The position numbers were made by a program, and so were the translations under genes. The notes under the pieces are model-generated. The model was not told the origin of the DNA. It searched no databases and saw only the letters and a list, made by a program, of their open reading frames with translations. From assembly GCA_022226935.1 (NCBI GenBank), contig CP092081.1:916734-980733 (forward strand): DNA of 64,000 bases, in the 5' to 3' direction. Below are positions 1 through 64,000 of this stretch, in pieces. Each line of letters starts with the position of its first letter. Positions within the stretch are counted from its first letter, which is position 1. Source of the DNA: Nitrospira sp. (GTDB lineage: Bacteria > Nitrospirota > Nitrospiria > Nitrospirales > Nitrospiraceae).

Positions 1-393
1 TCCTACCTGCGCCATTCGATTCGCCATCGCTGTCATGCGAGAGCGGTGAAACACAGGCTGGATGATGCGTCGGTGCCGCTTCCATACCTCGCCGGAGCTG
101 GTTACCAACCCGTTACCCAATACCAGCGCGAGCCCGGTGGGACGACGTTGCTCGTACACTTTTCCAAAACGTTCGGATTGCGACAGCAGCACCTCTTCGG
201 CCAACGCGGGATGGCTGAACAGATGGACGGTCTTGGGGCCCAGCCGAAAGCGCAGCGCATCGCCATACCGGCACCACCATTCCGACATCGTGCGCAGCGG
301 CCGATGCTTGAAGGCGCGGAGATGGCCGAGCCAGGGCAGGCCTCCGGGCACATCAATCAGCGTGAGCGACGCGTGCGATTCGACATCCTGCAT
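1..393 (-). CDS. Cytochrome P450, N-terminal part (gene runs off the left edge)
   Basis: The reverse strand reads 131 codons without a stop from ATG at 393 to the window edge. The protein has the P450 N-terminal pattern: a proline/glycine-rich hinge (PGGLPWLGHL, residues about 17-26), then YGDALRFRLGP, a residue run like the B-helix region (HPALAEEVLL), and the C-helix WKRHRRIIQPVF, whose W and R residues contact the haem propionates in the family. There is no N-terminal membrane anchor, so a soluble bacterial P450 is likely. The cysteine haem ligand lies outside the window. The substrate cannot be told. The start is uncertain: no clear ribosome binding site precedes this ATG and the frame stays open for some codons upstream. 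Confidence 0.85.
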   Translation of the reverse strand, partial: MQDVESHASLTLIDVPGGLPWLGHLRAFKHRPLRTMSEWWCRYGDALRFRLGPKTVHLFSHPALAEEVLLSQSERFGKVYEQRRPTGLALVLGNGLVTSSGEVWKRHRRIIQPVFHRSRMTAMANRMAQVG

Positions 394-606
394 GAGTGAG
401 AGAAGGCGCCGGCTATGGCAGGTGCGGAGGAAGGAATTCCGCGCCTAGTTTTCCTTCGCGATGGGTAAGGGTTCGTTGCAGCAACACACCTCTAATCAAC
501 CGGGGCATAGTACAAACTTCGTGTTGGGAATGGTAGGGCCGATGGGACCTGGACGACGGAGAACTGGTCTTGGCTCAAGGTCGCTTCATGATGATTCGTC
601 GAACTA

Positions 607-1443
607 TCACTCGTAACTCAAGAAACCCTGGTTGATGTCGGATATGGTGCGACCGCTTCGACGAAAGACGCCGACGCCTTCGCGGTCACCTGGGAGATTC
701 GTGTTTCCTTCGATGGTGACTAGGCGATCGTCGCGAAAGTCTTCCACGAGACCCATATGACCACGACCTCCTCCGGTGTTGATCACAAAAACAAGCCCTG
801 GTTTCAAAAGCGAGAGATCGTCCAGGATTTGCCCGGCCAGCAAACGGGTGATGCCGGCCTGTCCGGCTTTCTTCCAATGATCCAACACGCCTGCCGTGCG
901 AATGGCGGGATTGGCGGTTCCCAGCTGAATTGCCGCTTGGCTGAAGGACCAGTAGATGAAGGCGGCACACCAGGCGTAACTTCCGGTCGAAGGATCGATA
1001 CCCACTGCGTTCAGATACTCATCCACTTTGAGACCGCGGTTTGAACCGGGCGGGTCTTCCATTACGCCGACCTGTGACGAGGCAACGCTGAGGGTGGCTT
1101 TCATCAAAGCTGAAATGGGGTTGTGTACGATCCAGGGGACCCTGTGCGCTCCGAAAAGCGCGGCCCAGGTGAGTGGCCCGACCACGCCGTCGATTTTGAG
1201 CGATTGCCCCTGCCCATCGACTGAGCGTGCTTGGAGGAGCCGCACGGCTTCCCCTGTCGCGCGGTCGAAGACGCCGCTTGTGGCGATCGGCCCACATCCG
1301 ACCTGATTCAATCGCTGCTGGAGGACTCGAATGGTCGACGGGGCTTTGACCCCCACCTTGAGGGCGTAGCCGGGATAATCAAGAACAGGGTCCTTCGCCC
1401 GGGCTCGTCGAGTGGGCGAAACGGCACGTGCGCGTGGCGACAT
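607..1443 (-). CDS. Peptidoglycan-binding domain plus CHAP-type amidase/endopeptidase
   Basis: A 278-residue protein. Residues about 30-95 form a PG_binding_1 type domain (IRVLQQRLNQVGCG then GVFDRATGEAVRLLQ and DGVVGPLTWAALFG). Residues about 110-275 form a cysteine peptidase-like CHAP domain: the nucleophile Cys lies in YAWCAAFIYWSF, the His in GRGHMGLVEDF, and the third polar position in IEGNTN. The likely role is cleavage of peptide cross-links or amide bonds in murein. The first 20 residues are basic and do not look like a Sec signal, so export may need another route or holin-like help, as in phage endolysins. The start at ATG 1443 is supported by AGGAGA about 6 nt upstream. It stands alone between the P450 and a Nudix gene. 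The function is a family inference. Confidence 0.85.
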   Translation of the reverse strand: MSPRARAVSPTRRARAKDPVLDYPGYALKVGVKAPSTIRVLQQRLNQVGCGPIATSGVFDRATGEAVRLLQARSVDGQGQSLKIDGVVGPLTWAALFGAHRVPWIVHNPISALMKATLSVASSQVGVMEDPPGSNRGLKVDEYLNAVGIDPSTGSYAWCAAFIYWSFSQAAIQLGTANPAIRTAGVLDHWKKAGQAGITRLLAGQILDDLSLLKPGLVFVINTGGGRGHMGLVEDFRDDRLVTIEGNTNLPGDREGVGVFRRSGRTISDINQGFLSYE

Positions 1444-1716
1444 GGTGGTCTCCTGGATGAAGGTCGAACGAGGGTTTGATCATTTCCACCAGTGGGAAGG
1501 CGTGGCGATCATCTCCTGAGGGTAGGCATTATACGGCAGTCGAGGCGATTTGGCGCAGGGAGATCGAGTCCTTGGGTTCAAAGGTGACGGACATCAACCG
1601 TCATACGGCTAGGGCGGGTATCGTTCCAGAAAGACGAGGGGGAAAGAAGCGTTGTATTCACAGGGATGGGATCGGCCCACCGGATGAGACCCGGATAATG
1701 TGCCTGGTGGCTGCGC
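1444..1716. other. Intergenic, no gene seen
   Basis: The gap separates two minus-strand genes. No convincing coding frame, RNA fold or repeat was found. It probably holds the promoter of the peptidoglycan-binding protein gene. Confidence 0.4.
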
Positions 1717-2121
1717 TTATTGTTTGCGCAAATACTGCCGCACTCGTTCTACAATCGCGCGATCGTGGTCGACCATTTGCAAATCCTGCGTTTCGTCGGG
1801 GAGAAACCAGCCCATTGCCTGTCCTTCTCCTAATTCCAGTGGCTGCTCCTCGTACCGTTCAACGAAGACATACTTTGTATTCTCGTCCTCGCCCTCTCTA
1901 AAGACTTGTGTCATGAGAAAGTGCGGGTCCTGCACGTGATATGACAATTCCTCGATCACCTCGCGCTTGAGTGCGTCAGAGGGCCGTTCTCCTGGTTCTA
2001 TTCCGCCTCCAAAGAATGCCCAGTGATTCGGCAATCGAGGGGCGTCGGGGGTGCGATGCTGGAGAAGGAGCCGGCCAGAGGCAGTATAGAGAATGAAGAG
2101 AGCCACGTTGCGCACAGCCAT
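1717..2121 (-). CDS. Nudix hydrolase
   Basis: A Nudix hydrolase of about 134 residues when started at MAVRNVALF (ATG 2121). A GTG at 2160 in the same frame would add 13 residues that do not look conserved. The Nudix box is clear: GGGIEPGERPSDALKREVIEEL gives the glycine, the glutamate, and the REXXEE metal site; the usual glycine after it is serine. The first strand (VALFILYTASGRLLLQHR) and the WAFFGGGIE lead-in are typical. Substrate, by family, is a nucleoside diphosphate linked to another moiety; it cannot be narrowed here. The C-terminal region has GWFLPDET like many ADP-ribose or dNTP hydrolases. It is a single gene on the minus strand. Confidence 0.85.
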   Translation of the reverse strand: MAVRNVALFILYTASGRLLLQHRTPDAPRLPNHWAFFGGGIEPGERPSDALKREVIEELSYHVQDPHFLMTQVFREGEDENTKYVFVERYEEQPLELGEGQAMGWFLPDETQDLQMVDHDRAIVERVRQYLRKQ

Positions 2122-2342
2122 CCTGCACCATAGCCTATACGCTCCGATCAGGTGAAGCACATCTTGTCTTCACGCTGATGGTAACTCGCTCAATCAACGT
2201 GTGGGTCGCGCCGCCGCTGGCATCCCCACTGTTGGAGAACCTGACCGTCCCTGCCGCTAGGATCTAGGCGCTTTGCCAGCTCCCGCTCGAGAGGAATGGA
2301 GGTATAAGCATTGTGAGACCATCATTGGCGAGAGGCACGATC

Positions 2343-2516
2343 ATGAGCACCACGACGGCAGTTGAACAAAGAGGACAGATCTGTGCGCATTATGCGTGTG
2401 GATGTCGGGTGACGGACGAGACCTATTGCAGTCCCGAGTGCGAATCGGTGGCGAGCGGGCAGACAGGTTCCGCTATCTGCCCCTGCAATCATCCACGCTG
2501 CAACACACCACATTAG
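2343..2516 (+). CDS. Prokaryotic metallothionein (SmtA/BmtA type)
   Basis: A 57-residue protein from ATG 2343; the same frame can start at 2313 but the extra ten residues look unconserved. Cysteines and histidines are arranged as in bacterial metallothioneins: CAHYACGC near the N-terminus, the YCSPEC core, and CPCNHPRC at the C-terminus, with nine Cys and three His in all. By family it binds zinc, cadmium or copper in a cluster in the cytoplasm. GAGAGG lies about 8 nt upstream of the start. Neighbours are a Nudix gene and an exported protein, so no operon is evident. The spacing is not identical to the classic cyanobacterial SmtA, so the metal preference is unknown. Confidence 0.75.
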   Translation: MSTTTAVEQRGQICAHYACGCRVTDETYCSPECESVASGQTGSAICPCNHPRCNTPH

Positions 2517-2520
2517 CAGC

Positions 2521-2763
2521 TTAACGGCGCATCCGTGCTCCGAGACGCTGTTCCTCCAATGTATCAGGTGTATCACGATGCCTTTCGTATGCGTTCGCGG
2601 CCTGCTGGATTTGCGACTGCGCCGGGCGCGGCTCATACGCTGTCACGAAACTTCGCGCTTCCGTCAGGGGATATGCCCAGCGGCGCTCAGCGAGGTTTCT
2701 CGGTAGGGTAAACAAATAGTCGGCGGACATCGACACCGGAAGGCGCACGACAGGTTGTTGCAC
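2521..2763 (-). CDS. Possible small protein, unknown
   Basis: An open frame of up to 80 codons from GTG 2763, or 69 from ATG 2730 (MSADYLFTL). It is convergent with the metallothionein and abuts its stop. The composition is protein-like (YPLTEARSFVTAYEPRP then IQQAANAYERH), which suggests a small helical cytoplasmic protein, but no ribosome binding site is visible at either start. No family was recognised. Confidence 0.3.
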   Translation of the reverse strand: MQQPVVRLPVSMSADYLFTLPRNLAERRWAYPLTEARSFVTAYEPRPAQSQIQQAANAYERHRDTPDTLEEQRLGARMRR

Positions 2764-2866
2764 TGAAATATCGCAACACCAGTTTTTAGAAGCAGGTATT
2801 CCTTAGGGAGATGGATGTCGACCGCTTGTATCGACTGGTGAGTAAATCGAACAAGGGAGAAACACC

Positions 2867-3433
2867 ATGAACACATATCAATCCCATCTCATAACAGGAC
2901 TCTTCACGATTTCGATCGGGGCTGCAGGCATGACATTACCGGTAGCGGTCTTGGCAGTTGAAGGCGAAAGCCAGCTCTTGGGTCAGCTGACGAAGATTGA
3001 CGGTGATCGCTACACCGTGCAAGGAGAGCAGGGGAAAAACGTGACGTTACGCGTGACCAAGGATACGAATATCATTTGTGCCCGCGGCAAGGGCTCCCAC
3101 ATGTCGACCGGTCAAGAGAGCGTCAAGGAACAGCAGGAAATTCCACCTACGCCGTTTATGGACAAACAGGCTAAGCAGGGCAAGGGTGGGTCGGTTGTCA
3201 TGCCCTCTGTGGGGCAGGGTGAGCCGGGCGCCCTTTCTAAAGATCCGAGCAAGATGAAAGACGTGGTGGGCTCTACCGATCAGAAAGCGAATGAGGACGT
3301 GGCCAGAGGGTCAGGTTTTGCAATCGGCAACAAAGAAGATTGCGGGTTCAAAGTGGGAGACCGTGTCAAAATCGAGGCCTCCGATACCGACACCGCGACT
3401 ACCATTCAGCAAGTGAGCAAAGCCGTTCACTAG
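2867..3433 (+). CDS. Exported hypothetical protein
   Basis: A 188-residue protein with a signal peptide (residues 1-30, hydrophobic core GLFTISIGAAG, likely cleavage near VLAVEG). Residues 35-65 (LLGQLTKIDGDRYTVQGEQGKNVTLRV) and the C-terminal part (FKVGDRVKIEAS) look like a small beta-rich fold used for binding or scaffolding; the middle is low-complexity and rich in Lys, Gly and Ser. Two cysteines (near residues 69 and 165) may form a disulphide in the periplasm. AAGGGAGA sits about 7 nt before ATG 2867. No known function was recognised. It stands alone. Confidence 0.75.
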   Translation: MNTYQSHLITGLFTISIGAAGMTLPVAVLAVEGESQLLGQLTKIDGDRYTVQGEQGKNVTLRVTKDTNIICARGKGSHMSTGQESVKEQQEIPPTPFMDKQAKQGKGGSVVMPSVGQGEPGALSKDPSKMKDVVGSTDQKANEDVARGSGFAIGNKEDCGFKVGDRVKIEASDTDTATTIQQVSKAVH

Positions 3434-4123
3434 AACCGAGCTCAATAACGAAATGAGGGAAATGCCTCGTAAGCCAGCTCTGAGGTAGTTCGACGATCAT
3501 GATCCCGCCCCTCATCAGCGGCGTAGCGCATCACTCGTTGAGAAGGGCCCCACGCCGCGGGCCCTGCCTCCAAGTCAGAGTCAGTATCAAGCCTGCGCAA
3601 GGAAACTTCGAACAGCTTCGGCTGCATTCATTACGTGATTTCCCCGTCAAGGACCGTGAGCGCACCTGTCAAGAAGACCGCATACAACAGCCATCCGAAG
3701 AGGACCCGCTCCATGAATGAACCTGTTTCAACAATTGAGGGACTCTTCCTGAGTATGCGCGTGACTCAGGCGCTGGGCTCGTTACCTAGGTTCAACGCCC
3801 TCGACCCGTATGAGACAATACGTTTGTGGCGGTCTGAGGATTGTCGTATAACGTGCTCTGGGGCAGCACATGAGACCAATGAATGCGGGCCTGATTGCTC
3901 AAAGTGTTGTGCGAGGCTACCCGTCAGAGAGACCTCTCATTAACACGGCTGCAGCAGACCATTCGTCCAGGAAGTTCCATAACCTGAAGCACGTTGTCAT
4001 CTTGAAGGGACGAGGAAAAACGTGATACCTGATACTCAAGAATCGATAGGGTATGGCCTGGCAATTCCTTGTGAGTTCCACGTAGTAACCTATGTGAGCA
4101 AGTCTAGTAGACGGGAAGACGCC
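3434..4123. other. Long gap before the riboswitch promoter; no confident gene
   Basis: About 690 bases lack a recognisable gene. One short frame from ATG 3713 to 3943 would give 76 residues with a cysteine-rich end (ETNECGPDCSKCC) and has AGAGGA about 9 nt upstream, but it resembles no family known to me. The base composition is less GC-rich than the flanking genes. This may be decayed mobile DNA, in keeping with the integrase remnant further right. Confidence 0.4.
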
Positions 4124-4152
4124 TTGACTGTCACCGCATTCCACGGTATGGT
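4124..4152 (+). promoter_or_regulatory. Sigma-70-like promoter of the fluoride-responsive leader
   Basis: TTGACT (4124-4129) and TATGGT (4147-4152) are separated by exactly 17 bases. A transcript starting 6-9 nt after the -10 box would begin at about 4159-4161, the first base of the first aptamer. This placement strongly supports both calls. Confidence 0.7.
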
Positions 4153-4160
4153 GAAAACAC

Positions 4161-4250
4161 GGTGAAGGAGTTCACCGAGAAACGCCGCTAGGGACCAGAC
4201 CCTCGTGGCTGATGACTCCTACGGCATAACAAGCGGTGGGAGTTTTTTTT
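4161..4250 (+). promoter_or_regulatory. Fluoride riboswitch (crcB motif) 1 with intrinsic terminator
   Basis: The aptamer (4161-4222) has stem GGTG/CACC closed by a loop containing GGAGT; this loop can pair as a pseudoknot with ACTCC at 4215-4219. A second stem GCCGC/GTGGC, extended by AGGG/CCCT, follows, then the conserved TGATGACTCCTAC. The 3' strand of the pseudoknot (ACTCCTAC) is also the 5' arm of a terminator: its partner GTGGGAGT (4236-4243) is followed by a run of eight T. This is the usual ON design, where fluoride binding holds ACTCC away from the terminator. One position in the first loop is A where U is usual. No clear gene lies directly after it, only a 230-base spacer and then a second copy. 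Confidence 0.85.
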
Positions 4251-4487
4251 GAAATCTGGAGAGCGTCACTGCCGGAGTGCACGAAGAGTGAAACCGCACG
4301 GCGCGCACTGTGCGAATCCGTTGGTGCACAACGGATCGTAGTGGTTATGCAGCGCTTTGCAAGTGTTCCAGGAAGGTCTGATTTTTGCTCCTTAAATGAA
4401 GCGGCTGTTTTTAACGAAATTGAATGCGTGACCAATACTGAGGGAACCATGGTCCTGCAAGGGTAGGAAAACAATTCAGCTTGTCAG
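4251..4487 (+). other. Spacer between the two fluoride riboswitches, with a perfect palindrome
   Basis: The stretch has no credible gene. It contains an inverted repeat, ATCCGTTG and CAACGGAT around GTGCA (4316-4336), which may be a hairpin or a protein operator. A 39-codon frame from ATG 4347 lacks a ribosome site. The spacer may be what is left of a gene once controlled by the first riboswitch. Confidence 0.45.
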
Positions 4488-4571
4488 GGTGATGGAGTTC
4501 ACCTGAATGTGCCGGCCAGTGCCGGCTGATGACTCCTATCAGCGTTAATGCTGGTAGGAGTCTTTTTTTTT
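4488..4571 (+). promoter_or_regulatory. Fluoride riboswitch (crcB motif) 2 with intrinsic terminator
   Basis: The aptamer (4488-4540) has GGTG/CACC with loop ATGGAGTT, a second stem GCCGG/CCGGC, and the conserved TGATGACTCCTA. GGAGT in the loop matches ACTCC for the pseudoknot. The terminator pairs GACTCCTATCAGC (4531-4543) with GCTGGTAGGAGTC (4550-4562), 13 pairs with one G-U, followed by nine T. It lies directly before the efflux operon. No promoter as good as the one before copy 1 is seen here, so both copies may be read in one transcript. Confidence 0.9.
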
Positions 4572-4704
4572 CGCCAGATAAGGTGGAGGAAAGCCTTGAG
4601 TGCCCTCAAGGTCGGCATCTTCGCTCCTCCTGTGGGATGTCCCTCCACCCCTTATCACGGATTTCAGCGTCGTTGAGTCGAGTAAGCGAGGAAACGTACC
4701 TAGG

Positions 4705-6303
4705 ATGAAGACTCAGCTTGAAACTCGATTAACCGGGTGGCGATTTATCGTTTTCAATGTGACGCTTGGAGTTGGGCACATGCTCGTGCTGTTCAATGCC
4801 GGCGCCTACACAGCTCTGTCGCCCCATACGGCCGGCGATCTGGGAGGCGTCACTCCCAGCTATGCGTCCTGGGCGACAACGGATTTCATGATCGGTTTGG
4901 CGCTCGGGTTTCCGATTTCCCGATGGCTGAGCCGTTGTTATGGCGACTATCGCGTGTATGTTGGCGCGTTCACGGCTTTTGCGGGCGCTTCATTCCTTTG
5001 CGCAATGAGCGGCAGCCTCTGGTTCTTTTTGCCAGGACGGTTTTTGCTGGGATTGGCGGGAGGGCTCACCCTTCCCGTCGGACAGTCCCTGCTAGTAGAT
5101 GAATATCCGGACGATCGAAAGGCGGTGGGCTTGGGGCTGTGGGGCGTGTTCGCTCTGCTGCCGTTCACCATCGGACTCGCGTTGGGTGGATGGCTCGCGG
5201 ATGAATTAGGGTGGCGGTCCCTGTTTCTACTCAATACGGTCGCCGGTCTAGCCATCGCCGCGCTGATAGGAGAACTACTCTCTGGTCGTCGTATGACGAC
5301 GCAGTTTGTTTCCTTTGACGTGATCGGATATCTGCTCCTGGCGATCATGCTGCTTGGCATTCAAACCATCTTGAATCAAGGCAATGACTTCGATTGGTTC
5401 GAGTCGCCGTTTTTGGCGGCCGTATTAGCCGTGGTCATCTGCGCCGTTCCTGCTTTCATTATTTGGGAGTTGGGGACATCGGAGCCCGCTGTCGATGTGC
5501 GTCTCTTCCGCTCGCGCAATTTCGCGATCGGCACGACGCTTCTCTGCATGGGTTTTTTCTGCCTGCAAGGCTTGCTGTCCATGTTCGTCGTGCAGCTCCA
5601 GCTCCTGTTGGACTACTCGTCATCGCTCGCCGGCCAGGAGTTTCTTCCGTTGATGATCTTCGGTATGCCGATGCTGTTGCTGACGCACGTGTACTCGATC
5701 TCTCATCGGATCGACGCACGCATCGTCGCCAGCCTTGTCTGTTTGGGTTTCGCCGGAACGTTCTATTGGTTAGGTCTGTTCGACGAACCGCATTCTTTCG
5801 ATCAATTGTTCTGGCCCATGTTGATGGAAGGCGTGTTCCTCGGCGCGTTCTTTATTCCGCTGAATATGCTGACGCTCCATGGTCTTTCCGGTTCGAACGT
5901 TCTTCGAGCCGCAGATATGGCTACCCTGTTTCGTATCGCCGCCGGCGGATTCGGCATCAGCGGCCAAGGCATCGTTGTGTTCCGCCGCACGCCCTTCCAT
6001 CAACTTCATCTGGCCGATCACTTCGGAGGCCGTGTATTCGCCTCCTATGATCCCTCTCAGCTGACGGCTGCGACATTTATGCAGAGGGAGTTTCATGCTG
6101 ACACACTCCCAGCAAGAATGGTCGGGTTGATCAAACAACAGTCGGCCATTCTGTCCATGGACGATGCGTTTCTGTTGTCGGGATATCTCTTTCTTGCGTT
6201 GGCAGCGCTAGTGTGGTGCGCCGTTCCAACTCGCACTGGCGGCGCCATGAGCCGCAATGATTGGCGCGGTCGACAAGCTGAAGAATTGATGGAGAAAGTA
6301 TGA
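4705..6303 (+). CDS. emrB: MFS drug/ion efflux permease, DHA2 (EmrB-like) family, 14 TM
   Basis: A 532-residue inner-membrane permease with many hydrophobic segments, matching the 14-helix DHA2 family length. Family landmarks are PGRFLLGLAGG in helix 4 and the GGWLADELGWRSLFLLN stretch after helix 6. It should export a substrate by proton antiport together with the next two genes. The start is uncertain: ATG 4705 gives a usual N-terminus (MKTQLETRLTGWRF), while GTG 4600, with a strong GGAGG nine bases upstream, would add 35 residues that do not look conserved. It follows the terminator of fluoride riboswitch 2 by 28-130 bases, so expression probably depends on fluoride. Its stop overlaps the next start (ATGA). 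The substrate, fluoride itself or something else, cannot be read from the sequence. Confidence 0.88.
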   Translation: MKTQLETRLTGWRFIVFNVTLGVGHMLVLFNAGAYTALSPHTAGDLGGVTPSYASWATTDFMIGLALGFPISRWLSRCYGDYRVYVGAFTAFAGASFLCAMSGSLWFFLPGRFLLGLAGGLTLPVGQSLLVDEYPDDRKAVGLGLWGVFALLPFTIGLALGGWLADELGWRSLFLLNTVAGLAIAALIGELLSGRRMTTQFVSFDVIGYLLLAIMLLGIQTILNQGNDFDWFESPFLAAVLAVVICAVPAFIIWELGTSEPAVDVRLFRSRNFAIGTTLLCMGFFCLQGLLSMFVVQLQLLLDYSSSLAGQEFLPLMIFGMPMLLLTHVYSISHRIDARIVASLVCLGFAGTFYWLGLFDEPHSFDQLFWPMLMEGVFLGAFFIPLNMLTLHGLSGSNVLRAADMATLFRIAAGGFGISGQGIVVFRRTPFHQLHLADHFGGRVFASYDPSQLTAATFMQREFHADTLPARMVGLIKQQSAILSMDDAFLLSGYLFLALAALVWCAVPTRTGGAMSRNDWRGRQAEELMEKV

Positions 6304-7799
6304 GGGTGTTTTCTTCTTTGCGTGCAGCGTTGACTCTGGCCGGCTGTCTGCTGCTGCCGCACGGCTGCGCGTGGATTCCCTCGCAAGAGCACCATGCCGA
6401 GTATCAGCCACCTCCAGAAATGGTGGAGACACTCGCTGAGGTCAAGGATCGCCTTGAGCATTGGCCGGACGAACGATGGTGGGAACAATTCGGTAGCGCT
6501 GAACTGAACAGGCTCATGGCGCAAGCGCTGAATGAGAATCCCGATCTGAAGGTTGCCACCGCACGGTTGAATGAAGCGCAAAGCCTGGTCCGTGTCGATG
6601 GGGCAAGGCTGCTGCCTTTCCTGGATGCGGATGCTTCCCTCACTCATGAACGGGTGTCACAGCGCGGCGTCTTCAATGCATTAAGCGGCGGGCGTGTCTC
6701 TGGGGCACACGTTCTATTAGGAATCATCAATCCTTTGAGCTTCCGCTATGAGTTCGATTTCTGGGGGAAAAATAGATCTGTAATGTACGCGGCGCTGGGA
6801 GAGGCCGCGGCGCAAGAAGCGGAGCGGGCTGACATACGCCTTCGGCTCACTACGGCGCTGGCGCGATCGTACTTTCGGGCGCTCGCTCTCCAGCACCAAT
6901 GGGGTCTTGCGAGGCAGATGGTCGCCATACGCCAAGAAGTCCATCGACTCACGGAGATCCGCTTCCGATTCGGTCTGGATACGGAGCTTGCGGTGCAGCA
7001 AGCGGCCATAGACTTTGAAACAGCGAAAAAGCGGGAGGCGGGAGTTCGCGATCAGTACGATGTGCAGCGCTATCTGCTTGCACGCCTAAGCGGAAGAGGT
7101 CCGGACGCCATTCCGCGATTGGTGGGGCGCGCGACCGGCATCCCGCAGGGAGTTCCGCTTCCCGACCATTTAGCCATTGGGCTCTTAGCCCATCGGCCCG
7201 ATCTCGCGGCTAGCCTGTATCGCGCCCATGCCGCATCCGAGAGGATCAATGTGGCCAAGGCGCAGTTTCTTCCCAGCATCGATCTGACCGGTTTTGTCGG
7301 GTTCAACGCTGTGGTGCCGACGAAAGGCGCAGATCAGTTGGTCAATCTGTTGTTCTCCGGACAAAGTTTTGCCTATGGCATCGCGCCAGGCTTGCGCTTG
7401 CCCTGGTTTGAGGGCGGCCGTTTGAGAGGTGAGCTAGGCGCAAGACGAGCCGAGTATGATGCGGCCGTCGAACTCTACAATCAGACGCTTTTGGACGCCG
7501 CTCGGGAAGTGGCCGCCAGCCTGAGCGCTTGGCACTCTGCCCGAGACATTCTTGCCGCGCACCAACGGCTGCTCACATCGGCTGATCATGATTACCGGCT
7601 CACAAAGGTACGCCTCGCCGGAGGATTGGACGATGATCGCGATGTGCTGCGGCACCGCCATCCCGTTCTCGAACAGGAGTATGCCCTGAGAGTTCTCGAG
7701 AGCGATCAGTTGGTGGCCATGGTCGATCTCATCGAAGCGCTGGGAGGGGGCTATCACAATCAGGACGTAGAGCATAAGCCGGAGCACCATGACAACTGA
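6300..7799 (+). CDS. Outer-membrane efflux factor, TolC/NodT family lipoprotein
   Basis: A 499-residue outer-membrane channel subunit. The N-terminus carries a lipobox (LAGC, Cys16; a second Cys at 23 is also possible). Two outer-membrane-efflux repeats follow: residues about 60-260 begin with WWEQFGSAELNRLMAQAL and contain NEAQSLVRVDGARLLPFL; the second begins near HRPDLAASLYRAHAASERI. The last part ends ALVDLIEALGGGY-like (VAMVDLIEALGGGY), as in NodT proteins. It should form the trimeric exit duct of the tripartite pump. It overlaps the permease gene by four bases and the adaptor gene by eleven, showing translational coupling. A segment near residue 445 (DDDRDVLRHRHPV) is more charged than normal but keeps the frame. 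Confidence 0.9.
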   Translation: MRVFSSLRAALTLAGCLLLPHGCAWIPSQEHHAEYQPPPEMVETLAEVKDRLEHWPDERWWEQFGSAELNRLMAQALNENPDLKVATARLNEAQSLVRVDGARLLPFLDADASLTHERVSQRGVFNALSGGRVSGAHVLLGIINPLSFRYEFDFWGKNRSVMYAALGEAAAQEAERADIRLRLTTALARSYFRALALQHQWGLARQMVAIRQEVHRLTEIRFRFGLDTELAVQQAAIDFETAKKREAGVRDQYDVQRYLLARLSGRGPDAIPRLVGRATGIPQGVPLPDHLAIGLLAHRPDLAASLYRAHAASERINVAKAQFLPSIDLTGFVGFNAVVPTKGADQLVNLLFSGQSFAYGIAPGLRLPWFEGGRLRGELGARRAEYDAAVELYNQTLLDAAREVAASLSAWHSARDILAAHQRLLTSADHDYRLTKVRLAGGLDDDRDVLRHRHPVLEQEYALRVLESDQLVAMVDLIEALGGGYHNQDVEHKPEHHDN

Positions 7800-9201
7800 C
7801 ATCACCAACGAGCGTTCGTCTGAAGCCTTGCAGATACGCCGTAACCGCCGCCTTGTCCTCTTACTCGTCGGGATTCTCCTGGCAGTTATCGGATACGGTC
7901 TCTACTGGTGGCAGGTCGAGCGGTTGCGCGTGGAGACGCATAATGCCTTCGTCGCAGGAAACTTGGTGCCTGTCACGTCTCAAGTGTCCGGCATTATCAC
8001 GAATGTGCTTGCAGAGGAAACGCAGTTCGTCAACAAAGGCGACCTCGTCATGACACTCGATGCCAATGAGGCCGCCGCCACGCTCGGCCAAGCGCGTGGG
8101 AACCTTGGCGAGACGGTGAGACGGATCGCCGCCCTCTATGTTCACAGACGTCAATTTGTGGAGAAATTGGCCGCTCGGCACGCTCGATTGGATGTCATTC
8201 GTCATGACATGGCGCGGTATCGCTATGTCTCTCCTCATGGGGCTGTCCCGAAACAGGTAGTCCAAAACGCCGAGGATCAGATGCGGGCGTTGGAGGCGGA
8301 GGTCCGTGAAACACAGGCGGAATTGGAAGCACTCGATGTCCAGATCGGAAGAACAACCGTCACGGAGCACCCTGCCGTGCAGCTGGCCAAATATCAATTC
8401 GTTGAAGCCCAGTTGCGTTACGGTCGGCAGCAGATTCATTCGCCGGTCGCGGGCTATGTCGCCAAACGGAAGGGACAGGTGGGTGACCGCGTTGCCCCCG
8501 GGATGACGCTGATGACCATCGTGCCGCTGGACCATCTGTGGGTGGAGGCAAACCTGCGCGAGACTGAACTGGCTCGTGTCCGACCTGGTCAACCGGCGCT
8601 GGTTTCCGTCGACATGTATGGCAAACGATCTCGCTATCACGGCACGGTAGAAGGATTGGTGCCAGGCTCAGGCAGCGTGTTTGCGACGCTGCCCCCAGAT
8701 AATGCCACTGGAAACTTTATCCACATCGTACAGCGAGTGCCGGTCCGGATCGCGTTACTCAAGGACGAACTGATGGAGAACCCCATCCGCCCGGGACTGT
8801 CGACGGTCACGCAAATTGACGTCAGCGAACCAGGGCAATCGGTTTGGACATCCCACACCACTACGTCGACGCCGGAATACCACACCGATGTATTTGAAGA
8901 GGAACTGCAACAGGCCGATGCCGTTGCTCGTGAGACTGTCAACGACAATTTGCCATTGGAGTCGGCTGAACCAAACAACCTGCAGCCATTTGTTCAACTT
9001 GATCGCGATCATGGTGCGGATCGACGAGAGGGGAGAGCAGAAGGATCAGGAACGATTGCTCCTCGCGATCGAAGTCCTGAGGCGAGGCGAGAACCGTACG
9101 AGTTTACGCCACAATCCATGTACCATCCAGAAGTCCCGATCTTGGACTGCCGGCTTCCCCGCTTTCACCATCGACTGCCGGACCGGGCTCGGGTCTTCTA
9201 G
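7789..9201 (+). CDS. emrA: HlyD/EmrA-type membrane fusion adaptor, with an unusual C-terminal tail
   Basis: A 470-residue periplasmic adaptor. One transmembrane helix (residues 22-42, LVLLLVGILLAVIGYGLYWW) is followed by the biotinyl-lipoyl half (FVAGNLVPVTSQVSGIITNVL), a coiled-coil hairpin (about 85-205), the second lipoyl half (IHSPVAGYVAKRKGQVGDRV), and the beta-barrel (WVEANLRETELARVRPGQPA). EmrA homologues end soon after a motif like VARETVNDNLP, here residue about 388. This protein runs some 80 residues further into a basic, low-complexity tail, suggesting that the ancestral stop was lost. The adaptor joins the permease at the inner membrane to the outer-membrane channel. ATG 7789 lies within the end of the channel gene. 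Confidence 0.9.
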   Translation: MTTDITNERSSEALQIRRNRRLVLLLVGILLAVIGYGLYWWQVERLRVETHNAFVAGNLVPVTSQVSGIITNVLAEETQFVNKGDLVMTLDANEAAATLGQARGNLGETVRRIAALYVHRRQFVEKLAARHARLDVIRHDMARYRYVSPHGAVPKQVVQNAEDQMRALEAEVRETQAELEALDVQIGRTTVTEHPAVQLAKYQFVEAQLRYGRQQIHSPVAGYVAKRKGQVGDRVAPGMTLMTIVPLDHLWVEANLRETELARVRPGQPALVSVDMYGKRSRYHGTVEGLVPGSGSVFATLPPDNATGNFIHIVQRVPVRIALLKDELMENPIRPGLSTVTQIDVSEPGQSVWTSHTTTSTPEYHTDVFEEELQQADAVARETVNDNLPLESAEPNNLQPFVQLDRDHGADRREGRAEGSGTIAPRDRSPEARREPYEFTPQSMYHPEVPILDCRLPRFHHRLPDRARVF

Positions 9202-9335
9202 GAACTGAAGCCGGGCCTATTCCGCCGCCTGCAGCTTCGGGAAACATGGATAGATGGCGAGATAGATCGAGACGCTGAGCATCACCCCATAGGAAGAAGC
9301 AAGGCTATCCATCTTGCAGAAAGGAAGCGCTCAAC

Positions 9336-9734
9336 ATGATGAAGCAAATCACCAAATTCATCGGGTTGTCGGGGCAATGTTCACGGTGTCGGCCTCGTCC
9401 TTTTCTGAGGGGATTGATTGGGACAAGCATTCTGGCGTGCTTGTCGATCGGAATGGGGTGCGCTACACAGACGCCGCCGCCCGCGGAGTATCCGGCCATG
9501 AATGCGGAGCATGCGCGGGACCTTGCCTTCCGGTATCGGGGAGAAGCGTTAGCCTTGAGCAAATTAGCGGACGGTCTTGAACTCGAAGCGAACAGTGTTT
9601 CGGCGCACGCTCAACGCTCCGGATCGACTACAGTGGCCGACTCCCGTATCCATGACCTTCGTAAGCAGGCAGAAGCAGCATTTGAGCAGGCTCGCCGATA
9701 CAGAGATCAGGTTCCGCATAACCAGATGTATTAG
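9336..9734 (+). CDS. Small predicted lipoprotein
   Basis: A 132-residue protein (131 from the second ATG at 9339). A basic start is followed by a hydrophobic stretch and a lipobox-like GMGC with Cys at residue 42. The mature part is alpha-helical and charged (ARDLAFRYRGEALALSKLADGLELEA then RKQAEAAFEQARRYRDQV), like periplasmic coiled-coil lipoproteins. AAAGGAAG lies about 10 nt upstream. It is 135 bases after the adaptor gene and on the same strand, so it may belong to the pump operon. No function was recognised. Confidence 0.65.
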   Translation: MMKQITKFIGLSGQCSRCRPRPFLRGLIGTSILACLSIGMGCATQTPPPAEYPAMNAEHARDLAFRYRGEALALSKLADGLELEANSVSAHAQRSGSTTVADSRIHDLRKQAEAAFEQARRYRDQVPHNQMY

Positions 9735-9801
9735 GACGTTCCCACGGTCATTGGTGCCGACCGCAATGAATGTGGCCCGCGTTATTTCGATTGGAGGAAC
9801 G

Positions 9802-9915
9802 GTGTCATGTCGAGGTGGACCGAGAAAGCCGTCGCTCTCCACTTGTCCAAGATGCGGTGGATACACGAGCCTATCTCTGATGGCAATCGATGGCTGTCAG
9901 TCTTGCGGTGGGTAA
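9802..9915 (+). CDS. Possible 37-residue zinc-ribbon protein
   Basis: From GTG 9802, close behind TTGGAGGAAC, the frame encodes a 37-residue peptide with two CxxC knuckles, TCPRCGGY and GCQSCGG, at the right distance for a zinc ribbon. It ends directly after the second knuckle. Competing frames overlap it, and it may be the remnant of a longer protein. Confidence 0.4.
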   Translation: MSCRGGPRKPSLSTCPRCGGYTSLSLMAIDGCQSCGG

Positions 9916-10267
9916 ATTGCGGCTCTCATCGCGCTCCTTAATTTTTCAACCGGCGAAACCCATCGGCTCAGGTCAGGAAGCGGATGCTCTCTGACGACGC
10001 TGGATCTCGGTCCGGCCGCGTTTACCATTATGTTCCAGCCTCACTCTTCATCAAGCAAGGGTGGGGCGTAACGAAGACGGCGGCACGGGACTCTCGCAGC
10101 GGGCAGGTCAGAGGGGCGGAGACCGTGCGGAGGAGCTCTGAGAAGGCCTGTCCCGCTGCTCCCCGGCCAGGGGCGCACCTCTCTGACGGAGCTATTTGAG
10201 CCATACCGGAGGAAACGCGGGTGCTCAACTTGTTCAAATTTGTTCTGAACTTCAGTCAGAGAGAATC
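9916..10267. other. Gap before the integrase remnant; nothing recognised
   Basis: About 350 bases with only short overlapping frames that look non-coding. No hairpin with a T run was found. Confidence 0.35.
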
Positions 10268-10405
10268 ATGCGCGAGCTTTTGACAATGGATGAGGCATCG
10301 GAGTATCTAGGCATATCCAAATTGACTCTCTATGGCTAGGTTTCTGCTAGAAGCGGGGGGATCGTGAAAGTTTGCCGCCTGGGAAGTTTAAGCAGGAACA
10401 TAACC
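10268..10405 (+). pseudogene. Broken excisionase-type helix-turn-helix gene
   Basis: ATG 10268 starts MRELLTMDEASEYLGISKLTLYG and meets TAG at 10337. This is the start of the excisionase/HTH_17 fold, whose next residue is nearly always Trp; TAG looks like a mutated TGG. Reading through, VSARSGG then VKVCRLGSLSR resembles the expected VSxRxIPxxKVGRLVRF, after which similarity is lost. The gene is thus dead, and its end runs into the integrase remnant. Confidence 0.65.
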
Positions 10406-10830
10406 CTTTGCTCGCTAGACACAGACGAAGACTGCTTGGGCAGGTTCCTGTGACTCCTGATGTGAAAGTGATCTTACGGCGACTTGCGCGGACAGGCATC
10501 CTTGCCACAAGGCACGTCTTCACGTATAAAGACCGACCACTTCAGCGAGTTAGCCGATCAGTCACGACCGTGCTCGTGGAGGCCGGTATCACAAATTTCC
10601 GGTTCCACGATTTCCGCCATTGTGCCTCGACCAACCTCAGAAGGGCGGGGGCGGATACGGCAACGGCCATGAAAATCGTCGGCCATAAATCTGAGAAAAT
10701 GTGGAAACGGTACAATGCCATTGAGGAGCGAGACTTGACTCAAGCGGCTCAAAAGGTTCACAGATACTTTCAAGAGAACAGGCCGGGAACACTAGGCGAA
10801 AAATTGGTTAACTATTCATCCCCTAAGTGA
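10372..10830 (+). pseudogene. Tyrosine recombinase (phage integrase), C-terminal remnant
   Basis: The 152-codon frame keeps the C-terminal catalytic part: VFTYKDRPL, the HxxR box in FRFHDFRHCAST, IVGHKS, and the tyrosine in MWKRYN. The N-terminal core-binding domain and the first catalytic Arg are missing, and the first 20 residues do not match the family, so the 5' end was lost, probably by a deletion that joined it to the excisionase remnant. It stops 15 bases before tRNA-Arg, a common integration target. Confidence 0.75.
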
Positions 10831-10845
10831 TGGAAAAAACAATGC

Positions 10846-10922
<77 letters not shown>

Positions 10923-10942
10923 CCTTCTCACGTGTTCCTGCC

Positions 10943-13882
10943 ATGATGTTCCTCTCCCGCTATCGAATCCTGCTCTCCGTGCTTGGTGGCTTGGTGGCGC
11001 TTTATGCGCTGTTGGGTTTTGTCGTCGTCCCCTACGCCGTGAAGACCTACGGCATCCCTGCCTTAGCTGAACGGTTAGGGCATCCCGTCGTGCTTGAAGA
11101 TGTCAGGCTCAATCCGTTTACCTTTTCCGTGGGGCTCACCGGATTTGAGATCCAAGAGCCGGACCGCACGCCCATGCTCGGGTTTCAGGAACTGTTTATA
11201 AATTTTGAAGCGACTTCGCTGGTCCGTTCTTCATATCTGTTCGACGAGATCCGCCTGACACTCCCGTTCGGACTCGTGCATCTGCAGGCAGACGGGAAGC
11301 TCAATCTTCTTGGCCTGGTCCCGCGCCCCTCCGAAGAGGGGGACCGGCCTGCGCCGCCTGCGAAACCACCAGGCCAGGGGGCGATGCCGTCTGTAGAGAT
11401 TCGGCTGCTGAGCATTCATCGTGGCGTGATCGAGTATCGGGATGATTCCAAGAAAAGGCCGGTGACGATCGATGTGGTGCCTATTGAAATTTCGGTACGG
11501 AACTTCAGCAGCCGGCCAGGAGGCGAAAACGCCTATGCATTCACAGCGGAATTCGGGGAAGGCGAAGTGCTGGCTTGGGAAGGCACCTTGTATCTCGATC
11601 CCTTGGAATCGGACGGGCATCTCTCTCTGTCGCATGGCAGCCTGAATACATTCTGGCCTAGCCTTCGTGACCGGTTCCGATTCGATATCTTGAGTGGGAT
11701 ATTATTGGCTGATGCTAAGTATCACTTCGATACGCACCTCGCGCCGGTCAATCTGCACATTACCGAGGGCAAGGTGCAGTTGGCGGATTTCAGGCTGTCT
11801 GAAGCGGGAAATCGTGAGCCGGTGCTGACGGTGCCTTCTTTGGGGATCGATGGCATCAGCCTGGACCTGTCGAAGCGAGAGCTGGGAATCGGCACTGTGG
11901 CCTTGCCTGGCGCGGAGATTCGTACGTGGCTTGGACAGGATAGGGTGATCAACTTTCAGTCGCTCTTTGCGCCGGTTGCCAGCGCGGCAGAAGCCTCGCC
12001 ACAGCCGGAAGCTCCTCCTTCGGAAACAGGACAACCCTGGAAGGTGGCCGTTCAGGCGGTTGAGATTTCAAAAACGCAGGTGGCCTTTGAAGATCGAAGT
12101 CTCGCGACGCCGGTTGAACTGACGCTCGACGATCTGCATCTGACGGCGAATGACTTGCAGGTGCCGTTCAAGGGGGCGATACCAGTGACGGCCGGTTTTC
12201 GGCTCAATCAGCAAGGCACATTGGAAAGTAAGGGGACGCTTCGCTTGGATTCCCTCCAAACTGCGCTGGCGCTCAAGCTGGATCATATCGAACTACGGCC
12301 GTTCCAACCCTATGTCGATCCGTTCGTTCAGCTTCAGATTCTGAACGGTGAACTTACGTTGGACGGAGAGCTCATCTATCGGAGCCGCCACGAATCGGAG
12401 CCCATGGTGCAGTATAGAGGCCAGGCAGGGCTCAACAATCTTCACCTCGCCGATCGGGTCTCGAACAAGGAGTTTCTTGGCTGGACAGCTCTCAACCTGA
12501 GCAAGATGGCCCTGGACGTGGCTCCGACAACGGTGAAGATCGGCGAGATTGCGTTGCGAGACCCGGCGATACGTCTGGTCACCGACAAAGACGGAACGAC
12601 CAATCTGTCGCGCGTGCTGCGTCCGCCCGATGCCGCGCCGGTTCCCATATCGAAGCCGGTCGAGCCGGATGTGCCCAAGAAGCCTACGGCCGCCACGCCG
12701 GTGGAAATCGCAGCCGTCCGGTTGAGGAACCTGTCGGCGACGTTTATCGATGAATCGATCGTTCCAACCGTGACTACCGGGATCACGGATCTGACCGGTA
12801 CGATCAAGGGCCTGTCCTCACGGCAGATGGCCAAGGCTGAAGTGGCTTTGACCGGGAAAGTCGATGAGGTCGCGCCCCTGAAAATCCAGGGGCAGATCAA
12901 TCCGCTGAGCGAAGAGGCCTTCACGCATCTGACGTTTGTGTTCCAGGGAGTGGACTTGTCGCCGGTGTCGCCCTATGCGGGGAAGTACGTCGGTTATCCC
13001 ATCACCAAGGGAAAACTGTCGCTGGATCTCATGTATCAGATCTCTAAGAAGCAATTGGTCGGAGAAAATAAGCTGCTGGTCGATCAGCTGACGTTCGGAG
13101 ACAAGACCGACAGCCCGGATGCGACGACGCTGCCGGTCCGTCTCGCTGTCGGCCTGTTGAAAGACCGGCGGGGCCGGATCGATATCGATATGCCGGTACG
13201 AGGGGATTTGAACGAACCGGATTTTCGGTACGGCCGGGTCGTCCTGAACGCCCTGGTGAACTTGCTCACGAAAGTCGCCACCTCTCCGTTTTCGGCCTTG
13301 GGAGGATTGGTCGGCGGCGGGGGAGAGGACTTAGAGTTTGTGGAGTTTCAAGCGGGAAGCGAGAGCCTAGACGGAGCGGAACAACGGAAGCTGGAGTCGA
13401 TTGCCAAGGCCTTACAGGAACGGCCGGCGCTCCGAGTGGATGTGACGGGAGCGGCCGATCCGGCGCGGGATCGACAGGCCCTCGCGCTGCAGAAGATTGC
13501 GGCCGAAGTCCAACGGCGGTTTACCCAGGGAGGCACGAAAAACCTGCAAGCCGCGCCCTCTCCCTCGCGGGAGTTCGAATTGCTCAGTGACCTCTATGCG
13601 GAAAAATTGGGCAAGCAGCCGATGAAACGGGAAGATCTACCCGGAGGAAAATCCGTTGAGCGGGTGTTGACGGCCGACGAACTCCGGCAGCAATTGTTTC
13701 CGGCCATGACGGTAGAGGATTCTGAACTGCGCGCGCTGGCGCAAGCGCGCGCGAAAGTCATCCGCGAATATCTGATCGAGCAGGGCCACTTGCCGGACGA
13801 ACGGGTCTTTCTCGTCGAGGTCGAACTCGCGGCATCGGACAAGCCGCAGATGCGGGTCCATTTGAGTTTGACGGGAAGCTGA
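10943..13882 (+). CDS. DUF748 / AsmA-like large envelope protein
   Basis: A 979-residue protein with one N-terminal transmembrane helix (residues 7-33, ILLSVLGGLVALYALLGFVVV) and a long periplasmic part. The start (VKTYGIPALAERLGHPVVLEDVRLNPFTFSVGLTGFEI) is the hallmark of DUF748, a member of the AsmA-like group now seen as bridge-like lipid carriers between the membranes. The middle is long beta-strand repeats with two proline-rich linkers (near 130-150 and 555-575). The end (VEFQAGSESLDGAEQRKLESIAKALQ) resembles an OmpA-like segment. It starts 20 bases after tRNA-Arg, at ATG 10943 or 10946. Role in lipid transport or envelope integrity is by analogy. Confidence 0.88.
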   Translation: MMFLSRYRILLSVLGGLVALYALLGFVVVPYAVKTYGIPALAERLGHPVVLEDVRLNPFTFSVGLTGFEIQEPDRTPMLGFQELFINFEATSLVRSSYLFDEIRLTLPFGLVHLQADGKLNLLGLVPRPSEEGDRPAPPAKPPGQGAMPSVEIRLLSIHRGVIEYRDDSKKRPVTIDVVPIEISVRNFSSRPGGENAYAFTAEFGEGEVLAWEGTLYLDPLESDGHLSLSHGSLNTFWPSLRDRFRFDILSGILLADAKYHFDTHLAPVNLHITEGKVQLADFRLSEAGNREPVLTVPSLGIDGISLDLSKRELGIGTVALPGAEIRTWLGQDRVINFQSLFAPVASAAEASPQPEAPPSETGQPWKVAVQAVEISKTQVAFEDRSLATPVELTLDDLHLTANDLQVPFKGAIPVTAGFRLNQQGTLESKGTLRLDSLQTALALKLDHIELRPFQPYVDPFVQLQILNGELTLDGELIYRSRHESEPMVQYRGQAGLNNLHLADRVSNKEFLGWTALNLSKMALDVAPTTVKIGEIALRDPAIRLVTDKDGTTNLSRVLRPPDAAPVPISKPVEPDVPKKPTAATPVEIAAVRLRNLSATFIDESIVPTVTTGITDLTGTIKGLSSRQMAKAEVALTGKVDEVAPLKIQGQINPLSEEAFTHLTFVFQGVDLSPVSPYAGKYVGYPITKGKLSLDLMYQISKKQLVGENKLLVDQLTFGDKTDSPDATTLPVRLAVGLLKDRRGRIDIDMPVRGDLNEPDFRYGRVVLNALVNLLTKVATSPFSALGGLVGGGGEDLEFVEFQAGSESLDGAEQRKLESIAKALQERPALRVDVTGAADPARDRQALALQKIAAEVQRRFTQGGTKNLQAAPSPSREFELLSDLYAEKLGKQPMKREDLPGGKSVERVLTADELRQQLFPAMTVEDSELRALAQARAKVIREYLIEQGHLPDERVFLVEVELAASDKPQMRVHLSLTGS

Positions 13883-13897
13883 TCGATCTGGTGGAGG

Positions 13898-14266
13898 CTA
13901 GGGCTTGGACTGATACCGCATCCGCGTGCCGTGCAGGAGCGACAGTTCGATCTCACTGGCGGTTAATTCGACCGGGAAGTAGGCGCCGGAAATTTTTGCG
14001 GCATTGATGCTTGCCCCTTCCAGCTTGGCCTTGCGGAAGTCGATGCCTCGAAGGTCTGCCTGCCGAAAATAACATTCGCTGAAATCCAACCCATCGACTT
14101 CCAATCCGCGCAAATCCAGCCCGCGCAGATCGCAGCGCGTGAGGTCGACCGGTTCGCCCGCCGCCCGCTTGACATTAAATTCCTTGATGCACCCCTCGCG
14201 AAGTAACCGGTACATGGGATCGTTGGCGATCCTGAGTCCAGTCGCGGGTGGTCTCATGTTGTCCAT
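13898..14266 (-). CDS. Pentapeptide-repeat protein
   Basis: A 122-residue protein from ATG 14266, chosen because AAAGGAG lies 7 nt upstream; an upstream ATG at 14338 lacks one. Residues 45-95 contain pentapeptide repeats (LTRCD LRGLD LRGLE VDGLD FSECY FRQAD LRGID FRKAK LEGAS), which fold as a right-handed square beta-helix. Most such proteins have unknown roles; a few bind DNA gyrase. It is convergent with the DUF748 gene, 15 bases away. Confidence 0.85.
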   Translation of the reverse strand: MDNMRPPATGLRIANDPMYRLLREGCIKEFNVKRAAGEPVDLTRCDLRGLDLRGLEVDGLDFSECYFRQADLRGIDFRKAKLEGASINAAKISGAYFPVELTASEIELSLLHGTRMRYQSKP

Positions 14267-14468
14267 GCGAGCTCCTTTGGCACCTGTGTCCTTATCGGAT
14301 GCGGGAGCGGAAACTTGAGGGCAGGTCTTGCAATTCATGTCGATCGATAGTTGTCAGTGCCCCTTCCTGCTTGCGCCTCGCTGCTCAGACACGGTAGTCT
14401 TACGCCATTGTCGGCTCTCAGGTGCCAGGTGTTTCACCACGTTCGATCGGATATTCAAGGAGGGAATC

Positions 14469-15104
14469 ATGGGATTACGCTTGGGCGACGATGCCCCGAA
14501 TTTTACAGCGGAAACGACCGACGGGACGATCAATTTCCATGAGTGGTTGGGGAATGGGTGGGGGATTTTGTTTTCACACCCGAAGGACTATACCCCGGTG
14601 TGCACGACGGAATTGGGTTACATGGCCAGAATCAAAGGCGAATTCGACAAGCGCGGGGTGAAAATCCTGGCCATCAGTGTCGACCCGCTCGATTCGCATC
14701 GCGGATGGATGAAAGACATCAATGAGACGCAAAACTGCACGGTGAGTTATCCCATCATTGCAGATCCCGAGAAGAAGGTCGCCAACTTGTACGATATGAT
14801 TCACCCGAACTCGCTGGACAGCATGACGGTGCGGTCGGTGTTCGTCATCGGCCCTGACAAGAAGATCAAGCTGATGCTCACCTATCCGGCGTCATGCGGG
14901 AGAAATTTCGATGAATTGCTGCGGGTGGTGGATTCCCTGCAATTGACCGCAAAATATAAAGTGGCGACGCCCGTAAATTGGAAGGACGGGCAGGATTGCA
15001 TCATCACCCCGGCGGTGAACGATGCTGAAGCCAAGACCTTGTTCCCGAAGGGGTTCAAATCCGTGAAGCCGTATCTGCGTCTGACACCGCAACCCAACAA
15101 GTAG
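14469..15104 (+). CDS. Peroxiredoxin, 1-Cys (Prx6) type
   Basis: A 211-residue cytosolic thiol peroxidase. The peroxidatic cysteine is in HPKDYTPVCTTELG (Cys about 44), and the Prx6 features are present: GILFSHPKDYTPVC, KILAISVDPLDSH, IADPEKKVANLYDMIHP, and the long C-terminal arm ending in KGFKSVKPYLRLTPQP. It reduces hydrogen and organic peroxides. ATG 14469 has AAGGAGG seven bases upstream; longer frames to the left are non-coding. A terminator hairpin follows its stop. There is a second Cys at about 139 (PASCGRNFDE), which is common in the group. Confidence 0.93.
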   Translation: MGLRLGDDAPNFTAETTDGTINFHEWLGNGWGILFSHPKDYTPVCTTELGYMARIKGEFDKRGVKILAISVDPLDSHRGWMKDINETQNCTVSYPIIADPEKKVANLYDMIHPNSLDSMTVRSVFVIGPDKKIKLMLTYPASCGRNFDELLRVVDSLQLTAKYKVATPVNWKDGQDCIITPAVNDAEAKTLFPKGFKSVKPYLRLTPQPNK

Positions 15105-15138
15105 CGGCGGCAGTCACTGCCAGCGAGAGCGGGAGAGC

Positions 15139-15170
15139 AAGAGGAGTCGGCCGACAGGCTGACTCCTCTT
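15139..15170 (+). terminator. Terminator hairpin after the peroxiredoxin gene
   Basis: AAGAGGAGTC and GACTCCTCTT form a perfect 10-bp stem around a GGCC-rich loop. The T run after it is weak (GTCGTCTT). Confidence 0.6.
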
Positions 15171-15222
15171 GTCGTCTTGGCGCCTGGGTTCTGCCGATGC
15201 GGCGGCTGAAGGCATAAAACAC

Positions 15223-15258
15223 AGCGGGGGAGCCGGCATGATGGCCGACTCCCCCGTG
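15223..15258. terminator. Hairpin downstream of the PEP-CTERM remnant
   Basis: CGGGGGAG and CTCCCCCG with inner CCGGC/GGCCG make a strong hairpin. It lies just beyond the stop of the minus-strand PEP-CTERM frame and may serve as its terminator; no T run is evident. Confidence 0.45.
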
Positions 15259-15286
15259 ATATGTGAGAGGCGCGAAGGTGTGGAAA

Positions 15287-15565
15287 CTATTCAGGCAGCA
15301 GTGAATTTCGCCGCGCCCACACTAATGCGGCCAACCCGCTGGCAAGTAACAGCACGGCAGCCGGGGCCGGCACAGCTAGCGGCTCGCCATAGATAAAATC
15401 GTCCATTGCAACAAAGTCGAAGCCGTCTACACTCGAGAGGGCGGCATTCCCGGCAGTGATTCGGACCCGGTTGATGATGGCCTGCTCAAGTGACACGCCC
15501 AGAAACGACAGGCTCGTGGCACCGGGTGTATTGAGGACGGTTTGTTTGGAGAGCAGGTCGCACAT
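15287..15565 (-). pseudogene. PEP-CTERM protein, C-terminal remnant
   Basis: The 92-codon frame ends with a PEP-CTERM sorting signal: VPAPAAVLLLASGLAALVWARR, a proline motif, a hydrophobic helix and two arginines. Before it come features usual for such exported proteins, SFLGVSLEQAIINRVRITAGNAAL and DFVAMDDFIYGEP. There is no signal peptide and the region upstream is the end of the radical-SAM gene, so the N-terminal part of the gene is missing. Intact proteins of this kind are processed by exosortase at the cell envelope. The remnant could be expressed but could not be exported by Sec. Confidence 0.6.
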
Positions 15566-15580
15566 GCGAGCCGGTCAGAT

Positions 15581-17773
15581 TCAGACCAACAGCAGCCCCG
15601 CTTGCCGAATGTTGTGCCAAGCAGCGGTTTTGGCAAATCGATCGAATCCGCGTGTGCCGGTGCGGGGAAAGCGCTCCCGCGCCTCGGCGAACCGGGGATA
15701 GTCGCCGCCGGTCCTGTGCGATGAGGGAGCGGCATTCTGGAGTAGATTGAGGAGCCATTCGACCTGATCTGAGGAGACGCTGACGGAGAAGTCCTCCATG
15801 CGGGTCGGCAGGATGATCTTCGTGCGTAGGGTGCTCTCTGCCGCCACGACCGGACGTCCCCCGATCCAGACGCACCGCCGCTCGGCGGTCAGAGGTTCGG
15901 CGACGGCGTCGGCCAGCGCCCGTGTCAGCCAGGCTTTTGCCACGCGAGGCGGTTGCACGGCGTGTGGAAACCACTGTTGGACCGGCACGGTAAGTCCGGC
16001 TTGTTCGATGTAGTTGAGAATGGCCGTGCGGAGACCTTCGCCGAGCCAGAGCGGGCAGGTCGCGTTGGGATCGGCATGGCGGAGATCGTTTTGGGCAAAC
16101 CCACCGAAGGCTGGACCAAGGATGGTGATCCCTTCCGCGGCGGGATTGAGTCCCACGGGGCTGTGAGCGGTGACGGTGAAGCGATGCCAGAAGGCGGACT
16201 GCAATAAATTGTTCGCAAACAGTTGTCTTACACGCTCAAGCGAATCCACCGTGTCGGCGATGGTCTCACCCGGTAGTCCGTACATGAGGTAGGCATGGAC
16301 CAGAATGCCGGCATGGCGGAATGCCGCAGCGACTCTGGCCGTTTGGTCCACGGTGATCCCCTTTTTCATCTGCCTGAGTAAACGATCCGATGCCGCTTCG
16401 AGTCCGGCCGTGAGGGCAATGCAGCCGGATGCCGCCATGAGCCTGGCCAGATCCGGTGAAAACGCTTCCTCGAAGCGGATATTGCCCCACCAGGAAATGG
16501 TTTGATCCGTTTCCAGCAAGCGAAGCGCCAGCGCTTTCAAGGCGGCCGGCGGCGCGGCTTCGTCGACGAAATGGAATCCGCGCTGCCCGGTCTCGCGGAT
16601 AAGAGCGTCGATCTGCCTGATCAAGACGTCGGTGGGCGTCGTCTCATATCGCGCAATGTAGCTCAGCCCGACATCGCAGAAGGTGCATTGTTTCCAATAA
16701 CAGCCGTGCGCGACGGTCAGTTTGTTCCAATGGCCTTCCGACCAAAGCCGGTGCATCGGATTGAGGCTGTCGAGGATCGAGAGGTAACGGCCCAGTGGCA
16801 ACCCTTTGTAAGTCGGCGTGCCGAGCTCATGCATCGGCAGGTCCGGCTTGGTATTGCCGTTTCGAAAGAGCACCTCTCCTCCGGCCAGCACAAACGTGCG
16901 GCAAAGAGTAGCGTATGAGCGTCCCCCCGCCAGGAAGTCGAGCAGGCAAAGAAAGGGGCGTTCGCCGTCATCGAGGGTGACATAGTCCACGTACCGGAAC
17001 AGGCGCGGGTCTTTGAGACGCCGAAGTTCTGTGTTGACATAGCCGCCTCCGAGCACGACGGCAGTCTCGGGCCGCCGCGCCTTGATCGCCTGAGCAATGC
17101 GCAACGCGCCGAAGAGATTGCCGGGAAAGGGCACGGTGAGACCCACGACATCGGGCGAGCGGCGGTCGAGGAGGGGCGCGAGTCCTTCCAGGAGGAGTTC
17201 GTCCGTGAAACTGAGGGGTTGGGCCAAAGCCTTTTCAATTTCGTCGAAGGAGGAGGTCGTTTGCATGATCTGCTCAGCATAACGATTCAGGAGCAAGTGG
17301 GGCGCAATGGTTTCGTGGAGAAGGTCCGTCAGATCTTCGAGATACAGCGTCGCGCGGTGACGGGCGCAGTCGGTCGGGGACGTGGGAAAGGGGACGGAGC
17401 CCGGTCGCCCGTCGGCGGCGAAGCGGGGGCCTTAAAGAAGAAATCCCGGACGGGCGAGATGCGGAGCCATCATCGGATCCTTCCCCTGAAGGAAGGCGAT
17501 AACCGGTTCGATGGTCGCCAGGTAGCTGTCTTCGAGCGCCAGGAATTGCTGCACCTCTCCGCGCCAGGTTCTGCGGCTTGCCTTGATGCGGCAGAACGCC
17601 TCCTCAAGTCCGGTCCGCGAGAACAGACGCAGGATCATGTCGAGACCGAGATCGGCCTGCTCTGCTTCATAGCCGCGGGATCGCAGGAAGCCGGTGAGAT
17701 AGGCCGTCGCGGGATACGGCGTGTTTAATTGCGTGAGCGGGGGAATGATGAGGAGCACACGGGGCAGAGCCAT
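15581..17773 (-). pseudogene. B12-binding radical SAM protein, interrupted by an in-frame TAA
   Basis: Two frames in the same register make one 731-codon gene. The first (17773-17432, 113 residues) starts MALPRVLLIIPPLTQLNTPYPATAYL as in B12-binding radical SAM proteins. It stops at TAA (17432-17434), after which GPRFAAD and TLYLEDLTDLLHETIAPH continue in the same frame without a start, then the B12-like fold (PDVVGLTVPF, VVLGGGYVNTEL) and the radical SAM site CYWKQCTFC, which binds [4Fe-4S] and SAM. Later parts look sound (GLEAASDRLLRQMKKG, HAYLMYGLPGET). The codon was probably AAA or CAA. A TTG at 17296 could start a shorter 571-residue protein that still has the iron-sulphur site. The reaction is unknown. 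Confidence 0.8.
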
Positions 17774-17837
17774 GCTTGGGAGATACCATACTGCACCGCG
17801 CCGCTGCCAGTGATCAGACGAGGCAGTCCGCGGTGCG

Positions 17838-19178
17838 TTAGGCCGTGCGCACGGTGGATTGGATGAAATAACCGGTCCAGCGTTTCAACCGGAAGAAGTC
17901 CACGATCGGGCGGGGCAGTTCCTCACGAGGTACGGCACGCAGGATGGTGAGCGTCGGGTTTTCCAGAAGATCGATGGTGTGGGGTTCTTGGCCCGGACCG
18001 TGATGATAGATCAGCACCAGAGGCTTCATGCGATTCTTGAAGTTGATGTTCAGGACGAGGCCGAATGAACCGTCAGACAAGGACACGACGGTTCCCGGAG
18101 GATACACGCCCAATGTGTGGATCAAGGCCACCACGACTTCGGTCGAAAATAGCTGCTTTTCATGTTTGTACATGGTCGCCAGCGCCTCGGCCGGTGACAG
18201 CGCTTCTTCGGCGTAGAGGCTGTTGACCAGCGTGTCGTAGTGATCGACGGCGCTGACGATTCGCGTGGGAAATGAAATCTGGTCCCCTTTCAGCTTCTCG
18301 GGATATCCGGAACCATCCAGTCGTTCGTGGTGGCTTCGAATGACGTCCAGCACCTCTTCAGGAATGCCGGGAAATCCTCGCAGCATCTCCACGCCGAGAT
18401 AAGGATGGAGCTGGTACTTCACATGTTCCGTTTCGGACCGTCGCGCGCGAGTCTCTAAAATATGGCGAGGGATCCGCCGCTCTCCGATGTCGAGCAAGAG
18501 GCCCGCTAGGCCAATCATCTGTAACGCGTCCTGATCGATGTCAAATTGCTGGGCGACCATCATGGAGAGGGTCGCGACGTTCAGAGAATGGAGCACGCTT
18601 GCGTCTCCGATATCTTCGGGGTCGAAGGCGCTGGCCACGGTGCCGGCGGCCTGGGTATTGGTCAAGAGCGTGCTGATGCCGCCGATCATCGTTTCTGCGG
18701 AACGCATGCCTTCCTCAGATCCGCTGGTGAGCGCGTCCATCATCTGCGTACTGGTCCCGAGCATCTGGCGGTAGGTTTCCGAGGCCAATTCTACTGCCTG
18801 ATGATAGTCGCCATGGGTAGGAATTTCCTGCTCCGCAAAGGATGGGTCCACATCAGTAGCGGCCCCTTCCTGAGCAGCTCCCGTTTCCGGTTCCGCAACG
18901 TCGGTCGATGTCGGAGCGGTTTCGGCTGGGGTTCCCTCTGCATCCGGGTCCGGATCTGATTCTCGTGGATAAACCAGGACGGTGCTGAGACCAAGTCCCT
19001 TGATCGTGGCGATCTGGCTTGCAGAACTGAGTTTGAACGAGCGTCGCGGGAAGGGATGTCTGAACCAGCCGCAATTCAGATCAACGTACATTCCCACACG
19101 AAGGCGCTCCGGGCTGAGCACGAGCATGTCAGACTTGTCGAGCTTCTTGGAATCGTCGGAGGTTTTGGCTATGGCCAT
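17838..19178 (-). CDS. HD-GYP domain protein with a degenerate HD motif
   Basis: A 446-residue cytoplasmic protein. The N-terminus (LSPERLRVGMYVDLNCGWFRHPFPRRSF) is a DUF3391-type domain, residues 75-125 are an acidic Pro/Thr-rich linker, and residues 190-360 form an HD-GYP domain, which in the family cleaves cyclic di-GMP. HSLNVA (His197), LHPYLG, the HHERLDGSGYP signature and VDHYDT are present. The HD pair itself is replaced: LLLDIGE has Leu229 for His and Glu233 for the usual Lys. Catalysis may therefore be lost and the protein may bind rather than cut the nucleotide. The C-terminal part (GTVVSLSDGSFGLVL) is usual for the DUF3391 group. Confidence 0.9.
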   Translation of the reverse strand: MAIAKTSDDSKKLDKSDMLVLSPERLRVGMYVDLNCGWFRHPFPRRSFKLSSASQIATIKGLGLSTVLVYPRESDPDPDAEGTPAETAPTSTDVAEPETGAAQEGAATDVDPSFAEQEIPTHGDYHQAVELASETYRQMLGTSTQMMDALTSGSEEGMRSAETMIGGISTLLTNTQAAGTVASAFDPEDIGDASVLHSLNVATLSMMVAQQFDIDQDALQMIGLAGLLLDIGERRIPRHILETRARRSETEHVKYQLHPYLGVEMLRGFPGIPEEVLDVIRSHHERLDGSGYPEKLKGDQISFPTRIVSAVDHYDTLVNSLYAEEALSPAEALATMYKHEKQLFSTEVVVALIHTLGVYPPGTVVSLSDGSFGLVLNINFKNRMKPLVLIYHHGPGQEPHTIDLLENPTLTILRAVPREELPRPIVDFFRLKRWTGYFIQSTVRTA

Positions 19179-19423
19179 GATTGCTCAGAGACAGACAAAG
19201 GCTCAGTGTCGAATACGTATCTCAGGTTCTGGCCTGTATCGGTGGACGGCATAGGAAACTTGACGAATCGATAGGATATCCCTGTATCGCTGCCTGATTT
19301 TTTTGCGGGAGAGATGAAGATTGTCTTGAAATGTCGAGAAAGACGAGAGCTTTGAAATAGTGTGAAATAATATAAATATTATGTACTTATGGACAATACA
19401 TTGAGTTCATGTGGAGGTGTGGA

Positions 19424-20575
19424 TCAGGGGGCGATCTGTGTTTCGAGAAGCTGAATAAATTCCTGGCAGGCGGTTCGAATTCGAGTCGGATCGCGACGGA
19501 GGTCGCTGCCAAGGACAAAGACCACATCCGTTCCATACAGTGCGATCATTTCATGGATTCGTGATGCGTCCATCCTCCCGGCGGCGGTGGGGAACATTGG
19601 GAGACAGGAGCCGAGGTGGCCTTGGCAGGAGAGCGCAATGTGGCGACAATCTTCCTGCGAGATCGGGAAATCCAATCCGTAGGTGGGATAAATCGAGACA
19701 TCGGCGCCGGCCAATCGGGGAAAAAGACCGAAGAGCACTGCCGGCGCGATGCCGCCAGCCAGGTTGACGTAATGGCTGCCTTGAAAGTCCGGATGCGCGA
19801 TTAACGGGAGTGATGGGAATGGGAGGCGAGCCATTGAGCTGAGGGTGTCAAAGCCGATCAGTCCGGGACATAGAAGCAGCGCGCCTGCACCGGTATTCTG
19901 CGCGAGGGAAGCCCGGTCGAGGAGCGTGGGCCAGGGGCCGGACACGTGAGGGGCGTAGAGACAGCGTTTGCCGGTTTGTCGGGACGCCTTGGCAATGGCC
20001 TCGGCGCAGCGGGTCACACGCTCCGCGAATGGACAAAAGGGATGATCACCGAGACTTTGATCATCCTTAATGAGATCCGCTCCGCCGAGTGCAAATGCGT
20101 ACGCCAGTTCAGCGAGCGCCTGTGGAGACACGCCGAGTGGTTTCAGCACGGCGCAGACTAAGGGCCGCGCCCGGGCTTCAAGCAGCGCGCGAAGTCCCGG
20201 CGATCCGAAACGGGGGCCGGCCATCCTGGCGATAACCTCATCCGGGAGTGCGAGGTTTGCGAGCCGGACCCCGGATTTCAACCCCGCCATGCCGAAGCTC
20301 ATGTGCAGGAGAGTGCCCATGGTTCCATCGAGCAGTTCAACCGGAAATGTCAGGACCGCGCGATGGACTCCGTCGCCCAACTTGTCAACACCAACGACTT
20401 GGCCGAGCAGCTGATCACGGATCACGCCTGACGGAATCACATGGTCCGCGGCCTCCACGGTCTGGTCGATACAGAGGACGGCGGCCCGGCGGCGCGCTTC
20501 ATCTTTTGATCCGTGGATGTGATATTCCACGGAAAAGCGTTGGCCGGAAAAATGAAGGTGGTGATCAGACGGCAT
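19424..20575 (-). CDS. RuBisCO-like protein (form IV)
   Basis: A 383-residue homologue of the RuBisCO large subunit. The N-terminal domain (residues 1-120) leads into the TIM barrel at CAVLKPLGVSP, which matches the KPKLGLSP strand; the lysine that becomes carbamylated is kept in GGADLIKDDQ, but the following Glu is Gln. Several carboxylase residues are absent: the second Lys of KPK is missing, loop 6 lacks its Gly-Lys pair, and the SGG phosphate site reads TAAG. It should therefore not fix CO2; related proteins act as enolases or isomerases in sulphur or sugar metabolism, and which applies here is unknown. ATG 20575 has AAGGAG eight bases upstream. A divergent cyclase gene starts 100 bases away. 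Confidence 0.9.
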   Translation of the reverse strand: MPSDHHLHFSGQRFSVEYHIHGSKDEARRRAAVLCIDQTVEAADHVIPSGVIRDQLLGQVVGVDKLGDGVHRAVLTFPVELLDGTMGTLLHMSFGMAGLKSGVRLANLALPDEVIARMAGPRFGSPGLRALLEARARPLVCAVLKPLGVSPQALAELAYAFALGGADLIKDDQSLGDHPFCPFAERVTRCAEAIAKASRQTGKRCLYAPHVSGPWPTLLDRASLAQNTGAGALLLCPGLIGFDTLSSMARLPFPSLPLIAHPDFQGSHYVNLAGGIAPAVLFGLFPRLAGADVSIYPTYGLDFPISQEDCRHIALSCQGHLGSCLPMFPTAAGRMDASRIHEMIALYGTDVVFVLGSDLRRDPTRIRTACQEFIQLLETQIAP

Positions 20576-20675
20576 ACCGGCTCCTTGCCCGTTGCACTAC
20601 CGTGACGTGGGAGGGTACCGTATTCGCGGCCCGCAGGGAAGCGTCGGCACCCAGTCACTCCGGGTACGAGGAATC

Positions 20676-21503
20676 ATGGCTCCAAAATCACAACATCTTC
20701 ATCGGATCAGGTTGTCGGCTCTGACCGTCTATGTGGCGATGCAGGTGTCGAGCGTCTGCTGTTCTTGCGCCGCCGAGGCGGGACCACGAATGCTTGACCT
20801 GACCTATCCATTTGATGACCAGACGCAAGTCTGGCCCAACAATCCTTCGTTTCATCGCGACTCCACCCAACGGGGCGGCACGGCCACCGAAGCCTGGTAT
20901 GCCACCGGACAGGTGGCACTGTCGGAGCATGCAGGCACACACATGGACGCCCCGATCCATTTTGCGCAGGGCCAAGCGGGGATCGACGGCATTCCGGTTG
21001 AGCAGTTGATGGGACCTGCGGTGGTCATTGATGTGCGCGCCGCGGCGGCCGATGACCGCGACTATCGTCTGTCCATTAGCGACATCCATCGGTGGGAGGC
21101 CAACCACGGCGCCATCCCGCCGGGCGCCATCGTCATGATGCTCACCGGCTGGGGCGCCTATTGGAACGATCGCGAGCGATATTTCGGCAGCGCAACGCCG
21201 GAGAACCCGACCACGCTGCATTTTCCCGGGTTCTCGAAGGAAGTTGCGGAGCTTCTCGTAAGCGAGCGGCGCATTTCCGGAATCGGCATTGATACGCCCA
21301 GTATCGATTACGGGCCGTCTCAGGATTTTGTCGTGCATCGGATCGTCAATGCCGCGGGCCTCTACGGGCTGGAGAATGTGGCCGGTCTTGCGGAGGTTCC
21401 CGCGTCGGGCGCCACGCTGCTGGCACTGCCGATGAAAATCGCGGGAGGCACAGGCGCGCCGGTTCGCATCATTGCTCTCCTTCCGTCGCGGGACGGCAGA
21501 TGA
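20676..21503 (+). CDS. Exported cyclase-family hydrolase (kynurenine formamidase fold)
   Basis: A 275-residue protein from ATG 20676, with GAGGA before it. A signal peptide covers residues 1-35 (ALTVYVAMQVSSVCCSCAAEA). The metal site of the family is present: HAGTHMDAPIHF, in which two His and one Asp bind zinc or manganese, and DTPSIDYG later on. Relatives hydrolyse N-formylkynurenine, isatin or other cyclic amides. The exported location is less common in this family. The next gene overlaps it by four bases (ATGA), so the two are coupled. The substrate is unknown. Confidence 0.88.
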   Translation: MAPKSQHLHRIRLSALTVYVAMQVSSVCCSCAAEAGPRMLDLTYPFDDQTQVWPNNPSFHRDSTQRGGTATEAWYATGQVALSEHAGTHMDAPIHFAQGQAGIDGIPVEQLMGPAVVIDVRAAAADDRDYRLSISDIHRWEANHGAIPPGAIVMMLTGWGAYWNDRERYFGSATPENPTTLHFPGFSKEVAELLVSERRISGIGIDTPSIDYGPSQDFVVHRIVNAAGLYGLENVAGLAEVPASGATLLALPMKIAGGTGAPVRIIALLPSRDGR

Positions 21504-22090
21504 CGAATGATCGGAAGCCCTGTCGCTTGTACAGCGACTTCAACTGCCCGTTCTGTTATGCGATGCATGAACGGCTGCATGCGCTTGGTGTCATGGCGCA
21601 GATCTCCTGGTGTGGGGTGCAGCACGCTCCGCATTTGCCTCAGCCCATGGCAAGCTGGGCCGGGCATTTACAGGCGGAATTGAAGCAAGAGGTGGAGATG
21701 GTCCGTCGGCTCGCGCCTGAGCTATCGATCTCACTGCCGGCGGGAAAGCCGAATACCAGATTGGCCATCACTGCGTCGGCCAGAGCTCTGCGCATGGATT
21801 CTGCGCGCGCCGGCGCGTTCATCCGTTCGTTGTACCGGTTGTTCTGGATGCACGGCTCGGATCTCTCCGATGAACGCCTGTTGCGGCTGGAAGCGGAACG
21901 CCATGGGTTTGGAGGAACAGAGCTGCTCGGTTCGGCCGCGCCCCCGGTAGGTCCGGTGCTCCGCGAATGGAGAGATCGGTGGGAAGAGACGGACCATCAA
22001 GGCGTGCCGCTGCTGCAACGGGCGGATCAACAGGTACTGGTCGGTCTCGTTCCCTCGGCCGCGCTCACGCACTTTCTCGCCGGCCTCTAA
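21500..22090 (+). CDS. DsbA/FrnE-like thioredoxin-fold protein
   Basis: A 196-residue protein of the DsbA-like thioredoxin superfamily. The CPFC redox motif is at residues 16-19 (SDFNCPFCYAMHERL), followed by the helical insertion and a cis-proline-type strand near GVPLLQRADQQVLVG. It has no signal peptide, so it probably acts in the cytoplasm like FrnE or 2-hydroxychromene-2-carboxylate isomerase relatives. It is translationally coupled to the cyclase gene, which suggests a joint pathway. A third Cys lies near residue 8. Confidence 0.82.
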   Translation: MTNDRKPCRLYSDFNCPFCYAMHERLHALGVMAQISWCGVQHAPHLPQPMASWAGHLQAELKQEVEMVRRLAPELSISLPAGKPNTRLAITASARALRMDSARAGAFIRSLYRLFWMHGSDLSDERLLRLEAERHGFGGTELLGSAAPPVGPVLREWRDRWEETDHQGVPLLQRADQQVLVGLVPSAALTHFLAGL

Positions 22091-22273
22091 CGGGCTGATC
22101 CATACGTAGAAAGACTTGCCCACGCGAAAGCCTCTCGCCCTATGCCGCTCGTGGCGGCCTTCCGTCCCGCGAAAACTTGCGATTCAGTTTGTCCTACAGG
22201 CCTCTCGTGATATGAGTGGCCCATAGCGGGTCTTCTGGCCCTGTCGCGCGTTATCCACTCACAGGAGTCAAGC

Positions 22274-23023
22274 ATGAAATCAGCGTGGTCCTTTCTGGCC
22301 TTCGTTCTGTTCACCGTGATGTTGGTGCCGGCCTACTCCGATCCGTCGCTGGCAGCGGATTCTGCCTCAAGCGCCGCGAAGTCTCCGGCGGCATCGGGTG
22401 AGGTGGAACAAGCAGCCGCAAAGACAGAAGTCTACATCGGCTTCTATATGCAGGGAAGCCGCCCCTTGAATCGCGCGTTCCGTTTCCAGGAAGACCCGTT
22501 CACGAATACGGATGTTCAAGGCGGCTTGGGCGGTGGATTGAAAGTCGGGTTCTTCCCGGCCTTCGCCGGACGCTATATAGGGCTGGAAGCCGAAGTGTCT
22601 GGGCTCGACGGGAAAGTAAATGCGCCATCGGCGACCAGCGGCGGCGTGACGAGATCGGCGAATTTTCGTCTGCAATCGATCAATGCCATGGCGAATCTGC
22701 TGTTACGGTACCCGGGCGAGACGATTCAACCCTATGTCGGAATCGGGGCAGGGTTATCAGGAGGATTTGCCCGGGACTTGAATCTCCAGCACAGCACGAT
22801 CGGCGTGGTGCGTGAAAACGCGGCCGACGGGGCATTCGCCTATCAGTTGATAGGCGGAGTCCGGGCCAATGTCACCGACCGTATCTTTCTGTTTACGGAG
22901 TACAAATATCTTGTGGCGAACTATCAATGGGAGAGCGAATTCGCCGACGGTTCCCATGGCCCCTCCTTTACGCTGAACTATCGCGCGCATATCCTCGCGG
23001 GCGGTCTTGGTGTCACCTTTTAA
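22274..23023 (+). CDS. Outer-membrane beta-barrel protein
   Basis: A 249-residue protein with a signal peptide (residues 1-29, cleavage near SLAADS), a short Ala/Ser-rich linker and then about eight amphipathic strands: TEVYIGFYMQG, GGGLKVGFFP, IGLEAEVSG, FRLQSINAMANLLLRYP, IQPYVGIGAGLSGG, YQLIGGVRANVTDRIFLFTEYKYL and HILAGGLGVTF, ending in Phe as barrel proteins do. It resembles the small OmpA/OmpW type of barrel. CAGGAGTC precedes ATG 22274. The role is unknown. Confidence 0.82.
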   Translation: MKSAWSFLAFVLFTVMLVPAYSDPSLAADSASSAAKSPAASGEVEQAAAKTEVYIGFYMQGSRPLNRAFRFQEDPFTNTDVQGGLGGGLKVGFFPAFAGRYIGLEAEVSGLDGKVNAPSATSGGVTRSANFRLQSINAMANLLLRYPGETIQPYVGIGAGLSGGFARDLNLQHSTIGVVRENAADGAFAYQLIGGVRANVTDRIFLFTEYKYLVANYQWESEFADGSHGPSFTLNYRAHILAGGLGVTF

Positions 23024-23168
23024 CCGGCTGCCGCACCTTGCCGCCACCGGCTGTTCGTGTCGCGCGTGAGAGCCGGCCGGCGGTTCCTCCATGCTTGCAG
23101 GTCGCTATCACAGAGGCATAAGATGAGGCATCGCATCCAGGTACATCCCGTAGCATGGAGGAAACGCG

Positions 23169-24452
23169 GTGTTCTGGGACCAGCGGCATTCGACGCAGAA
23201 ACCAGACCGGCGCTGTTCGTTTTGCGGCAAACCTCAAGATGCCGGTCGGACGCTCGTCACTAATTCGGAGCCGTTCGCTTGCAGCTCTTGCCGGAACCCG
23301 GCAGCAGTCTCCATCTGCGAAGAATGTATTCAGCGCTGCTCCCTGTCCCTCGCCAAAAACAAACCGCATAGTCCTCAGGCCTCAACCTTCCCCCTTCCCC
23401 TGGTCATCCCCAAGCCTACGGATATTAAAGCCCAGCTCGATGAATATGTGATCGGGCAGGATCGTGCGAAGAAGGTCCTCTCCGTCGCCGTGCACAATCA
23501 TTACAAACGGATTGTGAATCGGGAACGGCTCAAACACGTCGATCTCGAAAAGGGCAACATCCTCATGATCGGCTCGACCGGCACGGGCAAGACGCTGCTG
23601 TCCCAGACGCTGGCCCGTATCCTCCATGTGCCCTTTACCATTGCCGACGCGACGGCGCTGACCGAGGCGGGGTATGTGGGGGAGGACGTCGAGAATGTCG
23701 TCCTCAAGCTGCTTCAAAATTGCGATTACGACGTCGCCCGCGCCGAAACCGGCATCATCTATATCGATGAGATCGACAAGATCAGCCGCAAGTCCGAGAA
23801 TCCCTCGCTGACGAGGGATGTGTCAGGCGAAGGCGTGCAGCAGGCGCTCTTGAAGTTGGTCGAAGGGACGGTGTGCAATGTGCCGCCCAAGGGCGGACGC
23901 AAACATCCGGAACAGGATTACATTCGCGTAGATACGACGAACATTTTATTTATTGCCGGCGGAGCGTTCGTCGGGTTGGATGCCATGATCGCTCAACGCA
24001 CCATGCCCAAACGGTTGGGGTTCGGCGCGATCACTCCTCACGGCGAGCTCGACGGCCACAGCGAAGTGCTGCGGTGCGTGCAATCCGAAGACCTGCTGAA
24101 ATTCGGGCTCATTCCAGAGTTTGTCGGCCGATTCCCGGTCCTGACGACCCTGGCAGACCTCGACGTGCCGGCGCTCATTCGTGTTCTGAGCGAACCGAGG
24201 AACGCGCTGGTGAAACAATATCAGGCCTTGTTTGAGATCGAAGGCATCGACCTCCAGTTTACCGATGCCGCCATCAAAGCCGTGGCTCGCCGGGCCGCGG
24301 TGATGAAAACCGGCGCGCGAGCGCTTCGCACGATTCTCGAAGAGGTGATGCTGGATCTGATGTACGACGTGCCGGCATTGAGCGGCGTCAAGTCTGTCGT
24401 GATCACCGAAGAGGTCATTGCGGGCATCGGACAGCCTAAGATTCTGGCCTGA
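23169..24452 (+). CDS. clpX: ClpX-type AAA+ unfoldase with an expanded zinc finger
   Basis: A 427-residue ClpX homologue that starts at GTG 23169 behind GGAGG. The core is intact: Walker A GSTGTGKT (135-142), pore loop GYVGED, Walker B IIYIDEID, the RKH loop in GGRKHPEQD, and the IGF-type loop RLGFGA that docks ClpP. The N-terminal zinc domain is unusual: cysteines at 16 and 19, an added CSSC at 38 and 41, then CEEC at 50-53 and Cys57, where normal ClpX has only four. No clpP or trigger factor gene is beside it, which differs from the standard tig-clpP-clpX order. It may be a second ClpX with its own adaptors. It should unfold tagged proteins for ClpP. Confidence 0.92.
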
Positions 24453-24577
24453 CCATCACCACATCCAACAATCGATGGTTGATTGTCCGTCAATCCGCCG
24501 GCAAACCAGTCCCCCAGCGCCGCTCCCCCCACTAGGCGCGGCGCACTACGTATCTACTGCACCGACAGAATTCGGGC

Positions 24578-24748
24578 TCAGGCTGCGTGCCTCACGCGCG
24601 CTTCGCCTGAGACCGTTTCGAACGAGTGACCGCTGCCAGGCGCCGAGGTGATTCGTCGTTTCTCAGACTCGCTCTCGCCCGCCATGGACCAGGCAATCAA
24701 CCATACCAGCGCGATCATTGTTCCGGCACCGATGATCTCGACCTCCAT
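24578..24748 (-). CDS. Small single-span membrane protein (56 aa)
   Basis: From ATG 24748, preceded by CGGAGG at good distance, the frame encodes 56 residues: MEVEIIGAGTMIALVWLIAWSMAGE forms one transmembrane helix, followed by a polar Ser/Arg-rich tail. The frame can be extended upstream, but that part looks non-coding. The next small membrane protein lies 115 bases upstream on the same strand. No function was recognised. Confidence 0.6.
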   Translation of the reverse strand: MEVEIIGAGTMIALVWLIAWSMAGESESEKRRITSAPGSGHSFETVSGEARVRHAA

Positions 24749-24863
24749 GTGGCACCTCCGTTGATGAACAACAGATTGTTGGTCGGGACGCCAATGGAGC
24801 CATCTGTACGACGCACCATCTCTGGCGTCACTCATCCATGAGGCTATCAGACTCGCGGCGGCC

Positions 24864-25043
24864 TCACGCTGCTCGACGCGAGCCGGGCGACGCGGAGCCG
24901 ACCGTCTGATTCGGCTCACCGAGCCCATCTGCTGGCGCGTCGGACGAGCCGCCCTGTACGCCATACAGAATGTCTATGCAGACGAATAGAATTCCTACCA
25001 TCGCCAAGAGACCGGTCACGATTCCCCAATAGACTCCTGACAT
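24864..25043 (-). CDS. Small single-span membrane protein (59 aa)
   Basis: From ATG 25043 the frame encodes 59 residues. The first 30 make one transmembrane helix (GIVTGLLAMVGILFVCIDIL), followed by a polar Gly/Ser/Ala tail. GGGAG lies about 11 nt upstream. It probably forms a two-gene unit with the 56-residue protein; both share the plan of a short helix plus a loose cytoplasmic or periplasmic tail. It resembles accessory subunits of respiratory complexes in size only. Confidence 0.55.
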   Translation of the reverse strand: MSGVYWGIVTGLLAMVGILFVCIDILYGVQGGSSDAPADGLGEPNQTVGSASPGSRRAA

Positions 25044-25370
25044 AGGCCACGCTCCCGCGCGGGTATTGCGCGAGTCCTCTGTGCACGCGCCGCCGCACCG
25101 GAAGGCAATGTCTGCTCAGATGAAGGGTACGCGAGCGCGTAAGGATGCGTTGAGTGGAAGCTTGCAACTCGTCGGTTTGAAAAGGAGAGAGAGGTGTGGA
25201 GAGAAGGGTACACCTGCCATGTTCATCCGGTTGGATCTGCGTCCTCAGGAAGAACATAGCTCCGACCTCCAAAATGAGGCGGATTGTGAACCAGACACGT
25301 ATTCTATGCCCCGCTTATACCTTGGTCAAGTGCAAGCGCGGTGACAATGAGCGAGTAGAAGGCAGGATCT
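25044..25370. other. Intergenic, no gene seen
   Basis: About 330 bases, with only one weak plus-strand frame that lacks a ribosome site. It likely holds the promoter for the small membrane proteins. Confidence 0.35.
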
Positions 25371-25778
25371 TCAGATCACGTCGCCATTGGGGCCAAGGGG
25401 ACGTTGGGCATTTTTTGAGGACTTGAATCGGAGAGAGAACTCCTGTTGATCGGCCTCAGGTGAAAGACGAAACGAACCTTCCGCGCTCAGGTGTTCTTGC
25501 GATCGGGATTTGCCGTGGGGAAAGAGTTTGAGACGAAATTCTCCCGACCTTTGGAGCGACGCACCTTTGTCGGGCAGGTTGCCCTCCACTTCGACGTATT
25601 CCCGTAAAGTGGAGAGAGCTTGACTGTAGAGATCGAGAAATATCTCCTTTGGGATGATCTGGTCGAACAATTCGCTTGCCTGGGAGCCCTGGGTATCTGC
25701 AGCGGCTGCAATATGGACCTGTGTCGTCACGAGGATTGAGGCGACCAAGAAGATTCTCGTGATGAGTCGTATCCACAT
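25371..25778 (-). CDS. Exported hypothetical protein
   Basis: A 135-residue protein with a clear signal peptide (residues 1-27, IFLVASILVTTQVHIAAAAD, cleavage after AAA). The mature part starts with helices (SELFDQIIPKEIFLDLYSQALSTLREYVEV) and then has beta-strand segments (SGEFRLKLFPHG, EGSFRLSPEADQQEFSLRF). No cysteine remains after processing. No family was recognised. It stands between two minus-strand genes. Confidence 0.65.
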   Translation of the reverse strand: MWIRLITRIFLVASILVTTQVHIAAAADTQGSQASELFDQIIPKEIFLDLYSQALSTLREYVEVEGNLPDKGASLQRSGEFRLKLFPHGKSRSQEHLSAEGSFRLSPEADQQEFSLRFKSSKNAQRPLGPNGDVI

Positions 25779-25869
25779 GATCTTAGTCTATCGGAGGCGA
25801 GAAAAACTGGTCAAGTCACGCTGATGAGACGTCAATTTTTCGAGGGACAGGCGTTTCGAACGTGATCGA

Positions 25870-27045
25870 CTAACAGCGCGACAGCAATTTTTCATTCCGA
25901 TTCCACTGCGACACCGTGCCGCTCGTATCGGTGAGCTCCATTTTATCCTGGGACAAGATTCGAATGGAGAGCGGCGGCGTTTTGCTTTGCGGGATGATCA
26001 GTCGGAACCGATCCTGTTCCTGCTCGATGCGGCCGGTCTGCGACGTCGCTTTGAAGAATTCAGAGACGTTGGCCGCGGTAATCGTCCAGACAAATTCTTC
26101 CTGCCGATCGATAAACTTGGAGGACCCTTCCCATGTGCCCACCAGGGATGGTTCAACCGCCGGAAGCCGTTTGACGGCGACCTTCCGGGGAATCGCCGTG
26201 AACGACTGCCAGAGGAGCGGATCGAATTTAGTCGGTCCCTGATTCTTCGCGAGCTTGTCCCAAGTCACGCTTAAAATACCGGTCGTGGAGAACCGGTCGC
26301 TGCCGGCGACTTGATAGGTGCCATGCAGAATCTCCTGATAGGATTCGGCTTCCCAGCGCCCCCGGTTCGCGATGATCGTGCCCGGCATCACCACGGCGGT
26401 CGTCATCGACCAGGTGCCGCGTTCGTTCAGCGAGAGATGGCCTTTGCCGTACATCATGCCGACGGGCATGCAGCCGTACCAGTCACCGGCCCATTGCGAA
26501 GGAGTGCCCGTGATGCCAGGTTCAGCCGCGGTCGCCGGGGTCGTCCGAATCGGAGCGCCAAGCCTGGTGGCGGCGACCTTTGCCAGGTTCGTGACTGCCG
26601 CTTGTGGATTGGCTTGTTTCGGCGACGTGAGCGACAGTGTCACCAGGGCATCTGACTTCAAAAAGGTCAGCTGAATACCACCGATGGGAGAACGGAGCGT
26701 GAACGCGCCGTCCCCGACGCCAGGTACCGGCTGGTGGCCGGATTTGGAGCGTTGATCCTGAAACAGAGTTTTCCGATCTCCCTCCGGTCCGGCGTTCAAT
26801 TCCACCATGACCGTCTCTTGCGGGTTGCGCTTCGCCTGATAGAGACATTGCCGATCATTCTGGCGCAGGCCCGGAGTGACCGGCGTACCGATGGCGAATT
26901 CCACCTCGGCCTCGGTCACAATGAGGCAGGCATTCAGATTGTTCGAAATGACGTCGCTTGATTGGGAACACCCGAGCAATGTGACGCCCATCAGAAGGGC
27001 GGCTAACGCAGGGCGTCGTGAAGGGAGAGAAGCCATGGACTTCAC
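25870..27045 (-). CDS. Lipoprotein, unknown function
   Basis: A 391-residue lipoprotein: the signal peptide ends in LLGC (Cys about 26). Residues 35-150 (ACLIVTEAEVEFAIGTPV then CLYQAKRN, VPGVGDGAFT) resemble the DUF3558-like fold with a conserved Cys pair. The later part has two related beta-rich units that begin WAGDWYGCMPVGM and LVGTWEGSSKF, like lipocalin-type or META-type barrels. It is probably anchored to the outer or inner membrane and faces the periplasm. The function is unknown. Confidence 0.75.
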   Translation of the reverse strand: MKSMASLPSRRPALAALLMGVTLLGCSQSSDVISNNLNACLIVTEAEVEFAIGTPVTPGLRQNDRQCLYQAKRNPQETVMVELNAGPEGDRKTLFQDQRSKSGHQPVPGVGDGAFTLRSPIGGIQLTFLKSDALVTLSLTSPKQANPQAAVTNLAKVAATRLGAPIRTTPATAAEPGITGTPSQWAGDWYGCMPVGMMYGKGHLSLNERGTWSMTTAVVMPGTIIANRGRWEAESYQEILHGTYQVAGSDRFSTTGILSVTWDKLAKNQGPTKFDPLLWQSFTAIPRKVAVKRLPAVEPSLVGTWEGSSKFIDRQEEFVWTITAANVSEFFKATSQTGRIEQEQDRFRLIIPQSKTPPLSIRILSQDKMELTDTSGTVSQWNRNEKLLSRC

Positions 27046-27162
27046 AGTCTAGGAGTGTTCAGCGATAAATTGCAAGCTGCGACGAGACGTTGGAGAGACG
27101 ATCACGATCAGCGGCGACAGCGGAGATCGTCGCAGTACTCCAGAGGCATGGCCGGATCGCGT

Positions 27163-27582
27163 TCAGGCGGGAACGAATTTTAATGAGACGCCGTTGATAC
27201 AGTAGCGCAATCCCGTCGGTTTGGGCCCGTCTTCAAAGATATGTCCCTGATGGCCGCCGCAGCGCGCGCAGTGCACCTCGACCCGCGTCATAAAGAACTT
27301 GGTATCGGTGCGTGTTTCGACGACTTTCGGATCGATGGGTTGCCAGAAACTGGGCCAACCGGTGCCGCTATCGAACTTATGCTCCGACGAATAGGCGGGG
27401 AGGTCACAACCGGCGCAGTGATAGATGCCGGCTTGGTGATTGTCATGCAGGGGACTGGTAAACGCCCGTTCGGTATCTTCGTGCCGCAACACTCGATAGG
27501 CGGCGGACGGCAGCAGCTTCTTCCATTCCTCGTCGGATTTGGACACCTTCACGATCGGTCCGATCTCGATGTTCGATGGCAT
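27163..27582 (-). CDS. msrB: Peptide-methionine (R)-S-oxide reductase MsrB
   Basis: A 139-residue MsrB. It starts at ATG 27582 with AAAGGAGAGG upstream. Zinc ligands are in YHCAGCDLP and HCARCGGH; the active-site Cys is in RYCINGVSLKF; GTGWPSFW and the EVHCARCGGHQGHIFEDGP run are family signatures. It reduces methionine-R-sulphoxide in oxidised proteins in the cytoplasm. The resolving Cys seen in some members is not obvious at its usual place. It lies upstream of lon on the same strand; both handle damaged proteins. Confidence 0.96.
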   Translation of the reverse strand: MPSNIEIGPIVKVSKSDEEWKKLLPSAAYRVLRHEDTERAFTSPLHDNHQAGIYHCAGCDLPAYSSEHKFDSGTGWPSFWQPIDPKVVETRTDTKFFMTRVEVHCARCGGHQGHIFEDGPKPTGLRYCINGVSLKFVPA

Positions 27583-27737
27583 GGATCCTCTCCTTTGCCG
27601 GTTCATGGGAGATGTGCATCAATCAGGTGACGTTTTTCATCCTGACATAGGTCTTTACGGAAGGGCAAGGCGATCGGATGGGCGAGCTGGCCGTCACATT
27701 GTGCAGGAATATGCCGAGAGAGGGATGGATTGATGAG

Positions 27738-27765
27738 CGGGCCCCGGCTACTCAGCCGGGGCCCG
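27738..27765. terminator. Perfect 12-bp hairpin after lon
   Basis: CGGGCCCCGGCT and AGCCGGGGCCCG face each other around ACTC. It lies six bases beyond the lon stop. It lacks a clear T run but is the strongest hairpin in the area. Confidence 0.6.
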
Positions 27766-27770
27766 GCAGA

Positions 27771-30167
27771 TTACGATGCAGTGGACGTCGCCATGGGTTC
27801 GTGTTTCTCCGCCGCCGAGGCTGCATCCTGGTTGAAGGCCGCCGGCAGGACCTCTTCGATCCGTTCGACGGGAATGACCGTCAGTTCCTCGCGCACTTCC
27901 TGCGGCACCTCTTTCAGGTCCTTCTCATTGGCCTTCGGCAGAATGATGCGCTTGATGCCGGCGCGATGGGCGGCCAGCACCTTCTCCTTGATCCCGCCGA
28001 CCGGCAGCACCAGACCGGTCAGGCTGATCTCGCCCGTCATGGCCGTATCGCTTCGTACCGGTTTGCCGACATAGGCCGAGGCCAATGCGGTCGCCATCGT
28101 AATACCGGCCGAGGGGCCGTCTTTGGGAATGGCGCCGGAGGGCACGTGGATATGCACGCCGTTTCGTTTGAAGCGCGAGATGTCCAATCCCATGCTTTCC
28201 GCATGCGACCACAGATAGCTGCGCGCTGCGCGTGCCGACTCCTGCATGACATCGCCCAATTGTCCGGTGAGCGTCAACTCATGACTGCCGGGCAGCAGAG
28301 TCGTTTCGATATAGAGCACGTCGCCACCCGTCGGCGTCCAGGCCATGCCGGTGGCGACACCAGCCGGCAGATTCTTGCGCGCCTCTTCCGGCTGGAATCG
28401 TTCCTGCCCGAGCCATTCGTCCAGGAGCGATTGCGTGATCTCGACCGGCGCGGCCGGGGAATCGGCAGGCCGATCGGCAAAGGTCACTGCGACTTTCCGC
28501 GTAATGCGGCCCAACATCTGTTCCAGTTGCCGCACACCGGATTCCCTGGTGTACCGGCCGATGATATGGTCGAGCACGCTGTCGGGCAAATTCACCTCTT
28601 CAGCCTTCAGCCCGGCTTCTGTCAGCCGTCTTGGCCAGAGATACCGCAGGGCGATTTCCCGTTTCTCCCGTTCGCTATACCCGTTCACCCGGATGATTTC
28701 CATGCGATCGAGCAACGGCTGCGACAACGTCTCCAGCGTATTGGCCGTCGTGATAAAAAACACCTTCGACAGGTCGAACGGCAAATCGAGATAATGGTCC
28801 CGGAACGTATGGTTCTGCGCGGGATCCAGAATCTCCAATAATGCCGCCGCGGGATCGCCGCGGAAGTCGCGTCCCAGCTTATCGACCTCGTCCAGCATGA
28901 TGACGGGGTTGTTCACGCCGGCTCGCCGCACGGCCTGAATAATGCGCCCGGGCAGAGCGCCGACGTAGGTGCGGCGGTGGCCGCGTAATTCGCCCTCGTC
29001 ATGCAGCCCGCCGAGGCTGAACCGTTCGAATGTCCGCCCCATGGACTTGGCGATGGATTGTCCCAAACTGGTTTTTCCCACCCCGGGAGGCCCGACGAGG
29101 CAGAGAATCGGCGCCTTGGCGGAAGGGTTCAATTTCAGGACAGCCAGGTGTTCGACAATCCGTTCCTTCACTTCCTTAATGCCGTAGTGATCCTCGTTCA
29201 AGACCTTTCGCACGTGCGCGAGATCCAGGCCTTCTTCCGACGATGTGTTCCACGGCAATTCGAGCACCAGCTCGAGATAGCTTCGGATGACTTGGTGCTC
29301 CGGCGAGGCGCTGGGCGTTTTCGCCAGCCGCGTCAACTCACGATCGGTTTCTTTTCTCACATGTTCAGGAAGATCGGCCTCCTGCACTTTCTTTCTCAGG
29401 GCGGCAACCTCGTCCTCTTCGCCGTTGCTCTCGCCCAACTCCTGCTGAATCGTCTTCAACTGCTCGCGCAGCAGGTATTCTCGCTGGGTTTTGCCGAGCT
29501 TTTCCCTGGCTTCGCTGGTGATCTTATCCCGCAACTGGAGAATCTGGACCTCTCGCGACAGCGCGGCGTACAAGCCTCGCAACAGATCGGCACGAGTGGA
29601 GGCTTCGAGCAGTTGCTGTTCGCCGTCGAGCGTCAGATTGAGCAATGAAGCGATGCGGTAGGCCAGCACCACGGGGTCTTCTTCGGTTCCCAGTGCCACC
29701 ACCGCTTCGTGCACGCCCGGAGTCTGGATCAGTTTGGGCAGTTCGGTGATGATGTCGAGGATCGCTCGATGCAACGCCTCGACTTCCGTGCTCCGTTCGC
29801 TGGGAGCCGGCAACTGCTTCACTCGCGCCTGCAGATAGGGATCAACCTGGTCCAGCTTCAGCAGCACGAACCGCTCCAGTCCCTGAATCAGAATATTATA
29901 ATGCCCTTCAGGGGTGCGGGCCGTCTGCTTGATGACGGCTTTGGTCCCGATCGTATACAAGTCTTCGAGCGTCGGCTGATCGGTCTGAGCATCCCGTTGC
30001 GCCACGACCAGCAGGGTTTTGTCTTCGGTTTTGAGCGCTGCTTCGACGGCCGCGATGGAACGGTCGCGTCCCACCGTCAATGGCATCATCGTGCCGGGGA
30101 ACAGCACCGTTCGCTTCAACGGGAGTATCGGCAGGTTTGTGAGTATGGGGCCGGTCGAATCGGTCAT
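27771..30167 (-). CDS. lon: ATP-dependent protease Lon
   Basis: A 798-residue LonA protease. It has the N-terminal substrate-binding domain (LPILPLKRTVLFPGTMMPLTVGR), a coiled coil, the AAA+ module with Walker A GPPGVGKTSLG and Walker B VIMLDEVDKLG, and the protease domain with the catalytic Ser in PKDGPSAGIT and Lys in GIKEKVLAAHRAG. It degrades misfolded and regulatory proteins in the cytoplasm. ATG 30167 has GGAGGA upstream. It is followed by a strong hairpin. No clear heat-shock promoter was identified. Confidence 0.97.
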   Translation of the reverse strand: MTDSTGPILTNLPILPLKRTVLFPGTMMPLTVGRDRSIAAVEAALKTEDKTLLVVAQRDAQTDQPTLEDLYTIGTKAVIKQTARTPEGHYNILIQGLERFVLLKLDQVDPYLQARVKQLPAPSERSTEVEALHRAILDIITELPKLIQTPGVHEAVVALGTEEDPVVLAYRIASLLNLTLDGEQQLLEASTRADLLRGLYAALSREVQILQLRDKITSEAREKLGKTQREYLLREQLKTIQQELGESNGEEDEVAALRKKVQEADLPEHVRKETDRELTRLAKTPSASPEHQVIRSYLELVLELPWNTSSEEGLDLAHVRKVLNEDHYGIKEVKERIVEHLAVLKLNPSAKAPILCLVGPPGVGKTSLGQSIAKSMGRTFERFSLGGLHDEGELRGHRRTYVGALPGRIIQAVRRAGVNNPVIMLDEVDKLGRDFRGDPAAALLEILDPAQNHTFRDHYLDLPFDLSKVFFITTANTLETLSQPLLDRMEIIRVNGYSEREKREIALRYLWPRRLTEAGLKAEEVNLPDSVLDHIIGRYTRESGVRQLEQMLGRITRKVAVTFADRPADSPAAPVEITQSLLDEWLGQERFQPEEARKNLPAGVATGMAWTPTGGDVLYIETTLLPGSHELTLTGQLGDVMQESARAARSYLWSHAESMGLDISRFKRNGVHIHVPSGAIPKDGPSAGITMATALASAYVGKPVRSDTAMTGEISLTGLVLPVGGIKEKVLAAHRAGIKRIILPKANEKDLKEVPQEVREELTVIPVERIEEVLPAAFNQDAASAAEKHEPMATSTAS

Positions 30168-30303
30168 ATCGTCCTCCAGGGTTCTGAAGTGGTCATCACA
30201 AGGAAGATGAATCGGCTACAAGGAATGATGTTCGTTCCCGTTGATCACCGTTCTTTGAGATAGCCATGGGGGCGGGGGAGTCAAGCGGGGGCAAAACTAC
30301 CGG

Positions 30304-32361
30304 TTAACGGTCGACGAAGAGACTGCCGGCATTTTCAATATAGATTTTTCGATTCAGCCGCTCCGGTCGCGCATCACCGTTCGGAAGCGGAACGGATGTA
30401 TAGTCGTCGCGGCCTTCGAGATCGAAAAATGCGCCGATGCTCGTATCTGCTCCCTGTCCTAATCCCCGGCTGACGAAATACTGGTCGGCGCCGCCTTCTT
30501 CAACGAACAGGCCCCAGCCGCCCAGATCTGCCATCCCGAGTCCGGTCGAGGCGGGCAGGTCATACAAATCGCTATCCGGGCCGCCGTCTACGGCCAGCGC
30601 GACGCTGCCATCCCAGGCTGTGCCGCCGTTATAGAAGGGCCCCTTGGATCCGTACCGGTCTTTGCCCTGATAGTCGAGGCTCAGGCCCACGCCGAAATGT
30701 GCGGCCGTTCCCAGGCCGTACCGCGCCGCCTGATGTTCGTCATCGCCGGAAAGATCGAGTTTCACGCCAAGGCCGAAAAAATACCCGTGCCCTTGTGAAA
30801 AGTTTGCGCTGCGATAGCGATCGCGGCCCGCCAGATCGATGAGCAGGCCCCATCCTCCGGCCAAACTCTGCGCCCGCTGCGCCGGTTGCTTGCTATAGAT
30901 GCGAAGCCCTGCTCCGGTGCCGAGCCCGAAACAATCATATTGAAAGGCCGGATCTTGCGGACGGGCATGCGGCGCGTCCGTTTCATTGTAGGCGCTCGGG
31001 TATTTTCCGCCGCATTCGTACGAATCATTGCCGGAGACATCGATGAGAGCGCCGACACCCAACGGCCCGCCGAATCCGAGCGCGTATCCGAAACTCGTAT
31101 AACGATCGTCGCCGGCGCGATCCACCAGCAGACCCAATCCGCCGAAGGCTGCGCCTTGGGTAAACCGGCTTCCTTCGTACACATCCTGTCCTTCTCCATC
31201 ATACAGGATCCCCAACCCTGCGAAACCGACGCCACCGGTACCCGGCGCCAACCGGTAAGTGTCGTCTCCGCTGTGGTCGATGACGATTCCGATGCCGGCG
31301 CGTCCCGTGGCTAAGCCGAGCGCAGCGGGCTGATAGAGATCGTTGCCGCTCAGGTCGATCACGACACTGTTGCCCAGGTCGCTGTTCGGGCTCGCGCCAA
31401 TGAGCCCTCGATAGGTGTCGTTGCCGCCCAAATCGATGATGAGCGCCGCTCCCTTGTCGAGGTCATAGGTATTCGGGCCGTGGCCGCCGATCACGAGTAA
31501 GCCGTAGGAGGTCTGTTGAACCAGGAGGAGATCACCCGTCATGCCGGGAACCGTCTGGGTGATCGGATTTCGGTGGTGAAGTGCGATGTCCAATTGCTGC
31601 AAAAATTTCCGGTTGCCCAGCCGTGCCAATCGCTGGGCGGCGGCGATGAGCGACGCATAATCCACCTGCTGCATCAGCAACGTCGCATAGCGGGCGGCGG
31701 CTTCGGCCTCGGCAAGCCTGGCCGGCGGGGTGATTTGCGGAACGAACTGTTCCGCCAACGGGCGCGCCTGGCTGAACAGAAAATCCCGATCCTGTGGAGA
31801 CAGGTGCCGGAGCGCCTGTTCGCGGTCTTGATAGGCATCTTCAAGAGCTTCCATCATAAAGCCGAGAATGTCCTCCGGCGCCAGGGTGATGGGAAAATTC
31901 AGGGGCTTGAACGGTGCGCCGGTACGATCTATGCCTCCTTCGAGAATTTCGATGAGGGCAGGCAGTTCTTCAATTCCTGCTTCGGCAGCGGTGGCCGCGA
32001 CAAGACTGGTCTGTTCGATCGAGGTGAGGCCTGCCCAGGGATCAGCCAGCGCGCGCAACACCAGATCGCGTTTGAACTTCGCCACTTTGTTTGTCTGATC
32101 CGCCAGGCCCTTGCGAACTTCCGGGAGCATGACGTTCAGATTGTCTTGCAGTTCAGCTTCGATGAGCGGCGCAAGCCGGGACACCATCGCCTGTTGGTGG
32201 CGATCCACTTGCTGATCTGCCGGTGGTGTGACTGCGAACAGTTTGGAGAGCTGTGCGCAGCCGGTCAGGAGCATCGAGAGGCTCAGAAGCAGGAGCAATG
32301 GGAGGTGCCGGGGGAACAGGCGCTGCGAATCGGTGGTGGCGGCCGGGCGTCGATTATTCAA
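30304..32361 (-). CDS. Lipoprotein with multiple GxDxY-type repeats
   Basis: About 685 residues if started at TTG 32361, which overlaps the end of otsA; a lipobox LTGC follows some 35 residues later. The first 280 residues are helical. From about residue 300 on come ten or so repeats of 22-30 residues with the core IDLGGNDTYRG, IDLSGNDLYQP, IDHSGDDTYRL, VDRAGDDRYTS, IDVSGNDSYEC, LDLSGDDEHQA and so on, alternating with Gly-rich GxGxGxG segments. The pattern resembles calcium-binding beta-roll repeats but differs in detail. Such proteins sit at the cell surface or in the periplasm. The role is unknown; the overlap with otsA suggests joint expression. Confidence 0.75.
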   Translation of the reverse strand: MNNRRPAATTDSQRLFPRHLPLLLLLSLSMLLTGCAQLSKLFAVTPPADQQVDRHQQAMVSRLAPLIEAELQDNLNVMLPEVRKGLADQTNKVAKFKRDLVLRALADPWAGLTSIEQTSLVAATAAEAGIEELPALIEILEGGIDRTGAPFKPLNFPITLAPEDILGFMMEALEDAYQDREQALRHLSPQDRDFLFSQARPLAEQFVPQITPPARLAEAEAAARYATLLMQQVDYASLIAAAQRLARLGNRKFLQQLDIALHHRNPITQTVPGMTGDLLLVQQTSYGLLVIGGHGPNTYDLDKGAALIIDLGGNDTYRGLIGASPNSDLGNSVVIDLSGNDLYQPAALGLATGRAGIGIVIDHSGDDTYRLAPGTGGVGFAGLGILYDGEGQDVYEGSRFTQGAAFGGLGLLVDRAGDDRYTSFGYALGFGGPLGVGALIDVSGNDSYECGGKYPSAYNETDAPHARPQDPAFQYDCFGLGTGAGLRIYSKQPAQRAQSLAGGWGLLIDLAGRDRYRSANFSQGHGYFFGLGVKLDLSGDDEHQAARYGLGTAAHFGVGLSLDYQGKDRYGSKGPFYNGGTAWDGSVALAVDGGPDSDLYDLPASTGLGMADLGGWGLFVEEGGADQYFVSRGLGQGADTSIGAFFDLEGRDDYTSVPLPNGDARPERLNRKIYIENAGSLFVDR

Positions 32362-33892
32362 GGGCTGGACTGTCCTGAGGTGGAAGGATTCCCGCGTCGC
32401 GCAGGCAGTCATCGGCCCAGGCGCGAATGTCATGTGCTTCCAGATAGGCGCGCATGCGTCGCATCCTTTCCCGGCGCTCTCCAAACGGCATCTCCAATGC
32501 TTGGCGGATGGAGTCGGCCACACCTTCCGGGTCGTACGGATTGATCACCAGGGCATCGGTCATTTCTTCTGCCGCCCCGGCCAAATGGCTCACCAACAGC
32601 ACGCCCTTTTCTTCGACCTGGCTGGCGACATACTCCTTCGCTACCAGGTTCATGCCATCGTAGACCGAACTCACTAACGCCAGGTCAGCCATGCGGTAAT
32701 AGGCCGCCAGGGTATCCATTCCAATGCGCCCCTCACGAAATTCGATCGGTCGCCAGCGTGAAGCCTGCGCACTGCCGGGGTGAGAGATCGTGCCATAGCG
32801 CATATTGATCTCATTGACGGTTTCCCGGATCAATTCGCGATAGCTGCGATAGGCTTCCATATCGCCGCGTGTCGGCACGGCAATCTGGATAAACGTGAAA
32901 TGGCCGCGATACTGCGGGTATTGCTGGAAGAAGGCCTCGATGGCCCACAACCGCTTCAGGAGGCCTTTCGTGTAATCGAGCCGGTCGACGCCGAGTCCGA
33001 TACGTACCGTCGGTTGAAAGATGTGTAGATTGCGCAGGACGTCCATGGCCCGCGTGACTTGCGGCGATTGTGCCCGCTCGGCCCACGAGTGATAGTTGAT
33101 GCTGATGGGGCGAACCGCCAATCTGGTGCGGCGGCCTTTATATTCGATGTGATGCTCGTCGGACAGGACATCCGTGCCGAGGAATTCTTTGGCGCATTCA
33201 AGAAAACAGTGGAGAAAACTTTGCGTCTGAAACATGACCAGGTCGGCTGCCAGCAGAGATTCCAGGAGTTCCCGGCGTTCGGGCAGAATGCGAAAGGCAT
33301 CCGGGCCGGGCCAGGGAGTATGCCAGAAGATCGCGACCGGCTGGTTGGGGAGCGACGCTTTGATAAGGCCTGGAAGGAGGGCGAGATGAAAATCGTGCAC
33401 CCAGACGAATCCCGGTTTGTCAGCGAGTTCACCGAGGACCACATCCGCAAAGCGCGCATTCATGGCCTGATAGGCATGCCAGAAGGCTTTCCGGTAGGCA
33501 ACCCGGTCCAGGGTCAGGTGGCACAGTGGCCAGAGGACCTGGTTCGCGTATCCTTGATACCCGCCCTTCACTTCTCCATTCTCCAGCCAAACGCGGCGCA
33601 GGCGGTAGGTGGGAGCGTCGGGAGGGACTTCGACGACCATATCCTCATCCACCACATCCCGATCGGCCTTGCCGCTCCCCCAGGCGATCCACGTGCCGCC
33701 CAATCGCCGCATCATCGGGTCGAGGGCAGAAATGAGCCCTCCCGACGTGCGTTCCCAAATCAAGTGATCCTTGACCAGCCGGTGTTCGTACGGCTCGCGG
33801 TTCGAGACCACGATCAGCCGTGAGAGCGACAGGTCGTGCTCCTGCTCCGGAGCTTCAAGGGGCGCGTGAGATGCGCTCATAGAGTTCCGCAT
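32354..33892 (-). CDS. otsA: Alpha,alpha-trehalose-phosphate synthase (GT20)
   Basis: A 512-residue glycosyltransferase (508 from the second ATG at 33880). GT20 features are SNREPY near the N-terminus, SGGLISAL, WVHDFHLALLPGL, FWHTPWPGPDAFRILP, GVDRLDYTKGL, and DGMNLVAKEYVA; these bind the nucleotide sugar and the phosphate sugar. It should make trehalose-6-phosphate from UDP- or GDP-glucose, though glucosylglycerol-phosphate synthases share the fold. No otsB phosphatase gene is next to it. Its stop overlaps the repeat lipoprotein. The product protects against osmotic and drying stress. Confidence 0.92.
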   Translation of the reverse strand: MRNSMSASHAPLEAPEQEHDLSLSRLIVVSNREPYEHRLVKDHLIWERTSGGLISALDPMMRRLGGTWIAWGSGKADRDVVDEDMVVEVPPDAPTYRLRRVWLENGEVKGGYQGYANQVLWPLCHLTLDRVAYRKAFWHAYQAMNARFADVVLGELADKPGFVWVHDFHLALLPGLIKASLPNQPVAIFWHTPWPGPDAFRILPERRELLESLLAADLVMFQTQSFLHCFLECAKEFLGTDVLSDEHHIEYKGRRTRLAVRPISINYHSWAERAQSPQVTRAMDVLRNLHIFQPTVRIGLGVDRLDYTKGLLKRLWAIEAFFQQYPQYRGHFTFIQIAVPTRGDMEAYRSYRELIRETVNEINMRYGTISHPGSAQASRWRPIEFREGRIGMDTLAAYYRMADLALVSSVYDGMNLVAKEYVASQVEEKGVLLVSHLAGAAEEMTDALVINPYDPEGVADSIRQALEMPFGERRERMRRMRAYLEAHDIRAWADDCLRDAGILPPQDSPALE

Positions 33893-33993
33893 TTTAGCTT
33901 AGACAGACAGGGCGACGCTTCGAATGACATAGATTGAAAATAGGAGGCTTACGCTCCTCTGTCAAGCATCTCTTCAGCCGCCGGGGAAACGAG

Positions 33994-35187
33994 TCAGTGG
34001 TGGCCGGGGCCCTGGGAGGATGGTGCCGGCGGTTTTGGTTTCCTGAGACTCCCGGTCACCATGCGGAATTCGAACAGGCGGCATTCGATGGCTCCGTTGA
34101 ACAACGGCACTCGTCGTGAGGGCGCGAGACGCAGCAAGCCGGGCAGCTTCATGTCAGCAGTAAAAATCTGGACGGTCCACCCGCAGAAGTGCTTTTTCAA
34201 ATGGTCGCCGAAGTGAGGATAAAATGTTTGTAATGCCTCGCTCTCTCCCATGCGGTGGCCATACGGCGGATTAGTGACGAGCAGGCCGCCCTCCGCCGGC
34301 GCGGGCAGATGCAGGACATCTCCCTGTTGCAGCGTCACGGCTTCCGTGAGCCCGGCAAGCGCGAGATTGGCTTTGATCGAGGTGATAGCCTGCGCACTCT
34401 GGTCGGCGGCGTGAATCAACCCAGGCTTGGCAGGGATCTCCGCGGCCTGAAGTTCCGTACGCAGGTTGTTCAATATCGGGGCGTCACAAGAGAGCAGTTT
34501 TTCGAATGCAAAGCGGCGGCCGATGCCGGGGGCGATGCGCCGCGCCATCAAGGCGGCCTCCACGACAAACGTTCCGCTGCCGCACATAGGGTCGTAGAGC
34601 AGAATATCCGGCGTCCATTTGGACAGACGCAGGATGCCCGCCGCGAGATTTTCCCTGATGGGCGCTTCGCCGGCGGATTTACGCCACCCGCGCTTGAATA
34701 GCGGATCACCGGAGGTATCCAGGTAAAAGGTGCATTGCGTTCCGTCTAAGTAGACGGCGATCAGGATGTCCGGCGCATGGGTGTCGACGGAGGGGCGTTT
34801 GCCCCTGGCATACTGGAATCGATCGCAGACCGCATCCTTGACCCGCAGCGTCACAAAATCCAGGCTCTTCAGCGGGCAACGGTGCGCGCTGATTTTCACC
34901 TTGATGCGTTGCTGCGGGGTAAACCAATCCTGCCAGCGGATAGCGTAGGCCGCATCATACACATCGTGTTCATCGCGATAGGCCCCTTCCGCAATGCGCA
35001 GCAGAATGCGGCTGGCGATGCGGCTTTGGAGATTCACCCGGTAACAGAGCGCGAGCGTGCCTCGAAAGGCCACTCCGCCGGCTGTGGCCTTGACGGCGGT
35101 GGCGCCCAGGTCGGTCAGTTCTTCTGCGAGGATGGTTTCGAGGCCGCGCGGGCAGGGTGCAAAGAATGCCTGAATTGTGCTATCCAT
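33994..35187 (-). CDS. THUMP-domain RNA methyltransferase (RlmL/YpsC type)
   Basis: A 397-residue protein from ATG 35187. Residues 1-165 hold the ferredoxin-like and THUMP RNA-binding domains ([17 protein letters not shown] and [14 protein letters not shown]). The rest is a Rossmann methyltransferase with the SAM loop [15 protein letters not shown] and catalytic motif NPPYG, typical of N2-guanine methylation of 23S rRNA. It matches the N-terminal half of E. coli RlmL and whole B. subtilis YpsC. The proline-rich tail is not conserved. It is divergent from a Nudix gene 34 bases away, with a shared promoter region. Confidence 0.9.
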
Positions 35188-35221
35188 TTCTGTCTTTCTC
35201 TCGTCGTGGTCGGGAGCCGCA

Positions 35222-35764
35222 ATGAAATTCTGCAGCGAGTGTGGGGCCGGGCTGTCGAAAAAAATTCCTCCCGGCGACAACCTGCCGCGGTTCGTCTGCG
35301 AAACCTGTCAGGTCGTCCATTACATCAATCCGAAAATCGTCGCCGGTTGTATTCCCGAGTGGGAAGACAAAATCCTGCTTTGCCGCCGGGCGATCGAACC
35401 TCGCATCGGCCACTGGACCTTTCCCGCCGGCTTTATGGAAATCGGCGAAAGCACGGAACAAGCCGCCGTTCGGGAAACGTTCGAGGAAGCGCATGCGGAG
35501 GTGGAAATCACGTCCCTCTATGCCGTGCTGAGCCTGCCGCGTATTAGTCAGGTGCATATGATCTTTCGCGGGACGATGCGCACGCCGGAATTCAAACCCG
35601 GTATAGAAAGCCTGGATGTGCGATTGTTCACGCTGGACGCCATTCCCTGGGACGATCTGGCCTTTCCCGTCATCCAGGACGCTCTGGAACGATATGTCGC
35701 GGACGTGGCCCGGGGTAGCTTCACTATGCATTTCGGCAGCGTGTTTCCTCGGATGAAATCGTAA
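35222..35764 (+). CDS. Zinc-ribbon Nudix hydrolase
   Basis: A 180-residue protein from ATG 35222 (GGGAG eight bases before). A four-Cys zinc ribbon (FCSECG at 3-8 and CETC at about 26-29) leads into a Nudix domain with GFMEIGEST and [11 protein letters not shown]. This plan is close to NudC and to YjhB/ADP-ribose pyrophosphatase-like proteins. It may act on NADH, ADP-ribose or a related dinucleotide. The start is close to the divergent methyltransferase gene. It is followed by the GTGAAGCGT repeat cluster. Confidence 0.9.
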
Positions 35765-35894
35765 GCGGCCGTGAAGCGTGAAATGTTAGACGTGAAACGT
35801 AAAAGGTAAGGCGTAGCTGGACGTGAGCCTGCGCTGATTCCGGAATTCAACCCTCATCTCTACCTTTCACGTCTCACGGTTCACCTTTCACGCC
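35765..35894. repeat. GTGAAGCGT-type repeat cluster with inverted copies
   Basis: Direct copies GTGAAGCGTGAA (35771-35782) and CGTGAAACGT (35791-35800) face inverted copies CCTTTCACG...CACGGTTCACCTTTCACG (35862-35892). The cluster can fold back on itself and fills the whole gap between two convergent genes. Single copies of the same unit occur near 59047 and 61054. Confidence 0.6.
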
Positions 35895-35897
35895 CCC

Positions 35898-36206
35898 TCA
35901 GCTGCGGCTGGGCATGATGAGCCCCAACTCACTTGCAGGCGGATGCGCGAACAGAAAGCCCTTGTTCGCCTGAAAGTCCACCGTCATCCCGCTCGTCCGG
36001 TGTGCGCTCGACCGGTCCAACGCAATCGTCAGGCCTTCAATCTGTTCGACTACATCCTCTTCGCGAACTGCCGCTTCCAGCGTAATCGAGAGAGAGAGCC
36101 GCTGTTCATTCACATCGCGCACGGCAATCCGCACCACCGGATCTTCAGGATGTTCCAGTAGCAACGCCCGCAGGCGGTCGACAGCCTTTTGCGTGAGGGT
36201 GAGCAT
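35898..36206 (-). CDS. IscA/HesB-fold protein lacking the iron-sulphur cysteines
   Basis: A 102-residue protein with the A-type carrier fold: MLTLTQKAVDRLRALL at the start, VRIAVRD, LSLSITLE, and DFQANKGFLF near the end. The three cysteines that hold the cluster in IscA are absent; the C-terminal CGCG segment is replaced by NKGFLF, and the protein has no Cys at all. It therefore should not carry iron-sulphur. It begins two bases after the toxin gene stop (TGACGATG), so it is co-translated with the toxin-antitoxin genes. Confidence 0.7.
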   Translation of the reverse strand: MLTLTQKAVDRLRALLLEHPEDPVVRIAVRDVNEQRLSLSITLEAAVREEDVVEQIEGLTIALDRSSAHRTSGMTVDFQANKGFLFAHPPASELGLIMPSRS

Positions 36207-36208
36207 CG

Positions 36209-36481
36209 TCAGGCTCCGGAAGTCCGGCCTACTGACCTGTGCTGAATATAGTGAATATCCACCATCTGCTCCGATCGGTCGATCGAGTAGAAGATGCGCC
36301 AGTCGCCCACGGCATATTTATGGATGCCGGGCAAATCAGCCGCCACTGGTTCATGCCGCAAATTCTCTACGTTGGAAGCCAGCCACTTTGTTTTGTCGAA
36401 CAATCGCTGGGCCATGGCGGGATCGGCAGCGCGCAGGTCGGTGATCACGTCGGGGCGAAACGCGAGGCGAAACCAGGGCAT
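36209..36481 (-). CDS. RelE/ParE-family toxin
   Basis: A 90-residue protein from ATG 36481, directly after the antitoxin stop (TAACATG). The fold is typical for RelE/ParE toxins: a start strand FRLAFRPDVITDL, two helices (PAMAQRLFDKTKWLASNVENL), and the final strands LPGIHKYAVGDWRIFYSID and MVDIHYIQHRS. The pattern GDWRIFY-x-ID-x-VDIHYIQHR is the core of the family. It is either a ribosome-dependent mRNase or a gyrase poison; the sequence does not tell which. Confidence 0.85.
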   Translation of the reverse strand: MPWFRLAFRPDVITDLRAADPAMAQRLFDKTKWLASNVENLRHEPVAADLPGIHKYAVGDWRIFYSIDRSEQMVDIHYIQHRSVGRTSGA

Positions 36482-36482
36482 G

Positions 36483-36701
36483 TTACCACCGCAGACCGAG
36501 CTTGTCGGCCACCTCGTCACCGGAGAGACGCTCTGTTGAGGAGAGGGACTGCTTCAGGCGTTCGCGGACGGACTCACCGAGCGGCGCGCCGAGATCAGGA
36601 TCGCCGATCAATGTTCGCAGCCGGTCATCGACGAGACCTTCTACAAGGTTCTTGAGTTCCGCCAAGCTTAAGTTGGAGAGGGTCATGGTCGGTTCAGTCA
36701 T
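36483..36701 (-). CDS. Antitoxin of the RelE/ParE pair
   Basis: A 72-residue acidic-to-neutral protein from ATG 36701: MTEPTMTLSNLSLAELKNLVEGLVDDRL, then a C-terminal arm (ESVRERLKQSLSSTERLSGDEVADKLGL). Its helical plan, size and position directly before a RelE-like gene support the antitoxin role. No good ribosome site is seen at 36701; ATG 36686 is an alternative. Earlier in-frame starts overlap the sigma-factor gene and look wrong. Confidence 0.75.
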   Translation of the reverse strand: MTEPTMTLSNLSLAELKNLVEGLVDDRLRTLIGDPDLGAPLGESVRERLKQSLSSTERLSGDEVADKLGLRW

Positions 36702-36774
36702 AATAAATCGAGCATACGGGGCCGGTTGCCGCAAATGCAAGAATAGCGTTCGGGTGTCGGCTCCTGCGTTTCCC

Positions 36775-37362
36775 TCACGCCCCGCACGTCGATCCGCTGG
36801 TTGCCTCGCAGGAACAATCCAAACAGCCGTGCACGGAGCAGGTGCCGCAGACCTTTTCGATTTGGCGACGCAGCGCCGCTCTGGCTCGATGGACCCGGAC
36901 GGCCGCATTCTCGGCGGTGATGCCTGACTGTTGAGCCAGATCTTTCAATGTGCCTTCTTGCAGATCCACGATCTGCAGCGCTTCGCGATATTCCGGTTTG
37001 AGCGTTTCGAGCAAACCCGAAACGCACTGGCAGATCTCCTGCCGCAATTCTGCTTCCGGCTCCTGGATATCCGGAAATTCCCTCGTCCAAGCTTCCAACA
37101 CCCGTTCGGCGGCCGATCGCTGCCGGTAGTGATCGATCACGGCGTTCCGGAGCACGCGATAGAACCAGGCCACGACCTTTTCGTCGTCCACGCCGGCTCC
37201 GCGCTCCAAGCCACGCGCAAACGCGGTTTGAAGGATGTCCTCCGCCACGGCCCTCGACTCCACCCGCCGCTCCAGGAACGCCAGAAACTGCTTATGTCCC
37301 TTCACCAGCTGTGCGATGGCCTCCGGCGAGAGCGCTGTCGATGGTGTGGATTCCTGCGTCAT
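36775..37362 (-). CDS. ECF sigma factor with a cysteine-rich C-terminal tail
   Basis: A 195-residue sigma-70 family protein of the extracytoplasmic-function class. Region 2 is at residues 20-90 (FLAFLERRV, AEDILQTAFARGLE, VVAWFYRVLRNAVIDHYRQR), region 4 at 115-170 (LKPEYREALQIVDLQEGTLKDLAQQSGITAENAAVRVHRARAAL). After it comes a tail with six Cys (KVCGTCSVHGCLDCSCEAT and TCGA), which could bind a metal or sense thiol stress. No anti-sigma gene is beside it. The start ATG 37362 has no clear ribosome site; a longer frame to 37611 overlaps a divergent gene. It faces a cysteine-rich mini-protein gene across a 106-base gap. Confidence 0.9.
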   Translation of the reverse strand: MTQESTPSTALSPEAIAQLVKGHKQFLAFLERRVESRAVAEDILQTAFARGLERGAGVDDEKVVAWFYRVLRNAVIDHYRQRSAAERVLEAWTREFPDIQEPEAELRQEICQCVSGLLETLKPEYREALQIVDLQEGTLKDLAQQSGITAENAAVRVHRARAALRRQIEKVCGTCSVHGCLDCSCEATSGSTCGA

Positions 37363-37393
37363 GGGAGGCAGCTTACCAAAGTCTGTATCGAAC

Positions 37394-37419
37394 TGTAAGG
37401 TTTTCGGGGGCACGCCGTC
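37394..37419 (+). promoter_or_regulatory. Candidate ECF-type promoter of the cysteine-rich mini-protein
   Basis: TGTAAGG (37394-37400) and CGTC (37416-37419) are 15 bases apart, as in ECF-sigma promoters with a CGTC -10 box, and point towards the mini-protein gene 50 bases downstream. The link to the adjacent sigma factor is an inference. Confidence 0.35.
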
Positions 37420-37468
37420 AGCCCTTGTGACAACGCAATCACGCGTTGGCATAGCAAAGGAGACCACC

Positions 37469-37630
37469 ATGGCCGACATGAAGACATCCATCTCGCAGAA
37501 AATCGCCAAGACCGGCTGTTGCGGAACATGCGACTGTTCCTCTTGTACGTGCGGATGCCAGGCCAATGCCTGTCGTTGTGAGCAAATCAATTGCCAATGC
37601 GGGTGCCGCAAGCGAACCGCCGGCCGGTAG
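37469..37630 (+). CDS. Cysteine-rich mini-protein, metallothionein-like
   Basis: A 53-residue protein from ATG 37469, behind AAAGGAG. After 16 residues it carries twelve Cys in close CC, CxC and CxxC spacing (GCCGTCDCSSCTCGCQ then CRCEQINCQCGC), a composition seen in metal-binding thioneins. It has no signal peptide. It differs from the SmtA-type protein at 2343 in order and spacing. It is divergent from an ECF sigma factor that also ends in a Cys-rich tail, and may be its target. Metal bound is unknown. Confidence 0.75.
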   Translation: MADMKTSISQKIAKTGCCGTCDCSSCTCGCQANACRCEQINCQCGCRKRTAGR

Positions 37631-37867
37631 GCCGGCTCTATCCCGGCCCTCCGGATTCCGGTGGGCCGGGACCGGGATCGTCACTGACAAATCTGTATGC
37701 GTCGGCATTGTGAGGGGTTCGCGCTTGCCCTATCATGCTTTCAAGCAATCGACAGCGGGATGAGCTGGTGAAATCGGCGAATGGGTCAAAGGGTACGGCG
37801 GGCGGGCTTGTAGACGTGACTCCCATGCGGTACATAGTTTCTGACCCCGCGCAACGGAACGGGTCCT

Positions 37868-38329
37868 ATGCGAGATTTAGAATTAAAAGTCCCTCCGCTG
37901 GCTCTGGTATTTCTGGCAGGCGGATGCATGTGGCTGATCACCTGGGCGGCTCCGGCCTTTGGATGTGCCTTTCCCGCTCGTGTCGCCACTGCCGTGGGGG
38001 CGGTGATCATCGGCGTCGCCATTGCGGGGATGGGTATCATGTCATTCAGAATGGCCAAGACCACCGTCAATCCGATGAAGCCGGAATCATCATCCGCGCT
38101 GGTCGTCACCGGCATCTATCGGTTGACGCGCAATCCGATGTATCTGGGTTTCTTGTGGATCTTGTTCGGCTGGGGCATATTTCTTTCGAACGCGCCGGCT
38201 CTCCTGATTCTTCCCGGTTTCATCTTCTATATGAATCGGTTCCAGATCGAACCGGAGGAACGGGCGCTCGCCCGTCTGTTCGGCCCGGCATTCGTGGAGT
38301 ACCGAATTCAAGTTCGAAGATGGATCTAA
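37868..38329 (+). CDS. Isoprenylcysteine methyltransferase/PEMT-like membrane protein
   Basis: A 153-residue membrane protein with about four helices (LALVFLAGGCMWLITWA, VGAVIIGVAIAGMGIM, FLWILFGWGIFLS, LLILPGFIFYM). The C-terminal part has the ICMT/phospholipid methyltransferase signature: GIYRLTRNPMYLGF, then EPEERALARLFGPAFVEYRIQVRRWI. It should transfer a methyl group from SAM to a lipid or thiol at the inner membrane. It ends six bases before the next gene. Confidence 0.85.
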   Translation: MRDLELKVPPLALVFLAGGCMWLITWAAPAFGCAFPARVATAVGAVIIGVAIAGMGIMSFRMAKTTVNPMKPESSSALVVTGIYRLTRNPMYLGFLWILFGWGIFLSNAPALLILPGFIFYMNRFQIEPEERALARLFGPAFVEYRIQVRRWI

Positions 38330-38335
38330 CGGCTC

Positions 38336-39595
38336 ATGCGCTTTATCCACGCAGCTGATCTCCATATCGACAGTCCCCTGCGCGGGCTCGATCGCTACGA
38401 CGGCGCGCCGGTCGAGCGATTGCGGACGGCGACACGCAGCGCGTTCGAGCGGCTGATCGACAAGGCGATCAGTGAACGCGTGGATTTTCTGCTTTTGGCC
38501 GGGGATATCTACGACTGTGACTGGCAGGATTTTCACACCGGGTTGTTTTTTCGAGGACAGATGGTCCGGTTGGAGCGAGAGGGGATTCGGGTCTTCATCG
38601 TGCAAGGAAACCATGATGCGCAGGGTGTCATCTCCAAACAGCTCGTCCTGCCGCCGAATGTCACGGTATTTTCGAGCCGCAGCGCCCAGACGATCCGTCT
38701 CGACGCGCTTTCGGTAGCGATTCATGGCCGCAGTTTTCCCGAACGGGCGGTCGATGAGGACCTTGTCCCGTCCTATCCTGAGCCTGTGCCGGGCTTCTTC
38801 AACATCGGCCTCTTGCATACGAGCCTGACAGGCCGCGCCGAGCATGACACCTACGCGCCTACAGATCTGGCAACGCTGAACAGCAAGGGGTACGACTACT
38901 GGGCCCTGGGGCATGTGCATGCGCGCGAAGTGATTGCCGAGCGCCCGCGCATCATCTTTCCCGGAAATCTGCAGGGCCGCCATGCGAAGGAAACGGGGCC
39001 GAAGGGTTGCGAACTCGTGAGGGTAGAGGCCGGCCGAATCGAAAGTGAATTCGTGGCGCTCGACGTCGTCCGCTGGAATCAACTGACGGTGCCGCTGGAG
39101 GGTATACACCGGTTGGAAGCCTTGGGAGAGGCCTTCCGCCATGCGTTGGATCCGCTGCTTACTGGCGCGATGGATCGCTTGCACGCGGTGCGGGTAACCT
39201 TGGTGGGATCGACGGAACTTCATCGGTTGGAAGCGAGCCAGCCCGGCACCTTGGCGGCGGCGATGTATGGGGCGGCTCAGGACATTGGTGAGGCCGAAGT
39301 CTGGATTGAACAGGTGCGGCTCGATCTTTCCACTCCGCTGGATCGCGTCCGAACCGCGCAACGCCAGGATGCGGTGGGTGAACTCGTCCGTCTCGTCGAT
39401 GCAATTGTCGGCGACGAGTCGGAATTGCTGCGATGGGCGCAGGCCGAACTCGGTGATCTCCTTGGCTCTCTTCCGCAGGAAGTGGCAGCCGGCGACGCGC
39501 CGAAGCTCGACGACCCGGTCGAATTGACACAGCTCATGATGAACGCGGAAGCCACGGTGTTGGCGCGTTTGACTGAGCCCGGAGCAGAGGCATGA
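38336..39595 (+). CDS. SbcD/YhaO-like DNA-repair metallophosphoesterase
   Basis: A 419-residue protein. The calcineurin-like phosphoesterase motifs are in order: FIHAADLHIDSPL, LLLAGDIYD, VQGNHDA, LLHTSL and YWALGHVHAREV; these bind two manganese or iron ions. The C-terminal third is a helical capping region. Homologues SbcD, Mre11 and YhaO cut DNA ends together with an SMC-like ATPase. Its stop overlaps the start of the next gene by four bases, so the two form one complex. Confidence 0.92.
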   Translation: MRFIHAADLHIDSPLRGLDRYDGAPVERLRTATRSAFERLIDKAISERVDFLLLAGDIYDCDWQDFHTGLFFRGQMVRLEREGIRVFIVQGNHDAQGVISKQLVLPPNVTVFSSRSAQTIRLDALSVAIHGRSFPERAVDEDLVPSYPEPVPGFFNIGLLHTSLTGRAEHDTYAPTDLATLNSKGYDYWALGHVHAREVIAERPRIIFPGNLQGRHAKETGPKGCELVRVEAGRIESEFVALDVVRWNQLTVPLEGIHRLEALGEAFRHALDPLLTGAMDRLHAVRVTLVGSTELHRLEASQPGTLAAAMYGAAQDIGEAEVWIEQVRLDLSTPLDRVRTAQRQDAVGELVRLVDAIVGDESELLRWAQAELGDLLGSLPQEVAAGDAPKLDDPVELTQLMMNAEATVLARLTEPGAEA

Positions 39596-42500
39596 AACTG
39601 CTCAAGCTGTTGCTCCGGGCATATGGTCCGTTCACCGGAAAAGTCCTGGATTTTTCGACGGGCCCTGCCAACCTTCACCTGATTTATGGTCCCAACGAAG
39701 CAGGCAAGTCGTCGGCCTTGCGCGCCATGATGGATCTGCGATTCGGCATTCCCGTCCGGAGCCCGGACGATTTTCTCCACGCCGCCGGTGATCTCCGGAT
39801 CGGCGGGATCTTTGCCACGGCTAATGGCGAGCCGATCGGCTTTGTGCGCCGTAAAGGCAAGGGGGCGACGCTGGCACGGCTCAATGTCCTGACGGAGCAC
39901 CCAGATCAATCGCTCGTCATCGAACCGGGGCACGAACGCGGACTGACCGGGGGGCTGGAACGGGCCGAGTTCGAGGCCATGTTCGGACTCACTCCTGGCC
40001 GTTTGCGTGAAGGCGGAAAAGTGCTCCTGCGCGGCGAGGGGGATCTGGGATCGGCCCTGTTCGAAGCGAGCGCGGGGACCGGCGGCATCGCGGCCTTGCT
40101 CGCGGCACTGGAGAATGACGCGAAGAAGCTCTATAGCCCCCATGGACGGGCGCAGAATGCCGTGATCAATGAGGCGCGCCGGCGGCTCGATGAACAGCGG
40201 CAGGCCTGGCGCGAGGCGCAAACCAAGCCGGCGGAGTGGCAAAGTTTGAATCGCGCGCATGAAGCCGCGGCCGCGGCGCTGGCGGACGTGGGCGTGACTC
40301 TCGAACGGTTGCGCCGGCGCGAGAACGAATTGACTGAACTGCGTACGGTCGAACCGCTGCTGCATACGCATGACGCGGCGGCGGTACAGTTGGCGTCGTG
40401 TGCCGGAATTCCGGACTTGCCGGAGCAGGCGCGAGAAGAACGGCTGGCGGCGTTGCAGGAACTCAACCATGCGGAACGGAGCTTGAGAGAAGCGGAAGTC
40501 GAGACGGAGCGATGCGCGCATGCGCTGGGTGCCTTGGTGCTCGAACCCTTGGTGCTGGAGCATGCCGGTGCAATCGAACGATTGGTCTCTGGTGTAACGG
40601 CAGCGGCTCGTCATCGGATCGAAGTCCAACAACAAGGGGCGGTGATTGCCGCTCTCGAAGCGAACCTTGGGCTAGCCGTGGCGCGGTTGGCGCCGGGGCA
40701 TGAGTTGCGCGACGTGTTGCAAGCCCTGCCGTCTTCCGCTGATCGCCTGGTTTTGGACGACCATCTGATGCAGGTGAGCCGATTACATGATCGGCTCGAT
40801 CATTTCGAGCAACGGGCCAGGGCGTTGGATCAGGCCCTGGCAGCGGATCACATGGAGTCTCCGCTCCTGTCCGATCACGCCTCCCGGCAGCAGCTCGTGA
40901 CGGCCATCCGCGGAGCGCAATCGCTGGGTGATGTGGTCCGGCGGCGGAAGGAATTGGATGATCAACGGCGAGAAATGGAACTCGTCCTCGAACAGGCTCT
41001 GTCCGATGTCGGGCTTGCCTCCGACCAGGCGTTGCGCCGCGCTCAACCATTGCTGGATGCGCAAATTGCGCATACGAGGCGGGAATTGACCGATCTCGAT
41101 GAGCAGATCCGCAAGTTGCGCGATGAACAGGAATTGTTGGGCCGCGACCTGGACGGGCAGCGGCTGCGACTCAGGCAGTTGGCCGCCGAAGGCGAAGTTG
41201 TGACAGCCGAGACGCTGCGTCAGGCGCGGGCCAAGCGTGATGAACGCTGGTCGGCAATCCGTCAGGTCTACATCGACCAGACTCAGCGTCCCGATCAGTT
41301 GTCCTTGGGGTTTGATACCGGACGGGCCATCCCGGACATGTTCGAAGCGGCGTTGAGCGAGGCCGACCGGCAGGCGGATCTCTTGCGCGCCGATGCGAAA
41401 CGCGCGGCCGGCCTGGAGGAATGCGCGGGACGTATCGAACAGATGGAGGCGCGGCGCTCGGATATCGAACGACAGATGGCACGGCTCTCGGCAAGTCGCG
41501 GAACGACGCTTGCCGCATGGGCGCAGCGGCTGAAAGACGCCGGTCTGCCTGATCTGGCTCCCGAAGCGTTGCGGGAATGGCAGGGGCGGCGAGCCGAGGC
41601 GCTCCAAATAGCGGAGCGTGTGGCTGGATTGCGAGCGGCAAGTGAGCAGTTGAAAGAAGAGACAAAAGAAGCGGCGGTTGGAATCAGGGCAGCCCTGCTG
41701 AAGCTGGGGCAATCGGTGGGCGAGCCGAATTCGGCTGATGTGGCGGTGTTGCCGTCGTTGATCGAACAGGCGGTGGCCTATGACACCAAGGCTGTCGAAG
41801 CTGAAGCCGCCTACAATGCGAAGGAACAAGCAGGCAAGGTGCAACGGATGGAGCGCCAGGAACTCGACCGTTCGATGGCTGAGATAGAAGCCGATGTACG
41901 GCGCCGCCAGTCCGCATTGCAGGAGTGGCATGCACGGTTGTTCCTCGCGTCCGACACGCTTCCGGCGGCGATCAAAGTTCGTCTGGATGAACTGGATGAT
42001 ATGGCACGCCAAGCGGCGGCCTTAGGCGAAGCAACACAACGCAAGACCCAGGTGCAGGCCATCCTCGATGATCTTACCGCGCAATCCAAAGAGGTGGCGG
42101 CATTGCTGGGCGCACCGGCGCCTCAGATCGTGGAGGACTTTGCGGACCGTTTACGCGGCAGAATCGCGGCGGCACGGGTTGCCGAGCAGGAGCGGACCAC
42201 CCTTCTGCGCGAGCAACGGAAGGCCGAGGAGAAGCGGCGGCGTGCGGCATCGGACCAGGCAGCTCAGCAGGCCATATTGGCAAGACTCTGTACCACTGCC
42301 GGGGTGGCGAATCTCGATGAGCTTCCACGGTATGAGGAGTCGGCCTTGCGCAAGCGGGAGGCAGCCGCAACCCTGACTCAGGTGCGGCAACAGATCGCGG
42401 CCGCCTCGTCTCATTCCGTGGAGGAGCTGCGCCGGCGCCTGTCCGGACGCGATGCGGTAACGATCGAGACCGAGCGAGAACAGTGCCGATCGGAGATCAC

Positions 42501-43122
42501 GATCCGTGAAGAGGAACAGGCAACTGCGCGTCGAGCCGAAGAGCAGGCGCGGTTGGCCCTGAATGCCATCGACTCATCGGACCTCGCTGCCCGATCTCGC
42601 GAGGCCATGGAATCCGCCGCTGCCCGGTATCGCTCGGCCATCAGGCCTTGGGCCAGGCTGAGGCTGGCCCAAGGCCTGCTGCAGGAAGCCCTGAATCGCT
42701 TTCGGGAACGGGCGCAGGCACCCATGATTACCAAAGCCTCCGCCTATTTCGCGTTGATGACGGACGGGGACTATGAACGGTTGATCAGTGACGATACCGG
42801 AGGGCAGCCGCGATTGTGCGCATTGCGCCCCGGCGGCGCGCCGGTCTCGGTTGAAGAAATGAGCGAGGGCACGGCGGACCAATTGTATCTGGCATTGCGC
42901 TTGGCGGCGCTGGACGTTCGGCGAGCCGCCCATCCGCAGATGCCGCTCGTGCTGGACGACGCGCTGATGACCTCCGACGACCGGCGTGTCGCTCACATCC
43001 TGCGGGCCTTGGTTCGCTTCGCCGAGGAGGGGCAGGTGCTCATCTTCACCCACCATCGCCATCTTCTGGATGTCGCACGGGCGGCTCTCGGCGAGCAGGC
43101 CTTCGTCGCGCATCACCTCTGA
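39592..43122 (+). CDS. SMC-like AAA ATPase (YhaN/SbcC family)
   Basis: A 1176-residue protein. Walker A is near the N-terminus (YGPNEAGKSSALRAMM, about residues 31-46). A long alpha-helical coiled-coil region fills residues 170-1000, and the C-terminal lobe has the ABC signature-like EMSEGTADQLYLALRLA and Walker B LVLDDALMT with the D-loop SDDRR. It should dimerise through the coiled coils and act with the phosphoesterase upstream in processing broken or blocked DNA. The YhaN type lacks the zinc-hook CxxC of SbcC; none was found here. Confidence 0.9.
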   Translation: MKLLKLLLRAYGPFTGKVLDFSTGPANLHLIYGPNEAGKSSALRAMMDLRFGIPVRSPDDFLHAAGDLRIGGIFATANGEPIGFVRRKGKGATLARLNVLTEHPDQSLVIEPGHERGLTGGLERAEFEAMFGLTPGRLREGGKVLLRGEGDLGSALFEASAGTGGIAALLAALENDAKKLYSPHGRAQNAVINEARRRLDEQRQAWREAQTKPAEWQSLNRAHEAAAAALADVGVTLERLRRRENELTELRTVEPLLHTHDAAAVQLASCAGIPDLPEQAREERLAALQELNHAERSLREAEVETERCAHALGALVLEPLVLEHAGAIERLVSGVTAAARHRIEVQQQGAVIAALEANLGLAVARLAPGHELRDVLQALPSSADRLVLDDHLMQVSRLHDRLDHFEQRARALDQALAADHMESPLLSDHASRQQLVTAIRGAQSLGDVVRRRKELDDQRREMELVLEQALSDVGLASDQALRRAQPLLDAQIAHTRRELTDLDEQIRKLRDEQELLGRDLDGQRLRLRQLAAEGEVVTAETLRQARAKRDERWSAIRQVYIDQTQRPDQLSLGFDTGRAIPDMFEAALSEADRQADLLRADAKRAAGLEECAGRIEQMEARRSDIERQMARLSASRGTTLAAWAQRLKDAGLPDLAPEALREWQGRRAEALQIAERVAGLRAASEQLKEETKEAAVGIRAALLKLGQSVGEPNSADVAVLPSLIEQAVAYDTKAVEAEAAYNAKEQAGKVQRMERQELDRSMAEIEADVRRRQSALQEWHARLFLASDTLPAAIKVRLDELDDMARQAAALGEATQRKTQVQAILDDLTAQSKEVAALLGAPAPQIVEDFADRLRGRIAAARVAEQERTTLLREQRKAEEKRRRAASDQAAQQAILARLCTTAGVANLDELPRYEESALRKREAAATLTQVRQQIAAASSHSVEELRRRLSGRDAVTIETEREQCRSEITIREEEQATARRAEEQARLALNAIDSSDLAARSREAMESAAARYRSAIRPWARLRLAQGLLQEALNRFRERAQAPMITKASAYFALMTDGDYERLISDDTGGQPRLCALRPGGAPVSVEEMSEGTADQLYLALRLAALDVRRAAHPQMPLVLDDALMTSDDRRVAHILRALVRFAEEGQVLIFTHHRHLLDVARAALGEQAFVAHHL

Positions 43123-43226
43123 GAGCTGCGCCTCTCTGCAACCGGATGTGGTAGGGGGATTCTCCTAGTACGCGCTCCGGCCCTTCTGCAGTAGTCTCAG
43201 TAGGCGGGAACGGAAAGATGGAAGGC

Positions 43227-43517
43227 ATGAGCCCGGTAAATCGACGCGTCTCCAATGACACCAAGGATATTCGCATCGTGGGGTGCGACGTACATCTGAC
43301 CTTCCGGCAGGTCGGTGGTGATCAATGGTCCGTCGAGGCCACCTTCCGTTGCGGTGTCAGAGATAAGCGACGGGAACAATCCGTTGATTCCGGTCCATGC
43401 GCCACACGTGAAGAGGCGGAGCAACTGGTGCTTGGACGAGTCGGGGACATGCTCGGGCACAATGTGGACAGTCATACCTCCCGCGTAACGAATCCGACCG
43501 AAAAAAACCCTCGATAG
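43227..43517 (+). CDS. Small hypothetical protein
   Basis: About 96 residues from ATG 43227 (99 from 43218), with GGAAGG just before. It begins with a strand pattern (IRIVGCDVHLTFRQVGGDQWSVEATFRCGV) and ends with a helix (REEAEQLVLGRVGDMLG). The protein-like pattern makes it a better choice than the overlapping minus-strand frame. No family was recognised. Confidence 0.5.
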   Translation: MSPVNRRVSNDTKDIRIVGCDVHLTFRQVGGDQWSVEATFRCGVRDKRREQSVDSGPCATREEAEQLVLGRVGDMLGHNVDSHTSRVTNPTEKNPR

Positions 43518-43639
43518 TTCTCTCCTCCCCTGCTGGTGCGGCGCTGCTTTCTCCTGCCTGAGTTCACCTGTATTCTATGCGGCGAGTAGTGGGTAATTCA
43601 TGCATGGTTTTCAACATCGCATGTAACAGGAGGGGCGAT

Positions 43640-44359
43640 ATGAACCGCTTAGATGGAAAAATTGCAGTCGTGACAGGCAGCAGCAGCGGAATCGGCAAAG
43701 CCATTGCCCTGCGGTTTGCGCAGGAAGGGGCGACGGTGGTCGTCGCGGCGCGGCGGTTTTATAAATGCGAAGAGACGGTCGCGCAGATCGAAGCCGCCGG
43801 CGGCCGGGCGTGGGCACTGCAGACGGACATTGCCGATGAATCGCAGGTGGAGCAGCTCGTGGCGGACACGATCCGCCGGTATCAGCGTGTGGATATCCTC
43901 GTGAACAATGCCGGCATCTTCGGTGGCCGACGGCTTGCGGAGACGAGCACCGACGCGTTCGATGAGGTGATGCGAACCAATGTCCGGGGAACCTTCTTCT
44001 GCTGCCGCGCCGCCTTCAATCAGATGAAGAAACAGGGCGGCGGGACGATCATCAACATGTCGAGCGTGGCGGGGGTGCAGGCCTGGAGCGGAACGGGAAC
44101 ATACAGCGCCTCCAAACATGCCATCATGGCGCTGACGAAGTCGCTGGCGGACGAAGGGCGAGGCTATCGGATCAAGGTGAGTGCCCTCTGTCCAGGCGGG
44201 GTAGCGGACGAACTAGTGGACGCCACTCCGGAAGCCAGAGCCGCCAGCGAAAAAATCGACCCGTTCGACATTGCGGAGGCCGCTCTGTACCTCGCCTGCC
44301 TGGGCTCCCAAGCCGTGGTGCATCAACTCGTGGTGGATCGCCTTGGCGCCGACTGGTAG
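43640..44359 (+). CDS. Short-chain dehydrogenase/reductase (SDR)
   Basis: A 239-residue classical SDR from ATG 43640, behind AGGAGGGG. The NAD(P)-binding motif TGSSSGIGK, the NNAG motif (VNNAGIFGG), the catalytic Ser (NMSSVAG) and YSASK are all present. The Arg pair after the second strand (AARRF) favours NADP over NAD. The substrate is unknown. It resembles 3-oxoacyl-ACP reductase but stands alone, convergent with the YaaH-type transporter. Confidence 0.92.
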   Translation: MNRLDGKIAVVTGSSSGIGKAIALRFAQEGATVVVAARRFYKCEETVAQIEAAGGRAWALQTDIADESQVEQLVADTIRRYQRVDILVNNAGIFGGRRLAETSTDAFDEVMRTNVRGTFFCCRAAFNQMKKQGGGTIINMSSVAGVQAWSGTGTYSASKHAIMALTKSLADEGRGYRIKVSALCPGGVADELVDATPEARAASEKIDPFDIAEAALYLACLGSQAVVHQLVVDRLGADW

Positions 44360-44366
44360 AGAAGCG

Positions 44367-44984
44367 TTACACCACCTTCGCGATCGAGTGCACGTGCTTG
44401 TGCGTGTGAAACAGGAGCGGCGGGCCGAGGGGGAGGATGGATCTCCCCGTGAAGGCCTGCGTCAGGCTGCCGACCGCATGATAGAAGGCCATCAGCCCGA
44501 CGATGAGATGGCCCCATCCCGGCAGCAACTCGCTGATGAAGTCCAGGCGGGCGAAGGTGGTGGCCAGGAACGTCAAGGTGATCACCACATGCAGGGCACT
44601 GAGCGTCAGGTTACGGTAGGCCGTCAGAAAGATCATCACGCCGGAAAAGACCGCGTAAACCAGATTGATCGGCGCGTAGAGCACCGCATCGAACTGAAAG
44701 GTGGAACTGGCGCTCACCAGTTTGACGGTGCAGAGGGTGATCCAGAGGAAGCCGTACATCGTCAAGGCGGTTCCGCCGAGTTGCTCGTTGTAACGAATAT
44801 CGGTAATGCCGGCCAGCAGTTGCACGATCCCGCCGAAAATCAGGGCGATCACCAGGGCTCCCACCATGTTCTTGTGCTGAATCCACCCGAGCTGAGCGAC
44901 TCCCAGGGTCAATGCCCCTACGGCCAGACCGAACAAGCCGATCGCCAGCACGTCGATCCGGCGGCTCTGATTATCTTCATTCAT
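44367..44984 (-). CDS. GPR1/FUN34/YaaH-family acetate/succinate transporter
   Basis: A 205-residue inner-membrane protein with six hydrophobic segments (VLAIGLFGLAVGALTLGV, MVGALVIALIFGGIVQLLAGI, LTMYGFLWITLCTVKL, YAPINLVYAVFSGVMIFLTA, LHVVITLTFLATTFA, GHLIVGLMAFYHAVGSL). Residues GALVIALIFGGIVQLLAG and the helix 3 start YGFLW are as in SatP. It should move acetate or another small acid with protons. The N-terminal NPxxxGL of the family is replaced by VLAIGLFG. AGGAATGATGT precedes ATG 44984. Confidence 0.85.
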   Translation of the reverse strand: MNEDNQSRRIDVLAIGLFGLAVGALTLGVAQLGWIQHKNMVGALVIALIFGGIVQLLAGITDIRYNEQLGGTALTMYGFLWITLCTVKLVSASSTFQFDAVLYAPINLVYAVFSGVMIFLTAYRNLTLSALHVVITLTFLATTFARLDFISELLPGWGHLIVGLMAFYHAVGSLTQAFTGRSILPLGPPLLFHTHKHVHSIAKVV

Positions 44985-45115
44985 ACATCATTCCTCGCTG
45001 GTAGTGGGTACGACTACAAAGAACCTAGGGTTATCTCTAGGTCGAACCCTAAGATGCTGGAGCAGGAAGAAAAAGGCAAGGGTAAATTGCGGCCATCCGC
45101 TGAAGCGGATTTGGC

Positions 45116-45439
45116 TTAGTCCGATCCGGGAGTCGGCGGTTGTTTTCGGGGCGACGCGGAGGCGAGAAAGGTTTGCAGCCGTGCGGATTGCAGGGGCTGG
45201 ACGGACAAGAAATGCACGCCGCAATTCGTGCCGCGACTCCATCGCACGGCGGCAAGGTCCACCAGGATCGGCATCTCATCCGGCGAGATTTGAAGACGAA
45301 GCGAGAGGTAGGTATTGACCGGTAAATGTCTGTCGGATTCGATCCGGCAGCCTTCCAGGGAGAGATCTAACAGGCGTCCTTCGCCAGTCGTCGTGGAATC
45401 CGCAGAGAGAGACACGCGGTAATGAACTGTCATGGACAT
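45116..45439 (-). CDS. PilZ-domain protein
   Basis: A 107-residue protein from ATG 45439 (or 45433). It holds the PilZ core: LLDLSLEGCRIES, whose D-x-S-x-x-G motif binds cyclic di-GMP, followed by the six-strand barrel (LSLRLQISPDEMPILVDLAAVRWSRGTNCGVHFLSV). The RxxxR motif at the N-terminus is not obvious, so binding may be weak. The frame can be extended to 45901 but that part looks non-coding. It may sense the nucleotide handled by HD-GYP proteins. Confidence 0.78.
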   Translation of the reverse strand: MSMTVHYRVSLSADSTTTGEGRLLDLSLEGCRIESDRHLPVNTYLSLRLQISPDEMPILVDLAAVRWSRGTNCGVHFLSVQPLQSARLQTFLASASPRKQPPTPGSD

Positions 45440-45993
45440 GTAATGCCGTGCATCCTCGGGTGTCGTGAGTAATGGCGTTACCCTGGTGCACCGTCGAACT
45501 CCAGGTGAAGCCTGAAACGAATCCACAGATCCTCTCGCCGTGTCAGAGCCCGTCCTGCATCTCCGATGCGAGACGGCAAACATCTGTACACAGGAAGTGT
45601 TCCGGCAGATTGACATACCATGCCGCCCATTGCGGGTGCGATCAGGATAATGTCTCGGGTCATTTGGCGGTGGGAAAATCCCTAGGGTCCGGAATAGGCC
45701 CTGGCCTTCCATATGAGGCATTATCGCGCCCGAGTCCGCCTCAAGTTGCGGTTCGAGGTATTCCGAGCCCGGTCGATCATGCCTGTAAAGGGGCGTGGAC
45801 GGCCCGATTCCGCCTGCTTGACTAGGCTGTTCCGGAGGAAGAAGCTGAAGAAGACATTTGGAGGTGATTGTCATGCCGGGGTGATCCTTTCTTGCGAGCA
45901 TCGGCTCTCTTCATCTCCGGAGGTCCATGCTGCGCCCTTGTGGCAGATTGCCCGAGGGCGCTGTCTTTTTATCCGCTCCAAAGGAGGTGTCGT
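45440..45993. other. Gap with no recognisable gene
   Basis: About 550 bases. Short frames exist on both strands but look non-coding and lack ribosome sites. It probably holds two divergent promoters and perhaps an unseen small RNA. Confidence 0.35.
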
Positions 45994-46359
45994 ATGAAAA
46001 CCTCGTTATCCATATTTGTGTTCGCGGTCATCGGCATGTTCGGCGCGGCTGCGGCATTCGCCAATCCCGCTCTGTTACCGCAGCACCCGGGATATCCGAT
46101 GGGCAAGGCGACTGATCCGGTCAATGGTCAGGTGCTCGCCAACGATCCGGGCCGTGCCAACGGCGGCGGGGAATCCGCGCTCAGCGGCTCCGCGGCATTC
46201 GATGATCGGCACGTCTCACAGAAACTCTCGATCAATGATCAAAACCAGCGCCTGCTGGAAAAACCCGGAGCCGGGATTTTGCCGAAAGTGCAGGGGCCCA
46301 ATATCGTGATCGATCCGCCGGTGAAGGAGGGGACGAAAGTGCAGGCCTCGCCGCAGTAA
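45994..46359 (+). CDS. Exported hypothetical protein
   Basis: A 121-residue protein from ATG 45994, which has AAAGGAGGTG just upstream. A signal peptide (residues 1-23, SIFVFAVIGMFGAAAAFAN) is followed by a Gly/Pro/Asn-rich, mostly disordered mature part with no Cys. No family was recognised. Confidence 0.7.
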   Translation: MKTSLSIFVFAVIGMFGAAAAFANPALLPQHPGYPMGKATDPVNGQVLANDPGRANGGGESALSGSAAFDDRHVSQKLSINDQNQRLLEKPGAGILPKVQGPNIVIDPPVKEGTKVQASPQ

Positions 46360-46512
46360 TGCCAACGGCCATGTCACTCGGCATAAGCCGCCGCGGGGCG
46401 GGGGGTATTCCAACTGGAAGACCCTGTCCCGCGGCCTTCTCCACTGCCTTCCAGGCCGGTTTGATTTTCAATCCTCCGCCTTTTAGAATGCCGCCACGCC
46501 TCACGGACCGTT

Positions 46513-47232
46513 ATGCCTACAAAGCCTCGCGCTCAGAAATCTCCCCGGCGGAAGAAACAAGCATCGGTATCCACCATCCCGCTTGCGCGCGGGCAGAAGC
46601 AGCGATTTCAGAACCGGTTGTTGAAATGGTACAAGGAATATGGCCGCGATCTGCCCTGGCGAAAAACCTCGGATCCCTACCATATCCTGGTTTCGGAGGT
46701 GATGCTCCAGCAGACGCAGGTGGATCGGGTCATTCCGAAATACCACGAATTTTTGGAGCGGTATCCGTCGTTCGCGGAACTGGCCGACGCACCGGTGGCG
46801 GAGGTCAAACAGACCTGGTACCCGCTGGGGTACAACATCCGCCCCGAGCGGTTACACAGTATCGCTCGGGAGACGGTAGCCCGGTATGGCGGACAATTGC
46901 CGAGTGACGCGGAGGAATTGTTATCGTTCAAAGGCATCGGCCGCTACACGGCCGGGGCGATTCGCTCGTTTGCGTTCAACGAGGACGCGCCGATTCTCGA
47001 CACGAACGTGATCCGGGTGTTGCATCGGGTGTTCATCGCCGAGGGGGACCCAAAGGGGCAGAAATCAATGCTTTGGGAACTCTCGGAGGCATTGATCCCG
47101 CGCGGCAAGGGGTACGATTTTAATCAAGCGATCATGGACTTCGGGGCTACGATCTGCACGGCGCGCAATCCTTATTGTCTCCTCTGCCCGATGAAACCGC
47201 TGTGCAAAACCTATCCGTTCGGAGAGAAATAA
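46513..47232 (+). CDS. mutY: A/G-specific adenine DNA glycosylase, short form
   Basis: A 239-residue MutY-type glycosylase. It has WRKTSDPYHILVSEVMLQQTQVDRV at the active site, the helix-hairpin-helix LLSFKGIGRYTAGAI, the catalytic Asp in APILDTNVIRVL, and the [4Fe-4S] cluster CTARNPYCLLCPMKPLC. The Nudix-like C-terminal domain of full MutY (about 350 residues) is missing; instead a separate MutT-like gene follows 49 bases later. It removes adenine opposite 8-oxoguanine. The short form might have broader mismatch specificity. Confidence 0.93.
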   Translation: MPTKPRAQKSPRRKKQASVSTIPLARGQKQRFQNRLLKWYKEYGRDLPWRKTSDPYHILVSEVMLQQTQVDRVIPKYHEFLERYPSFAELADAPVAEVKQTWYPLGYNIRPERLHSIARETVARYGGQLPSDAEELLSFKGIGRYTAGAIRSFAFNEDAPILDTNVIRVLHRVFIAEGDPKGQKSMLWELSEALIPRGKGYDFNQAIMDFGATICTARNPYCLLCPMKPLCKTYPFGEK

Positions 47233-47281
47233 TCATCGACGAACGGTCGTTGCGCCACGGATCGCAGAGCGCGAAGGGTTC

Positions 47282-47707
47282 ATGGTGCAACGACTCGATG
47301 CCCGGAAGGTCGCGATGCAGGTGATCGAAGTAGCGGCAGGTATCATTGCTCACGAAGGACGCTACCTGATCGCACGCCGTAAAGCCGGCTCGCACTTGGG
47401 CGGATTGTGGGAGTTTCCGGGAGGAAAACGGGAAACCGGCGAAACGTTGGAGGAATGTCTGCATCGGGAGTTGTGGGAGGAGTTGAATGTTCGAATCAGC
47501 GCCCCGACTCCGTTTCAGGTCGTACGGCATGAATATCCCGAGAAGGTGGTGGAACTGCATTTTTTTTGCTGCCGCATCGCGACGGGTGTTGCGATCGCGG
47601 TGGACTGTGCGGAGCTTCGATGGGTCTATGCTCATGAAATGGCCTCCTTCGAGTTTCCGCCGGCCGACCAGTCTATCATCGAGGCGCTGCAGCAGGGGAC
47701 GGTGTAG
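47282..47707 (+). CDS. MutT-like Nudix hydrolase (8-oxo-dGTP diphosphatase type)
   Basis: A 141-residue protein (130 from ATG 47315, which has GGAAGG upstream). The MutT-type Nudix box is perfect: GGKRETGETLEECLHRELWEEL. WEFPGGK and the LRWVYAHEM segment are as in MutT and the end of MutY. It should clean oxidised guanine nucleotides. It could also work with the short MutY next to it, to supply the missing 8-oxoG-recognition domain; this is inference. Confidence 0.92.
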   Translation: MVQRLDARKVAMQVIEVAAGIIAHEGRYLIARRKAGSHLGGLWEFPGGKRETGETLEECLHRELWEELNVRISAPTPFQVVRHEYPEKVVELHFFCCRIATGVAIAVDCAELRWVYAHEMASFEFPPADQSIIEALQQGTV

Positions 47708-47713
47708 AAGCGT

Positions 47714-48430
47714 ATGAAAGTGGTGCTGGATATCGAAACGGTGCAGGCTCCCAGAGAAGAATGGGCGCGCATCGCAGGACGGCAGCTTACGTCGGGCGAG
47801 GTCACCTTCGCTGAAAGCGGCGGTGATCTCTTTGCCGTCGGGGAAGCGGAGGCTCAGCAGCGGCTTGATGATGAACTGTATGAAAAGTCGTCCTTCGACG
47901 GCACGTTCAGCAAAATCGTCTGCATCGGTCTGCTGGAGTTCACGGATACCCTTGAACCCCGGGGCGCTATTTCCTGGTATGGAGCGAATGAACAGGCGCT
48001 TCTGCGCGCATTCTGGAGCCATCTTGCCCAATCGCGTCCGTCGCTGTTCATCACCCACAACGGGCTGAATTTCGATCTGCCCTTCATCAAAAAACGATCG
48101 ATCATCCACCAAGTGAAGCCCACTATGGAGATCAATCTGGCCAAGTTTCGCGCGGAGCCGGTCTACGACACCATGGCCATTTGGAGCAACTGGGACAACC
48201 GCGGTTGGGTCAAGCTGGATGTGCTCGCTCGAGCCTTGAACGTGGAAAGCAAATCGGGGAGCGGATCGCAGGTGGCGCAAATGTGGGCGGACGGGCAGGG
48301 AAAAGAAATTGCGCTCTATTGCCTGCAGGATACCTATGTCACCTATGGGTGTTACTGCCGGATGAATTTCCGGCCGCCGATATCGAGAGAGATTGTGCTG
48401 CTGAAGCCGGAGCTGGTCGATGTGGGCTGA
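47714..48430 (+). CDS. Predicted 3'-5' exonuclease (DEDDy, PolB-like)
   Basis: A 238-residue protein. The three exonuclease motifs are in order: VVLDIETV (Exo I, DxE), THNGLNFDLPFI (Exo II), and YCLQDTYVTY (Exo III, YxxxD), placing it with the DEDDy group near PolB proofreading domains. It starts six bases after the MutT-type gene; the three genes form a likely DNA-repair operon. It should degrade single strands from the 3' end. Confidence 0.88.
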   Translation: MKVVLDIETVQAPREEWARIAGRQLTSGEVTFAESGGDLFAVGEAEAQQRLDDELYEKSSFDGTFSKIVCIGLLEFTDTLEPRGAISWYGANEQALLRAFWSHLAQSRPSLFITHNGLNFDLPFIKKRSIIHQVKPTMEINLAKFRAEPVYDTMAIWSNWDNRGWVKLDVLARALNVESKSGSGSQVAQMWADGQGKEIALYCLQDTYVTYGCYCRMNFRPPISREIVLLKPELVDVG

Positions 48431-48445
48431 ATGCGGTCCGCGAGG

Positions 48446-49486
48446 TCAGTGGGCCGTCAGTTCAGCCTTGTTGCGGGTTTCGCGTTTGGGTTGCGTCTGC
48501 TGAGTGCTTTTTACCGCCCGGAGTTCCTTATCTTTCGTTTCCAACTGCATCCGCATCGATTCTAAGTCTCTTCGCAGCGCGCTGATCTTTGCGTCCTTCC
48601 GTGCCATGGCGTCCTTCGCGTCCTGCAATTCTTGAAGCGTCTCGTTCAAGTGTTCGTCTTCCACTGCAGGGAGGGTTGCCGCCACTTTCTCCATGGCCGG
48701 TGTGGGCATGGAGGATTGATGCTTGACCGGTTGCTCCGGTGTCACGGCGGCTACGGTTGGCAAGCTCAGGGCGTGACCCTGCCGGGGAGCGGGGGGTGTG
48801 GTGGACGCCGTCATGGGGGCCGGTTCCGGCTTTTTGGCAAACTGGCGATAGTCGATCGACAGGGACTTCATGTGCTGCCGGCCTTGGATCACGGCGGGCA
48901 ATGCCTGCTCGATCAGCCCGGCGGAGGTCGGCGTGATGTTCGGCACACGAGCCGGCCGCCCGCTTCCAAGCCATGTCGGCTCGGTTTTGGCCAGCGAGCC
49001 GTTGTGCTCGGAGAGCGTGAGATACAACCGGTCGTTCTTCACGTAAAGGGTGCCCGCGGTGGGTTCAGAGCCTGACCCTGCCGATGAGGAGAGCCGGAAA
49101 GCGACCACGTATTCGGGTTGCGCTTGGGACAACGCTTGGGCTAGCAGGGGAGCAAGATAACGCACGTCCTCATCGCTGAACACTGTCATCGGCTTGCTGC
49201 CATCCACGGGCAGATTCGACATATCGGTCTGCGCCTCCGCGATCACGACGGCCCGCAGCAGGCTGTCGAGCGTGGCGGCATCTATGGAGCTGGGATGGGA
49301 GGCTTCAAATTCCCAATCGGCGACTTCTTCGAGCCGGACGGAGCCTTGCGGCTGCGTGGCGGCTTGCTGCTGAACAGAGGCGGCGGTGGAAGAGCAACCG
49401 GCGGCCAGGGCTCCCACCAGGGTCAATCCGAGGAGTCCGGAGTTCAGGGTTTGCGTCAAGCAGGAGCGGGAGCCGTGAATCAGCAT
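48446..49486 (-). CDS. Lipoprotein with a C-terminal coiled coil
   Basis: A 346-residue lipoprotein; the signal peptide ends in AAGC (Cys about 31). Residues 50-210 form a mixed fold (VADWEFEASHPSSIDAATLDSLLRAVVI, DEDVRYLAPLLAQALSQAQPEYVVAFRL), then a Pro/Ala-rich linker (220-270) and a coiled coil (280-330, LNETLQELQDAKDAMARKDAKISALRRDLESM). It may link the outer membrane to another structure. GGAAGAC lies before ATG 49486. The function is unknown. Confidence 0.75.
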   Translation of the reverse strand: MLIHGSRSCLTQTLNSGLLGLTLVGALAAGCSSTAASVQQQAATQPQGSVRLEEVADWEFEASHPSSIDAATLDSLLRAVVIAEAQTDMSNLPVDGSKPMTVFSDEDVRYLAPLLAQALSQAQPEYVVAFRLSSSAGSGSEPTAGTLYVKNDRLYLTLSEHNGSLAKTEPTWLGSGRPARVPNITPTSAGLIEQALPAVIQGRQHMKSLSIDYRQFAKKPEPAPMTASTTPPAPRQGHALSLPTVAAVTPEQPVKHQSSMPTPAMEKVAATLPAVEDEHLNETLQELQDAKDAMARKDAKISALRRDLESMRMQLETKDKELRAVKSTQQTQPKRETRNKAELTAH

Positions 49487-49572
49487 GGCGGTCTTCCTTC
49501 TCGGCTGGTCGAGGCGGCAACGGACACAGGCGGTGCGGCTTCAGGGAGAACAGGCGACACGACGGATCGGGA

Positions 49573-49704
49573 TTACCAGATCCCCAGGCCCATCATCACC
49601 ATTCCAAGCGCCATCCACCCGAAGACGCCGACGGCGATGATGGTTTCCAGGCTGATCCCCTTAGGGGCTTCTTCTACGTGGGTCTGGCTGATGTCTTTCT
49701 TCAT
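49573..49704 (-). CDS. Small membrane protein (43 aa)
   Basis: From ATG 49704, preceded by AGAGGAC, the frame gives 43 residues: a polar start (MKKDISQTHVEEAPKG) and one transmembrane helix (LETIIAVGVFGWMALGMVMMGLGIW). Longer frames upstream look non-coding. No function was recognised. Confidence 0.6.
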   Translation of the reverse strand: MKKDISQTHVEEAPKGISLETIIAVGVFGWMALGMVMMGLGIW

Positions 49705-50174
49705 GATGCGGCGTCCTCTGGCTCGGTCGGGTGTGTTGAATTTGGGTCTTTGTGGTTGCCAGAATGGACCAAGCAAAGGCTATGCCCTGTTTCCAAAGAC
49801 TTCGGAAGTACGATTCCTCGCTTCCGTTCAATCACGGTGTCTGATGGACGTCGACCGGCGACGTGACGGCATGCGCTCCATGCGGCAGTCTAAGTTATTG
49901 ATGTTTCAAGGCAGTGAAAACGCTTCATTGAGAGGCACGGGGTGATGCGCGTGGGAGATGGATTGGGAATATGGGAACCCAATGTTGTGCGAGCGTCCCT
50001 CGTCTTTGTCAGTCTGACGAGGGCGGGCGTCTAAAATTTGGCAAGGATTGTTCAGAACTGGGCAATAATATCCTACCCTTTCTACACAAGACGGTCGATC
50101 TCCACTGCGTGGGGAGGTCGTCTGGCGCGGTAAGCAGCGATGGGCCATTCGACTGTGAACGACTGAGAAATGAA
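49705..50174. other. Gap with a short hairpin, no gene seen
   Basis: About 470 bases lack a believable gene. A perfect 8-bp hairpin CCCTCGTC/GACGAGGG lies at 49997-50023. Confidence 0.35.
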
Positions 50175-51533
50175 TCACGAGAGAGTGGCGCCGGGTTCGC
50201 GCCGTCCCATGAGGACGGCGGCGCTTCCATCGAGGATCGTGACCGGTTGAACGCTCCCAAGCGAGGCCGGAGCATCGCTCTTGTTCCAAATGACGTAAAT
50301 ACCGGTATCGGTACGGCCCATCCATTGATCCGCTGAACGTTTCGAGTCGCCTTCCACCATGACCGGGAGGGTTTGGCCGATCAATGCCCGATTGATGCGC
50401 GCAGTCACCGGGCGTTGCAGGTCCACCAAGCGGCTGACTCGTTCACCTTTGACGGCCTCCGGCACATCATCCGGAAACTTTCTTGCCGCAATCGTATTTT
50501 TCCGTTCCGAATATTTGAAGACATAGGCGGAGTGGTATTGCACTTCCTCGACGACTCGAAAGGTATCGAGGAACTCATCTTCGGTCTCCGAACAGAACCC
50601 GCAGATGATGTCGGTCGTGAGGGCGATTCCGGGATGCCGGCGGCGGATCGTTGCGGCCAGGTCGAGATATTCCTTCCGGCTGTACGTCCGATTCATCAGT
50701 TCCAAAATGCGGTCATTGCCGGATTGCAACGGTAGATGAATGTGTTTGCAGATGTTCGGGTGACCGGCCACGGCATCCAGGAGCGCGGGAGGAAAATCTT
50801 TGGGATGGGGGGATGTAAACCGGATTCGCTGGACACCCGGCACTTCCGCCACCGCGAGAATCAGGCGGGCGAAATCCCAATCGTCATAGCGGTAGGAGTT
50901 CACATTTTGACCAAGCAATGTGATTTGCGTATGGCCGGCCTCCACCGAGGCTTCCACTTCACGCAAGATCCCCTCGGGATCCCGCGATCGTTCCCGCCCT
51001 CGGGTGTAGGGCACGACGCAGAAACTACAGAAATTGTCGCAGCCCCGCATGATGGCGATCCAGGCATTGCAGCCGCCGTCGCGCTCGGGAAGGATGTCAT
51101 CGTAGGTTTCGTATTCGGACAGATCGACGGCCAGCCCGCGGCGCGTTAATCCCTGCTCTTCAGCGTTCAATGCGTTGGTCAGGAGGTCCGGCAACTGCCG
51201 GTATCCATCTGGTCCAACCAACACATCCACAAGCGGCTGTTTCTCCGTCAATTCTTCTTTGAGGTTTTGCGCCATGCAGCCCAGCACGCCCACGACCAGC
51301 GGGCGTTGCTCCTTCACGGCTTTCAGCTCCGCGAGATGCCCGTAGACCTTGTTGTGGGCGTTTTCACGAATGGCGCAGGTGTTCATGAGCATCACATCGG
51401 CGCGTTCGCGATCCTCGGTAAACTCGAATCCCGCTTTGCGGAGCAAGGTCCGGACGAGCTCCGAGTCGTACTCGTTCATCTGGCAGCCGAAGGTTTCGAT
51501 ATGGACGGTATGGGGCTTGTTGGGTGATGTCAT
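50175..51533 (-). CDS. miaB: tRNA-2-methylthio-N6-dimethylallyladenosine synthase
   Basis: A 452-residue methylthiotransferase. The N-terminal domain binds a cluster through CQMNEYDSE, NTCAIRENA and GCMAQ. The radical SAM core has CDNFCSFCVVPYTRGRERSR, and the TRAM domain follows at about residue 380 (IGQTLPVMVEGDSKR). It methylthiolates i6A37 in tRNA. The SPHPKDF and HLPLQSGNDRILELMNR segments are typical MiaB. Its start overlaps the stop of the mtaB-type gene by four bases. Confidence 0.95.
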   Translation of the reverse strand: MTSPNKPHTVHIETFGCQMNEYDSELVRTLLRKAGFEFTEDRERADVMLMNTCAIRENAHNKVYGHLAELKAVKEQRPLVVGVLGCMAQNLKEELTEKQPLVDVLVGPDGYRQLPDLLTNALNAEEQGLTRRGLAVDLSEYETYDDILPERDGGCNAWIAIMRGCDNFCSFCVVPYTRGRERSRDPEGILREVEASVEAGHTQITLLGQNVNSYRYDDWDFARLILAVAEVPGVQRIRFTSPHPKDFPPALLDAVAGHPNICKHIHLPLQSGNDRILELMNRTYSRKEYLDLAATIRRRHPGIALTTDIICGFCSETEDEFLDTFRVVEEVQYHSAYVFKYSERKNTIAARKFPDDVPEAVKGERVSRLVDLQRPVTARINRALIGQTLPVMVEGDSKRSADQWMGRTDTGIYVIWNKSDAPASLGSVQPVTILDGSAAVLMGRREPGATLS

Positions 51534-52861
51534 AACAGTGTTCTATATGCCGGCTCGACGGACGGAGAGACCAGATGACCATAGGCCAAGCCATCCATGA
51601 TGCCGGTAATGGTGACAGGGTGGATAGCGCCGGCGGCGACCGTATGGGCCGGGACAGCCACTCGAGTGAAGTTCGCCGTGGTGCCGGTGCGAAAGCCGTC
51701 GCGCTCCCCCTGTTCGAACAACACGGAGACGGTGCGGCCGATCTGCCGCTGATAAAACGCCAGCGCCTTGGTGCGAGATAGCTCCGCGAGAGTCTTGCTT
51801 CGCTGCCGGATGACGGCGGCAGAGAGTTGTGGTTCCAGGCGTGCCGCCGGCGTGCCGGGACGGGATGAATAACTGAATACATGGAAATAGGAGAAGGGCA
51901 GCCGTGCGGCCACGCGCATGGTGTTCGCAAATGCCTGCTCATCTTCACCGGGGAAGCCCACCATCAGGTCAGTCCCTAAGCCGAGATCGGGCATGAGGGA
52001 CAAAGCCTGCCCGACCAGTTCTTCGTATTCGCGCACGTCATAGCGCCGGTTCATCGCCTGTAAAATCCCGTCGTCGCCGCTCTGGAGGGGAAGATGCAAA
52101 TAGTGGCAGAGCTTCGTCGAGGCGGCCATGTGTTGCAGCAGCCGGGTGGGCACCGTGGTCGGTTCTATAGAGGAAATCCTCATCCGGACGACCTCCGGAA
52201 TGGCTTCAAGTTCTTGCAGAAGATCGACCAGTTCCATCCCTTGATAGGAATACTGACCGATGTTCACACCGGTCAGCACCAGTTCGCGATAGCCGTGGGT
52301 GGCAAGTTCGCGCGCTTCGCGCAAGACATCGCAGGTGACCCGGCTGCGCTCGCGCCCGCGGGCAAACGGAATCAAACAAAAGCTGCACATGAAGTCGCAG
52401 CCGTCCTGGATCTTCAGGAGCGCCCTGGTGCTGTCGGAATAGGCGGTGCCCGGCAGGACGAAGTCTTCTCGATCGATCGTCCGGCTGTGACGGAGCTCCG
52501 GTTCCGGTTGCTTGCGCAGCTGCTCCGGGGCCGGAAGGTAGTCCGGCAAATTCATCTTGAACTGTGTGCCGACGATCAGATCAATGCCGGGAACGGTCTG
52601 CAATTGCGCGGCGCCTGTCTGAGCATAACAGCCGGTCACGGCGACGAAGGCGTGGGGCGAGTGGCGCAACGTCTTACGGACGGCGTAGCGGCAATCTTTT
52701 TCGGCGTTCTCCGTCACCGAGCAGGTATTGAGGACGAGCAGATCGGTTTCCTCGCCATATTCCACCAACCGGTACCCCCGGCGTGTCAGGCTATCGCCTA
52801 ACATGGCGGTCTCTGATTGGCTGAGGCGGCAGCCCAATGTATAGAGTGATGCGCGCGGCAT
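51530..52861 (-). CDS. mtaB: tRNA (t6A37) methylthiotransferase
   Basis: A 443-residue paralogue of MiaB from ATG 52861 (447 from 52873). It has TLGCRLSQSE, NTCSVTENAEKDCRY and GCYAQ in the first domain, CDFMCSFCLIPFARGRERSR in the radical SAM core, and a C-terminal TRAM domain. The GCRLSQSE/GVNIGQY pattern fits MtaB (methylthiolation of t6A37) better than RimO. It is translationally coupled to miaB, so two tRNA-37 modifications are made from one operon. Confidence 0.92.
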   Translation of the reverse strand: MPRASLYTLGCRLSQSETAMLGDSLTRRGYRLVEYGEETDLLVLNTCSVTENAEKDCRYAVRKTLRHSPHAFVAVTGCYAQTGAAQLQTVPGIDLIVGTQFKMNLPDYLPAPEQLRKQPEPELRHSRTIDREDFVLPGTAYSDSTRALLKIQDGCDFMCSFCLIPFARGRERSRVTCDVLREARELATHGYRELVLTGVNIGQYSYQGMELVDLLQELEAIPEVVRMRISSIEPTTVPTRLLQHMAASTKLCHYLHLPLQSGDDGILQAMNRRYDVREYEELVGQALSLMPDLGLGTDLMVGFPGEDEQAFANTMRVAARLPFSYFHVFSYSSRPGTPAARLEPQLSAAVIRQRSKTLAELSRTKALAFYQRQIGRTVSVLFEQGERDGFRTGTTANFTRVAVPAHTVAAGAIHPVTITGIMDGLAYGHLVSPSVEPAYRTLL

Positions 52862-53019
52862 GGTGGAGGACATCGTGCGCGATTATAAGAGGAGGCGCAT
52901 GAGATCAGCAAGGTGACAGTGGCGCGAAAAAGTCTGGCGAGCGCTTGAACGGTCTGGATACGGGTGGTAGCATGAGCCACACGTTGTGTAGGCTGTGGTG
53001 TCAGTCGGATTTCTGAACT

Positions 53020-53427
53020 ATGACGAACCTCCGCATAGCCGCGAGTGTGATCTTTTTTCTCTCTCTGGTGCTTCCGACTGCTCCCGGTTGGTCCATGGAT
53101 CCCCTCCCGATCGAGCCGGATCTGAATAGCCGTCTCGATGAACTCTACGATCACGAGTCGAGAATGTTCATCATGCTCTATTCGTTGCATGGTGACGGCA
53201 AGGTGGACTATGTGACGGGACGGCTGGTGCAGGAGTATACGAGAAGCAATTACGGCAACCCAGTCTACTATACCGATCAATATCCTCTCTTCTACTGGTG
53301 GAACCACACGATGTTCAACGATCCGGATCAGGACGGCGTGAACGGGAACGAGCAGGTCTACCAGGAAAACATCGAGTTCGACATCGCCCGGTATAAGCCT
53401 TGTCTGTTCAACGGCCAACCCTGCTAG
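53020..53427 (+). CDS. Exported protein with an EF-hand-like loop
   Basis: A 135-residue protein with a signal peptide (residues 1-25, IAASVIFFLSLVLPTAPGWS). The mature part has WWNHTMFNDPDQDGVNGNEQVYQE, whose DPDQDGVNGNE matches an EF-hand or dockerin-like calcium loop, and the end CLFNGQPC with a likely disulphide. Two repeats of an YDH/YTR helix precede it. A longer minus-strand frame overlaps but is poorer. The function is unknown. Confidence 0.7.
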   Translation: MTNLRIAASVIFFLSLVLPTAPGWSMDPLPIEPDLNSRLDELYDHESRMFIMLYSLHGDGKVDYVTGRLVQEYTRSNYGNPVYYTDQYPLFYWWNHTMFNDPDQDGVNGNEQVYQENIEFDIARYKPCLFNGQPC

Positions 53428-53436
53428 CCCAGGCTG

Positions 53437-53534
53437 CCCAGCAAGGCCGCCAGCGGCGTTCTCGCTTACACGCCTCCTTGCGACGTACCTAGAGGGTATG
53501 CCTCAGTCGGCGTGCTCCCTGCGGCCTTGCTGGG
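53437..53534. repeat. Palindromic dispersed repeat (REP-like)
   Basis: CCCAGCAAGGCCGC (53437-53450) and GCGGCCTTGCTGGG (53521-53534) are perfect 14-bp inverted ends of a 98-base element with inner partly paired arms (GCGTTCTCGC...). It sits alone between two convergent genes. Elements of this look are common between genes in Nitrospira-like genomes, from memory. Confidence 0.6.
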
Positions 53535-53729
53535 AGACCTTGCTGAGCAGCCTGGCCTGTACACCGGTTTCTCTTCACATCACCTGTTCTTCCGTACGAT
53601 ACCGTCAACCAGTTCCTCTCCAAACCCTCCCGGGTCGTCACATCACCAATTATGCCTCCTTACTGACCCCTTAAGTGACCTGGTTCGTGATTTGATGTTC
53701 CAGGAATATCCGGTGTCTTTTCTCCTCGC

Positions 53730-54593
53730 TCACTCAAACACCAGCACCTGACAAGGCGCTCGGTGGAGCACGGCGTGGGACACGCTTCCCAGGACGAACC
53801 GGGTGACGCCTTGCCTGGCGCGTGAGCCGACCATGATCAGATCGACCCCCAATTTTTCCGCTTCATGCAGAATCATGGTGAGCGGAGAACCCAGCACGCT
53901 TGCACTGCGGGTTGTGTAGCCCTGCGTGCGAAGGGTGGCCGCAACATCATCCACGAATTCCCGGGCGTGACGAAGCGCTTGCGCCTCTAACTTTTCGGCA
54001 GCGGAATCGTCTACCGGCCAGGGCGGACGGGTGGGAGGGAGTACGGCCAAGAGATTCACGTTCACCGGCTCTTGAAAGGGGTGTTTCGCGAGAAATCGCA
54101 GCGCCGCCTCAGCATCGGACGGCCCCTGGAGAGGAAGGAGGATATGCTTCAACTGCCGCAATGAGCCATGGAGCACGAATTTGGCGCAAGGGGCCATACT
54201 CAATACGCGATGAGAGGCACTGCCGAGCAGCCGTTCCTTCACCGGGCCTAGGCCTCTGGCCCCCATGACGATCAGATCCGCATGGCAGGATTGAGCCGCA
54301 GCCACGATCTGCTCCGCCGGTGACCCCACGTGCAGCAGTTTGGTGACCGGCCCGCTGTGAAGAGGAAGGAGTGATTGAATTCGCGTCAACAACTCCTCGC
54401 CGTCTTCTTTCATGCTGCGTTCCAACTGTGCGTACAGTTCCTGTGCCACTTCCGGCACCATCATGGGGTATGCCGGACGCGGGGCATCAACGACGTGGAG
54501 AAGCGTGAGCCGATCCGCACGGCGCAGATACTTCAGCGCCCGCACGGCTTCATAGGAATGGTCGGACCCATCGACTGCGAGAAGCGTGTTCAT
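53730..54593 (-). CDS. Universal stress protein, tandem UspA
   Basis: A 287-residue protein made of two UspA domains. The first starts MNTLLAVDGSDHSYEAV and holds MGARGLGPVKERLLGSASHRVL; the second holds VGSRARQGVTRFVLGSVSHAVL. Both keep the ATP-binding pattern G-x2-G-x9-GS. It is likely cytoplasmic and expressed in stress or starvation. Its stop overlaps nothing, but its start overlaps the end of the alpha/beta hydrolase gene by four bases. Confidence 0.92.
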   Translation of the reverse strand: MNTLLAVDGSDHSYEAVRALKYLRRADRLTLLHVVDAPRPAYPMMVPEVAQELYAQLERSMKEDGEELLTRIQSLLPLHSGPVTKLLHVGSPAEQIVAAAQSCHADLIVMGARGLGPVKERLLGSASHRVLSMAPCAKFVLHGSLRQLKHILLPLQGPSDAEAALRFLAKHPFQEPVNVNLLAVLPPTRPPWPVDDSAAEKLEAQALRHAREFVDDVAATLRTQGYTTRSASVLGSPLTMILHEAEKLGVDLIMVGSRARQGVTRFVLGSVSHAVLHRAPCQVLVFE

Positions 54594-55264
54594 TGCAGGA
54601 ACTCCTTTGCTTGGCGTGAGGCCGGAGGGAGATAACGGCTAAACCAACTGAGGGCCTCGTGGGCAACCTGATCGAGTGTGCCCGGTTCTTCGAAGAGATG
54701 CGTGGCGCCCGGGATAATCATCAGTCGTTTGTGACAGGTCAGCTGCCCGAGCGCCTCTTCGTTCATCCCGATCACCGGGCCGTCTTCGCCGCCCACGAGC
54801 AGCAATGTCGGCGCCGTGACGCGGCTCAGATACGGACCAGCGAGATCGGGACGACCGCCACGCGAGACGACCGCACCAACCGCATCAGGCTCCCGAGCCG
54901 CCGCTTGGAGGGCAGCCCCGGCTCCCGTGCTGGCGCCAAAATATCCGGTGCGAAGGTCTCGCGTCGGGGTATGGGTCTGCAGCCAACTCTGAGCAAGCAG
55001 CAAGCGATCAGCCAAGAGGTCGATGTCGAAGATCTTCCTCCGGTCGTCGGCTTCATCGGGCGACAGTAGATCTAACAGCAAGGTAGCGAATCCGCCTGCC
55101 TCCAGGATGCGGGCGACGAACTGATTACGCGGGCTGAAGCGGCCGCTGCCGCTGCCATGGGCGAAAACAATGGCGCCCTTCGGCTGTTCAGGAAGTCCGA
55201 GGATGCCGTCGAGTGCGATGCCATCCCCGGTGATCGTGATCTGAGAAATGTTCTCCATCCTCAT
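54590..55264 (-). CDS. Alpha/beta hydrolase (dienelactone hydrolase-like)
   Basis: A 224-residue hydrolase. The nucleophile elbow is GYFGASTGAG (G-x-S-x-G), the oxyanion segment is FAHGSGSGRFSPRN, the Asp lies in LLLVGGEDGPV, and the His in PGATHLFEEPG. Related proteins are found beside phosphoribosyltransferase or Usp genes and have unknown substrates. No signal peptide is present. It forms an operon with the tandem UspA downstream. Confidence 0.88.
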   Translation of the reverse strand: MRMENISQITITGDGIALDGILGLPEQPKGAIVFAHGSGSGRFSPRNQFVARILEAGGFATLLLDLLSPDEADDRRKIFDIDLLADRLLLAQSWLQTHTPTRDLRTGYFGASTGAGAALQAAAREPDAVGAVVSRGGRPDLAGPYLSRVTAPTLLLVGGEDGPVIGMNEEALGQLTCHKRLMIIPGATHLFEEPGTLDQVAHEALSWFSRYLPPASRQAKEFLQ

Positions 55265-55294
55265 ACGTGCCGAAAGACGTCCGTTAGGTAAGGT

Positions 55295-55390
55295 TTAATG
55301 GCACTCCACCGGACAGAAGAAAATCAGGTACACTGCGATGCCCGTTCCTAACAGCAAGGCCCCGATCAACCACCAGGATGTGCGCGACAT
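55295..55390 (-). CDS. Very small single-span membrane protein (31 aa)
   Basis: From ATG 55390 with AAAGGAA upstream, the frame codes for 31 residues: MSRTSWWLIGALLLGTGIAV then YLIFFCPVECH. Nearly all of it is one transmembrane helix with a CPVEC motif at its end, which could bind a metal or form a disulphide. It lies upstream of the alpha/beta hydrolase and UspA genes on the same strand. Its size is like CydX-type or CcoQ-type subunits, but no such partner is close. Confidence 0.6.
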   Translation of the reverse strand: MSRTSWWLIGALLLGTGIAVYLIFFCPVECH

Positions 55391-55708
55391 GATGCATTCC
55401 TTTCGAAGACTGCATCGAGCAAGAGGAATGCCATCACACCTACGCAGGGAAGCCATGGGATCTTGAGTGATGGGGTCTGCACCACGTGCGACAGAAGCGA
55501 GAAAACACTAGGCTAGAATGGTCTTTCGCAAAGGAACCGCCGCTTGTAATCTGTGGCGTTCCGCTACAGGCTGGTGATGAAGCTGTAGCAGGACACCCCC
55601 GGGTAGCAACCCGCATGAAGGAGCTGCGTAAGACGGGGCATGATTTGTGAGCAATCTTCGTGATTTCGCAGTGGTTACTGGTTCCTGCCGATGGCATCGG
55701 GATTGCTG
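55391..55708. other. Divergent regulatory gap
   Basis: About 320 bases between the minus-strand Usp/hydrolase group and the plus-strand Usp/cupredoxin group. No gene was found. It should hold promoters for both; no clear regulator site was recognised. Confidence 0.4.
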
Positions 55709-56245
55709 ATGTCATGGCCAGAAGAGGAGAGTGGAAGTCTGGTGGCTGACCGGTTATTCACGAAAATTCTTGTCCCCGTGGATTTCTCGCCCTGTTCCGA
55801 AGAAGCGTTCCGGATCGCCCTGTCATTCGCGCGGTCATATCAGGCGGAGGTGCTCCTGCTGCACGTCGTCGATACCAAGAGTCTGGATGCCCTGAACCGG
55901 CTTGGGTTGGCGCCTGCGTCGGATGCCGCGAAGCAGAAAAAACAGCTGCATCACGTTGCCCGCTTGAATGCGCGTCAATTACTAGCGTGGGATGAGGCGA
56001 AGGGTGTGACGATCAAACGGATCCTCGCCGACGGGTGTCCCTTCGAGGAAATTGCAAGGACCGCCCGGGTGGAAGGGGTTGATTTGGTGGTGATGGGCAG
56101 TTATGGAGGAGCGGTGGGTGGGGTCGAAAAGATTTTCTTCGGCACGACGGCGGAGAAAGTGGTACGAACCGCCGGTTGTCCGGTGTTGACGGTTCCGTTG
56201 CCCGTGAAACGGGCGAAAGCGCGAACAGGGAAAAGTTCATCATAA
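55709..56245 (+). CDS. Universal stress protein, single UspA
   Basis: About 178 residues from ATG 55709; GTG 55742 would also fit. The UspA start is KILVPVDFSPCSEEAF, and the nucleotide loop is MGSYGGAVGGVEKIFFGTTAEKVV. A basic tail (VKRAKARTGKSSS) follows. It lies just before a cupredoxin gene and a second tandem UspA on the same strand. Confidence 0.9.
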   Translation: MSWPEEESGSLVADRLFTKILVPVDFSPCSEEAFRIALSFARSYQAEVLLLHVVDTKSLDALNRLGLAPASDAAKQKKQLHHVARLNARQLLAWDEAKGVTIKRILADGCPFEEIARTARVEGVDLVVMGSYGGAVGGVEKIFFGTTAEKVVRTAGCPVLTVPLPVKRAKARTGKSSS

Positions 56246-56257
56246 GGAGGCATGGTT

Positions 56258-56686
56258 ATGGGTCTGAAGCAGAGGTCGGCGGTGCTCAGCGGAGGGCGGG
56301 TCTGGTTGGCAGTCTGTTTTGTCCTGGCGTTGTGTTCGCAGGGGGGAGCTCAGGCAGAACAGCGGATCGAGGTGGCGATCAAGGATTTTGCTTTCGTCAC
56401 GAAACAGATGCCGCTACGGCTGGGTGTGGCCACGGTGATCACCATCACCAATGAGGATCAGGAACGCCACGATTTCGGATCGACCATGTTCGAAGGCCTT
56501 CCGACACGGGTCGAATCCGGCGGTATTGTGTCCTATGGCCGGGGCATCGGCGGGCTGTTTTTGGATGGGAAAAAGTCCGCGGTCATTCGATTCGTCATGG
56601 AACGGCCGGGACGGCATGAATTCCGTTGTTCGATTCATCAGAACATGAAGGGAGAATTGCTCCTCTTGAACGTGGAGGCGGCATAA
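56258..56686 (+). CDS. Cupredoxin-like periplasmic protein
   Basis: A 142-residue protein from ATG 56258, which has AAGGAGG nine bases before; the earlier ATG 56252 is too close. A signal peptide ends near AQAEQ. The mature part is a cupredoxin fold (IEVAIKDFAFV, PLRLGVATVITITNEDQERHDF) with type-1 copper ligands His in ERHDF and CSIHQNM (Cys, His, Met) near the end. It may carry electrons or store copper in the periplasm. It sits between two UspA genes. Confidence 0.88.
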   Translation: MGLKQRSAVLSGGRVWLAVCFVLALCSQGGAQAEQRIEVAIKDFAFVTKQMPLRLGVATVITITNEDQERHDFGSTMFEGLPTRVESGGIVSYGRGIGGLFLDGKKSAVIRFVMERPGRHEFRCSIHQNMKGELLLLNVEAA

Positions 56687-56689
56687 GCC

Positions 56690-57625
56690 ATGGCGCCGCT
56701 GATCAAGCAGATCCTGTTCGCCACCGATTTCTCGGCCTGCGCCGATCGAGCCATGGGGTATGCCCTGAGCCTTGCCGGGGCCTGGAAGGCCGACCTCTGT
56801 GTGGTGACCGTGCTGGAACTCTATCCGGGCATGGATCCGGACTACACGGTCAATAAGATGTACTTGGACCACTTGCGCGCGGAGGCGAATCGCCAACTGG
56901 TTGCCGTTCAGGAGCGGGCGAAGGCGGCCGGTCAACCGATCACGACGCGCATCGAAGTGGGCATCCCCAGCCAGGCGCTTCAGATCGTCGCCCAGACGAT
57001 CGGCGCGGATCTCCTGGTGGTCGGCACGCATGGCCGAACGGGGCTCGATCATGTCTTGGTCGGTAGCACTGCGGAGCGGGTCGTGCGGGTCTCTCCTTGT
57101 CCCGTCCTGGCGGTCAAGGCGGACAAGGGCGGATCCGGTGCGGCGGCGACCACCATCAAGCGGATCGTGGTACCGGTCGATCTCTCGACCTGTTCGCTGG
57201 ATGCTTTGGAGTATGCCGTGCAGTTTGCCAAACCGCTCGGGGCCGCGATCACCGTTCTCCATGCGATGGAACCGGTTGCGTACGGCTTGGATTTCAGTTT
57301 GAGCCACGCCAAAGAGTGGAAGGAGCAACGGGATTATTTGGAGAAGCGGTTGAGCGTGTTATCCGCCTGCGTGACCGCCCACGGAATTCAGGCCGATCAT
57401 GTGCTGAAGCCGGGGCTACCGGCCGATTCGATCGTCTCCTATGTCGCCCAGCAGGGGTTCGATCTCATGATCATGGGGACGCATGGACGCAGAGGCATTT
57501 CCCATGTCCTGCTTGGCAGTATTGCCGGCGCGATGCTCCGTCATGCGCCTTGCCCGGTCCTGACGGTGCGCCACATCAACTTGGGCGCGGACCATGAGCG
57601 GGTCGTCCCGCTGGGAGACCGCTGA
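56690..57625 (+). CDS. Universal stress protein, tandem UspA
   Basis: A 311-residue protein with two UspA domains. Loops VGTHGRTGLDHVLVGSTAERVV and MGTHGRRGISHVLLGSIAGAML give the full ATP-binding pattern. The start QILFATDFSACADRAM is typical. It begins three bases after the cupredoxin stop, so the two are co-translated. With the others, three UspA genes lie within four kilobases. Confidence 0.93.
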   Translation: MAPLIKQILFATDFSACADRAMGYALSLAGAWKADLCVVTVLELYPGMDPDYTVNKMYLDHLRAEANRQLVAVQERAKAAGQPITTRIEVGIPSQALQIVAQTIGADLLVVGTHGRTGLDHVLVGSTAERVVRVSPCPVLAVKADKGGSGAAATTIKRIVVPVDLSTCSLDALEYAVQFAKPLGAAITVLHAMEPVAYGLDFSLSHAKEWKEQRDYLEKRLSVLSACVTAHGIQADHVLKPGLPADSIVSYVAQQGFDLMIMGTHGRRGISHVLLGSIAGAMLRHAPCPVLTVRHINLGADHERVVPLGDR

Positions 57626-57672
57626 TAGGTCGCCTCTCGGGAGGGGGTCTTCATGCTTCCTGGAGGAGAGTG

Positions 57673-59043
57673 ATGAAACTTGCGAATGAACGGCGCACCG
57701 GCCGATCGGTGCCGGTCAACAAAGATCTTGGCAATCTGTTGACGAGGCTGGACCGGTTGTCGGTTTCGCCGGGATTTGCCCAGCAGCGCCGGATCGCCTT
57801 CGAACGAGCCTTGCAGGTGTATGTCGAACTGGGAAGTCAGTCGCCCTTGTCGCCCCTGCGGGAGGAAGTCGAACTGGCGGATCTCCTCCTTTATGCCGAC
57901 TTTTATCCGGAAGACGGGCAGCTCACCCTCATTGAACAACTACGGGACGTCATCACGGAACATATCCCGGAAGAGGAACGGGCCTGGCTCGATCCGCTGA
58001 AACATTCGTACCTGGATCTGGTTGAGGTTCTCTCACCACAGGCAGGGGCGGCGAGACGAAGCTTGCGCTCGATCGGCGACGGCCGCCTGTACGAGATACC
58101 GGCAGAGAGTCTGAATCAGGGGGCCGAGAGCGGGTCCATGTTGTTCACCCGTTTGGTGCGGGAACCGGGTGATCCTGAAAGCACGTTGGCGGTGCCGGCC
58201 GGCCCGATGTTGGTGCTCTCAGCTCAGGATGCCCGGGCGCTCTATGAAACGACCGGTGAAGAACGGCGTGAGATGGAAGTGGTCGGAGGGTCATTCGAAC
58301 TCGGGGATTGGCCGGAATTTGCCAAGCGCTTCGGGCATCTCCTGCTGAAGAATTTTGCGCGCATGCGGTTGGCCGCTTTGTTGGAAGCAGTGAGCGACAT
58401 TCGCTATCGGACCGAAGCGGGAGAGCCGTATTTCTATGTCATGGCCGTGTATGAGCATCACGAGTTCACCTTTATCGCCGGCGGAATGAGCGAACTGGAA
58501 GGGTGGACGGAGGACGTGTCTGCTCAACTAAAGGAAACCGCTGGTCAAAGAAAACTTCGTCGCTTCGCGCATCGAACGAAGGCGGAAAAGCGGGCGGAGG
58601 ACATCACCGCACGGGTTACGGTGACCGCGACGGAACTCTTCCTCGAGTGTGCCTCGCAGGAACGATTGGACACGATCAAACATAGTCTGGCGGCGACCTT
58701 TGGCTATTCGCTGCACTTTCGTGGCGAAATCGTCCAGCCGCCGGCACGACAGGTGACGAAGGACGAGTTATCCGGTAATGAACCGCTGACGGTGGTGGTG
58801 ACTGGCGAGGAGGATCGAGCGTTGCTGAGGACCTTTCTTGAAACGGTCTATCTGGAGTGGGCGGATCGGGAGTCTCCGGCGCTGGGTGGCGACACGCCAC
58901 GGCACGTGGCCAAGACTCCGGCGGGGCGTGATCGGGTGGCCGGTCTCATCGATGACATGGAACGCTGTGATTTCGGTCTCCTCCGCAGCGGCGTTGCAGC
59001 GTTCGATTACAACGTTTTGCGGGCGCATGTCGGCCTCTGCTGA
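57673..59043 (+). CDS. Unknown protein with a C-terminal DUF2384/MbcA-like segment
   Basis: A 456-residue cytoplasmic protein from ATG 57673, behind GGAGGAG. Residues 1-130 are helical; 130-330 are mixed (MLVLSAQDARALYETTGEERREMEV, RFGHLLLKNFARMRLAALLEAV). The last 70 residues (WADRESPALGGDTPRHVAKTPAGRDRVAGLIDDME then FDYNVLRAHVGL) resemble the DUF2384/MbcA-type module also seen in SEC-C and pRiA4b-like proteins. No known role was recognised. It lies directly before the formate dehydrogenase operon but with a 64-base gap. Confidence 0.7.
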   Translation: MKLANERRTGRSVPVNKDLGNLLTRLDRLSVSPGFAQQRRIAFERALQVYVELGSQSPLSPLREEVELADLLLYADFYPEDGQLTLIEQLRDVITEHIPEEERAWLDPLKHSYLDLVEVLSPQAGAARRSLRSIGDGRLYEIPAESLNQGAESGSMLFTRLVREPGDPESTLAVPAGPMLVLSAQDARALYETTGEERREMEVVGGSFELGDWPEFAKRFGHLLLKNFARMRLAALLEAVSDIRYRTEAGEPYFYVMAVYEHHEFTFIAGGMSELEGWTEDVSAQLKETAGQRKLRRFAHRTKAEKRAEDITARVTVTATELFLECASQERLDTIKHSLAATFGYSLHFRGEIVQPPARQVTKDELSGNEPLTVVVTGEEDRALLRTFLETVYLEWADRESPALGGDTPRHVAKTPAGRDRVAGLIDDMERCDFGLLRSGVAAFDYNVLRAHVGLC

Positions 59044-59046
59044 TCA

Positions 59047-59067
59047 CACGTGAAGCGTGAAGGGTGA
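59047..59067. repeat. GTGAAGCGT repeat unit before fdsG
   Basis: ACGTGAAGCGTGAAGGGTGA matches the unit seen in the cluster at 35771. It lies in the gap between the unknown gene and fdsG. Confidence 0.5.
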
Positions 59068-59107
59068 CCGTCAAAGGGAAGCCGAGAGACCAAGCCGAGG
59101 AACGAAC

Positions 59108-59563
59108 GTGTCTAATCATGAACAGGTCGAGAAGATTCTCCGGCAGGTACGGAGTGAGCCGCCGAATATGCTTAAGACCCTTCTGGCCCTTCAGGAGCAG
59201 ATCGGGTATGTGCCGGTGGACGCCATTCCCGACATCGCGCACAGCCTGCGCACAACCACCACACAGATCGCCGGTGTGCTTTCCTACTATCCAGACCTGC
59301 GGGTAACTGCTGCAGGCCGCCATGTCATTCGCGTCTGCATGGGGGAATCCTGTTATGCGAACGGGTGCGGCCGGCTGTTGCGAGTACTACAAGACTCTCT
59401 CCGCACCGACGTGGGCGAAACGACATCGGGAGGAAAGTTTACGCTGGACACCATGTCCTGCGCCGGCAACTGCGCCGTCTCTCCCACGGTACTGATTGAT
59501 CAAGATCTGTACGGTCGTGTGTTGCCATCGCAAGTCGAGACGATGCTGGAACGTTATCGGTAA
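59108..59563 (+). CDS. fdsG: NAD-dependent formate dehydrogenase, gamma subunit (NuoE-like)
   Basis: A 151-residue subunit from GTG 59108, behind GAGGAACG. The NuoE/thioredoxin-like fold keeps the four [2Fe-2S] cysteines: CMGESCYANGC (two used) and SCAGNC. The helical start (ILRQVRSEPPNMLKTLLALQEQIGYVP) is as in NuoE and FdsG. It passes electrons between the FMN and iron-sulphur chain. The next start follows the stop at once (TAACATG). Confidence 0.93.
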   Translation: MSNHEQVEKILRQVRSEPPNMLKTLLALQEQIGYVPVDAIPDIAHSLRTTTTQIAGVLSYYPDLRVTAAGRHVIRVCMGESCYANGCGRLLRVLQDSLRTDVGETTSGGKFTLDTMSCAGNCAVSPTVLIDQDLYGRVLPSQVETMLERYR

Positions 59564-59564
59564 C

Positions 59565-61061
59565 ATGAGCAGCGCAACGCGACTCTACCTTTCCAACGAC
59601 ACGTCCGCCCGAGCAGCAGGTGCTGGTTTGCTGGCCGATGCCTGGGCTGAACGTCCGGAGGTGCAACTCATCCGCCTCTCCTCGAGAGGGGCGTTTTTTC
59701 TCGAGCCGATGGTGGAGCGCGACAGTCCAGAGGGTCGGGTTGCCTGGTTCAATGTTCAACCGGATGATCTCTCATCCATACTTGCCGGGGTTGGCGGAAC
59801 ACCGGTTCGATCCATTCCCTTTCTCGCCAATCAAACCCGCTTCACGTTTGCCAACTTCGGCGAAACAGAACCCTTGGCTCTGGATGAATACCAGGCGCGG
59901 GGTGGTCTGAAAGGGCTGGAGGAAGCCTTCCGTCTCACGCCGGATGGGATCATCGAGGAGCTGCGCGTCTCACAGTTGCGAGGACGAGGCGGCGCGGCCT
60001 TTCCAGTCTGGAATAAATGGAAGGTGGCGCAACAGACCAAGGCCTCAGAGAAATATGTGGTCGCCAATGCCGATGAAGGGGATGCCGGAACGTACTGCGA
60101 TCGTATGATTCTGGAAGGTGATCCGTTTCGGTTGCTGGAAGGCATGTTGATTTGTGCCCGGGCGATTGGCGCAAGCCGCGGCTACGTCTATTGCCGGCAG
60201 GAATATCCGGCGGCCGCCGCCATGTTGCGCGCGGCGATCCGAAAGGCCGATGAGGCGGAATTATTGGACATAGACGGCGAACCATTTCCTATCGAGGTGG
60301 TGGAAGGCGCCGGGTCCTATGTCTGCGGCGAGGAGACGGCGCTCTTGGAATCACTGGAAGGCAAGCGGGGCGTCGTGCGGGCCAGGCCTCCCTATCCGGC
60401 GCAGGCCGGATTGTATGGCCAGCCGACCATCGTGAGCAATGTCCTCACCTTTGCCACGATTTCACAGATTCTGTCGCGAGGCGGCACCTGGCACGCGTCC
60501 CTCGGCACCGAACAGTCTCGAGGCACCATCGCCCTGCAGTTAGGCGGGCGGGTGAAACATCCTGGATTGGTAGAGGTGCCGTTCGGGCTAAGCCTGCGTC
60601 AGGTGTTGGACCAGTTTGGCGGTGGGATGGCACCGGGCTCGCGATTCAAGGCGGTGCAAGTGGGTGGACCGCTCGGCAGTCTCTTTCCCTCAACGGGATT
60701 GGATCTCCCGATTTGTTATGACGCCTTTGCCAAGGCCGGCGCAGTCCTCGGGCACGGCGGGATCGTGGTCTACGATCATGAGACCGATATGGTGGATCTG
60801 GCGCGCCACTTCATGGCCTTTACCGCCGACGAATCCTGCGGGAAGTGCACGCCCTGTCGCATCGGTTCGGTGCGTGGGCGCGAAATTCTCGAACGCATTC
60901 AAGCCGGCGGCGGCACCGTGGACGACCTTGCCCTGTTGGGCGATCTCGGCGAAACCATGAAGCTCGCAAGTCTCTGCGCCCTCGGCGGCCGCGCACCCTA
61001 TCCGGTCCTCACCGCCATCGAGCATTTTCCGGCTGAATTTCGCAGCAAGCTCAGAGCGTGA
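59565..61061 (+). CDS. fdsB: NAD-dependent formate dehydrogenase, beta subunit (NuoF-like)
   Basis: A 498-residue subunit from ATG 59565. The NADH loop is LRGRGGAAFPVWNKW, the FMN site is NADEGDAGTYCDRMILEGDP, and the [4Fe-4S] ligands are in ESCGKCTPCRIG. The first 90 residues are a thioredoxin-like segment, as in fused NuoE/F-type proteins. It reduces NAD+ with electrons from formate, or the reverse. It is the second gene of the fds operon; a 36-base gap with a GTGAAGCGT unit separates it from fdsA. Confidence 0.95.
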   Translation: MSSATRLYLSNDTSARAAGAGLLADAWAERPEVQLIRLSSRGAFFLEPMVERDSPEGRVAWFNVQPDDLSSILAGVGGTPVRSIPFLANQTRFTFANFGETEPLALDEYQARGGLKGLEEAFRLTPDGIIEELRVSQLRGRGGAAFPVWNKWKVAQQTKASEKYVVANADEGDAGTYCDRMILEGDPFRLLEGMLICARAIGASRGYVYCRQEYPAAAAMLRAAIRKADEAELLDIDGEPFPIEVVEGAGSYVCGEETALLESLEGKRGVVRARPPYPAQAGLYGQPTIVSNVLTFATISQILSRGGTWHASLGTEQSRGTIALQLGGRVKHPGLVEVPFGLSLRQVLDQFGGGMAPGSRFKAVQVGGPLGSLFPSTGLDLPICYDAFAKAGAVLGHGGIVVYDHETDMVDLARHFMAFTADESCGKCTPCRIGSVRGREILERIQAGGGTVDDLALLGDLGETMKLASLCALGGRAPYPVLTAIEHFPAEFRSKLRA

Positions 61062-61070
61062 AGCGTAAAA
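61054..61070. repeat. GTGAAGCGT repeat unit at the end of fdsB
   Basis: GAGCGTGAAGCGTAAAA overlaps the fdsB stop and the fdsB-fdsA gap. It is one more copy of the dispersed unit seen at 35771 and 59047. Confidence 0.45.
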
Positions 61071-61097
61071 AAGAATACGAGCGACGAAGGTTCTTGC

Positions 61098-63821
61098 GTG
61101 AAACTGGAAATTAACGGACAAGCGGTTGTGGCGTCGCCGGGTGATTCGATTTATCGTGCGGCGAAGCAGGCAGGGATCAACATCCCCGGGCTCTGTACCT
61201 CAAACCATTTGAACCCGTTCGGCTCCTGTCGTCTCTGTTTGTGTGAAATTGAAGGCCAGAGTGGGACACCGGCTTCCTGCACGACGCCGGTGCGCGAAGG
61301 CATGGTCGTGCATACAGAGAGCGAACGGCTCACTCGTTTGAGGAAACACCTCATCGAGCTCTATCTCTCCGAGCAACCGCTAGGAGATCGAGTGCCGGAG
61401 CCCTTGCAGGCGTTGGCCAGATCGTTGGCATTGACGCATGTGCGGTATCCTCAGCCTGCCGGCAGGGCGCCTGTCGTCGATCGATCTAATCCGTTTTTTG
61501 TCTTCGACAATGCTCTGTGCATCTCCTGCGCCCGCTGTGTGCGCGCCTGTGACGAGATTCAGGGCACGCATGCCCTCACGATGGTGTATCGCGGCTTCGC
61601 GAGCCGGCCCGCGGCAGGGGCCGCGGCATTGAGCGGAGACACGGCAGCCTTTGCCTCATCGAATTGCGTCTCCTGCGGGGCTTGCGTGAAGGAATGCCCG
61701 ACCGGGGCCTTGATTGAGAAAACCGTGATTGAAGAGGGCGAGCCGGTACAAGCCGTTCGCACCACCTGCGCCTACTGTGGCGTCGGTTGTAGTTTCGAGG
61801 CCGGCGTGCGGGAGGGGCGGGTGGTCCGGATGGTACCGGCCGATGACGGGCCTTCCAATCACGGCCATGCCTGTATGAAGGGACGATTCGGTTGGACCTA
61901 CAATTATGCGCCGGACCGGCTGCGCACGCCTCTCCTGAGGCAGGGCGACAAGTGGATGGAAATCTCCTGGCCTGCGGCGCTCGATCGCATTGCCCAGGAG
62001 TGGAGTCGCATCAAAGAGGCTCATGGGCCTGATGCGCTGGCAACGATTTCCTCAAGCCGCGGCACGAACGAAGAGAATTACCTGTTCGGCAAATTCATGC
62101 GCTGCGCGATCGGCAGCAACCATATCGACAATTGCGCGCGGGTGTGCCACAGCGCGACCGTCACCGGCATGATGGAGACACTCGGCGCCTCGGCGGCGAC
62201 CAATTCCATCCATGATTTGGATGTGGCAAAGCTGATCCTCGTGGTTGGCGCCAATCCCACGGAATCCCATCCGGTGCTGGGCGCGCGTATCAAACAAGCC
62301 GTGCGGCGCGGGATGCCGTTGATCGTGATCGATCCACGGCGCACGGAACTGGCCAGGCTGGCCGATCTTCATCTCCAGCTGCATCCGGGTACCAATGTGG
62401 CCCTGTTGAATGGCATGGGGCATGTCATCGCGAAGGAACATTTGACCGATACGGCCTTCGTGCATGACCGGACCGATGGGTTTGAGGAATGGCTGAAGGT
62501 GGTGGAAGATTGTACTCCTGCACTGACGTCGAAGCTGACCGGCGTGCCGGCGCATCTCATTGCCGAAGCCGCGCGGCGGTATGCCACAAGCGGGGGCTCC
62601 ATGGCCGTGCACGGTCTGGGCATGACCGAACATCGGTGGGGGAGCCATGGGGTGATGGCGCTGGTGAACCTTGCGCTCGCAACGGGCAACATCGGGAAGC
62701 CCGGTACCGGCATCAACCCGTTGCGCGGGCAGAACAACGTGCAGGGCGCATCGGATGTCGGCTGCCTGCCTACCTTCTTTGCCGGGTATCAGCCCTTGAC
62801 GGATCCAGCACTGGCGGCGGCGCACCTGGCTGTCACTGGGCGACCCTTGCCGACGGCGCGGGGCATGAAGACGCCCGACATGTGGGATGCGGCGCTGGCG
62901 GGAACGCTCAAGAGTCTCTGGATCATTGGGTATGACGTGGCCCAGACCGATCCAAATCTGAAAAAAGTCCATGCGGCGCTCAAGCAGCTGGATTTTCTCA
63001 TCGTGCAGGATTTGTTTCTCAGCGAAACAGCCCAGCTGGCGCATCTCGTCATTCCCGGAGCCTCATTTTTGGAAAAGGACGGGACCTTCACGAATCTCGA
63101 ACGCCGCATCCAGCGTATTAGAAAGGCTGTGGAGCCGCCGGACGGTGTGTTGCCGGACTGGCAGGTGGTCTGCGAGGTGTCCGCGCGGATGGGATATCCG
63201 ATGCAGTATTCACATCCTTCGGCCATCATGGATGAGATTGCGCAATTGGCGCCGCTGTTTGCCGGGGTGTCGTTTGATCGACTGGATGCGCCGGAGGGAT
63301 TGCAGTGGCCCGTCCCCTCCAAGGAACATCCCGGCACATCGTTGATGCATGAACAGTCATTTCCGAAAGGCAAAGCGAAGTTTGTGGCAGTGGATTACCT
63401 GCCGCCGGGGGAGACGCCGACCGAAGCCTATCCGCTCGTGTTGATCACCGGAAGAATTCTGCAGCATTACAATTGCGGCGCGCAGACCAGGCGAACGGAG
63501 ATCATGCAGGTGGTCGATACCGATGTGCTGGAGATACACGCCCTCGATGCGGCCAGGCTGGAACTCCGTGACGGCGATCTGATCAGGCTGATCAGCGCGC
63601 GGGGGGAGGCAAAGCTGCCAGTGCTGATCAGTGACCGGGTGCAGCCGGGAGAGTTGTTCACGAGTTTTCACTTTCCTGATACGGACCTCAACGTGCTGCT
63701 GTCATCGAGCGCCGACGAAAGTTCCAAGTGCCCTGAGTATAAAGTTTCGACGGTGCGCGTTGAAAAAGTGCTGCCGCTCCCGACGCCTTCCTCCTCCATG
63801 CATGTGATGTTGATCACATGA
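61098..63821 (+). CDS. fdsA: NAD-dependent formate dehydrogenase, alpha (catalytic) subunit
   Basis: A 907-residue molybdenum or tungsten enzyme from GTG 61098. The first part is a [2Fe-2S] domain (GLCTSNHLNPFGSCRLCLCEI), then two [4Fe-4S] sites (CISCARCVRACDE and CVSCGACVKECP), then the molybdopterin domain with CAYCGVGC. The active site reads RVCHSATV, with Cys350 in place of the selenocysteine of some enzymes. GANPTESHPVLG and the RGQNNVQGASDVG loop are typical of formate dehydrogenases. It oxidises formate to CO2 and may run backwards. It overlaps focA by four bases. No fdsC or fdsD gene is seen within the window. Confidence 0.95.
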   Translation: MKLEINGQAVVASPGDSIYRAAKQAGINIPGLCTSNHLNPFGSCRLCLCEIEGQSGTPASCTTPVREGMVVHTESERLTRLRKHLIELYLSEQPLGDRVPEPLQALARSLALTHVRYPQPAGRAPVVDRSNPFFVFDNALCISCARCVRACDEIQGTHALTMVYRGFASRPAAGAAALSGDTAAFASSNCVSCGACVKECPTGALIEKTVIEEGEPVQAVRTTCAYCGVGCSFEAGVREGRVVRMVPADDGPSNHGHACMKGRFGWTYNYAPDRLRTPLLRQGDKWMEISWPAALDRIAQEWSRIKEAHGPDALATISSSRGTNEENYLFGKFMRCAIGSNHIDNCARVCHSATVTGMMETLGASAATNSIHDLDVAKLILVVGANPTESHPVLGARIKQAVRRGMPLIVIDPRRTELARLADLHLQLHPGTNVALLNGMGHVIAKEHLTDTAFVHDRTDGFEEWLKVVEDCTPALTSKLTGVPAHLIAEAARRYATSGGSMAVHGLGMTEHRWGSHGVMALVNLALATGNIGKPGTGINPLRGQNNVQGASDVGCLPTFFAGYQPLTDPALAAAHLAVTGRPLPTARGMKTPDMWDAALAGTLKSLWIIGYDVAQTDPNLKKVHAALKQLDFLIVQDLFLSETAQLAHLVIPGASFLEKDGTFTNLERRIQRIRKAVEPPDGVLPDWQVVCEVSARMGYPMQYSHPSAIMDEIAQLAPLFAGVSFDRLDAPEGLQWPVPSKEHPGTSLMHEQSFPKGKAKFVAVDYLPPGETPTEAYPLVLITGRILQHYNCGAQTRRTEIMQVVDTDVLEIHALDAARLELRDGDLIRLISARGEAKLPVLISDRVQPGELFTSFHFPDTDLNVLLSSSADESSKCPEYKVSTVRVEKVLPLPTPSSSMHVMLIT

Positions 63822-64000
63822 CTGGCGAGCTACTTCCTCCTGCAACCGGCTCGGTCGCCGATGCCTATCCGCCTCCGGAAATCGCCGCCCGTGTGTGCAA
63901 GCTTGGCCTGGCCAAGGTGAACACGGCCGTGCCCACCATGGTGGCCCTGGCCGTGCTGGCCGGCGCGTTCATTTCGTTGGGCGCCTTGTTTTATGCCGTG
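63818..64000 (+). CDS. focA: Formate/nitrite transporter FocA, N-terminal part (runs off the right edge)
   Basis: 61 codons run to the window end from ATG 63818, which overlaps the fdsA stop (ATGA). After a polar start (MTGELLPPATGSVADAYPPPEIAARVC) comes the FNT family pattern: LGLAKVNTAVPTMVALAVLAGAFISLGALFYAV, the first helix of a formate/nitrite channel. Coupling to fdsA suggests formate import. A nitrite role is also possible, as family members carry both. Confidence 0.88.
   Translation, partial: MTGELLPPATGSVADAYPPPEIAARVCKLGLAKVNTAVPTMVALAVLAGAFISLGALFYAV

Follow-up and report, generated by a model that had tools for sequence, protein, structure and literature searches.

A CorE-like sigma factor facing a metallothionein-like mini-protein in Nitrospira: a probable one-target copper circuit

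CorE (MXAN_3426) of Myxococcus xanthus and the CorE-like ECF sigma factors, formerly ECF44 and now placed around ECF238, are the closest described systems to the locus reported here; CorE itself is unclassified in the 2021 ECF classification scheme (PMC8999054). According to PMC3107203, the cysteine residues of CorE lie at positions 181, 184, 189, 192, 194 and 206, of which 181, 184, 192 and 194 are invariant and Cys189 is the main residue for copper activation, and MXAN_3427 is a CorE-dependent gene in M. xanthus. A CXC motif in the linker between sigma2 and sigma4 is essential in CorE-like factors (PMC8999054). The 21 CorE-like factors compiled in 2011 (Fig. 9 of PMC3107203) include NIDE1902 of Ca. 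Nitrospira defluvii, a protein for which this was the only paper in the literature searched to contain a mention.

The window analysed is a stretch of 64,000 nucleotides (contig CP092081.1, positions 916,734 to 980,733) within a complete 4.23-Mb genome whose closest relatives are Nitrospira. On its minus strand, at 36775-37362, is a gene for a 195-residue protein, P0001, with matches to Sigma70_r2 (8.6e-9) and Sigma70_r4_2 (1e-7), both above the Pfam cut-offs, and an architecture consisting of sigma2 and sigma4 only. The protein terminates in a cysteine-rich domain, C-GT-C-SVHG-C-LD-C-S-C-EATSGST-C (36784-36849, minus strand), with the arrangement C172-X2-C175-X4-C180-X2-C183-X-C185-X7-C193 and H178 inside it, and the sigma2/sigma4 linker contains the CorE signature CXC as C111-Q-C113 (37024-37032, minus strand). 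A preliminary description of this DNA had remarked on a sigma factor with a six-cysteine tail and no anti-sigma gene, and both observations are borne out; Pfam detects no anti-sigma domain in the seven neighbouring genes checked. Just downstream of the sigma gene, at 36212-36700, is a ParE-type toxin gene accompanied by a likely antitoxin, and only some Nitrospira loci keep the toxin gene.

The spacing of C172, C175, C180, C183 and C185 is identical to that of CorE Cys181, 184, 189, 192 and 194. This CX2CX4CX2CXC module is retained in 55 of 61 sigma factor rows, four of the 61 being outgroup, and the first five tail cysteines and H178 are kept in most relatives across several phyla, the sixth cysteine being variable. 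The linker CXC is found in every CorE-like row among those listed and is missing in the SigZ-type outgroup. P0001 shares it with a M. xanthus protein (locus L032) to which it is 55% identical; this protein was identified as CorE from its exact six-cysteine spacing and from an HMA-domain gene behind the same promoter, which matches the reported MXAN_3427. Closer still is the sigma factor on FP929003.1 of Ca. N. defluvii (L009), which is 86% identical to P0001 and very probably NIDE1902, the orthologue of P0001. Judged by these sequence features, P0001 is a CorE-like ECF sigma factor of the former ECF44, that is, a known kind of which a Nitrospira member was already listed. Assignment to the SigZ-type ECF factors was rejected, given a score of 103.2 bits against a cut-off of 168.65 for the SigZ equivalog (NCBIfam TIGR02959) and a fully supported split in the tree between the CorE-like set and the SigZ-type outgroup. 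In an AlphaFold model of the sigma factor alone, the cysteine tail has a pLDDT below 50 and is uninformative on the metal site. One Nitrospira assembly has its sigma gene in two frames near a contig end (L018, 168-768; G011, C138), reflecting a frameshift or a sequencing error.

Divergently transcribed from the sigma gene, across 106 bases, is the gene for P0002 (37469-37630, plus strand), a metallothionein-like mini-protein of 53 residues with twelve cysteines, as had previously been read, preceded by a Shine-Dalgarno sequence AAGGAG (37457-37462, plus strand) that is kept in relatives. Among 14 Nitrospira orthologues variation falls on third codon positions and all twelve cysteines are invariant, the median dN/dS of 0.20 denoting purifying selection; these values, together with the cross-phylum pairing described below, rule out a chance open reading frame or chance cysteine content. 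A Pfam and NCBIfam profile search of P0002 gave no match at E up to 10, so that no described metallothionein family profile applies; five other mini-protein types likewise gave zero Pfam matches and a sixth gave one chance match only, and relatives of P0002 in the PDB were limited to chance-level matches, none significant. In composition P0002 resembles a metallothionein, being short, rich in cysteine and dense in CXC and CXXC pairs, with no long hydrophobic stretch. Mini-proteins of different clades show little similarity beyond their cysteine patterns, so that function must be read from composition and regulation, and on this basis we infer that P0002 is a metallothionein-like metal (copper) buffer. 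By the same token, the sequences are too dissimilar outside the cysteine pattern to support a single origin of the mini-protein types. In the literature searched, which covered metallothioneins in connection with Nitrospira and with CorE, and ECF238 in connection with small cysteine-rich proteins, no description of the mini-protein was found. The mini-protein partner, its link to the promoter and the one-target circuit appear to be the new part of the system.

The putative ECF promoter of P0002 lies at 37394-37419 (plus strand) and reads TGTAA-N17-CGTC, or TGTAAGGTTT-N12-CGTC, followed by AGC, in agreement with the candidate TGTAAGG-15-CGTC recognised earlier. Of 46 payload sites across phyla, 44 have exactly 17 bases between TGTAA and CGTC, and one of the two odd sites is a second, overlapping-pattern match in L007. 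In most payload sites the -35 box is followed by GTTT and the -10 box by (A/T)GC. The 23 loci L062-L084, whose sigma factors are more distantly related, all lack the motif. Within the 4.23-Mb genome the strict motif has a single match, at the P0002 promoter, and a relaxed motif likewise has one; a still looser motif adds two sites, for which no Shine-Dalgarno-supported gene is present within 250 bases (backwards control, 14). A chance promoter is ruled out by the cross-phylum conservation, the fixed spacing and the single strict match, and the sigma factor almost certainly switches on P0002 through this conserved promoter. Because the strict and relaxed motifs each match once and the extra loose sites have no supported gene, the regulon of P0001 probably comprises one gene, as defined by consensus patterns only. 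The same genome encodes one CPC-type YHS P-type ATPase, situated elsewhere than this locus, and a search for HMA-domain proteins in it returned no match at threshold.

In the divergent layout, there is no further ECF motif directed towards the sigma gene and hence no visible sign of self-activation through TGTAA-N17-CGTC. A consensus scan of the region located no sigma-70 promoter for the sigma gene, leaving this layout without a visible sigma promoter. A candidate sigma-70 promoter on the minus strand, CTGACG-18-TACAGT, which would overlie the ECF promoter, was dropped because the consensus scan was negative. In the same-strand layout found in other genomes, the sigma gene follows its own promoter, which makes self-activation probable. 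The P0002 leader includes a hairpin with a 6-bp stem and a 6-base loop (37431-37448, plus strand), which begins 11 bases after CGTC, close to where the transcript is expected to start. In 17 Nitrospira leaders 98% of hairpin cells are paired and two pairs have changed on both sides, and most Acidobacteriota leaders have a hairpin of different sequence in the same place. No Rfam element was found in the P0002 leader. The hairpin is likely to be a 5'-terminal stem-loop that stabilises the mRNA, and might also be an operator dyad.

Conservation of the pair in other genomes had been named in advance as a check on the preliminary description. At least 35 loci from Nitrospirota, Acidobacteriota and Verrucomicrobiota have a cysteine-rich mini-protein next to a CorE-like sigma gene, and nearly all of these mini-proteins are preceded by the same promoter. 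The predicted compact circuit, in which metal would activate the sigma factor directly and the sigma factor would produce a metal-binding protein, is supported by the persistence of both pair and promoter box across these phyla. Nitrospira, Bryobacterales and other Acidobacteriota have the two genes in divergent orientation. In Edaphobacter, Granulicella and their relatives the mini-protein gene shares the strand of the sigma gene and lies directly upstream of it, whereas in Opitutaceae and one Terriglobia it lies downstream. Outside Nitrospira the shared gene context is the pair only and the flanks differ; within Nitrospira the flank is partly common. A Terriglobia assembly has a 68-residue open reading frame with approximately 15 cysteines (L028, 5639-5845) adjoining a CorE-like sigma gene and with its own motif. 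Small cysteine-rich open reading frames, rich in CC and GCGC, also occur near SigZ-type ECF genes that have neither the CorE tail nor its promoter (L070, 228-539; L078, 3765-4028), perhaps a separate association of cysteine protein and sigma factor.

Where CorE-like loci are without the mini-protein, the same motif often stands before other genes. It precedes YHS-HMBD P-type ATPases in L029, L036, L039, L049, L052 and L053, and in L055, where the assignment was made from the YHS start; an HMA protein in L032 and L034; a DUF4396 protein in L047; and a cupredoxin in L025. About a dozen CorE-like loci, often on short contigs, have neither the mini-protein nor these alternative genes behind the motif. 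Other Nitrospira and a related genus possess a second CorE-like sigma factor, 40-45% identical (L127-L133, L135-L137), whose TGTAA-N17-CGTC stands ahead of an HMA, DUF4396 or YHS protein. Membrane-like DUF4396 proteins are found behind a CorE-type promoter in L047, L129, L131 and L132, a position that suggests a role in metal handling.

Within the genus, an orthologue of the sigma factor (at least 83% identical) is present in 19 of 28 other genomes, and the mini-protein accompanies it in 18 of these 19. The strict promoter occurs once in each of the 19 genomes that carry the sigma factor and in none of the remaining nine. In the single exception, G011, the locus ends approximately 110 bases past the promoter, so the mini-protein is not visible. 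Wherever it can be judged, sigma factor, promoter and mini-protein in Nitrospira therefore occur together or not at all. The sigma factor tree places the Nitrospira sequences within those of Terriglobia (support 98/88 and 98/90), nearest to L016, and both L016 and the Nitrospira loci have the mini-protein and promoter; this nesting, with the shared partner and promoter, suggests that the whole unit was transferred between Acidobacteriota and Nitrospira. The direction of such a transfer would be read from how the sequences nest, and single metagenome assemblies may include misbinned contigs.

We consider it probable, at roughly three chances in four, that this locus is a one-target circuit of the CorE type, in which copper acts through the sigma factor on a metallothionein-like copper buffer. 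By analogy with CorE, a metal, most likely Cu(II), would bind the CX2CX4CX2CXC module, with the linker CXC probably taking part, and so turn the sigma factor on. Activated sigma factor would then bind core RNA polymerase, and the holoenzyme would fire TGTAAGGTTT-N12-CGTC, apparently the sole such site in the genome. The twelve-cysteine product would chelate excess metal, and the consequent fall in free metal would reset the sigma switch. The preliminary description had proposed metal or thiol stress as the stimulus; the cysteine arrangement and the alternative payloads behind the same promoter, namely HMA proteins and YHS-HMBD P-type ATPases, point to copper over metals or thiols in general. 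The same circuit could nevertheless have zinc or cadmium as both its inducing and its bound metal. Metallothioneins frequently bind zinc and cadmium, and CorE2, a CorE-like factor, responds to the same two metals. A CorE target is also weakly induced by them (PMC3107203). However, P0001 has the equivalent of Cys189 and is missing the extra, adjacent cysteine of CorE2 specificity, and HMA proteins and YHS-HMBD P-type ATPases follow the same promoter elsewhere, with a copper-translocating ATPase near one annotated locus; we regard zinc or cadmium as an unlikely substitute for copper. A sigma factor responding to thiol or oxidative stress, for which the zinc-thiol switches of ZAS anti-sigma factors offer a precedent in ECF signalling (PMC8999054), is very improbable, given that the CorE target cuoB was uninduced by hydrogen peroxide and diamide (PMC3107203) and that other genes behind the same promoter handle metals.

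The mini-protein might also act on the sigma factor itself, as a small anti-sigma or as a metal donor or acceptor controlling how the cysteine domain is loaded with metal, instead of storing metal. The tight linkage of the two genes, sometimes in an operon with the mini-protein first and the sigma gene following, and their strict co-occurrence in the genus Nitrospira would be expected of such a regulator. Nevertheless, many CorE-like loci have no mini-protein and have ATPase or HMA targets instead, and mini-protein sequence and length vary greatly among similar sigma factors, a pattern easier to reconcile with a product that binds metal than with a specific contact between proteins. This role in place of storage is hence quite improbable, and the two roles are not mutually exclusive. 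A fuller form of the copper-buffer reading is possible rather than probable, and we offer it tentatively: that the mini-proteins are undescribed copper metallothioneins tied to CorE-like sigma factors, that the product of the one-sigma, one-gene regulon in Nitrospira strips copper from the sigma cysteine domain and so closes the loop, and that pair and promoter travelled together between Acidobacteriota and Nitrospira.

The locus ties a little-studied class of metal-sensing sigma factors to a metallothionein-like effector, through a promoter conserved enough for the regulon to be readable by eye. Viewed across genomes, CorE-like sigma factors seem to use a single type of promoter for payloads that can replace one another: a metallothionein, a copper ATPase, an HMA protein or DUF4396. 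A circuit of one sigma factor and one target without an anti-sigma factor represents a simple test bed for activation of a sigma factor by its cysteine domain. The locus also identifies a likely metal defence of nitrifiers that are important in the environment.

Compared with CorE and the CorE-like ECF factors, P0001 has the same core cysteine spacing and linker CXC, and no anti-sigma gene was found near it; the P0002 promoter is of the same type as that of the HMA gene matching the known CorE target MXAN_3427. It differs in that CorE targets are copper ATPases, a multicopper oxidase and an HMA protein, whereas the target of P0001 is a metallothionein-like mini-protein in a regulon of apparently one gene, and in the position of the sixth cysteine, 8 residues after the fifth in P0001 and 12 in CorE. 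The NIDE1902 locus, seen through L009, has the same mini-protein and promoter as that of the window, neither of which is mentioned in the accessible text of PMC3107203. Among effectors, the relevant comparison is with known bacterial metallothioneins. These include SmtA/BmtA and MymT. MymT is copper-protective and under the control of RicR (as cited in PMC10141476). By description, P0002 resembles these proteins in its length of around 50 residues, its cysteine content of roughly one-fifth, its many CXC and CXXC pairs and its metal-linked regulation; it differs in matching no family profile or PDB entry, and in that they are controlled by repressors, whereas P0002 would be controlled by a sigma factor.
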